A stretch of DNA of 38,111 bases, taken from the NCBI GenBank assembly GCA_029265155.1, contig JAJUJV010000008.1, positions 1 through 38,111 on the forward strand. The letters are read 5' to 3'. Numbering within the stretch: position 1 is the stretch's first letter; every line of letters starts with the position of its first letter. The notes beneath the pieces are model-generated. The model did not search any database. It was given only the letters and a program-made list of their open reading frames with translations, and was not told where the DNA came from. Source of the DNA: Altererythrobacter sp. Lineage in GTDB: Bacteria > Pseudomonadota > Alphaproteobacteria > Sphingomonadales > Sphingomonadaceae. A program made the translations under genes and the position numbers. Below are positions 1 to 38,111 of the stretch, piece after piece.

Positions 1-1590
1 AAGGGCATGCGGCTGGCGTATTCGGATGCGGAGGTGCGAGAGGGCTTCGACGCGACTCGGCGAGAGGCACTGGCGAGCTTCGGCGACGATCGCATCCTGA
101 TCGAGAAGTTCATCGACAGCCCGCGACATATCGAAATCCAGATGCTGGGGGACCAGCACGGCAACTTGGTGCATCTGGGCGAGCGGGAATGCTCGATCCA
201 GCGGCGGCACCAGAAGGTGGTGGAGGAAGCGCCCTCCCCGTTCGTTACGCCGGGGATGCGGCAGCGGATGAGCGAGCAGGCGATCGCGCTGGCGAAAGCC
301 GTCGGGTATCATTCGGCTGGGACGGTCGAGCTGATTGTTTCCGGCGCGGACCTCACGGGCGAGAGCTTCTACTTCCTCGAAATGAACACCCGGCTCCAGG
401 TCGAGCATCCGGTCACCGAGGCGGTGACCGGGCTGGACCTGGTCGAGCAGATGATCCGCGTGGCAGCGGGCGAGCCACTCTCGTTCGGGCAGGAGGACGT
501 GCGGCTCGACGGGTGGGCGATCGAGACGCGGGTCTATGCCGAGGATCCTTATCGGGGGTTCCTGCCCAGGACCGGGCGGCTGGTGTGGTACAGTCCTCCC
601 CTCAATGGAGAGGGGGACCGTGCAACCCATGGCGACCGCGAACATTCGGAACATTCGCCGGTTCCCCTTCACCACACCGCCGATGGTTCCGCTCCCCGGT
701 CAGGGGCTGGCGGGTATGTGCGTGTCGACGACGGCGTGGCCGAGGGCGGCGAGGTTTCGATGTTCTACGACCCGATGATCGCCAATCTGATCACATGGGC
801 GCCGACCCGCCAAGGCGCGGCGGACTTGCAGGTGGCGGCGCTCGACCGGTTCGAGATCGAGGGGCCGGGGCACAACGTCGATTTCCTCTCCGCGCTGATG
901 CAGCACCCGCGGTTTCGCCGCGGCGAGCTGACCACCGGGTTCATTGCCGAGGAGTATCCGGAAGGATTCGAAGGCGCGCCGGCGGATGAGGCGCGGCTGC
1001 GGCTGATCGCAGCGGTGGCGGCGGGCAACGCCTTCACGCGCATGGGGCAAGCGCGGCGAGTGTCGGGACAGCTAAACGGCGCACCGCCGGTGCCGATCGG
1101 GTGGGCGGTGCGGATCGAGGGGCGCGACTTTGCTGTGACGCTGCGCGAAGGCCACGCCGTGGTGGACGGGCACCGGATCGAAGGCACCTGCGACTGGATG
1201 CCGGGAATGCGGACGGCGAGCGCCAGCGGCAACGGTGAGACGCTGGGCCTGAAGATCGCGCGCGAGGGGCTCGACTGGCTGATCACCACGCGGGGACGAC
1301 AGCACCGGGCGCGGGTGCTGCCCGCGCATGTCGCGCCGCTGGCCGCGCTCATGATTGAGAAAGTGCCGCCCGATCTATCGCGGCTATTGCTGAGCCCGAT
1401 GCCGGGGCTGCTGGTCGCGCTGCATGTGACCCAAGGCGAGCGGGTCGAGCCGGGACAGCCCCTCGCCACGGTCGAGGCGATGAAGATGGAGAACATCCTG
1501 CGCAGCGCCAAGGCGGGAGTGGTGAGCGAGATCCGCGCAGAGGTGGGGCAGACGCTGGCGGCCGACGCGGTGATCCTGGAGCTGGAATGA
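1..1590 (+). CDS. acetyl/propionyl-CoA carboxylase alpha subunit (biotin carboxylase + C-terminal biotinyl domain), truncated at window start
   Basis: Translation has EKFIDSPRHIEIQMLGDQHGN, ECSIQRRHQKVVEEAPSP, NTRLQVEHPVTE and a biotin attachment motif VEAMKMENILRS; the ORF is open from the window edge. Confidence 0.95.
   Translation, partial: KGMRLAYSDAEVREGFDATRREALASFGDDRILIEKFIDSPRHIEIQMLGDQHGNLVHLGERECSIQRRHQKVVEEAPSPFVTPGMRQRMSEQAIALAKAVGYHSAGTVELIVSGADLTGESFYFLEMNTRLQVEHPVTEAVTGLDLVEQMIRVAAGEPLSFGQEDVRLDGWAIETRVYAEDPYRGFLPRTGRLVWYSPPLNGEGDRATHGDREHSEHSPVPLHHTADGSAPRSGAGGYVRVDDGVAEGGEVSMFYDPMIANLITWAPTRQGAADLQVAALDRFEIEGPGHNVDFLSALMQHPRFRRGELTTGFIAEEYPEGFEGAPADEARLRLIAAVAAGNAFTRMGQARRVSGQLNGAPPVPIGWAVRIEGRDFAVTLREGHAVVDGHRIEGTCDWMPGMRTASASGNGETLGLKIAREGLDWLITTRGRQHRARVLPAHVAPLAALMIEKVPPDLSRLLLSPMPGLLVALHVTQGERVEPGQPLATVEAMKMENILRSAKAGVVSEIRAEVGQTLAADAVILELE
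595..710. repeat. palindromic repeat-like element inserted in frame within the biotin carboxylase ORF
   Basis: CCCCTC-aatgga-GAGGGG hairpin at the left end and CCCC-ggtca-GGGG at the right end, with imperfect terminal inverted repeats; encodes an atypical LNGEGDRATHGDREHSEHSPVPLHHTADGSAPRSG segment between conserved GRLVWYSPP and VRVDDGVAEGGEVSMFYDPMIA. Confidence 0.6.
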
Positions 1591-2408
1591 CTTTCGACTA
1601 CGAAGCCTATGTCGCTGATTTCCTGACCGGCGACGACGAGGCGCTGATCAAGCGCTGGTTCGCCGAGGACTGCGCGATGGAGAGCGGCAGCGGAACGTTC
1701 GAGGGACGCGACGGGATGCGCCGGTTCCTCGCCTGGGCGCATGACGGAGTACGCGAGTGCCCGCGGATCGTGTCGTATGTCCAGCAGAGCCGCGACGTGT
1801 TCGCCGAGATCGACATGGACTTCCACGCCACCAAGCCGCGACCGGACTTTCCCTTCCAGCCACTGCTTCCGGGCGATTCGATCACGGTCAAGTTCCTGGC
1901 CCACTACGTCCTCAACGAGGCAGGGCAGGTCTGGCGGCTGAAGACGATGACCTGGCCAGTCGGGAAAGGCGTCACCACCCTACCCCCGCTGGGGCCGCAT
2001 CCGAGCCAGAGGGCGGCGTACCAGGCTTATACCGCGGCGTTCTCGGCCGGCGATCCGGAGCGCTACACCCGGTTCTATACCGACGATGTCGAGCTGCTGC
2101 TCGGCTCGGTGCCGCCGATGCAGGGCAAGCAGGCGATCGCCGATTTCTACACCGCCATGTTCGAGCGGGTGCGGGAAAGCCTGACGGTGCATTCGCTTGA
2201 AGCGAGCGAGCAAGAGATCGTCAGCGATACCACGAGCCGGTTCACCGCGGTGGCCGATGCGCCGGATTTCGTGGTCGGGCCGCTGAGCAGGGGCGACTAC
2301 ACCGAAGTGCGCGTGGTGGTGACTTACGCTTTGCGCGAGGGGCTGATTGAGCGGATTTCGGTGAGGCGGGCGGGTGAGCCGGTGACGGTGCGGGCTGGGC
2401 AGCCTTAG
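1587..2408 (+). CDS. tandem NTF2-like/SnoaL-like domain protein
   Basis: 273 aa; two SnoaL-like halves (YVADFLTGDDEALIKRWFAEDCAMESGSG... and YTAAFSAGDPERYTRFYTDDVELLLGS...); ATGA overlap with upstream gene. Confidence 0.7.
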   Translation: MTFDYEAYVADFLTGDDEALIKRWFAEDCAMESGSGTFEGRDGMRRFLAWAHDGVRECPRIVSYVQQSRDVFAEIDMDFHATKPRPDFPFQPLLPGDSITVKFLAHYVLNEAGQVWRLKTMTWPVGKGVTTLPPLGPHPSQRAAYQAYTAAFSAGDPERYTRFYTDDVELLLGSVPPMQGKQAIADFYTAMFERVRESLTVHSLEASEQEIVSDTTSRFTAVADAPDFVVGPLSRGDYTEVRVVVTYALREGLIERISVRRAGEPVTVRAGQP

Positions 2409-2412
2409 TTCG

Positions 2413-2985
2413 TCATTCCCGAAGTTGAGAGGAAAGTACCCGCTCCACTTCCGCCAGATCTTCCGGCCTATCGACATCGCGCAAGCTGCCGGGCGGCGCC
2501 TCGAGCATGGCGGCGTGCACCAGCAGAGGACCTGCCCCCCGGTCGCCGGTCAGGTTCGTGGCGCGTTCCAGCAAGGCTCTGTCCAGCAGCGCGGGAACGC
2601 CAGGGCGGCTGTCCGGATAGCGCGTCGCCACGGGAGCGCGGCCCGTAGCGAGCTCGCGCAAGTAAGCCGGCGTGACCAGAGGCATGTCGGCGAGCAGGAC
2701 CAGCAGCGAAGTCCGGCCGCCTGACAGGGCCGAGTTCGCGGCAACGGCCAGCGAGGCGCCGAGCCCGGCGTCGGGATCCGGGTTGATGACCAGGGTCCAG
2801 CCTTGGGCGAAGCTAACGCCTTCCGGCCCCGCAACGATCAGCCCCGGCGCCAACCCAGCTTCCTCCACCGCATCGAGCGCCCAGCGGCCGAGCGGCTTGC
2901 CGGCGCAAGCTGCTTCGAGCTTGCCGCCGCCGAAGCGGGTAGCGCGGCCGGCGGCGAGCACCGCCACCAGCGGCGGTTCAGCCAT
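2413..2985 (-). CDS. MobA-like/MocA-type molybdenum cofactor nucleotidyltransferase family protein
   Basis: MAEPPLVAVLAAGRATRFGGGKLEAACAGKPLGRWALDAV, NTP-transferase signature; adjacent to xdhC-like gene. Confidence 0.85.
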   Translation of the reverse strand: MAEPPLVAVLAAGRATRFGGGKLEAACAGKPLGRWALDAVEEAGLAPGLIVAGPEGVSFAQGWTLVINPDPDAGLGASLAVAANSALSGGRTSLLVLLADMPLVTPAYLRELATGRAPVATRYPDSRPGVPALLDRALLERATNLTGDRGAGPLLVHAAMLEAPPGSLRDVDRPEDLAEVERVLSSQLRE

Positions 2986-3808
2986 GCGGGTGCAGCGCCT
3001 CGTACTCGCCGACGACTTCGGCCAGGACGGAGAGCGCCAGCACGCCGGGCTCGCGGGTGCGGGTGATGGCGCCGACCGGGGAGCGGATGCGCGCGAGCTG
3101 GCCGGGCGGCGCGCCGGCGGCGGCGAGACGTTCGGTCCGGCCGCGGCGCGCCTCGAAGCCTCCCTGCGCGCCGATGAAGAAGGCGCGCGTTTCGAGCGCC
3201 CATTCGAGGATCGCCTGCTCCCACTCGTGGTCATGGAACAGCAGGACCACGGCGGTCCACCCGTCGGCAGAGAGACCCGTCGGTCGCCGCCCGAGCGAGA
3301 GCGCGTCCTTGCCGTGCGCCTCGGTCTCGAGTCCCGCGGCAGCGGCGAGAGTGCGAAGCGCCTCCAGTTCCGGTCCCTCCCCAAACAGCAGCAAGCGCAG
3401 TGCCGGGATGTAGCGCCGCTCAGGCAGTTGCTCGGACGACAGGGCCAGGGCAGCCGCTTCACGCCGGTCGAGCTGCTCGATCACCGCGCGGCAGGCGGCG
3501 CGGTCGGGAACGGGATCGATCAGCACGTCGAGGCCGCTGCCGCAGGGAAGGCGGAAATCGATCAGTTCCGAGCCCGCCCCGAAGCGCTTGACGACCGGCT
3601 GGGTTGCGGCCGCGATCTCGCTGGCGAGCTGCTTCTCCAGGCAGCCGTCGGCGAGGCTGCCGGTGATGGTGCCATCCGGATGCACGGCGAGTTGGGCGCC
3701 GAGGCGGCGCGAGAAGCTGCCCTCGATGCCGACGATCGTGCACAGGCCGACACCGTCCTCGCAAGCAGCGCGCAGCGCAGCGCGGTCGTCGGCCCAGCTA
3801 GTTGGCAT
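2978..3808 (-). CDS. XdhC/CoxI family protein (molybdenum enzyme maturation)
   Basis: GVGLCTIVGIEGSFSRRLGAQLAVHPDGTITGSLADGCLEKQLASEI and a C-terminal Rossmann-like domain ending in PVGAITRTREPGVLALSVLAEVV. Confidence 0.85.
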   Translation of the reverse strand: MPTSWADDRAALRAACEDGVGLCTIVGIEGSFSRRLGAQLAVHPDGTITGSLADGCLEKQLASEIAAATQPVVKRFGAGSELIDFRLPCGSGLDVLIDPVPDRAACRAVIEQLDRREAAALALSSEQLPERRYIPALRLLLFGEGPELEALRTLAAAAGLETEAHGKDALSLGRRPTGLSADGWTAVVLLFHDHEWEQAILEWALETRAFFIGAQGGFEARRGRTERLAAAGAPPGQLARIRSPVGAITRTREPGVLALSVLAEVVGEYEALHPHG

Positions 3809-3811
3809 TCA

Positions 3812-5401
3812 TCAACTCGGCGTAACGCAGCGGAAGTTCTCGGCCGCGTTGGTGTCGCCGCTGCCGGTGTACTGCGCGTACTGCGGATAAGGGCAGAGCG
3901 GGCGCGACATCGGCGCGCGCGGGGGCGCAGGCGGCGCTCCCGGCGGGCCCGCGACCGCGGTCGGGCGTGTGGCGACGATGCGGTCGGGCGCGGTGCCGGT
4001 CGTGGCCCAGGCGTCGAGCGCGCCCAGCGTGTCGAACTCGCTCGGCCCTTCGCCGCCCGAGCAGTGATCCATGCCCGGAGCCATGAACAGACGGAGCTGC
4101 TGATCAGCCTGGGTCTGCGGCAGCGACGCGAGGAGGCGCTGGTGGAAGTTCAGCGTGTTGGCGGCCGGGATCAGCCCGTCGTTCCAGCCGTGGCTGAGCA
4201 GCAGCTTGCCGCCGCGGCCGAAAAACGCCTGCAGGCCTTCGGCCGGAACGTCGAGGATCGAGGCCCCGTAACCGCGGCCCATAAGCGCGTCGCGATAGTA
4301 GTCGAAGCTCTTCCAGTCCCAGTCCGGCCGGTTGCCGAAGACAAGCATCGAGAAATAGGTGTAGGCGACCGGGAACGGCCGCTCACCCATAATCAGCGCC
4401 GCCATCTGCATCTCGCTGCCATAGGGCCAACCCGGCAAGTAGCGGCCGCCCTCCGGGTGCGGGATGCCGTCGTAGAGCGCGCGCATCGTCTCGACTTGCG
4501 GCGGGGTCAGGCACTGATCGTTGTCGGTTCCTGCGCTGCACTGGATCGTCGCCGGATCGAAGCTGCACGCGTCAGGGCGGCCGATCAGGCCATCCTCGAG
4601 CCCATCGAGCTTGTCGCACTGCTTGACTGCGGCGCTGTGGACGGCGGTTAGCTTCGGCATCGACAGCGCCGCACCGGGCGCGCGCTGCGGCTGCCACCCG
4701 GCCCACATCGACTGCACCATCAGGTCGGTCATCGGATTGGCCGGCGCCATCGCGCTTATCGCGTCGAAATCGTTAGGATAGCGGTACGCCGCCATCAAGC
4801 CTTGCCGGCCGCCGGTCGAGCACGAATTCCAGTAGGATTTCTCGGGAGCACGGCCATAGAACGCCTCGATCGCGCGCTTGGCAGTCACCGCCATCTTGTG
4901 AACCGCGCGGTAGCCGAAATCGACGAGCTTCTCGGGCTTGCCGATCGCGAACTCCGCAGTGAGACCGTTGCCGGTGTGGCCCGTGTCGGTGGTCGCCGCA
5001 GCGTAGCCGCGCTTCACCGGGTCGGCCATCTGCGAATAGCTGAGCTGCCCCGCCCAGATGCCATTGCCGATGCCGACGAACTTGCCGTTCCAGCCATTCG
5101 CCGGAAGCCAGACTTCGACCTTGATGTCGGAATCGCTGGTCGGTGTCAGCGTCGCCTGGACGCGGCAGAACTCCGGCATGTCCCGGTACGCCGCGTTGGC
5201 TACACCGGGGGGCAAGTTGCCGGGGAGACCCGGCTGCTCGAAAGCACCGGCGGGCACGCGGGCAGCGGCGGTGACCTGACCGTCAGGCAGCGCCAGGCGC
5301 GCAAGTTCGCCGCATTCGGCCGCTGCGGCGGGTGCCGCTGCAAGGGCCGCAACCGCCGCGCTCGCCGATGCCAGTGCCTTGAGTACTTGCCGTCCCGTCA
5401 T
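3812..5401 (-). CDS. tannase/feruloyl esterase family alpha/beta hydrolase, secreted
   Basis: MTGRQVLKALASASAAVAALAAAPAAAA signal peptide; WNSCSTGGRQGLMAAYRYPNDFDAISAMAPANP nucleophile region; MAPGMDHCSGGEGPSEFDTLGALDAW. Confidence 0.9.
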   Translation of the reverse strand: MTGRQVLKALASASAAVAALAAAPAAAAECGELARLALPDGQVTAAARVPAGAFEQPGLPGNLPPGVANAAYRDMPEFCRVQATLTPTSDSDIKVEVWLPANGWNGKFVGIGNGIWAGQLSYSQMADPVKRGYAAATTDTGHTGNGLTAEFAIGKPEKLVDFGYRAVHKMAVTAKRAIEAFYGRAPEKSYWNSCSTGGRQGLMAAYRYPNDFDAISAMAPANPMTDLMVQSMWAGWQPQRAPGAALSMPKLTAVHSAAVKQCDKLDGLEDGLIGRPDACSFDPATIQCSAGTDNDQCLTPPQVETMRALYDGIPHPEGGRYLPGWPYGSEMQMAALIMGERPFPVAYTYFSMLVFGNRPDWDWKSFDYYRDALMGRGYGASILDVPAEGLQAFFGRGGKLLLSHGWNDGLIPAANTLNFHQRLLASLPQTQADQQLRLFMAPGMDHCSGGEGPSEFDTLGALDAWATTGTAPDRIVATRPTAVAGPPGAPPAPPRAPMSRPLCPYPQYAQYTGSGDTNAAENFRCVTPS

Positions 5402-5534
5402 CGCTTGCCCCTCTCGTATCGTCGCTGCCTTTAGACCGCGTTGCCGCCATGCTGACAAGCGGCTTGCCCGCTGCTTCATCTGGTCCAATAATCCTTTAGC
5501 AACCGGGCCGCCAAGATGCCCGGACGAGGGACGG

Positions 5535-6512
5535 ATGGCCGACATGAGGATGAAGATGCTTTTCGCCGCCGCCTTCGCGATTGCGGTGCCCACCGGGACG
5601 CAAGCGCAGGACTGCAACCGCGAATGCCTGATCAAGATGGCTGACGACTATGCCGCCGCGCTCGTCGCCAAGGATCCGTCGCGAGTGCCGCTGGCCAGCG
5701 ATGTGGTGACGGTCGAGAACCTGAAGCGGATAGGCCAGGATGAAGGGCTTTGGAGCAACGCCACCGGCGGCGTGACCGAATTCCGTATCCCGGTGCCCGA
5801 CCCGGTTTCGCAGCAGGTCGGGTTGATGGCGATGATGGAAGTAGACGGCGAGCCGGCGCTCGTCGGTATCCGCCTGAAGCGCGAGAACGGACGGATCGTC
5901 GAGGCCGAGCATATCATCGCCGGCGACCTCAGCGAGCCGCAGCTCAACAACCTGCGCGCGGTGCGCCCGGCCCTGCTGCGCGAGGTGTCCGAGCCTTACG
6001 CCGATGCGCGCGGGCGGCTGATCCACATCGGCATGAGCTATTACGATGCGCTCGACCTCGGCAACGGAGCGATGACGCCATTCTCCGACGATTGCGTGCG
6101 GCACGAGAACGGCTTCCAGACTTCCCGCAATGCCTTCAACCAGCCGGCAGGACCGGCGGGGGGCCAGTCCGATCCGGTGTTCGCCTATCTCGGCGGGCTC
6201 GGCTGCGAAGCGCAGATGAACACCAACATGTGGGAGTATATCGACACCATCGATAACCGCCGCGTCGAGATCGCCGACACCGTAACCGGCCTGGTCTGGG
6301 GCATGAGCCACTTCCGCCACGACATGAAGGAGGATCGCTACAAGTTGATCGGGGTGCCCGGTGCGGACCACCGAGTGATTCGCGCCTCGACCGGTGCCGG
6401 GTTCGATATGCCGGCGATCCACATCTACAAGGTCTGGGGCGGCGAGATGCACGAGATCGAGGCGGTCGGTGTGGTTCTGCCGTATATGTCGCCCACCGGC
6501 TGGGAGGAGTAG
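5535..6512 (+). CDS. secreted hypothetical protein
   Basis: 325 aa ORF with signal peptide MRMKMLFAAAFAIAVPTGTQAQ; no family firmly recognised. Confidence 0.65.
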   Translation: MADMRMKMLFAAAFAIAVPTGTQAQDCNRECLIKMADDYAAALVAKDPSRVPLASDVVTVENLKRIGQDEGLWSNATGGVTEFRIPVPDPVSQQVGLMAMMEVDGEPALVGIRLKRENGRIVEAEHIIAGDLSEPQLNNLRAVRPALLREVSEPYADARGRLIHIGMSYYDALDLGNGAMTPFSDDCVRHENGFQTSRNAFNQPAGPAGGQSDPVFAYLGGLGCEAQMNTNMWEYIDTIDNRRVEIADTVTGLVWGMSHFRHDMKEDRYKLIGVPGADHRVIRASTGAGFDMPAIHIYKVWGGEMHEIEAVGVVLPYMSPTGWEE

Positions 6513-6542
6513 CGGGAGTTCAGCGCTCGGGCGAGCTCTTCC

Positions 6543-7433
6543 CTAGCCAGCCGCCCTCGCCCCGCGCGGCGTCACTTTCGCCAACACCAGGGCGGAGCCG
6601 ACCAGCGCCACGCCAATCAGGTCCACCGCACTCAATACTTCGCCAAAGCTGATCCATCCGGCGAGCGCCGCCACCGCGGGTTGGCACAGCAGCGCGATAC
6701 CGATCACCAGTGGCGGGAAGTGCCGGAGCGCGTAGACCAGGCAACCTTGGCCGATCAGCTGGCTGCTGAGAGAGAGGCCGATCACCGGTGCCCAATTGCC
6801 CGGCCAGATCGGCTCTCCGCGGATCGCCGCGACGATCAGCAGGACCACCGCACTGGCGCAGCACGACCAGGTGAGCAGGCTCCAATTGCCGAGCTTCTGC
6901 CGCGCATCCTGCAGTATCAGCAGGTAGCCGGCGTAGAGCAGCCCGGCGAGCAGGCACAAGAGGTCGCCGTACAGCGTCTGCGTCGAAATTTCGAACGACC
7001 GGCCCATCAGGATCGCCGCCCCTGTCAGCGCTGCCGCGAGCGCCGGCCACTCCCGGCCTTTCGGTAGGCGCCGCCAGGCGATGAACCCCCAGACCATCAG
7101 CACCAAGCTTCCGGCGTTGCCGAACAGCGCCGCGTTGGCCAGGCGGGTATAGCCGATCCCGACGTGCCAGCTGGCGATGTCGAGTCCGAAAAACACCCCG
7201 CCGAGCAACACCGCCAGGAACACGCCGCGCGGCATGCCGACCAGCGGCTGCCGGTTCGCTCGGGCCAGAAGCGCGATGAACGGGATGGCGAGCGCCAGGC
7301 GCCAAAAACCGGCCGACACCGGGCCGCTGTCAGCAAGCCGCACAAACCACGGCCCCATCGCCAAGGCGACGTTGCCGAGTAACAGCGCCGCAAGCGGCAG
7401 CACCGGGACTCGCTTGGGAGAAACGGGATCCAT
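6543..7433 (-). CDS. EamA/DMT family transporter
   Basis: 296 aa with about ten hydrophobic segments and the typical DMT duplicated layout. Confidence 0.85.
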   Translation of the reverse strand: MDPVSPKRVPVLPLAALLLGNVALAMGPWFVRLADSGPVSAGFWRLALAIPFIALLARANRQPLVGMPRGVFLAVLLGGVFFGLDIASWHVGIGYTRLANAALFGNAGSLVLMVWGFIAWRRLPKGREWPALAAALTGAAILMGRSFEISTQTLYGDLLCLLAGLLYAGYLLILQDARQKLGNWSLLTWSCCASAVVLLIVAAIRGEPIWPGNWAPVIGLSLSSQLIGQGCLVYALRHFPPLVIGIALLCQPAVAALAGWISFGEVLSAVDLIGVALVGSALVLAKVTPRGARAAG

Positions 7434-7496
7434 CGCTCTCGTCTAGCGCCGCCCCATGGCTTGGCTATAGGACGGGCGGAGAGCGGCTTGAAAGGA

Positions 7497-8387
7497 ATGC
7501 CGATGGCGATGCGATCATGGCTGTTCGTCCCCGGCGACAGCGAAGCCAAACTGAACAAGGTCGCCGGCTTCGGCGCCGACGTCGTGATCGTCGATCTCGA
7601 AGACGCGGTGGCTCCTGCGGCCAAGCCGGCCGCGCGTGAGCTGGCGCGGGGCTGGCTAGACGCTCACCGCACGCAGCTCCTCGCCGGGCGGGCCTTTGCT
7701 CGCTGGGTGCGGATCAATGCCCTCGACACCCCTCTGTGGCGGGAGGACCTCGCCGCGGTGATGCCGGGCTGGCCCGACGGAGTGATGGTCCCCAAGGCCT
7801 CGGGGCCCGAGCAGCTCCAGCTCCTTTCGGCGGAGATCATGCAGCTGGAGCAGCGCCACGGCATCGAGATCGGAACGACCCGCATCCTCCCGTTGGTCAG
7901 CGAGACGCCGGCCGCCGCACTCGGCATCGCCGCTTACGCCAACGCGGCGCTGCCACGGCTGGCCGGCCTGACCTGGGGAGCCGAAGACCTCTCGGCGGCG
8001 ATCGGTGCCCACCGCAAGCGCGACGACCGGGGAGGCTGGACGGACACCTTCCGCTACGTTCGGGCCCAAGTCCTGCTGGCCGCCCATGCCCGCGGGGTCA
8101 TGGCGATCGACACGCTGCATAGCGATTTTCGCGATACCGAGAATTTACAGCGCATCGCCGCCGAGTCTTACGGCGACGGCTTCTCTGGCATGCTGGCGAT
8201 CCACCCCAGCCAAGTGCCGATCATCAACACTGCCTTTTCGCCGGGCGAGGAAGAGATCACCCGCGCCCGAGCGATCGTTGCCGCGTTCCGCGCCAATCCC
8301 GGCGCCGGCGCACTGCAGATCGAGGGACAGATGATCGACCAGCCGCACCTCGAGCAGGCGCGTCGCCTGCTTGCACGGCTCAGCTGA
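7497..8387 (+). CDS. HpcH/HpaI aldolase / citrate lyase beta subunit-like (CitE family)
   Basis: MRSWLFVPGDSEAKLNKVAGFGADVVIVDLEDAVAP; GLTWGAEDLSAAIGA; GFSGMLAIHPSQVPIIN. Confidence 0.93.
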   Translation: MPMAMRSWLFVPGDSEAKLNKVAGFGADVVIVDLEDAVAPAAKPAARELARGWLDAHRTQLLAGRAFARWVRINALDTPLWREDLAAVMPGWPDGVMVPKASGPEQLQLLSAEIMQLEQRHGIEIGTTRILPLVSETPAAALGIAAYANAALPRLAGLTWGAEDLSAAIGAHRKRDDRGGWTDTFRYVRAQVLLAAHARGVMAIDTLHSDFRDTENLQRIAAESYGDGFSGMLAIHPSQVPIINTAFSPGEEEITRARAIVAAFRANPGAGALQIEGQMIDQPHLEQARRLLARLS

Positions 8388-8735
8388 CTACTCGGCTTCG
8401 GCAGCTTCGTCTGCCGCAGCTTCGCCGGCGTCTTCTTCGGTCTCGGTCTCGGTTTCGGCTTCGCTTTCAGCCGCGTAGTCGGCTTCATCCGCGCTCTGGG
8501 TCGGAGCAGCGGCGCGTGTCGTGGTCGCGTTCGCCTGGCTCTGCGCTGCAGCGAAAGCTTCCGGATCCTCGAGCGGTGCTTGGGAGCGCACCCGGTCGAG
8601 CGGTAGCATGGCGTCGCTGATCGTACCTTCGAGTACTTCGTTGGGAGCTTGCGCCGTTTCGTCGCCTGCATCGTCGCCGCATGCCGCCAGCAGCCCGGCG
8701 GCTGCCAAGACCAGAATAAGGCGCTTGTCGATCAT
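8388..8735 (-). CDS. small acidic lipoprotein, hypothetical
   Basis: [22 protein letters not shown] lipobox; Glu/Ala-rich low-complexity tail [26 protein letters not shown]; start overlaps lipB stop. Confidence 0.7.
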
Positions 8736-9397
8736 GCTCCCTCCGATGCTTCGAGCGCGCCGAGGAACTCGTCGAGCCGTGCCTGCAGGGCCCCATCCCA
8801 TTCCTCCGCGCCGACCGCAAGACCGAGCCGCGCCAGGCTGGTGACGCCGTACTCGGCGATCCCGCACGGAACAATGCCCGAGAAATGCGACAAGTCGGGG
8901 TCGAGATTGACCGCAAAGCCGTGCATCGTCACCCAGCGCCGCACCCGCACCCCGATCGCGCCGATCTTGGCTTCGCTGCCGTCGCGGTCCCGCGTCCAGA
9001 TGCCGATCCGCTCCGGCACCGCCCAAGCCTCGACGCCGAAATCGGCGAGAGTGGCGATCACCCAGCTTTCCAGCGCATGGACGAAGCGCCGCACATCGCG
9101 CCCGCGACGGCCCAGGTCGAGCAGCACATAGCCGACCCGCTGCCCGGGCCCGTGATATGTATAGCGCCCGCCGCGGCCGGTCTCGACCACATCGAAACGC
9201 GGGTCGATCAGCTCGCTCGCCGGCGCGCTCGTCCCGGCGGTATAGACCGGTGGATGCTCGAGCAGCCAGACCAGTTCGCTCGCCTCGCCGGCACGGATTG
9301 CGGCATTGCGCGCTTCCTGCTTGGCCAGCGCGTCCCGGTAAGGCACCAGGGTCCCGCTCCGCCGCCACTCGATCGACTTGGTTGTCAACAGCCCCAT
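8732..9397 (-). CDS. lipB: lipoyl(octanoyl) transferase LipB
   Basis: [76 protein letters not shown]. Confidence 0.95.
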
Positions 9398-9465
9398 CGT
9401 CCGGGTTTGCTGGCGGCAGAAAACCGCCTTATCAAGCCTGAGTTGGATCGAAGGGGGCACAGAGC

Positions 9466-10293
9466 ATGAAATTCGATATGAGCCGCGCGTGGAACGATGC
9501 CACCGCACTGCTCGGCGGCAACCGCGATGTCCTCCTCATCGTCGCCGGGGTGTTCTTCTTTCTGCCGTACCTGGCGATGGCCTTGCTTCTGCCGAACTAC
9601 GCCACCTCGCTGGAAACCAGTGCCGCAAATCCGGCCGACGTCGACCAGGCGTTCGAGCAGATGGTGGAAGTCTATGGGCAGATCTGGTGGGCCCTGTTGC
9701 TGGTCCTGATCATCCAGGGCATCGGCATGCTCGCGGTACTCGCACTGTTAACCGACCGGTCGCGCCCGACCGTCGGCGAAGCGATCGGTATCGGCGCGAA
9801 GGGACTTCCCTCTTACATCGGCACGCAGCTTCTCCAGTCCCTGCTGATCGTGCTGATCATCGCCATTCCCTTCTTCATGGCCGCGAGCGGCGCGGTGCTG
9901 ATCGGTGCAATCCTCAGTCTCGTCGCGTTGGTCGCCTGCGTTTACCTGATGGTGAAGTTCTCGCTCACCTCGCCGGTAATCGGCATCGACCGGCTGCTGA
10001 ACCCGATCGCCGTGCTGCAGCGCTCGTGGCGGCTGACGAAGGGCAACAGCGTTCGGTTGTTCCTGTTCTACCTGTTGCTGCTGATCGCCGCGACGGTGCT
10101 GTCGATCGTCATCGGCCTGGTCGTCGGGTTGATCGCGGCGCTCGCCGGGGACGGCGGAGCGCTGATCATCAGCGGCGTGCTGAACGCCTTGCTCAACATG
10201 ATCTTCGTCGTGGTGCTGCTGGCGGTGCTCGCCGCCGTTCACCGCCAACTGGCGGGCCCCTCCGCCGCAGCGGTGAGCGAGACGTTCGAATAG
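9466..10293 (+). CDS. integral membrane protein, hypothetical
   Basis: 275 aa, about six hydrophobic segments; [41 protein letters not shown]. Confidence 0.75.
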
Positions 10294-10310
10294 CGCCGCG
10301 GCGCTTGGGG

Positions 10311-10937
10311 TCAGGCCTTCCAGCCCCAGGCGAGCAGGCACGGCGGGACGTTCATCCAGGTCATGCCGGTTTCGACCCGTTCAAAGTACCGCGCGGTCAG
10401 GTCGCGGGCGACGGTGCTGAACTGGTAGGTCAGGAACGCGCCACCGGGCCGGATCACCCGGTGCGTTGCTGCCACAATGGCGGGACCTACCCCTTCTGGC
10501 AAAGTCGAGAACGGCAGCCCCGACAGCACGTAGTCCGCCTTCTCGTGGCCGAGCGAGCGGACGATGTCCTCGACATCCTCCGCCGAACCCAGCACCGCGT
10601 GGAACCGGCTGTCGCGGATCGTCCGCTTCAGGTAGTCGATGAACAGCGGGTTGGTGTCGATCACCACCAGTTCGCCATCACGCGGCAACCGATCGAGCAC
10701 CGGGCGGCAGAACGTGCCGACGCCCGGGCCGTATTCGACGAAGAGCTTGCACTCGTTCCAGTTCACCGGCCCTAGCATCTTCTCGATCGTCGAGCGCGAC
10801 GACGGGATGATCGAACCGACCATCCGCGGGTGCTCGACGAACCCCCGGAAGAACACGCCGGCGGGGCCAAGAGTCTGCGAGACTCGGCGCATCAAACCTG
10901 CGCCCCGGCGTTCCCCGGCCAACTCGCTGCCATCCAT
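10311..10937 (-). CDS. class I SAM-dependent methyltransferase, phospholipid N-methyltransferase-like
   Basis: FFRGFVEHPRMVGSIIPSSRSTIEKML; FVEYGPGVGTFCRPVLDRL; ADYVLSGLPFSTLP. Confidence 0.8.
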   Translation of the reverse strand: MDGSELAGERRGAGLMRRVSQTLGPAGVFFRGFVEHPRMVGSIIPSSRSTIEKMLGPVNWNECKLFVEYGPGVGTFCRPVLDRLPRDGELVVIDTNPLFIDYLKRTIRDSRFHAVLGSAEDVEDIVRSLGHEKADYVLSGLPFSTLPEGVGPAIVAATHRVIRPGGAFLTYQFSTVARDLTARYFERVETGMTWMNVPPCLLAWGWKA

Positions 10938-11056
10938 GCTGTGGAACGTGCCCCTTTCGCTGTGCGGGCATTAGGGCTTTGCCCGCGGACAAGGCGCCCG
11001 ACTGGCAAATCTGCCCCGGCAATGCAAGCGTAGCCGTGAACGGCTCATCGCTCATC

Positions 11057-11401
11057 TCACAGAATTTCGTCCACCTTTTCGGCCGGCCGGCAGAGCCGAA
11101 CACCCTTTTCGGTCTCGACCAGCGGCCGTTCGATCAGCCGCGGTTCGGCCGCCATCGCTTCGAGCACTTCGTCATCACTGGCCGAAGGCAAGCCTCGATC
11201 TTCCGCATCGGTGCCACGCAGCCGCAGCCCCTGGACCGGCGTGATGCCGGCATCGCGATAGAGCTGCGCCAGCTTGTCGCGCGAGGGCGGGTCCTTCAGG
11301 TACTCGACCACTTCGAGCTCGACATCGTCCCGCTCCTGCAACTGCGCCAGCACCTTGCGCGAGGTACCGCAGTTGGAGTTGTGCCAGATCGTCGCTTTCA
11401 T
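11057..11401 (-). CDS. arsC: glutaredoxin-dependent arsenate reductase ArsC
   Basis: MKATIWHNSNCGTSRKVLAQL catalytic Cys motif; LIERPLVETEKGVRLCRPAEKV. Confidence 0.9.
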   Translation of the reverse strand: MKATIWHNSNCGTSRKVLAQLQERDDVELEVVEYLKDPPSRDKLAQLYRDAGITPVQGLRLRGTDAEDRGLPSASDDEVLEAMAAEPRLIERPLVETEKGVRLCRPAEKVDEIL

Positions 11402-11411
11402 CGTCTTGCTC

Positions 11412-11948
11412 CTAGGGGGCGCGCATTGCGGGGACAGCGGCCGCTGCGTCTTGGGGATCGATGCCGGGAGCCGGCGCTGCGCTGATGCGCTCGGCCCGCC
11501 GGGCGACGCGGCCGGCGCGCTGGATCGCGCGAACCAGCCGCGGATAGACCCCGCAGCGGCACAAATTGGGAATAGCCTGCTTGATTTCTTCCTCGCTGGG
11601 GGCGGCGTTGCGCGCCAGGAGGCCGGCGGCGGCAATGGCGATGCCCGGCGTGCAGAACCCGCACTGAATCGCCTGCTCCGCCACCAGGGCCTGCTGCACC
11701 GGATGCGAGCGGTCGCGCGACAGGCCCTCGATCGTGGTGACGATCCGCCCTTCGGCTTCGGCCAACGTCACCAGGCAACTGCGCAGCGCGGCTCCGTCGA
11801 TCAGCACCATGCAGGCGCCGCAGTCGCCGACGCCGCAGCCGTACTTAGTGCCGGTGAGGTTGGCGGCATCGCGCAGCGCCCACAGCAGCGGCGTCTGCGG
11901 ATCAAGCTCGAAGCGGACCGGGCGGCCGTTGACGGTGAGATCGGTCAT
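11412..11948 (-). CDS. (2Fe-2S)-binding protein, isoquinoline 1-oxidoreductase alpha-like small subunit of a molybdenum hydroxylase
   Basis: GTKYGCGVGDCGACMVLIDG (plant-type 2Fe-2S) and QCGFCTPGIAIAAAGLL...IPNLCRCGVYPRLVRAI (second 2Fe-2S). Confidence 0.93.
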   Translation of the reverse strand: MTDLTVNGRPVRFELDPQTPLLWALRDAANLTGTKYGCGVGDCGACMVLIDGAALRSCLVTLAEAEGRIVTTIEGLSRDRSHPVQQALVAEQAIQCGFCTPGIAIAAAGLLARNAAPSEEEIKQAIPNLCRCGVYPRLVRAIQRAGRVARRAERISAAPAPGIDPQDAAAAVPAMRAP

Positions 11949-12154
11949 GCCGGTGCGTAGCTTTCCAGATAGCCGCAGCGAGCGCAGCGCCAGGTTTCGA
12001 TCGGGAGACGCCTCAGCCCTTTGAAGTCGATCCCCCACCACTTACGTCGGGGGGCGCCTTCAACCCAGGTTTCGACATTGGTCGAGTAATCCTTGGCCTC
12101 TGGAACAAAACCCTGTTCCATGCGCCCCGCACACTTGGGGCAAGACTTGCTCAT
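11945..12154 (-). CDS. small zinc-ribbon protein (two CxxC motifs)
   Basis: MSKSCPKCAGRMEQGFVPEAKDYSTNVETWVEGAPRRKWWGIDFKGLRRLPIETWRCARCGYLESYAPA; 4-nt overlaps with both neighbouring genes. Confidence 0.8.
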   Translation of the reverse strand: MSKSCPKCAGRMEQGFVPEAKDYSTNVETWVEGAPRRKWWGIDFKGLRRLPIETWRCARCGYLESYAPA

Positions 12155-12912
12155 TCGCGCCAGCTCCGGTCGACTGTGTCCAGCTTGCGCACCCACGCCT
12201 CGAAATCAGCGCGGCCGAAGTCCTTGAGCGCCACCTCGTCCCGGTCGCGCTGGTGCACCGCGATCACTTCCGGCGACACACGGATGGGTTTTCCCAGCGC
12301 CGCTGTCTTGACCTGAATCTCGCAGGCCCGCTGCAGCATGTAGTAGTTGAAGAACATCTCGTAGAGCGTTTCGCCCAGGACCACCGGCCCGTGGTTGCGC
12401 AGCATCAGCACCCGCCTGTCGCCGAGGTTCTTCAGCAGCCGCTCGCCTTCCTCGGCGCGCACGGTGATGCCCTCGAAATCGTGATAGCCGACCTGTCCTT
12501 CGAAGAAGCAGGCATAGAAGTTCGTCGGCGTCAGGCCGTGCTCGCTCGAACAGACCGCCATCGTATCGGGCGTATGCGTATGGACGATGGCGTGCGCCCA
12601 ATCGAGTTGGCGGTGGAACAAGCCATGCTGCGTGAAGCCCGCTTTGTTCACCGGATGGGGGCTGCCGCACAGCTTGTTGCCCTCGCTATCGATCTTGACC
12701 AGATTGCTCGCGCAGACCTCGTTCCACAGCAGCCCGTACGGGTTGATGAGGAATGCCTCCTCCCCGGGGACGCGCAAGGTGATGTGGTTGTAGATCGATT
12801 CCGACCAGCCGAGCATGTCGAAGATCCGGTAACATGCCGCCAGTTCCTGCCGCGCGGTCCACTCCGCATCGCTGCACTCGACATGCCGCCTGAGCTGGGT
12901 TGCCATGATCAT
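12151..12912 (-). CDS. class II aldolase/adducin family protein
   Basis: ESIYNHITLRVPGEEAFLINPYGLLWNEVCASNLVKID; AHAIVHTHTPDTMAVC; LMLRNHGPVVLGETLYEMFFNYYMLQRACE. Confidence 0.95.
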   Translation of the reverse strand: MIMATQLRRHVECSDAEWTARQELAACYRIFDMLGWSESIYNHITLRVPGEEAFLINPYGLLWNEVCASNLVKIDSEGNKLCGSPHPVNKAGFTQHGLFHRQLDWAHAIVHTHTPDTMAVCSSEHGLTPTNFYACFFEGQVGYHDFEGITVRAEEGERLLKNLGDRRVLMLRNHGPVVLGETLYEMFFNYYMLQRACEIQVKTAALGKPIRVSPEVIAVHQRDRDEVALKDFGRADFEAWVRKLDTVDRSWRE

Positions 12913-13206
12913 GCTCCTCTCGGTCGCGGGCTTACCTGAAAAGCTGATCGAATCCATAGTCCGGTCCGCCCTCGGCTTGCGGAAGATTACTAAGATTACG
13001 CCCTCCCGCGCTTAGGTCGCTCTGTGCGGGTGCTTGCTTGAGAGAATTTGAGAACGGCTACCCATGAGACCGTTCAACTAACCTATTCGGTGTTTTTTTG
13101 CAAGGTGCTCCTATCCTCGATGCGCGCCTTCGCAACCAATTGACATTGTCCCCGCGATTGGCGAGCCATGACACAGACGTCGCGGCAAGCGACGCGGGGA
13201 GAGGAT

Positions 13207-13752
13207 ATGGCAGCAGAGCTCGGCTACGGGCAGCCGATGGGCGGTGTCGCCCAGACGGCTTTCGTCGTCCCTGACCTTCACGCGGCGATCAACCGCTGGG
13301 TCGCGGACATGCGGGCCGGTCCGTTCTTCGTGCTGCCCAACTTCCTCGTGCCGGGACAGACCTACCGCGGCGAGGAATCGCGCGCCGACATCACCATCGC
13401 GATGGGCTTTGCCGGACACATGCTGATCGAGCTGATCCAGCCGCTCGACAGCGAACCTTCGGTCTACCAGGAAACCATCGCGCTGCGCGGTTACGGCTTC
13501 CACCATGTCGGCATCGCCTGCGCCGACGTCGATGCCGACAGCCGGGCGTACCAGGCGCGCGGTTATCACGAAGCGTTTCGCGCCTCGGTCCCGACCGGCG
13601 GAGAGGTCGTGTATCTCGACAACGGCACCGGCGCGCAGCTCGGCTTCATCGAGCTGCTGCCGGTCACTCCCGGCATGGATCAGACCTTCACCCGTTTCTG
13701 GGAGGCGTCCCTCGGCTGGGACGGCGCCGATCCCGTTCGCTCCTTCCTCTGA
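13207..13752 (+). CDS. VOC (glyoxalase/bleomycin resistance) family protein
   Basis: VAQTAFVVPDLHAAINRWVADMRAGPFFVLPNF; HMLIELIQPLD; GYGFHHVGIACADVDADSRAYQARGYHE; GAQLGFIELLP. Confidence 0.9.
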   Translation: MAAELGYGQPMGGVAQTAFVVPDLHAAINRWVADMRAGPFFVLPNFLVPGQTYRGEESRADITIAMGFAGHMLIELIQPLDSEPSVYQETIALRGYGFHHVGIACADVDADSRAYQARGYHEAFRASVPTGGEVVYLDNGTGAQLGFIELLPVTPGMDQTFTRFWEASLGWDGADPVRSFL

Positions 13753-13765
13753 AAGACCCGAGCCG

Positions 13766-15067
13766 ATGGCCATCACTTCGGAAACCGAAATCCTCGCCCG
13801 CCAGGATCAGCCGACCGGGAACTGGTCGAAAAATTCACCGGGCTACCAGACCCTGCTGGTATTCCTGCTCAGCCTCAATTTCGGGATCGTGTTCTTCGAC
13901 CGGCAGGCGCTCAACGTGCTCATCCCGATGGGGGTCGAAGCCGATCTGCAACTGTCGCAGACCCAGATCGGACTTCTCGCATCGGGCCTCAGCTTTAGCT
14001 GGGCCATCGCTGCCTTTTTCGTCGGGCGGCTGTCGGACTCGCTTGGCAAGCGAAAGCTGCTGCTGATCATCGCCACGATCGCCTTTTCGCTGTGTTCGTT
14101 CCTGTCGGGACTGGCCACCAGCTTCCTGTTCCTGTTCGCCGCGCGTCTGCTGATGGGCGCGGCGGAAGGCGGCGTGATGCCGATCAGCCACGCCATGGTG
14201 GCAAGCGAGGTCGATCCCAACCGCCGCGGCCTTGCGCAAGGCGTGGCTCAAAACCTCGGCTCGAACCTCCTCGGCAGCTTCCTCGCCCCGGTGGTGCTGG
14301 TAGCCTTCGCCACGGCGTTCAGTTGGCGCGAGGCATTCTACCTGGCGGCAGTACCCGGCATCGTTAGCGCCGCTCTGATCTGGTTCCTGCTCAAGGAACC
14401 GGAGCCGGTGAAAATCGCGGGAACCGAAAAGTCGATCTCGATCCGGGAGGCGCTGAAAGAGCGCAACATGTGGATTTGCGTGGTCGTCGGCGTGCTGATG
14501 GTGGCCCACTTCGTCATCACCTGGGCGTTTATGCCGTTCTATCTCGTAGAGGGCAAAGGCATCGACACCTCCACGATGAGCTGGCTGATGGGCGCGCTCG
14601 GGATCGCGGCGTCGATCTACAGCTTCGTCGTGTCCGGCATTTCGGATTACATTGGCCGCAAGCCGGTGATGGTGGCGCTTCCGTTCCTATCGGTCCTCGG
14701 TCCGCTCGGGGCGTTCTACTTCGAAGGCTCGGCCATGGTCCTGGCGGCGATCTTCTTTGTCGGCTGGGCGGTTAACGGCACGTTCCCGATCTTCATGGCC
14801 ACGATTCCATCGGAAACGTTTAAGCCCATCCATCACGCCACCGTCCTGGGCCTGGCGATGGGTTCGTGCGAAATCCTGGGTGGTGTGTTCGGGCCGCCGA
14901 TCGCGGGCATGCTCAACGACGCTTTCGGGATCGACGCTTTCCTCTACGTCCTGATGGTCCTCGCCGTGATCAGCGGGTTCGTTTCGATGGGATTGCGCGA
15001 GACTGCGCCCGTCGCGCTGGCGCGGCGTGCCGCAAATTCGGCTCCAGCAAAAGGGCATGCCTTCTAG
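13766..15067 (+). CDS. MFS transporter
   Basis: FDRQALNVLIPMGVEADLQLSQTQIGLLASGLSFSWAIAAFFVGRLSDSLGKRKLLL; 12-TM pattern. Confidence 0.93.
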   Translation: MAITSETEILARQDQPTGNWSKNSPGYQTLLVFLLSLNFGIVFFDRQALNVLIPMGVEADLQLSQTQIGLLASGLSFSWAIAAFFVGRLSDSLGKRKLLLIIATIAFSLCSFLSGLATSFLFLFAARLLMGAAEGGVMPISHAMVASEVDPNRRGLAQGVAQNLGSNLLGSFLAPVVLVAFATAFSWREAFYLAAVPGIVSAALIWFLLKEPEPVKIAGTEKSISIREALKERNMWICVVVGVLMVAHFVITWAFMPFYLVEGKGIDTSTMSWLMGALGIAASIYSFVVSGISDYIGRKPVMVALPFLSVLGPLGAFYFEGSAMVLAAIFFVGWAVNGTFPIFMATIPSETFKPIHHATVLGLAMGSCEILGGVFGPPIAGMLNDAFGIDAFLYVLMVLAVISGFVSMGLRETAPVALARRAANSAPAKGHAF

Positions 15068-15078
15068 GGGACAGTCCG

Positions 15079-16020
15079 ATGGGTGTGGTCGCAAAGTTCG
15101 CAACGGCCGGTATCGCCCCCGCGGAACGCTTGCGTTACTGGAATTCGGTCGCCGACGAGGTGTTCTGCGGAACTTTCGTGAATGCCGAGAGCGAGCGGTT
15201 CGAAGGCGAGATGTGGAGCTGGCGGCTGGGCGACTTGGACATGATCCGGACGCGCTCGGTGCAGGCTGCCGTGGGGCGGCGGCCGCTCAACACCCACGAA
15301 GAGCGCGTGATCATGCACATGCAGTGGCGCGGTCAGGGCGAGCACCGTCAGGGCCGGCAGGAGGCGCGACTGGGGCCGGGCGACTTCATCTTCGGGTCGC
15401 CGCACGAGCCCTATGCCTTCAATCTCGCACCGCATGAGATGATGGTAGTCGAGTTTCCACGGCGGGCGCTTGTGGAGCGCGTGCCCGATTTGGACGACTT
15501 GCTTGCCAAGCCGCTCTCCGGCTCGACGTCGGCCGCGCGGGTCTTCAGCGACTTCCTGCTCTCGCTCTGGCGCCAGGCGCGCGATGGAGAAGGCGAGGAT
15601 ACGGCCTGGGGCGAAGGAATGAGCCGCATCTTCTACGACCTCGCCGCGATGGCCGTCCACGAGGCGAAACGCGTATCTTCGAGCCACGCCGCGCCCGAAT
15701 TGCAGCGCCGCGCGTTGGCGTTGATCGACACTCACCTGGCCGATCCGGATTTGCGATCCGCTTCCATGGCCTCCGAACTCGGAACGTCGGTCCGCACCGT
15801 GCAGAACCTGTTCGCGGAGTTGGGCAAGACGCCGACCACGGCCATTCTCGAACGGCGCCTGGAGCGTGCAGCGGACAGGCTGATCGCCGATCCGCAGGCA
15901 ACGATCACCCACGTTGCCTTCGCGCACGGGTTCAACGACAGCGCCTACTTCTCCCGCTGCTTCCGGCAGAAATTCGGCGTGTCGCCACGCGAGTGGCGTC
16001 GCGGCAACAGTCACTGCTGA
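15079..16020 (+). CDS. AraC family transcriptional regulator with AraC-binding-like N-terminal domain
   Basis: C-terminal double HTH: MASELGTSVRTVQNLFAELGKTPTTAILERRLERAADRLIADPQATITHVAFAHGFNDSAYFSRCFRQKFGVSPREWR. Confidence 0.93.
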   Translation: MGVVAKFATAGIAPAERLRYWNSVADEVFCGTFVNAESERFEGEMWSWRLGDLDMIRTRSVQAAVGRRPLNTHEERVIMHMQWRGQGEHRQGRQEARLGPGDFIFGSPHEPYAFNLAPHEMMVVEFPRRALVERVPDLDDLLAKPLSGSTSAARVFSDFLLSLWRQARDGEGEDTAWGEGMSRIFYDLAAMAVHEAKRVSSSHAAPELQRRALALIDTHLADPDLRSASMASELGTSVRTVQNLFAELGKTPTTAILERRLERAADRLIADPQATITHVAFAHGFNDSAYFSRCFRQKFGVSPREWRRGNSHC

Positions 16021-16062
16021 AGACGCACGATAGCGGCCTCTGCACCGGCACGTTACGCGTCA

Positions 16063-16116
16063 GTCCAAGTCGGCTGCGCGCCCGTCCAAGCGCTGCGGCA
16101 AGCCCCCCATTAATAC
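16063..16116 (+). promoter_or_regulatory. candidate AraC-type operator/promoter upstream of the TonB-dependent receptor
   Basis: GTCCAAG at 16063-16069 repeated at 16084-16090 (exact 21-bp spacing), followed by AT-rich -10-like TAATAC at 16111-16116. Confidence 0.4.
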
Positions 16117-16177
16117 CCAACGTGGGCCGCTGCGCGCGGCATCGCCAAAATAACAACTGGGACATGGGAGCGAGACG

Positions 16178-18682
16178 ATGAGAGTGACGCAGGTTTCACT
16201 TGCCGCTTTGGCATGTGCTCTGGCCACGCCGGCCGTCGCACAGGATCAAAACCCCAGCACCGCGACGACCGGCGGCATCCAGGAGATTGTCGTAACCGCG
16301 CAGAAGCGCGCCGAGGACGTGCAGGACGTACCGATCGCAATCAGCGCGTTCAACGCCGAGGCGCTGCAGGAACGCGCGGTCGGCAACATCTCGGCCCTTT
16401 CGGGCATTACTCCGAACGTCACCCTCGACGCCTCGACGCCCTTCTCCGGATCGAGCGCCGTGCTCGGCGCGACGATCCGCGGCATCGGATCGAGTGACTT
16501 CGCGTTCAACATCGACCCGGCGGTCGGCGTCTACCTCGATGGGGTCTATCTCGGCCGCTCGATCGGGGCGAACCAGGACCTGCTCGACGTCGAGCGCATC
16601 GAGGTGCTGAAGGGCCCGCAAGGCACGCTGTTTGGACGCAATACGATCGGCGGCGCAATCTCGATCGTCACCCGCACCCCCGGCGACGAGTTCCGCGTCA
16701 CCGGCGACGTGACCGTCGGCAGCTACGACCGCATGCAGGTCCGCGGCATGATCGAGCTGCCGATCGCGGAGGGTCTCTCGAGCTCGCTCGCGTTCGGCAT
16801 GCTCGACCGCAAAGGTTATCAGAAGCGAGTGGCCTACCCCGGCGATGCCGGCGACTACGATTCGTGGGAGCTGTTCCCGGCTGCCGGCTATGAGAACGCC
16901 GCTCGCCAGGGCGGCGACGATTCGTGGAACCTGCGCGGCAAGCTGCGCTGGGATGACGGCGGCGCGTTCCGCGCCACCGTGACCGGGGACTTCAGTAAAA
17001 TAGATCAGGATTCGACCGCCAACACCGTGGTCGACATCCTCGACGACAATCCCGGCGCGTTCTTCGCCTTCCTCTACAACACCTGCATCAGCTCGACCCC
17101 CGCGGAGATCGCCGCCAGCCCGGTGGGCGACCTCACCAACGTCTGCGGCCCGCGCAGCAGCACCGCCGGCTACAACACGATTCCGGGCCTCGCGAGCCGC
17201 AACGTCGACGCCGATCCGCTCAACGATGTCGCCCCGCTCGACGACCGCTGGGTCAACCAGGACATCGACACGAGCTGGGCGACGGGCAACAACTTCTCGA
17301 AGCTCGACCAAGGCGGCGTCGCCCTCGACCTCGAGCTCGATATCAGCCCCGACGTGATGGTCAGATCGATCTCCTCGTACCGCAAGATCGACTTCGCCGC
17401 GGGCGTGGATCTCGACAACTCGCCGATGCCGATCCTGCAGACCAGCTTCACGGTCGACCAGGAGCAGTGGAGCCAGGAACTCCAGCTGACCGGCTCGGCG
17501 CTCGACGACGCTCTCAATTTCGTCGTCGGTGGCTATGTCTTCAACGAGAAGGGCGACTTGCGCGATTTCGTCACTTTCGCCGGAGGCCTGCTGCAGGTGG
17601 ACGGTCCCGGAACGATCGACACCACGGCCTACGCCGCATTCGGCCAGGTCGACTGGCGCGTGCACGACTTCGTCGGCTTCACGCTCGGCGGCCGCTACAC
17701 CAAGGAAGACAAGAGCTACGTAGGGGCCCAGTCGGACGTCAACGGCTTCAACTACAAGCTCGCCGGCTGCATGGATCTCGATCCTGCCACGGGCAATCCC
17801 AGCGCGGCCTGCGCCGAGGCGATCGGCTTCCCGATCCCGAGCGAGCCGTTCCGCTACTATCCGCTCGAGCCGAACGAGCAGGAGTTCGACAACTTCTCGT
17901 TCAAGGCGGGTGTGCAGCTCTATCCGACCGACGACGTGATGATCTACGGCTCGTTCAGCCAGGGCTACAAGACCGGCGGCTGGACCACCCGCCTGTCGAA
18001 CCCGCTGCCGGTCGCCCCGACCTTCGGCGAAGAAGAGGCCGAGACCTGGGAAGTGGGCGTGAAGTCGACGCTGATCGACCGCCGCCTGCAACTCAACGCC
18101 GCCGCCTTCTCGACGAAGTATGAAGGCATCCAGCTCAACTTCCAGGAAGGCGTCTCGCCGACCGTGAAGAATGCCGGCGACGCCCGCATCAAGGGCTTCG
18201 AGATCGAAGCCCAGGCCGCCCCCAGCGACTTCTTCACGGTGACCGCCTCGGTAGGCTATCTCGACGCCTACTATACCCGCGTCGATGCTCCGGCGCAGGT
18301 CGCTCCGAGCGATATCCAGCTCGGCGTGTTCGCCGGCGCGGATTTGCCCAAGGCGCCCGACTGGAAGATCAACATCGCGCCGCGGCTCGAAGTGCCGCTC
18401 GCCAGCGGATCGCTGATCGTGCTGGCCGACTGGACCCACACCACCGGGATGCGCAACGACACCGAGGGCACCCGGCTGCTGATGCGGCCGGCCACCGACA
18501 TCATCAACGCCAGCGTCACCTACGAGCCCGACGGCGGCAACTGGAACCTGACGATCGGCGGCACCAACCTGACCGACGACCGTCACATCATCACCGGCCA
18601 AGCCCAGGTGGGTGGCGGCGTCATCTACGGCACTTACAGCCGGCCCACCGAGTGGTATGCTCGGCTCGGTTTTGAATTCTAA
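16178..18682 (+). CDS. TonB-dependent receptor
   Basis: Signal peptide, TonB box-like EIVVTAQKRAEDVQDVPIAISAF, plug VERIEVLKGPQGTLFGRNTIGGAISIVTRTP, C-terminal Phe (ARLGFEF). Confidence 0.97.
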   Translation: MRVTQVSLAALACALATPAVAQDQNPSTATTGGIQEIVVTAQKRAEDVQDVPIAISAFNAEALQERAVGNISALSGITPNVTLDASTPFSGSSAVLGATIRGIGSSDFAFNIDPAVGVYLDGVYLGRSIGANQDLLDVERIEVLKGPQGTLFGRNTIGGAISIVTRTPGDEFRVTGDVTVGSYDRMQVRGMIELPIAEGLSSSLAFGMLDRKGYQKRVAYPGDAGDYDSWELFPAAGYENAARQGGDDSWNLRGKLRWDDGGAFRATVTGDFSKIDQDSTANTVVDILDDNPGAFFAFLYNTCISSTPAEIAASPVGDLTNVCGPRSSTAGYNTIPGLASRNVDADPLNDVAPLDDRWVNQDIDTSWATGNNFSKLDQGGVALDLELDISPDVMVRSISSYRKIDFAAGVDLDNSPMPILQTSFTVDQEQWSQELQLTGSALDDALNFVVGGYVFNEKGDLRDFVTFAGGLLQVDGPGTIDTTAYAAFGQVDWRVHDFVGFTLGGRYTKEDKSYVGAQSDVNGFNYKLAGCMDLDPATGNPSAACAEAIGFPIPSEPFRYYPLEPNEQEFDNFSFKAGVQLYPTDDVMIYGSFSQGYKTGGWTTRLSNPLPVAPTFGEEEAETWEVGVKSTLIDRRLQLNAAAFSTKYEGIQLNFQEGVSPTVKNAGDARIKGFEIEAQAAPSDFFTVTASVGYLDAYYTRVDAPAQVAPSDIQLGVFAGADLPKAPDWKINIAPRLEVPLASGSLIVLADWTHTTGMRNDTEGTRLLMRPATDIINASVTYEPDGGNWNLTIGGTNLTDDRHIITGQAQVGGGVIYGTYSRPTEWYARLGFEF

Positions 18683-18690
18683 CGAAAACC

Positions 18691-18726
18691 GGCGAGGAAG
18701 GAGGCCCGGCAGGCCCCTTCCCCGCC
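18691..18726 (+). other. stable intergenic hairpin between TonB receptor and cupin genes
   Basis: GGCGAGGAAGGAGGCC-cggca-GGCCCCTTCCCCGCC, near-perfect stem directly before the cupin Shine-Dalgarno. Confidence 0.6.
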
Positions 18727-18739
18727 AAAAGGAGAGGAC

Positions 18740-19285
18740 ATGCCTGAAGCCCCAACCACCGAACCATGGGCCGGTACGGCGCCGGTTCCGCACGCCTTCC
18801 GTCCCGGGGCCAAGCCCGAAGTCTACATGTCGAAGATCGCCGAGGGCGACGAACGGCTGTGGGTGCCGATCGGACGCCCGCATGTGGAGGACGTGTTCTC
18901 CAAGCCGGTGTGGATCAGCCCAACGCTCAACATGTGGGCGGACGTGCTGATGGCCAAGAAGCCCTGCATCGTGAACCGGCACTATCATCCCAAGCCGATC
19001 TGGGCTTACACGATCAGCGGCAAGTGGGCCTATCTCGAGCACGAGTGGACCGCGACCGCCGGCGACTTCATCTTCGAGACGCCGGGCGAGAGCCACACCC
19101 TCGTTTCGTACGAACACCCCGATCCGATGCGCGTGTTTTTCGTCGTTTCCGGTCCGCTGATGTGGCTCGACGAGCAAGGCAATTCGGTCGGGCACTACGA
19201 CGTCTTCGACTACATGCGCGATGCCCGCGCCCATTACGACGAGGTCGGCATCGGTGCCGACTATGTCGACAGTCTGATCCGCTGA
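18740..19285 (+). CDS. cupin family protein, 2,4'-dihydroxyacetophenone dioxygenase-like
   Basis: CIVNRHYHPKPIWAYTISGKWAYLEHEWTATAGDFIFETPGESHTLVSYE; HxH and downstream His metal-ligand pattern. Confidence 0.75.
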   Translation: MPEAPTTEPWAGTAPVPHAFRPGAKPEVYMSKIAEGDERLWVPIGRPHVEDVFSKPVWISPTLNMWADVLMAKKPCIVNRHYHPKPIWAYTISGKWAYLEHEWTATAGDFIFETPGESHTLVSYEHPDPMRVFFVVSGPLMWLDEQGNSVGHYDVFDYMRDARAHYDEVGIGADYVDSLIR

Positions 19286-19296
19286 GAGGAAATACC

Positions 19297-19836
19297 ATGG
19301 CCACGCAGATGAAAGCCCCGCCGTCGAACAAGAAGGAAATCGTCGACGTTCCATTCAACTACCGCCACCTGGTCGAGAAGCGCTCGCCCGGGGGTCGCTA
19401 TGTCGATGCGCAGACGGACGTCGACAGCCCATGGGTGCCGTTCGGCCCGACGGCAGCGATCAAGCACCTGGCGTTCGACGTGCGCCGCAACCTGTTCTCG
19501 AACATCCTGTGGGTGAAGGGGCCTGGCGTCATCGGCACCCACTTCCACCGCGGCACGATCACCATGATCGTGCTCGAAGGCAGCGTCCGCTATCTCGAGT
19601 ACGACTGGGTCGCGACGCCCGGCGGCCTGATCCTGGAGGTTCCGGGCGAGAGCCACACGCTGGTGACCGAGCATCCCGACGGCGTGAAGCTGTTCGGCTG
19701 GATGGAAGGGCCGATCGAGTTCTACGACGAGAACGCCGTCCTGGTGGAAACCGCCGACGTGTGGTGGATGATGAACCACTACGAAAGCTACTGCCAGGAG
19801 CAGGGCATCCCGATCAACGAGAAGCTCTATCTGTAA
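19297..19836 (+). CDS. cupin family protein, 2,4'-dihydroxyacetophenone dioxygenase-like (paralogue)
   Basis: GVIGTHFHRGTITMIVLEGSVRYLEYDWVATPGGLILEVPGESHTLVTEHP; aligns with the preceding cupin. Confidence 0.75.
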   Translation: MATQMKAPPSNKKEIVDVPFNYRHLVEKRSPGGRYVDAQTDVDSPWVPFGPTAAIKHLAFDVRRNLFSNILWVKGPGVIGTHFHRGTITMIVLEGSVRYLEYDWVATPGGLILEVPGESHTLVTEHPDGVKLFGWMEGPIEFYDENAVLVETADVWWMMNHYESYCQEQGIPINEKLYL

Positions 19837-19867
19837 GTGGCGAGATGCTGCGGCTTTAACCCCATTC

Positions 19868-19955
19868 TTCGTCATTCCCGCACAGGCGGGAACCCAGTCT
19901 ACCCTGGCGCGACCATCAGACGCTACTGGGTCCCTGCTTGCGCGGGGATGACGAA
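19868..19955. repeat. palindromic intergenic repeat
   Basis: TTCGTCATTCCCGCACAGGCGGGAACCCAG ... CTGGGTCCCTGCTTGCGCGGGGATGACGAA; 25 of 30 positions complementary by eye, with nested arm hairpins. Confidence 0.85.
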
Positions 19956-19980
19956 GTTGGGGGCATAATAAGGGAAGAAG

Positions 19981-20829
19981 ATGCAAGGCCCCAAGACCCT
20001 CGACCAGTTCGACATCCGCGGCCGTTCGGCGCTGGTCACCGGCGCGGCGAGCGGGATCGGCCTCGCTTACGCCGAGTGCATGGCCGAGGCCGGGGCGCGG
20101 GTGACGCTGACCGACATCGATGCCGAAGGCGCGGCGCGCGAGGCGCAGCGGCTGTCCGACGAAGGCTACGAAGTGCGCTGGACCACCTGCGACGTCAGCG
20201 ACCTGACGCAGGTCGCGCGTGCCTTCGACGATCACGTGCGGGCCTATGGCGGCTGCGACATCGCGTTCGCCAATGCCGGGCTCGATGTCGGCAATGGTTT
20301 CTGGACGCCCGAAGGCACGCGCAATCCGGAGGGGCAGATCGACGTCTACGATCCGCAGCGCTGGTACAAGTCGATCGGCGTCAATCTCAACGGCGTGTTC
20401 CACACGGTGCGCGAAGCGGCGCGGGTGATGAAGGCCAACAAAGAACGTCGGGGTGGCTCGATCGTCATCACCAGCTCGAACGCTGCCGAAGTGAACGAGG
20501 CGATCGTCGGGGTGCCTTACATGGCGGCCAAGGCCGGCGTGAAGCACTTCATGCGCCACGCGGCGTATGAGCTCGCCGCCTTCGGCATCCGGGTCAACGC
20601 GATCGCGCCGGGTCCTTTCGTCACGAACATCGGCGACGGCTGGGTCAAGAAGAACCCCGCCGCCAAGGCCACCTGGGACGAGCTGGTTCCGGTCGGGCGC
20701 ATGGCGGAGACTTACCAGATCAAGCCGCTTGCCCTACTCCTTGCCAGTGATGCCGGCAGCTACATGACCGGCGCGCACGTGATGATCGACGGCGGGATGC
20801 AGCTCGGCCCCGTCAAGCCACTGGACTGA
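19981..20829 (+). CDS. SDR family NAD(P)-dependent oxidoreductase
   Basis: ALVTGAASGIGLAYAECMAEAGARVTLTDID; SIVITSSNAAEVNEAIVGVPYMAAKAGVKHFMR; IRVNAIAPGPFVTNI. Confidence 0.95.
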   Translation: MQGPKTLDQFDIRGRSALVTGAASGIGLAYAECMAEAGARVTLTDIDAEGAAREAQRLSDEGYEVRWTTCDVSDLTQVARAFDDHVRAYGGCDIAFANAGLDVGNGFWTPEGTRNPEGQIDVYDPQRWYKSIGVNLNGVFHTVREAARVMKANKERRGGSIVITSSNAAEVNEAIVGVPYMAAKAGVKHFMRHAAYELAAFGIRVNAIAPGPFVTNIGDGWVKKNPAAKATWDELVPVGRMAETYQIKPLALLLASDAGSYMTGAHVMIDGGMQLGPVKPLD

Positions 20830-20832
20830 ACG

Positions 20833-21951
20833 ATGACAACTCAAGCTCAAGCCGCCATCTGCTACGGTAACGACCGCCCCTTCACCATCGAGCCGGTCGA
20901 ATTGGCCGACCTCAAGCCCGACGAGTTGCTGGTGCGGGTGGTCGCTTGCGGCATATGCCATACCGACCTTGCCGTCCGCGACGCGCAGTTGCCGGTGCCG
21001 CTGCCGGTAGTGCTCGGCCACGAAGGCGCCGGCATCGTCGAAGCGGTCGGAAATGCCGTGACGGTAGCCAAACCCGGCGACCGGGTGGTGATGAGCTTCA
21101 ACTCGTGCGGCGACTGCCCGAGTTGCGCCGTCGATGCACCGACTTACTGCTACAACTTCTATCCGCACAACTGGTCGGGCCGGCGCGCGGATGGCACGCC
21201 CAGCATGATGCGCGGCGGCGAGCCGATGAACGCCAACTTCTTCGGCCAGTCGTCATTCGCCACTCATGCCATCGCGCATGAACTCAACGTCGTGCGGGTG
21301 CCCGACAGCGCGGCGCAGGTCCCGCTCGAGAGGCTGGCGCCGATCGGTTGCGGCCTGATGACCGGCGCCGGCGCGGTGCTGCGCAGCATGAAGGTGCGCG
21401 CAGGACTGCCGATCGCAGTGTTCGGCACCGGAACGGTCGGCATGGCCGCGATCATGGCCGCGAAGATTGCCGGTGCGGACCCGATCATCGCCGTCGACGT
21501 CAACGACGAGCGCCTCGCTTTGGCGCGAGACCTGGGCGCGACGCACGCCTTCAACGGCCGCGACGATGCGCCTGCCAAAATTCGCGAGCTATGCCCGGGA
21601 GGCCTCGGCTACGTGTTCGACACCACCGGTATCAACACGGTGATCGAGCAAGCGTGGGATCTCCTGGCGCCGAAGGGCATCTGCGGCATCGTCGGTGCAT
21701 CCGATCCGGCCGACAACCTGACGTTCAACGAAGCGGCGTTCATGGCCGGGGGCCGTACCGTGATGGGCATCCTCGGCGGCGACAGCGATGTGGGCCCATT
21801 CCTCTGTGAGCTGATCGAGCACCACCTGGCCGGCCGCTTCCCCTACGAAGCGCTTATCGAAACCTTCTCGTTCGAACAGATCAACGAGGCTATCGCGGCC
21901 AGCGAGAGCGGCCGCGTGGTCAAGCCGGTGCTGGTGATCGGCACGGAGTGA
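20833..21951 (+). CDS. zinc-dependent NAD(P) alcohol dehydrogenase, aryl-alcohol dehydrogenase-like
   Basis: VVACGICHTDLAVRDAQLPVPLPVVLGHEGAGIVEAVG; IAVFGTGTVGMAAIMAAKIAGADPIIAVD. Confidence 0.93.
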   Translation: MTTQAQAAICYGNDRPFTIEPVELADLKPDELLVRVVACGICHTDLAVRDAQLPVPLPVVLGHEGAGIVEAVGNAVTVAKPGDRVVMSFNSCGDCPSCAVDAPTYCYNFYPHNWSGRRADGTPSMMRGGEPMNANFFGQSSFATHAIAHELNVVRVPDSAAQVPLERLAPIGCGLMTGAGAVLRSMKVRAGLPIAVFGTGTVGMAAIMAAKIAGADPIIAVDVNDERLALARDLGATHAFNGRDDAPAKIRELCPGGLGYVFDTTGINTVIEQAWDLLAPKGICGIVGASDPADNLTFNEAAFMAGGRTVMGILGGDSDVGPFLCELIEHHLAGRFPYEALIETFSFEQINEAIAASESGRVVKPVLVIGTE

Positions 21952-21955
21952 TGCC

Positions 21956-22957
21956 GTGAAAGCCGTCACCTTCCAGGCCCTGCACACGCCGCTCGCATAC
22001 GAGAGCCTGCCTGATCCAACGCCGGCTGCGGATCAGGTCGTGATCAAGGTCGGTCGCTGCGGCATCTGCGGCAGCGACCTGCACATGACCGAGGATGCGA
22101 CTTACGGTTGCCAGCACGGCGACGTGCTCGGGCACGAGTTCGCAGGCGAAGTGGTCGCGCTCGGCCGCGAGGCTGAAGGCCTGAAATCCGGCGATCTCGT
22201 CTCAGTCATCCCGCTGATGAGCTGCGGTCACTGCGAGCACTGCCGGAAGGGCGAGGTACAGTGGTGCTCCGACTTCGGCCTGCAGGGCGGCGGCTATGCC
22301 GAGTACGCGCTGACGCGGCCCAACCAGTGCATCCGCCTGCCGCAAGATGTCAGCCTGGCCGATGGCGCGATCATCGAGCCGCTGGCGGTTGCGCTCCACG
22401 GGGTGAACCTCTCCGGCATGCAACCCGGCGACAAAGTGCTCGTCCTCGGTGCGGGTCCGATCGGGCTCGCCGTCGCCTTCTGGGCTCGCCGCTTCGGGGC
22501 TTCCAAAGTCGCGGTGCAGGACGTTGCCGAGTTCCAGCGCCAACGGGCGCTCGGCATGGGCGCCGACGTCTTCGTGGTCGACCCGCAGGACCCGATCGGC
22601 AGCGCCGAAGCGGGGCTCGGCGGCAAAGCGGACGTGGTGTTCGAGTGCGTCGGCATTCCGGGCCTGATCGACCAGGCCGTGCAGCAGGTCCGCAATCGCG
22701 GCACAATCTTGCTGCTCGGCCTCTGCACCCGGCCCGATCCGATCAACAGCTTCGCGATGCTGCAGAAGGAAGCGCGGCTGGTGACCAGCGCGTTCTTCAC
22801 GCGCCAGGAGTACGAAGCGGCGCTCGACGCGCTGGCGCAGGGGGCAATGGAGCCGCGGCTGCTTGTCACCGACACCATCTCACTGGCCGATACACCCGAG
22901 GTGTTCGAAAGCCTCAAGCGCCGGACCAGCCAGTGCAAGGTGCTGATCGCGCCTTAG
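21956..22957 (+). CDS. zinc-dependent alcohol dehydrogenase (GTG start)
   Basis: VGRCGICGSDLHMTEDATYGCQHGDVLGHEFAGEVV; SCGHCEHCRKGEVQWC; VLVLGAGPIGLAVAFWARRFGAS. Confidence 0.93.
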   Translation: MKAVTFQALHTPLAYESLPDPTPAADQVVIKVGRCGICGSDLHMTEDATYGCQHGDVLGHEFAGEVVALGREAEGLKSGDLVSVIPLMSCGHCEHCRKGEVQWCSDFGLQGGGYAEYALTRPNQCIRLPQDVSLADGAIIEPLAVALHGVNLSGMQPGDKVLVLGAGPIGLAVAFWARRFGASKVAVQDVAEFQRQRALGMGADVFVVDPQDPIGSAEAGLGGKADVVFECVGIPGLIDQAVQQVRNRGTILLLGLCTRPDPINSFAMLQKEARLVTSAFFTRQEYEAALDALAQGAMEPRLLVTDTISLADTPEVFESLKRRTSQCKVLIAP

Positions 22958-23316
22958 CTCGGCAGCGGCTCACTGCGGATCGCCCCCTCGAGCGCAGCAT
23001 AAGCCGCTCCGGCCGCGCTTTGCTCGATCTGACTGGATAAGGCGCGATAGGCGGCCAACGCCGCTTCGCCCTCCGGCGTCAGCCGAGCGCCGGCGCCCTG
23101 CCCACCCCCTGCTCTAGCCTTGACCAGCGGCGCCTCGAAGCAGCGGTTCATCGTGTCCACTAACAGCCACGCGCGGCGATAGCTCATGCCGAGCGCCCGT
23201 CCGGCGGCGGAAATCGAGCCTTCGCGCGCGATGGCGTCGAGCAGGTCGGCCTTGCCCGGCCCCATGGCGATCTCGTCGCCGCAGTAAAGTTGGATCTTGA
23301 GCTTGAGGCGGGCCAT
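22954..23316 (-). CDS. winged helix-turn-helix protein, ModE N-terminal domain-like, no molybdate-binding (TOBE) domain
   Basis: MGPGKADLLDAIAREGSISAAGRALGMSYRRAWLLVDTMNRCFEAPLVKARAGGGQGAGARLTPEGE; only 120 aa. Confidence 0.88.
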   Translation of the reverse strand: MARLKLKIQLYCGDEIAMGPGKADLLDAIAREGSISAAGRALGMSYRRAWLLVDTMNRCFEAPLVKARAGGGQGAGARLTPEGEAALAAYRALSSQIEQSAAGAAYAALEGAIRSEPLPS

Positions 23317-23331
23317 CGCCCACCTCGTAGC

Positions 23332-24126
23332 TCAGGACAGCGGGCGGCTGGAACCGAAGAACAGCGCCTGGCTAATCGCCGCGCGGACCGTGTCTTCCTG
23401 GAATGGCTTGGTGATCAGGTATGTCGGCTCCGGCCGGTCGCCTGTGAGCAGCCGCTCCGGATAAGCCGTGATGAAGATCACCGGCACGCTGTCGATGGCG
23501 AGGATGTCATCGACCGCGTCAAGCCCGGACGAGCCATCGGCCAGCTGGATGTCGGCCAGCACCAGGCCCGGGGTCTTCTCGGCGACGACCTGCTGGGCCT
23601 GGGTGCGCGTCGCGGCGGTGCCGCAGATCTCGTGGCCAAGCGAACGCACCAGATCCTCGAGCTGCATCGAGATCAGCGGCTCGTCCTCGATGATCAGGAC
23701 GCTGGTGGAGGACTCACGCTCGATCTCCTCGACCGCTTCGGTGACGAGCCGGTTCACGTCGTCCTCGTCCATGTCCATGATCCGCGCCGCTTCGGCGGGC
23801 GAGAAATCTTCGACGGTGGTGAGGAGCAAGGCTTGCCGGTTGACGGGCGTGATGCGGCGCAGATGATCCTGCGCGGCCGCTTCGTGCAAGCCGAAGGTCT
23901 CGGGCTCGTCCGCCACTTCCATGTAGGCGCTCGACCAGACCTTGTTGAAGGCGCGGTACAGCGGCACGCGGCCGCCGCGCAGGGAGGTAGCGAGTTCCTG
24001 ATCGGCTAGCGCCGCTTCCAGCGTGGCTTTGACGAAAGCATCGCCGGTCGACTGCGAACCCGTCAGGGCACGCGCATAGCGGCGGAGAAACGGCAGATGA
24101 GCGGCGACTTCGGCCCCAATAGACAT
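23332..24126 (-). CDS. phyR: PhyR general stress response regulator (sigma-like domain + receiver)
   Basis: N-terminal sigma-like MSIGAEVAAHLPFLRRYARALTGSQSTGDAFVKATLEA...; C-terminal receiver SVLIIEDEPLISMQLEDLVRSLGHEICGTAATRTQAQQVV...LADIQLADGSSGLDAVDDIL. Confidence 0.93.
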   Translation of the reverse strand: MSIGAEVAAHLPFLRRYARALTGSQSTGDAFVKATLEAALADQELATSLRGGRVPLYRAFNKVWSSAYMEVADEPETFGLHEAAAQDHLRRITPVNRQALLLTTVEDFSPAEAARIMDMDEDDVNRLVTEAVEEIERESSTSVLIIEDEPLISMQLEDLVRSLGHEICGTAATRTQAQQVVAEKTPGLVLADIQLADGSSGLDAVDDILAIDSVPVIFITAYPERLLTGDRPEPTYLITKPFQEDTVRAAISQALFFGSSRPLS

Positions 24127-24156
24127 AAAACCCCTTCCCGAGGACAACGGGGCATC

Positions 24157-24181
24157 AACGTGCGCGGGCGAGTCTGGTTCC
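24157..24181 (-). promoter_or_regulatory. EcfG-type sigma factor promoter upstream of phyR
   Basis: Minus strand GGAAC-CAGACTCGCCCGCGCA(16)-CGTT, -10 element 31 nt upstream of the phyR ATG. Confidence 0.8.
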
Positions 24182-24288
24182 GCAAGGCCTGCACGCCGCG
24201 CAGCCCCTTCATGTTGTTCAGCAAATGGCCGTCCCGGGCACGGTAAGCAAGCACCTTCACCCCTCGCAAAAAAAATCTTCACGCGCGG

Positions 24289-24313
24289 GGAACACTTAAG
24301 CGGGCGGCTCATT
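24289..24313 (+). promoter_or_regulatory. EcfG-like promoter (one -10 mismatch) for putative sRNA
   Basis: Plus strand GGAAC-ACTTAAGCGGGCGGCT(16)-CATT (consensus CGTT). Confidence 0.5.
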
Positions 24314-24319
24314 GAGAGG

Positions 24320-24409
24320 TTGTCACCGCCGAGACCCCCCCTCCCGTCCAAGCGGCTGGTGATACGATCCCGAAAGGCCTCCACTCAGGAATGAGTGGAG
24401 GCCTTTTTT
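24320..24409 (+). ncRNA. putative small regulatory RNA, GsrN-like architecture (C-rich-loop hairpin + intrinsic terminator)
   Basis: TCACCGCCG (24323-24331) pairs with CGGC-T-GGTGA (24353-24362) enclosing AGACCCCCCCTCCCGTCCAAG; followed by an intrinsic terminator; no + strand CDS present. Confidence 0.65.
24373..24409 (+). terminator. strong rho-independent terminator
   Basis: AAAGGCCTCCACTC-aggaat-GAGTGGAGGCCTTTTTT: perfect 11-bp GC-rich stem, extendable by 3 A-T pairs, with T6 on the + strand. Confidence 0.92.
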
Positions 24410-24484
24410 CTTGCTGGCACGGTTGTTGGTGCTCCGCGCAGGAGACCAGTTCAGCGGAGAAATCGTGGGCTGCTTCCGGAAAGC

Positions 24485-24916
24485 TCAGGAAATAACGTCG
24501 CGAAGCCGGGCGAACAGGCCGGGCTTCGCGTCACCCGCCAGCACTTCTGCCAGTTGCGCCGGATCATAAGGCTTCTCGAAGATCGGGCCGAACTCGCCAA
24601 TCTCCGGAGGGATTTCCTCGGGCGAGCCGGTGGAGAACACGATGCGCGGCCGCTTCGGCCCCAGCAGGTCGACCAGTTCGGCGAGCGCCCAGCCGTCGTC
24701 GCGGTCGGCAAGATGAACATCGAGTACGACCGCGTCCGACTCGCCTTCTTCCAAGGCGAGCATCGTCTCGGCAATGCTGGGGCAGAGCACCACTTCCGCC
24801 GCGCCGGCATCGAGCAATGCCGACTGGAGCGCGACCGCCTGGAGAGGATCATCTTCCACGACGAGCACTCGTCCGAGCTTGCTCTTCCCTTTGCTGGACT
24901 GCTTGGCGCGACGCAT
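24485..24916 (-). CDS. single-domain response regulator (receiver)
   Basis: GRVLVVEDDPLQAVALQSALLDAGAAEVVLC...DAVVLDVHLADRDDGWALAELVD...RIVFSTGSPEEIPPE...FEKPYDPAQLAEVL. Confidence 0.9.
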   Translation of the reverse strand: MRRAKQSSKGKSKLGRVLVVEDDPLQAVALQSALLDAGAAEVVLCPSIAETMLALEEGESDAVVLDVHLADRDDGWALAELVDLLGPKRPRIVFSTGSPEEIPPEIGEFGPIFEKPYDPAQLAEVLAGDAKPGLFARLRDVIS

Positions 24917-24955
24917 CTCGATTCCCGACGGCGGTCACTCCCCGCCTCGCCGATC

Positions 24956-24981
24956 AACGGGATCGAGCACCGGTGGGTTCC
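24956..24981 (-). promoter_or_regulatory. EcfG-type promoter upstream of the single-domain response regulator
   Basis: Minus strand GGAAC-CCACCGGTGCTCGATCC(17)-CGTT, -10 about 40 nt upstream of the ATG at 24916. Confidence 0.78.
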
Positions 24982-25003
24982 ACCGACCGTCGCACGAGGG
25001 GCT

Positions 25004-26155
25004 CTACAGGTCCTTGGAATAAATGCGGTACTCGCGGTTTACTTTGCTGCCGATGGCGTCGGCGATGGCCAGCATTCCCTGATTGTCGTCCAGGATCCAG
25101 CCGACCTCCGCCCGCTGTGCGCCGTGCTTTTCGGCCCCGACGCGGCGGATGTACTCGATCATCATGAAAGCGAGCTGGCTGGCAAGGCGGCTGGCTTGGA
25201 GCTTGCGCACCACGCCCATCAGCGGCACCCGGAAATCGACTGGGCGCATCTTGCGCAGCCACCACAGCAGCTTGATCCAGTTGAACGGAAACAGCCGCCC
25301 GCCCATCGACTTCAACACCGCGTTGGCATTGGGCAACGCCAGCATGAACGCCACCGGTTCGCCATCCAACTCGGCTATCAGATTAGCGTCTTCGATGATC
25401 AGCGGGGCCAGCTTCTTGGCCCCGTAGGCCTTTTCCGCTTCGGTGAAAGGCACGAAACCCCAGTTGTTCGACCAGGCATCGTTGAGAATATCGATGATGA
25501 TCGCCGCGTCGCGCTCGAACTGCCGCTTGTCGACCGGCCGAATCCGGATTCGCTCGTTCTTCTCACCGGAGGCAACGATGCGGTTGATCAGTGGCGGGAA
25601 GCCTTTGTCGACCGCCAGATCGTAAGTGAGCAGCCGCTTGGCGACCGTGTAGCCGGCGCTTTCGACCCACCCTTCGTATTCGGGGCGATGATGGCCCATC
25701 ATCACCATGGGCGCGTGGTCGTGCCCCTTCACCAGGAGACCGGGCTCGTCCCAGACGGACAGGCTGATGGGAGCCAGCACGCGCGTCATTCCTTGCTCGC
25801 GCAGCCAGGCTTCGGCGCGGGCGATCAGCGCCTCGGCAACTCCCGCGTCCTCGGCCTCCAACAGCCCCCAGTTACCGGTGCCAGGGCCCATGCCCTGCTC
25901 CACCGGTTGAGCCAGGGCGAGTTCGTCATAATGGGCTGAAATACGCCCGACGACGCGCCCGTTGCGCCGGGCCAGGAACAACTGGACTTTGGCATGCTCG
26001 TAAAACGGGTTCTTGCCCGGCGTCAGCAGCTCTACGACGTCGCTGCGCAGGGGCGGCACCCAGTGCGGATCGGCTGCGTTGATGCGATAAGCGAGATCGA
26101 CGAACGCGTTGAAATCGCGTTTGCCCGAAACGGGCTCAACCGAGACAGCCGTCAT
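25004..26155 (-). CDS. GNAT-like N-acetyltransferase family protein
   Basis: 383 aa; VQLFLARRNGRVVGRISAHYDEL; ANLIAELDGEPVAFMLALPNAN; VGWILDDNQGMLAIADAIGSKVNREYRIYSKDL. Confidence 0.7.
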   Translation of the reverse strand: MTAVSVEPVSGKRDFNAFVDLAYRINAADPHWVPPLRSDVVELLTPGKNPFYEHAKVQLFLARRNGRVVGRISAHYDELALAQPVEQGMGPGTGNWGLLEAEDAGVAEALIARAEAWLREQGMTRVLAPISLSVWDEPGLLVKGHDHAPMVMMGHHRPEYEGWVESAGYTVAKRLLTYDLAVDKGFPPLINRIVASGEKNERIRIRPVDKRQFERDAAIIIDILNDAWSNNWGFVPFTEAEKAYGAKKLAPLIIEDANLIAELDGEPVAFMLALPNANAVLKSMGGRLFPFNWIKLLWWLRKMRPVDFRVPLMGVVRKLQASRLASQLAFMMIEYIRRVGAEKHGAQRAEVGWILDDNQGMLAIADAIGSKVNREYRIYSKDL

Positions 26156-26179
26156 GCTTTTCCGGAAGCCTTGCGAAAG

Positions 26180-26977
26180 TCAGGCCGAAGCCTGCTCGCC
26201 TTCTTTACCGAGCGCGCGGCGGCGCGGGTGGCCGCTGGCGATCCCGCCGGAAAGCTCCTTCACCCACGGGTAGGTCTTCGCGACTTCCTCGTCATAGCCG
26301 AGATTGAACACCGTCGCGCTGCGCTTCGGGCGATCCTTCTTGTGGTAGTAGGTGCCGAGCACCCGGTCCCAGAAGTAGTTGGTAATCCCGAAGTTGCCGT
26401 TCTCGTCGAAGAAGTGGTGCTCCATGTGCCGCTGCTTCATGTGCTGCACCCATCCCCACTTCGGCTTGAAGGCGAGATGCTGGATGCAGTGCATGAATTC
26501 GTAGTAGCAGGTGGTCAGCAGCCCTGTGGCGAACGCCGCCATGGCACCGCCGAAACCGCCGATCAGCCAGCCGATCGGCATCGTCGCAATGGCGATCGTC
26601 GGTAGCGTGGTGTGGAGCGCGCCGAACAGCACCGACAGATCGTTCGGGTCCTGGTGATGGTCGTAATGGATCCGCTTCCAGGTGGGCGACAGCCACTTCG
26701 ACTTCCACATCCAGCGCGAATGCAACACGTACTGATGCAGCAGGTGCCAGACCAGCGGATAGATCAGCACGCCGGCTGCGATGGCGGCGAGCGTCTGCCA
26801 CAACCCGGCCGGGTTGATGGCGAACGCCACGACACAAAGCGCCGTCAGCGCGAGATAGGTCATGATGGTGTAGTGCTGGAAATAGGCGACCACCAGCTCG
26901 CGGAAAGTCATCCGGTCGAGATAGTGGGAGCGCTTCCAGAACGGCAGATCAGCCTGCTCGGCGACCTTTTGTGACAC
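26180..26977 (-). CDS. sterol desaturase/fatty acid hydroxylase superfamily membrane protein
   Basis: His-box clusters HLLHQYVLHS, RIHYDHHQDPND, HMKQRHMEHHFF; several TM segments. Confidence 0.9.
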   Translation of the reverse strand: MSQKVAEQADLPFWKRSHYLDRMTFRELVVAYFQHYTIMTYLALTALCVVAFAINPAGLWQTLAAIAAGVLIYPLVWHLLHQYVLHSRWMWKSKWLSPTWKRIHYDHHQDPNDLSVLFGALHTTLPTIAIATMPIGWLIGGFGGAMAAFATGLLTTCYYEFMHCIQHLAFKPKWGWVQHMKQRHMEHHFFDENGNFGITNYFWDRVLGTYYHKKDRPKRSATVFNLGYDEEVAKTYPWVKELSGGIASGHPRRRALGKEGEQASA

Positions 26978-27043
26978 GGCTCATTCCTGTTTTCGAGTTG
27001 CGCGGCTCTTTATCAGAACCATCGCCCGAGGGCCATAACAGCC

Positions 27044-27080
27044 CGATCTGGGGGCACAATTCCTAGGGCAACCCAGATCG
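27044..27080. promoter_or_regulatory. 9-bp perfect inverted repeat upstream of the fatty acid hydroxylase gene
   Basis: CGATCTGGG (27044-27052) and CCCAGATCG (27072-27080), 19-nt spacer. Confidence 0.4.
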
Positions 27081-27144
27081 TATGCGTTTGACGCTTATCA
27101 AGCCCCGATGAACGGCAGCTTATGGGTATGGCGCGCTTAACCCT

Positions 27145-27185
27145 AAAAAAGGAAGGGCGCGCAAGCCGCTCGGCCTGCGCGCCCT
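27145..27185 (-). terminator. rho-independent terminator after the small Ala/Asp-rich lipoprotein gene
   Basis: Minus strand AGGGCGCGCA...TGCGCGCCCT followed by TCCTTTTTT. Confidence 0.88.
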
Positions 27186-27220
27186 GTCCCGTGCATTCGC
27201 GCCTCGCGGCGCGGAATGGC

Positions 27221-27469
27221 TTACTGAGCCGGAGCCGGCTCGGCAGCAGCGGCGTCGGCAGCAGCGGCATCGGCGTCCGCAGCAGCGGCGTCGGTGGCGT
27301 CGGCGGCAGCAGCGTCGACCGCGGCGGTGTCTTCGGCGATCGGCTCGATCGGAGCGACTTCTTCAACCACGGCGGTGTCTTCGACCGGCGCTTCTTCAGC
27401 GGCGTCGCCGCAAGCGGAAAGAGCGAGCAGAGCGGTGGCCGAGAAGGCAGCCAGAGCAATCTTCTTCAT
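27221..27469 (-). CDS. small Ala/Asp-rich lipoprotein, hypothetical
   Basis: MKKIALAAFSATALLALSACGD lipobox plus AADATDAAAADADAAAADAAAAEPAPAQ tail; dedicated terminator downstream. Confidence 0.75.
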   Translation of the reverse strand: MKKIALAAFSATALLALSACGDAAEEAPVEDTAVVEEVAPIEPIAEDTAAVDAAAADATDAAAADADAAAADAAAAEPAPAQ

Positions 27470-27567
27470 ATCAGTTTCTCCAAGAGCGGGAGCGATCCCA
27501 CAGGACTCGCATCACGCGAGCGGCCCTCAAATAGTGGCAAAAATAAGGCAGCGCAAGCGGCCCTTTT

Positions 27568-28668
27568 TCACTCCTCGGTGCGGACCAGCACCGTCTCGCC
27601 CACCAGAAAGAACAGCACGAACGGCGCCCAGGCGGCCAGCAGCGGCGGATAGCCGCCGAAGCTTCCCATCGCCAGCGCCGCATTGTCGACCACGAAGTAG
27701 GCGAAGCCGAGCGCCATGCCGATGACGGCGCGCGCGAACAGATGACCCGACCGGGCCAATCCGAAGCCCGCGACCGCCCCGAGCAGAGGCATGAGGACGG
27801 CGGAAAGCGGGCCGGAAATCTTGTGCCACCATTTGGCCTTGAGCTCGTCGGTGCGCCGGCCCGCCGCGTCCAGCGCTTCGATCGATCGGGCGAGCTGCCC
27901 GAGTGGCTCGGCGTCCGGATCGACGCGGCGAAGTTCGATCTGCTCGATCGTGATACCCGGTCCGACGACGATCGGCGCTTCGGCCTCGGCTGTCTCGGCG
28001 CTGCCCACGTCGAAAATCTGCGCATCCTCCAGGCTCCAGCCGGGATCGGCCCACCGGGCCACGGGTGCGCGGTACTGACGCACGATCATGCCCTCATCAT
28101 CGCGCTGGTAGAACGTCACCCCGCGCAGCACGGTGGATGCGCCGGTACCCCCCACCGAGGAGGCGAGCATCACGTCGTTGCCATCATTGAGGTAGATGTT
28201 GGAACGGAGCGTCGGATCGTCCGGGATTGGGCCGTAATCCGCCGCCTCCCAGGCCTTCAGCGATGACGTCGCCCGCGTGACGACCCGTTCGTTGAACACG
28301 AACGAGACCGCGGAGATCAACAGCGCCGTGAGCATCAGCGGCGCCAGGATCTGGTGGGCCGAAAGACCCGCCGCCTTCATCGCCACGACTTCGCTGTTCT
28401 GGTTGAAAGTGGCGAGCGTGATGATGGTCGCCAGCAGCACGGAATAAGGCAGGAACCGCGCGATCAGTTGCGGCACGCGCAGCGAGGCATAGCGCAGCAG
28501 ATCGGCCTGACCGTTGCCCGGATGGGCGAGGATGTCCCCGGTGTTGCTCAGCAGATCGAGCATCATCAGCACGAGCACCAGCATGACCAGCACCGCCAAG
28601 ATGCGGGTCACGAAAGTCTTGGCGAGGTACCAGGTCAGCGTGCGCGACGGGAAGAAGTCAAGCAGCAC
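27568..28668 (-). CDS. lptG: LPS export ABC transporter permease LptG
   Basis: YjgP/YjgQ family: TLTWYLAKTFVTRILAVLVMLVLVLMMLDLL; NSEVVAMKAAGLSAHQILAPLM; paired with lptF. Confidence 0.92.
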   Translation of the reverse strand: MLLDFFPSRTLTWYLAKTFVTRILAVLVMLVLVLMMLDLLSNTGDILAHPGNGQADLLRYASLRVPQLIARFLPYSVLLATIITLATFNQNSEVVAMKAAGLSAHQILAPLMLTALLISAVSFVFNERVVTRATSSLKAWEAADYGPIPDDPTLRSNIYLNDGNDVMLASSVGGTGASTVLRGVTFYQRDDEGMIVRQYRAPVARWADPGWSLEDAQIFDVGSAETAEAEAPIVVGPGITIEQIELRRVDPDAEPLGQLARSIEALDAAGRRTDELKAKWWHKISGPLSAVLMPLLGAVAGFGLARSGHLFARAVIGMALGFAYFVVDNAALAMGSFGGYPPLLAAWAPFVLFFLVGETVLVRTEE

Positions 28669-29902
28669 CCACTGCCTCCTCTCCGTCGGCGTCCTGGGTG
28701 GGGCGGCCGCGATCGCGCCGCTTGAGCAGCGCCCGGATCCGCTTGCTCAACTTGGCGTACACGCTTTCGAGCGCGCCGATCGCCTGCCCGCCGGGCACGA
28801 AGGCCACGCGATAGTACATCCAGGCGATCAGCGCGCCGAACACGACGAATGGGCCCCATAGCGCAAGGATCGGGTCGATTCGGCCGAGCGCCGCCACTTC
28901 CTGCCCGTACTGATTGATCTTGTGATAGGAGACCACCATTACGATCGACACGAACACCCCAAGCGCCGAAGTCGATCGCTTGGGAGGGATCGCGAGCGCC
29001 ACCGCCAGCAGCGGCAGCATCGCCATCATGATCACCTCGACCATGCGATAGCTGAAAGCCGCCTGCCCTTCGACGCGGGCCGCATCGGCGACATCTTCTT
29101 CGCGCCAGCCGAGCTCGAAGAGCTCCGGAAGCAGGTATTCTCGCGCTTCGCCGCCGCGGGTCCGGAACTCCTCGATCCGCGGCAAGTCGATCGGCAGATC
29201 GTGACGCGCAAAGCTGAGCACGCGCGGCGTCTGCCCCGGCATGTCCTGCACGATCGTGCCATCCGAGAGCCGCAGGATGATGGTGTTGCGGTCCTCCTCG
29301 TTGGCGAGGAACCGGCCCTCGCTCGCGGAGATCGACATCACCTGGCCTTCGTCGTTGGCGATGCGGGCAAAAATCCCGAGCAGTTGCCGCCCCTCGTCGC
29401 GGCTTTCCTCGATCCGCAGCGCCACGCGGTCTTCGATGGCGGTAAATTCGCCGACCCGGATCGCCGCGCCCAAGGCTCCTGAGCGCAGCTCGAAGTCGAG
29501 CTGTTCGTAGCCATAGCGGGCGAGCGGCTGCCAGTAGCCGACGATCGCGAAGTTCACTCCCATCAGCACCAGCGTGATGAGGTAGGGCACGCGCAGCAGC
29601 CGCGTGTAGCTCATGCCGACCGCGCGCAGCACGTCGAGTTCGCTGCTCACCGCCAGCTTGCGGAACGCGAACAGGATGCCGAGCATCAGCCCCAGCGGGA
29701 TCGCCAGCCCGGCATATTCCGGGATCAGGTTCACCAGCATCCGGAACACGATGGTGATCGGCCCACCCTCGGTGGAGACGAACTCCATCAGCCGCAGCAT
29801 CTTTTCCAGCATCAGCAGTGATGCGGCGAGCAGGAACACGCCGAACATCGGCACGATCGTGAGCCGGAACACGTAGCGATCGATGGCGGTGAACAGTCTC
29901 AA
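28658..29902 (-). CDS. lptF: LPS export ABC transporter permease LptF
   Basis: YjgP/YjgQ family: IDRYVFRLTIVPMFGVFLLAASLLMLEKMLRLMEF; SSELDVLRAVGMSYTRLLRVPY; overlaps lptG. Confidence 0.92.
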   Translation of the reverse strand: MRLFTAIDRYVFRLTIVPMFGVFLLAASLLMLEKMLRLMEFVSTEGGPITIVFRMLVNLIPEYAGLAIPLGLMLGILFAFRKLAVSSELDVLRAVGMSYTRLLRVPYLITLVLMGVNFAIVGYWQPLARYGYEQLDFELRSGALGAAIRVGEFTAIEDRVALRIEESRDEGRQLLGIFARIANDEGQVMSISASEGRFLANEEDRNTIILRLSDGTIVQDMPGQTPRVLSFARHDLPIDLPRIEEFRTRGGEAREYLLPELFELGWREEDVADAARVEGQAAFSYRMVEVIMMAMLPLLAVALAIPPKRSTSALGVFVSIVMVVSYHKINQYGQEVAALGRIDPILALWGPFVVFGALIAWMYYRVAFVPGGQAIGALESVYAKLSKRIRALLKRRDRGRPTQDADGEEAVGAA

Positions 29903-29997
29903 GACAGGTATACGGCTCGCGCGGCTGGTGGTTTCGCGCGGGCGCTATAACCACCGCGGCGCGTCAGGTCATGCCCGTAATGCGCCGCCGTTATGCG

Positions 29998-30399
29998 TCA
30001 CGCTTTCTCGAGAGTGCACTGCAGCGGGTGCTGGTTCTCGCGCGCGAAATCCATCACCTGGTTCACCTTGGTCTCGGCGACTTCGTAAGGAAAGATTCCG
30101 CACACGCCGACCCCGCGCTGGTGCACGTGCAGCATGACGCGGGTGGCCTGCTCCAGGTCCATGCGGAAGAAGCGTTTGAGCACCATGACGACGAACTCCA
30201 TCGGCGTGTAGTCGTCGTTGAGCATCAGCACTTTGTACTGGCTGGGCTTCTTGGGCCGGGCCCGCGTGCGCGTGGCGACACCGGCCTGCCCCTCGCCATC
30301 GTTTACCCCAGCACCATCATCGCCTTCGTCGGCACAGACCGGCTGGGCGAAGCGATGGCTGAGGCGCGTGGCGGTAATGACGGCAGAGCTCCGGGACAT
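29998..30399 (-). CDS. clpS: ATP-dependent Clp protease adapter ClpS
   Basis: [79 protein letters not shown]. Confidence 0.96.
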
Positions 30400-30461
30400 G
30401 GCTTGAGGAAATATCGTATCGAAAGCCGCTCTAGCAAGATGCACGCGCAGCGAAATGGCAA

Positions 30462-30492
30462 TCGGGCCGGACAGTTGCCTGCCCGGCCCGAG
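30462..30492 (-). terminator. stem-loop downstream of phasin gene (weak T tract)
   Basis: TCGGGCCGGACAG-ttg-CTGCCCGGCCCGA. Confidence 0.55.
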
Positions 30493-30536
30493 AAATCCGC
30501 CAAAGGAGAGGGGTCGGCGGATAAAGGCGTTGCGGC

Positions 30537-31292
30537 TCAGGCCGCCTTGGACAGCTTCTCGGTCGCAGCGTCGATGCGGCCGGAAATCGGAGCGAAGGCT
30601 TCCGTCGCGAGCTTCATTACCGCTTCGGTGTTCTTCGAGGTGGTCGCAACCAGCGCGTCGAAGTTGCGGCGAGCGATACGGCTCTGCAACTGGAACAGCT
30701 CGGTCGGGCTCTTCACCGCGGCCATTTCCCGCAGGTCGGCCGTCAGGGCCTCATAAGCGCTCTTGGCTTCCTCGGTATAGACTTTGCCGAGGTCTTGCGC
30801 GCCGCCGGCGAGAATCTTGCCGCTCTCGACGAGCGCTTCGACATTGCCTTTGGCGAACTCGGTTGCTTCGTGAAGCGCCGCGGTGCTCTGCTCGTAAGCG
30901 TCGCGGGCGCGGTTCTGGAACTCACCGAAAGCCTGATTGATCGGCTGGGTGAAATCGGGGTTGGCGGTTGCCATGATCTTTTCCTTCAACTCGGAAATGG
31001 TGGGTCTTCCTGCGAAACCAGGCGATGCTGCCTCGGCAGGCTCGGCGCTCGCAGAAGCGGGCGCCGGCTCGCCGGCCGGCATATCTGCACTGGGTTTGGA
31101 CGCCGCCTTCTCGGGTGCGGCGTTCCGGGTCTTGTCCGGACCGGTTCCGTCCGTCTGCTCCAACTTGTTCAGAGCAGCGGCGGCCGGCTGCCCGGCTTTA
31201 GCCGACGATCCGGAGGCTTCGGCGCGACCAACTGCCGGGACCTTGGCCTTCCCCCCGTTCGGGGTGGTCTTACCTGTATCGCCTGCCATCAC
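30537..31292 (-). CDS. phasin family protein
   Basis: C-terminal phasin domain: [55 protein letters not shown]...[22 protein letters not shown]. Confidence 0.92.
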
Positions 31293-31325
31293 TTCCTCTT
31301 TCTGCCTGCACAGTTAGAGATTTGC

Positions 31326-31362
31326 TGCAATGCACAATAAGAGCGCAGGCGCAGAACGTCAA
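31326..31362 (-). promoter_or_regulatory. sigma70-like promoter of phasin gene with PhaR-like operator
   Basis: Minus strand TTGACG (31362-31357), 17-nt spacer, TATTGT (31339-31334), with the TGC-ATT-GCA palindrome at 31326-31334 overlapping the -10 end. Confidence 0.6.
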
Positions 31363-31396
31363 TGTTTTTTGTGCGACGCAGCGCGCGTTAGCCGCC

Positions 31397-33271
31397 TCAG
31401 CGCAAAGTGACGTAAGTGCCCGGAGCGTCGCCCAACTCTACGCCGCCATCCCGGCCCGGCTGGCGCACGCCCTCCGCCGCGACGGTTTCGGGCGCTTGCG
31501 CCTGGAGCCACTGCAGCCAGTCGGGCCACCAGCTTCCCGGATGTTCCTCCGCAGCATCGAGGAAGACGGCCAGGGAGCTGGCGGGCTCCTGGCTGGTCCA
31601 ATACTGATATTTGCCCGCGGCGGGCGGATTGACGACGCCGGCGATGTGCCCGCTGCCGGCGAGGACGAACCGCGTCGGCCCGCGCAGATGCGACAGGAGG
31701 CGGAACACGCTTTCGGCCGGGGCGATGTGATCCTCCCGCCCCGCCTGAACGTAAGCCGGCGTTTCGATCAGCCGCAGGTCGATGCGGGTTCCGTCCGCCT
31801 CCAGCGCGTCGGGCTGGACCAACAGGTTCTCGGCATAGCAGTCGCGCAGATAGGCCTGGTGCCACCTTGCCGGCAGATTGGTGACGTCGCCGTTCCAGTG
31901 CAGCAGATCGAACGCCGGATAGTCTTCGCCCAGCAAGTAGTGATTGACCACGGTGTTCCAGATCAGGTCCGTGCCGCGCAGCAGGTTGAACGTCGCGGCC
32001 ATATAGCGGCCGTCCAGATACCCGCCCTGCGCGGCCTGGCGGACAAGGTCGAGCTGGGCTTCGTCGATGAAGACCTTAAGATCGCCGGCACGTTCGAAAT
32101 CGACCTGGGCGGTGAGGAAGGTGGCGCTCGCCACTTTGTCAGCCTGCCCGCGCCGGGCGAGGATTGCCAGCGTGGCGGCGAGCGTGGTGCCCGCGACGCA
32201 ATAGCCGATCGTATGCACAGCGGCCACACCAAGCCGGTCCCGCACCACCTCGATCGCCTCGATCTGGGCGCGGACATAGTCGTCCCAGCCGACCTCGGCC
32301 ATGCTCTCGTCGGCTGAGCGCCACGAGACCATGAATACGCTGACCCCGTTATCGACCGCCCATTTGACGAAGCTTTTCTTCGGGTTGAGGTCGAGGATGT
32401 AGAAGCGGTTGATCCATGGCGGGAAGATCACCAGCGGCGTCGCCAGCACCCGCTCGGTCGCGGGGGTATACTGGATCAGCTCGAACAACTCGGTGCGGTA
32501 AACGACCTTACCCGGGGTGCAGGCGATGTTCTCGCCAAGGCGGAATTGGCTCTCGTCGGTGTGAGTAAGCTGGCCTTTCTCCAGATCGCGGGCCAGCCGC
32601 TCCATGCCGAGCACGAGGTTCGCGCCGCTGGTCTCGATGGTGCGCTCGAGCACCACCGGGTTGGTCAGCGGGAAGTTGGCCGGGCTCATCGCGTCGATCA
32701 CACTGCGGGTCGCGAACCGCAGTTGCTCGCGCTCGCGCTCCGACAGCCCTTCCACGTCGTCCACCGCTTCGAGGATCCGTTCCGCGAGCAGCAGGTAGGT
32801 CTGGTGCATCAGCGCGAAAACGGGCTGTTCGCGCCAGGCGGCATCGGCGAATCGCTTGTCCTGCCGCGGCAGACGGACTTCCGGTCCGTCGATGCCGGAA
32901 CCGGGGCCGATGCCGTATTGCGCCAGCACCTGCTCCCACAGCGCCAAGCCTTCCTCGACCAGCCGCGCCTGGCGCGCCGGATCGAGCCAGGGCATCTGCT
33001 TATACCAGCCCTGCATCAGCCCCATCCACTGCGCCGGATCGGTGAACAACGGGACCGGCATTGCGGGTATTGCCTGCTGCTCGTGAAACTCGAGCCACAT
33101 CCGCTGCAGCCGGAGTGCCGCTTCGCCCCATTCGGCCGCCGCGTCTCCGTTGGGCGATTCGCCCGCTTCGGGCAGCAATACCGCAAGCATCTGCCGCGCC
33201 GTCTCGCCCTGGATGCGGAGCATCTCGGAAAACAGTTCGGCGGCGGGCGGCGCGGCGTCGATCTCGCTCAT
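31397..33271 (-). CDS. phaC: class I poly(3-hydroxyalkanoate) synthase PhaC
   Basis: PPWINRFYILDLNPKKSFVKWAVDNGVSVFMVSWRSADESMAEVGWDDYV; GYCVAGTTLAATLAIL lipase-box-like Cys; DHIAPAESVFRL; GSGHIAGVVNPP. Confidence 0.96.
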   Translation of the reverse strand: MSEIDAAPPAAELFSEMLRIQGETARQMLAVLLPEAGESPNGDAAAEWGEAALRLQRMWLEFHEQQAIPAMPVPLFTDPAQWMGLMQGWYKQMPWLDPARQARLVEEGLALWEQVLAQYGIGPGSGIDGPEVRLPRQDKRFADAAWREQPVFALMHQTYLLLAERILEAVDDVEGLSEREREQLRFATRSVIDAMSPANFPLTNPVVLERTIETSGANLVLGMERLARDLEKGQLTHTDESQFRLGENIACTPGKVVYRTELFELIQYTPATERVLATPLVIFPPWINRFYILDLNPKKSFVKWAVDNGVSVFMVSWRSADESMAEVGWDDYVRAQIEAIEVVRDRLGVAAVHTIGYCVAGTTLAATLAILARRGQADKVASATFLTAQVDFERAGDLKVFIDEAQLDLVRQAAQGGYLDGRYMAATFNLLRGTDLIWNTVVNHYLLGEDYPAFDLLHWNGDVTNLPARWHQAYLRDCYAENLLVQPDALEADGTRIDLRLIETPAYVQAGREDHIAPAESVFRLLSHLRGPTRFVLAGSGHIAGVVNPPAAGKYQYWTSQEPASSLAVFLDAAEEHPGSWWPDWLQWLQAQAPETVAAEGVRQPGRDGGVELGDAPGTYVTLR

Positions 33272-33427
33272 TGCCCGCCACCATACGCAGCATCGCGGGA
33301 ATTGGGAGACCTTGCCGCATCCGACGGCGGCGAGCGATCATCGCGCGATTGCGCTGAAGCCCCGATTCCGTCACAGAAGTTGCGCCGCGAATGGTCGCGG
33401 CGCACAATTTCCAACGGACACGAGGTC

Positions 33428-34627
33428 ATGGATACCGATTTCTACCGCATCAAGCGCCTGCCGCCCTATGTCATCGCCGAAGTCAACGCGATGCGGGCAG
33501 CAGCACGCGCCAGCGGCAGAGACATCATCGACCTCGGCATGGGCAACCCGGACCTGCCGCCGCCGCAGCACGTAATCGACAAGCTGTGCGAAGTGGCCCG
33601 CGACCCGGACGCGCATGGCTATTCGCAGTCCAAGGGCATTCCCGGCCTGCGCAAAGCCCAAGCCAACTACTACCAGCGCCGCTGGGGCGTCGAGCTCGAT
33701 CCCGAGAGCGAAGTCGTGGTCACGCTCGGCTCGAAGGAAGGGCTCGCCAGCCTCGCCACGGCGATCACCGCGCCCGGGGACACGATCCTTGCGCCCAACC
33801 CGAGTTACCCGATCCATACGTTCGGCTTCATCATCGCCGGGGCTTCGATCCGTTCGGTCCCGACTACGCCCGACGAACGCTATTGGGAATCGCTCGACCG
33901 GGCGATGAACTTCACGGCTCCGCGGCCGACGGTGCTGGTGGTGAACTATCCGTCCAATCCCACGGCCGAAGTGGTCGATCTCGCTTTCTACCAGCGGCTG
34001 GTCGACTGGGCGAAAGAGAACAAGGTCTGGGTCTTGTCCGACCTCGCCTATTCGGAGCTTTACTACAACGGCCAGCCGACGCCCTCGATCCTCCAGGCCA
34101 AGGGGGCGAAGGATGTGGCGGTCGAGTTTACCTCGCTGAGCAAGACCTTCTCGATGGCGGGCTGGCGGATCGGCTTCGCGGTCGGCAACAAGACGCTGAT
34201 CGCCGCGCTGACCCGGGTGAAGAGCTACATCGATTACGGCGCGTTCACTCCGCTCCAGGCGGCGGCCTGCGCCGCGCTCAACGGCCCGCAAGACCACGTC
34301 GAGACCAATCGCCAACTCTATCACAAGCGGCGCGACGTGCTGGTTGAAGCGTTCGGCCGCGCCGGATGGGATATCCCCGCCCCGCCCGCCTCTATGTTCG
34401 CCTGGGCCCCGCTGCCTCCGGCCCTGAAAAACATGGGCAGCCTGGAGTTCTCCAAGCAGCTGCTAACCCATGCCGACGTCGCAGTCGCGCCGGGTGTCGG
34501 CTATGGCGAAGACGGCGAAGGGTACGTGCGGATCGCGCTGGTCGAGAACGAGCAGCGGCTGCGCCAGGCGGCGCGCAACGTGAAGCGGTACTTGCAGTCG
34601 ATGGGCGTCAACAGCTCGGCCGCGTAA
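33428..34627 (+). CDS. PLP-dependent class I/II aminotransferase, alanine transaminase (AlaC)-like
   Basis: MDTDFYRIKRLPPYVIAEVNAMRAAARASGRDIIDLGMGNPDLPPP; SLSKTFSMAGWRIGFAVGN PLP-lysine motif. Confidence 0.93.
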   Translation: MDTDFYRIKRLPPYVIAEVNAMRAAARASGRDIIDLGMGNPDLPPPQHVIDKLCEVARDPDAHGYSQSKGIPGLRKAQANYYQRRWGVELDPESEVVVTLGSKEGLASLATAITAPGDTILAPNPSYPIHTFGFIIAGASIRSVPTTPDERYWESLDRAMNFTAPRPTVLVVNYPSNPTAEVVDLAFYQRLVDWAKENKVWVLSDLAYSELYYNGQPTPSILQAKGAKDVAVEFTSLSKTFSMAGWRIGFAVGNKTLIAALTRVKSYIDYGAFTPLQAAACAALNGPQDHVETNRQLYHKRRDVLVEAFGRAGWDIPAPPASMFAWAPLPPALKNMGSLEFSKQLLTHADVAVAPGVGYGEDGEGYVRIALVENEQRLRQAARNVKRYLQSMGVNSSAA

Positions 34628-34637
34628 CCGATCGTTG

Positions 34638-34666
34638 ACCGGGCGGGCCGACGAAACCCGCCCGGT
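34638..34666 (+). terminator. stem-loop after aminotransferase gene
   Basis: ACCGGGCGGG-ccgacgaaa-CCCGCCCGGT perfect 10-bp stem; little T tract. Confidence 0.55.
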
Positions 34667-34776
34667 TCATCGACAACGGGTTTGTCGCCGGCCGTTTTGC
34701 TGTTACGTCGAGAAAAGATAGCAAGCTACTTATCGGCCGGAAGAGCCGCGGTAGCCCGGTGAGAGGACGGCAGCGT

Positions 34777-36201
34777 ATGGCGCAGGGAGTCGCAGGTGAA
34801 TCGGCGATGGGACACGGGGGCACGCTCGATGTCGCCAAGTTCCTGCATGGGCTGCCTTTCACCCGGTTCCACATCCACCTGCTGGTAATCTGCTCGCTCG
34901 TCACGTTCTTCGACGGGCTCGATTTCTCGCTGATCGCCTACACGCTGCCTTACTTGCGCGAGAGCATGGACCTGAGCGACGCGATGACGGGCTACGTCAG
35001 CTCGGCCGCGTTTCTTGGGCAGATGATCGGCTCGCTAGTCGGGTCCTACATCGCCGACATCGTCGGGCGCCGGCCGGTGATCATCTGGTGCACGATCCTC
35101 TCGGCCTTACTGACTTTCGCGACCGGGCTCGCCAACACGCCCGAGATGCTGATCGTGCTGCGGCTGATCGGCGGCCTGGCGATCGGCGGCCTGCTCGCCC
35201 CTGCCTGGGCGATCAACATCGAATCGATGCCGGCGGGCAAGAAGGCGCTGTCGGTGACGATCATCATGCTCGGCTTCAGCGCCGGCGGGGCGATGGCCGG
35301 GCAAGTGACAAACTTCATCGCGCCTTATTACGGCTGGGAAGGCGTGTTCTTCTTCTGCGGCGCGGCGACGGGGATCCTGGCCTTCGCGCTGTTCTTCACG
35401 ATGCCCGAATCGGCCCGCTGGATGGTCGCCAAAGGCAAGCCCGCCGCCGAAGTGCTCCCGGTGCTCAGCCGGTTCGAGCCGAGCATCGCCAAGATCGGCT
35501 ACAGCGAAGTCGTGCTGTCCGACGAGCGCAAGGCGAGCCGCAAGCAGGATCCACTGACCAATCTGATGGAACTGTTCCGCGGCACGCTGGCAATCATCAC
35601 GCCGCTGATCTGGCTGACTTACTTCTTCTCGTCGTTTGCCATCTACCTGAAGGCGAGCTTCGGCGTGCTGTTCATGGAAGAGCTGGGGATCGAACGGACG
35701 ATGGCCGCCAACCTGGGCTCGATCGGCGGCATCGTCGGCGCGATCGGCGGCGTGCTGCTGCTGTGGTTCACCGAGAAGCGCGGGCCGGCGTGGATCGCCA
35801 TTGCCCCGCTGATCGGCATTCCACTGGCGCTGTGGATCGGGTCGGGCCTGTTGCTCGGCGGACCGCTGTTCATTCCGGTGATCCTGGCAGGGTCGATCAT
35901 GATCGGCGCCGGGCATGCCGCGGTGATTTCGATCACCAGCATCTATTATCCGAGCGCGGTGCGCTCGACCGGCGGCGGCTGGGCCAGCTTCATGGCCAAG
36001 TTCGCCGCGGTCGCCGCGCCGATCCTGGGCGGCTATTACTTCCTCGCCGACCAGCGCGCGGTGCTTGACGGATACCTGTTCACCGGCCTGTGCCTTGCCG
36101 GCGTGGTGCTCGGGCTGCTGGTGCTGTCGGTGTTCGCCAAGCGTCTGCTCGCCGAGCAGGCCGGCGAGGAGCAGACCGCGGCGGAGCCGGCAACGGCATG
36201 A
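34777..36201 (+). CDS. MFS transporter, aromatic acid:H+ symporter-like
   Basis: FFDGLDFSLIAYTLPYLRESMDLSDAMTGYVSSAAFLGQMIGSLVGSYIADIVGRRPVII; 12-TM; SD GAGAGG before ATG 34777. Confidence 0.9.
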   Translation: MAQGVAGESAMGHGGTLDVAKFLHGLPFTRFHIHLLVICSLVTFFDGLDFSLIAYTLPYLRESMDLSDAMTGYVSSAAFLGQMIGSLVGSYIADIVGRRPVIIWCTILSALLTFATGLANTPEMLIVLRLIGGLAIGGLLAPAWAINIESMPAGKKALSVTIIMLGFSAGGAMAGQVTNFIAPYYGWEGVFFFCGAATGILAFALFFTMPESARWMVAKGKPAAEVLPVLSRFEPSIAKIGYSEVVLSDERKASRKQDPLTNLMELFRGTLAIITPLIWLTYFFSSFAIYLKASFGVLFMEELGIERTMAANLGSIGGIVGAIGGVLLLWFTEKRGPAWIAIAPLIGIPLALWIGSGLLLGGPLFIPVILAGSIMIGAGHAAVISITSIYYPSAVRSTGGGWASFMAKFAAVAAPILGGYYFLADQRAVLDGYLFTGLCLAGVVLGLLVLSVFAKRLLAEQAGEEQTAAEPATA

Positions 36202-37850
36202 CCTTACGTAGCCTGGCAGCGAACACCCCGGGGCGGCGCGCCAATTGGAAGGCGCTGGGCCTGACGGCCGAGGACATGGAGAAGCCGAAGATCGCGGTGG
36301 TGAACAGCTCGAGCGAGCTGGCGATCTGCTACGCCCACCTCGACGGCATCGCCCAGATCGTGAAGGAGGAAATTCGTGCCGCCGGCGGGGTGCCGTTCGA
36401 AGTGCGTACCGCGGCGCCGAGCGACTTCATCACCGGTGCGGCCAAGCGCGGCAGCTACATCCTCGCCGGACGCGACATCATCGCCAACGATATCGAGGTC
36501 CAGGTCGAAGCGGCGCTGCTCGACGGGATGATCTGCCTGACGAGCTGCGACAAGACCCCGCCCGGCCATCTGATGGCAGCGGCGCGGCTCAACATCCCGA
36601 CGATCCTGGTGATCGGCGGCTATCAGCCCGCCGGCGAGATCGACGGCGAACCGGTCGATGTCGAGGACGTCTGGTCGGGATCGGTCGGCGAGCGGTTCGG
36701 GGCGGTGCCGAAGTTCCCGGTGCGGGACATGGCGGAGAACGCGATCCGCGGCCCGGGCGTGTGCGCCGGGATGGCCACGGCCAACACGATGCACAGCGTG
36801 GTAGAAGCGCTCGGCATGTGCCTGCCAGGGCATGCCCCGGTACGCGCCAACAGCCCGAAGATGCAGGACAACGCCCGCGCCGCCGCGCGGCGGATCGTCG
36901 AGATGGTGCACGAGGACCTACGGCCCCGGCAGATCCTGAGCGAAGGTGCATTCCGCAATGCCATCGCCACGGTGCTCGCGGTCTCGGGGTCGATCAACGC
37001 CATCAAGCACCTGCAGGCGACCGCGATCGAGGCCGAAAGCGGCTTCGACATCTTCAAGATGTGGGAAGAAATGGCCGACGTCCCGGTGCTCTCCGCCGTC
37101 CGGCCGACCGGCGAGGTGCGGATCGAGCAGTTCGAGGACGCCGGCGGCGCCCGCGCGGTGCTCAAGCGGCTGGAAACCCGCATCGACACATCGGCGCTGA
37201 CCTGCACGGGCAAAACGCTGGCGGAGAACCTGGCTGATTACGATATCCCGGACCCGGACATCATTCGCCCAGTCGATCAGCCGATCGGCCCGGGTCCGGC
37301 GATCGCCATTCTCTCCGGAAGTTTCGCCGAAACCGCGGTGGTGCGGCTTGGCATCCGCGACGGTTCGCGGCCCGAGGAATTCACCGGTCCGGCACGCGTG
37401 TTCGAGGATGTCGATGCCTGCATGAACGCGATTGCCGCCGGCGCGGTAAAGGCGGGAGACGTCGTCGTCGCCCGCAACCAGGGCTTGAAGGGCGGACCGG
37501 CGATGGGTGGGTCGGCCAGCCTGATCCTGTTCGCACTTGATGCCGCGGGTCTCGCCAAGACCACGGCGTTCGTGACGGACGGCCAGCTATCGGGCTTGTG
37601 CCTCAAAGGGCTGACTGTCGCCGAAGTCTCGCCCGAAGCGGCGACCGGCGGGCCGATCGGCAAAGTACGCGACGGCGACACGATCCGCATCAGCGTGGCC
37701 CATCGCCGCATCGACATCGAAGTGCCGGCAGAAGAACTGGCGGCTCGCCCCGACCCCACTTATGTCAATGGCGCGACCGGCTACCTCGCCAACTTCCGGG
37801 AGGCGGTACAGCCGATGAACACCGGCGGCGTGCTGCTGCCACCGCGCTAG
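36198..37850 (+). CDS. IlvD/EDD family dehydratase (dihydroxy-acid or sugar-acid dehydratase)
   Basis: MICLTSCDKTPPGHLMAAARLNIPTILVIGG; GVCAGMATANTMHSVVEALGMCLPG; ATGA overlap with upstream MFS gene. Confidence 0.93.
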   Translation: MTLRSLAANTPGRRANWKALGLTAEDMEKPKIAVVNSSSELAICYAHLDGIAQIVKEEIRAAGGVPFEVRTAAPSDFITGAAKRGSYILAGRDIIANDIEVQVEAALLDGMICLTSCDKTPPGHLMAAARLNIPTILVIGGYQPAGEIDGEPVDVEDVWSGSVGERFGAVPKFPVRDMAENAIRGPGVCAGMATANTMHSVVEALGMCLPGHAPVRANSPKMQDNARAAARRIVEMVHEDLRPRQILSEGAFRNAIATVLAVSGSINAIKHLQATAIEAESGFDIFKMWEEMADVPVLSAVRPTGEVRIEQFEDAGGARAVLKRLETRIDTSALTCTGKTLAENLADYDIPDPDIIRPVDQPIGPGPAIAILSGSFAETAVVRLGIRDGSRPEEFTGPARVFEDVDACMNAIAAGAVKAGDVVVARNQGLKGGPAMGGSASLILFALDAAGLAKTTAFVTDGQLSGLCLKGLTVAEVSPEAATGGPIGKVRDGDTIRISVAHRRIDIEVPAEELAARPDPTYVNGATGYLANFREAVQPMNTGGVLLPPR

Positions 37851-37863
37851 TCACCCCAGCCCC

Positions 37864-37946
37864 TTCGTCATCCCCGCGCAAGCGGGGATCTGGTTGCGGC
37901 TACTGGAGAGCAACGCTCGAGGTTCCCGCTTGCGCGGGAATGGCGA
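37864..37946. repeat. palindromic intergenic repeat, same family as 19868-19955
   Basis: TTCGTCATCCCCGCGCAAGCGGGGATC ... GGTTCCCGCTTGCGCGGGAATGGCGA. Confidence 0.85.
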
Positions 37947-38111
37947 GGGTGGGTGTAAGGAAGAAGGGAACGCGGGCACACCGAAAGCCCGCTGGCGAGT
38001 GCGGGCGTAACGCCGGAGGTAGAAGCGCGGACGGGAGAGGCCGGCGCGGGTGACCTGGGCATCACAGGGTTGCCTTGCACGAGCATTGCTTGCGAACGGC
38101 GGCGAGGGCTG

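Follow-up and report, generated by a model that had tools for sequence, protein, structure and literature searches.

A candidate small RNA of the general stress response encoded beside phyR in a group of sphingomonads

The intergenic region beside phyR

The window that we analyzed, a stretch of 38,111 nucleotides from Altererythrobacter sp., carries on its minus strand phyR, which encodes the anti-anti-sigma response regulator of the general stress response (GSR; positions 23332 to 24126), and a gene for a single-domain response regulator (24485 to 24916; Response_reg, 36 bits). Both genes and their strand had been correctly named in a sequence-only reading of this DNA. The PhyR assignment is secure, since the protein scores 366.9 bits with NF006623, against a cut-off of 240, and has both the PhyR_sigma2 and the PhyR_sigma-like Pfam domains. 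Between the two genes, the plus strand holds the candidate gene of a small RNA of about 90 nt (24320 to 24411), predicted to start at 24320 (±2) and convergent with the response regulator gene. The long plus-strand frames in the list of open reading frames are antisense to real genes.

An EcfG-type promoter precedes the RNA at 24289 to 24313 of the plus strand, with GGAAC at 24289 to 24293, a 16-base spacer, and CATT at 24310 to 24313; six bases separate this −10 box from the predicted RNA start. phyR has a divergent EcfG-type promoter of its own, GGAAC-N16-CGTT, on the minus strand (24157 to 24181). The pattern GGAAC-N16-C[AG]TT occurs only at these two places in the 38-kb window, where 0.33 occurrences would be expected, and in 5 Mb of simulated sequence, 43 such promoters arose, not one of them with a perfect terminator of at least 9 bp behind it.

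Downstream lies a 5′ hairpin (24321 to 24364, plus strand), in which UGUCACCGCCG pairs with CGGC-U-GGUGAUA. Its arms, at 24321 to 24331 and 24353 to 24364, form 11 bp with one bulged U and present a C-rich loop, as had been proposed. This loop (24336 to 24349) is composed of a C-run and the presumed seed CUCCCGUCC (24341 to 24349) and reads C7-U-CCC-GUCC in the window. A conserved single-stranded linker, ACGAUCCC (24364 to 24371), follows; the short linker of the window reads ACGAUCCCG. The intrinsic terminator (24372 to 24409, plus strand) has stem arms at 24372 to 24387 and 24392 to 24407 and a T6 run at 24404 to 24409. The T6 run had been recognized from the letters, but the stem, then given as a perfect 11 bp, is extended to as many as 16 bp by pairing of AAAG with the U-tract. 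In comparison with shuffled sequences, the RNA folds 6 to 7 standard deviations lower, and 0 of 200 shuffles were as good (z of −6.7 for the whole RNA and −3.1 for the 5′ hairpin alone).

Conservation of the element among relatives

A BLAST search with a 141-base query found the element in 17 relatives (12 further genera), with identity of up to 98% over about 63 bases. From an alignment of 18 sequences (A1), we built a covariance model, R1, which the window's own copy matches with 111.8 bits. When R1 was run over 251 Sphingomonadales genomes, a search that the sequence-only reading had suggested, about 70 of them yielded a single strong copy each (63.9 to 113 bits); strong matches are those above 60 bits, and the remaining scores were about 37 bits or less. 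All strong copies fall within the window's own GTDB family, and a sample of the alphaproteobacterial class gave no strong R1 match beyond that family. A pattern scan of named records, which is non-exhaustive and silent on absence in other groups, returned at least 119 named loci under the titles Erythrobacteraceae, Novosphingobium, Blastomonas, and unclassified sphingomonad or proteobacterial MAGs. Among the matches listed were Erythrobacter, Qipengyuania, Porphyrobacter, Altererythrobacter, Croceibacterium, Croceicoccus, Tsuneonella, Pontixanthobacter, Citromicrobium, Blastomonas marina, Novosphingobium, and similar taxa. Sampled genomes without PhyR are also without the small RNA (e.g., G088, G105, G012, G013, and G151). 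The RNA is likewise absent from several genera of the family that do have PhyR, their PhyR proteins being 48 to 64% identical, compared with mostly more than 70% otherwise; since these genera have phyR and not the RNA, the latter is non-essential to the sphingomonad GSR.

Promoter and locus counts given below rest on 79 copies, and structure counts rest on 93 distinct sequences. All 79 strong copies have a near-consensus EcfG promoter, with GGAAC-N16 at the same position relative to the RNA and an A/T run of 6 to 15 bases upstream of the −35 box; in 76, the −10 box lies at one fixed distance from R1 position 1, the first base of the RNA. The −10 box reads CATT in 67 copies, CGTT in 6, CGTA in 5, and CGGT in 1. 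Thus, the EcfG-like element was rightly spotted at the outset, but the CATT then taken for a mismatch is what this RNA normally has as its −10 box. A promoter class of exactly this kind, in which the −35 box hardly varies and the −10 box is flexible, has been described in Sphingopyxis (PMC7083833). In 19 of 19 genomes checked among those that carry the small RNA, the nepR promoter reads GGAAC-N16-CGTT, and this contrast with the prevailing CATT suggests either selected promoter strength or a preference among EcfG paralogues.

The copies occupy one intergenic slot, between phyR and response regulator or acetyltransferase genes, and lie close to phyR, nepR, and ecfG. phyR is beside the RNA in nearly all of them (it was unrecovered in the fetched flank of three), and nepR is located about 3 kb from the RNA, beyond phyR, in most sampled genomes. 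In Qipengyuania and relatives, a Crp/Fnr-type regulator gene, divergent from phyR, lies between phyR and the RNA (L025:536-1420 (+); also L047 and L008). In a subset of copies, the response regulator gene is absent and the acetyltransferase gene directly adjoins the RNA. The element is decisively beyond chance, because its promoter, RNA, and position are conserved in dozens of genomes.

The terminator hairpin is palindromic and the minus-strand response regulator gene ends 76 bp from it, so that the hairpin, or a conserved DNA or RNA element, might serve that gene only, with no independent RNA. This explanation, which the sequence-only reading had itself named as a possible refutation, is hardly credible: the T run that follows the stem is mostly 5 to 8 bases on the plus strand and 1 to 3 on the minus strand, the element is kept where the response regulator gene is missing, and both the promoter spacing and a 5′ hairpin with an invariant loop would be left unexplained.

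The terminator also covaries, with 13 of its 14 pairs altered on both sides among the 93 distinct sequences. Two-sided changes occupy 152 cells, as opposed to 30 in shuffles, and the covariation score of 0.280 falls to 0.094 or less when the partner is slid. The alignment was fitted to the structure of the model, which biases these counts toward that structure, yet the terminator signal far exceeds such bias. In contrast, the 5′ stem shows no two-sided changes over the same 93 sequences and is almost invariant (99.5% of cells paired), too much so for the covariation that was to be sought in the C-loop stem. The copies share a 5′ stem-loop that exposes a C-run, followed by a terminator. None of the 93 copies departs from the loop core CUCCCGUCC or from the 3′ flank of the C-run, UCCCGUCC, and 87 have the linker ACGAUCCC; the C-run beside the core varies in length from 5 to 8, with UUCUUC in one copy.

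Many copies start with AUG or UUG at the position predicted as +1, as would be seen in a coding transcript that is short and leaderless or has a dual function (AUG or UUG UCA CCG CCG ... at the 5′ end). We consider such a transcript very improbable. The distance from these first codons to the seed is spread over all three frames (44, 41, and 8 of 93 sequences), differences in C-run length and stem indels break the reading frame, and conservation in the loop and linker is at the nucleotide level. Since indels place start and seed in all three frames, the stretch is non-coding, and a peptide reading is ruled out by frame. The original proposal of a GSR RNA of about 90 nt beside phyR, non-coding, with a C-rich loop and a terminator of its own, is strongly supported by these comparisons.

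Comparison with GsrN and other small RNAs

GsrN of Caulobacter (CCNA_R0081) has been defined experimentally, with BLAST homologues in Caulobacteraceae only (Tien et al. 2018, PMC5869019); Erythrobacter litoralis, the outgroup of that survey, had no apparent gsrN-like gene. From the pairing sites tabulated there, a GsrN loop ACGCCCCCCGACUUGA with the target UCGGGGGGC can be deduced (PMC5869019). We reached presumed Caulobacteraceae genomes via the holdfast gene HfaA, CC1840 having given zero matches as a probe for them, and then extracted their phyR loci. RNAs at these loci have an EcfG-type promoter and a loop identical to the one deduced for GsrN. A covariance model built from five of them, R2, recovers GsrN in 12 of 16 Caulobacteraceae phyR loci, with 47 to 125 bits. 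Among these 12 loci (L370-L383), one likewise has CATT as its −10 box, and the strict promoter pattern had failed to pick up several.

The sphingomonad RNA resembles GsrN in its promoter of the EcfG/sigmaT type, the A/T tract just upstream of the −35 box, its place at the GSR locus (usual for GsrN), its length (about 100 nt in GsrN), a 5′ stem with an exposed C-run loop, and an intrinsic terminator. The two RNAs differ in the seed, which is CCCCCCGACUUGA in GsrN and CUCCCGUCC here; the C-run is common to both, whereas its 3′ flank is not. The GsrN loop contains an inner hairpin, whereas that of the sphingomonad RNA is simple; GsrN lies downstream of phyR and on its strand in most loci, whereas the sphingomonad RNA is divergent from phyR and has mostly CATT as its −10 box. 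Homology in sequence or structure to GsrN of Caulobacteraceae was not found: R2 gave no match with the sphingomonad copies, R1 gave none with Caulobacteraceae GsrN, and R2 returned nothing convincing over the 251 Sphingomonadales genomes. In three genomes of another Sphingomonadales family, weak R2 matches (L386, L387, and L389; 1501, minus strand) have a conserved stretch in common, AATCCTCGCTGTCGTGACTCAGGCCGGGTGG...CCCGGCCCTTTTTTT, and look like an unrelated small RNA or 3′ element. In another genus of the window's family (G117), an EcfG promoter with spacing of the 16-nt class is followed by a hairpin RNA of a different kind, which has a C8 loop and a terminator (L121:1308-1457 (−)). Like GsrN, it lies directly downstream of phyR and on the phyR strand, and it is possibly a second type of GSR-locus RNA in sphingomonads.

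Two scenarios may account for this mixture of likeness and difference. In one, the small RNA would be a true orthologue of GsrN that has diverged beyond sequence recognition and was relocated across phyR. The common locus, promoter class, and A/T tract agree with orthology, as do a C-run of about 7 in the 5′ loop, a closing stem that begins at +1, a conserved single-stranded linker that includes CGAU, a similar length, and the terminator; moreover, no GsrN proper was found in Sphingomonadales, so that the two RNAs are mutually exclusive in our sample. Nevertheless, we regard orthology as unlikely, given that neither model detects the other RNA, although R2 recovers 12 Caulobacteraceae loci, that the seed, the inner hairpin of the loop, and the side and orientation relative to phyR do not correspond, and that the class sample held no intermediates. 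Alternatively, the RNA may represent a distinct family, not descended from GsrN, that arose in the Erythrobacteraceae/Novosphingobium lineage and filled the slot of GsrN with its own seed and target set; we put this forward tentatively. The early description of the RNA as GsrN-like accordingly stands for its architecture (promoter, locus, C-run loop, and terminator) and falls for homology. We place the RNA, with EcfG control as predicted from its promoter, in the broad kind of EcfG-controlled GSR small RNAs with a C-rich loop and not in GsrN, because architecture, promoter, and neighbourhood are common to the two, whereas sequence, seed, loop structure, and orientation are not.

Other known RNAs were compared as well. 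The putative GsrN-like RNAs of Rhizobiaceae and relatives (PMC5869019, Fig. 9), which we compared by description only, have the EcfG site, GSR proximity, and C-rich 5′ loop in common with the sphingomonad RNA. SuhB of Sphingopyxis granuli TFA (PMC6563040) is likewise a sphingomonad small RNA, linked to Hfq and repressing translation, but it is 61 nt long, is described as highly conserved in the genus Sphingopyxis, is expressed during fast growth, and has no GSR promoter. Rfam 15 at the gathering threshold gave no match in the window. CC1840 (RF01521; 21.5 bits) and ar14 (RF02344; 15.3 bits), whose C-rich hairpins bear a weak likeness to the small RNA, remained far under their gathering scores of 50 and 58.8, and a match to ctRNA_p42d at relaxed E-values was restricted to the terminator hairpin. 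Our literature searches turned up no sphingomonad GSR small RNA, nor a report of GSR-dependent transcription at this locus.

Candidate targets and proposed role

Within 2 to 13 nt before ATG, GGACGGGAG occurred 55 times in 16 genomes, barely more often than the 46 times of the reversed-pattern control, and no orthologous target recurred. Traits of the GsrN family include activation of katG through pairing with the katG leader, as well as processing into a stable 5′ isoform, dependence on Hfq, and protection under stress. Pairing of the loop with katG leaders of 18 genomes was on average no better than with shuffles (2 of 20 sampled genomes returned no katG). This result is still compatible with regulation, but it does not support, for the sphingomonad RNA, the mechanism by which GsrN pairs with katG. 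Pairing with phyR leaders was not significant, nor was pairing with nepR leaders as a group, although a few of the latter reached p values of 0.03 to 0.05. GUCC, next to the C-run, is kept unchanged also in copies that have lost its possible intramolecular GAC partner, from which we infer a probable role in target pairing.

Overall, we consider it highly probable that 24289 to 24411 of the plus strand is the gene of a trans-acting GSR small RNA of about 90 nt, which would be transcribed by EcfG and would act by pairing of its loop with targets. Under stress, phosphorylated PhyR would remove NepR from EcfG, and EcfG-RNA polymerase would then transcribe the small RNA from GGAAC-N16-CATT, alongside the divergent phyR and nepR-ecfG, as far as the intrinsic terminator. 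The 5′ hairpin would keep the loop of C-run and CUCCCGUCC exposed. Judged from GsrN and further RNAs with C-rich loops, this loop most likely pairs during stress, probably with the assistance of Hfq, with G-rich or Shine-Dalgarno-like stretches of target mRNAs, which would change their translation or stability.

GsrN is the only well-characterized post-transcriptional arm of the alphaproteobacterial GSR that we found in the literature. The small RNA described here is a sharply defined candidate for the missing arm in a large group of marine and pollutant-degrading bacteria, and its nine-base invariant loop core is open to direct testing. If the family is indeed independent of GsrN, C-loop RNAs at the GSR locus would have evolved more than once; the small RNA would also bear on whether C-loop small RNAs recur in the GSR circuit or go back to a single inheritance.
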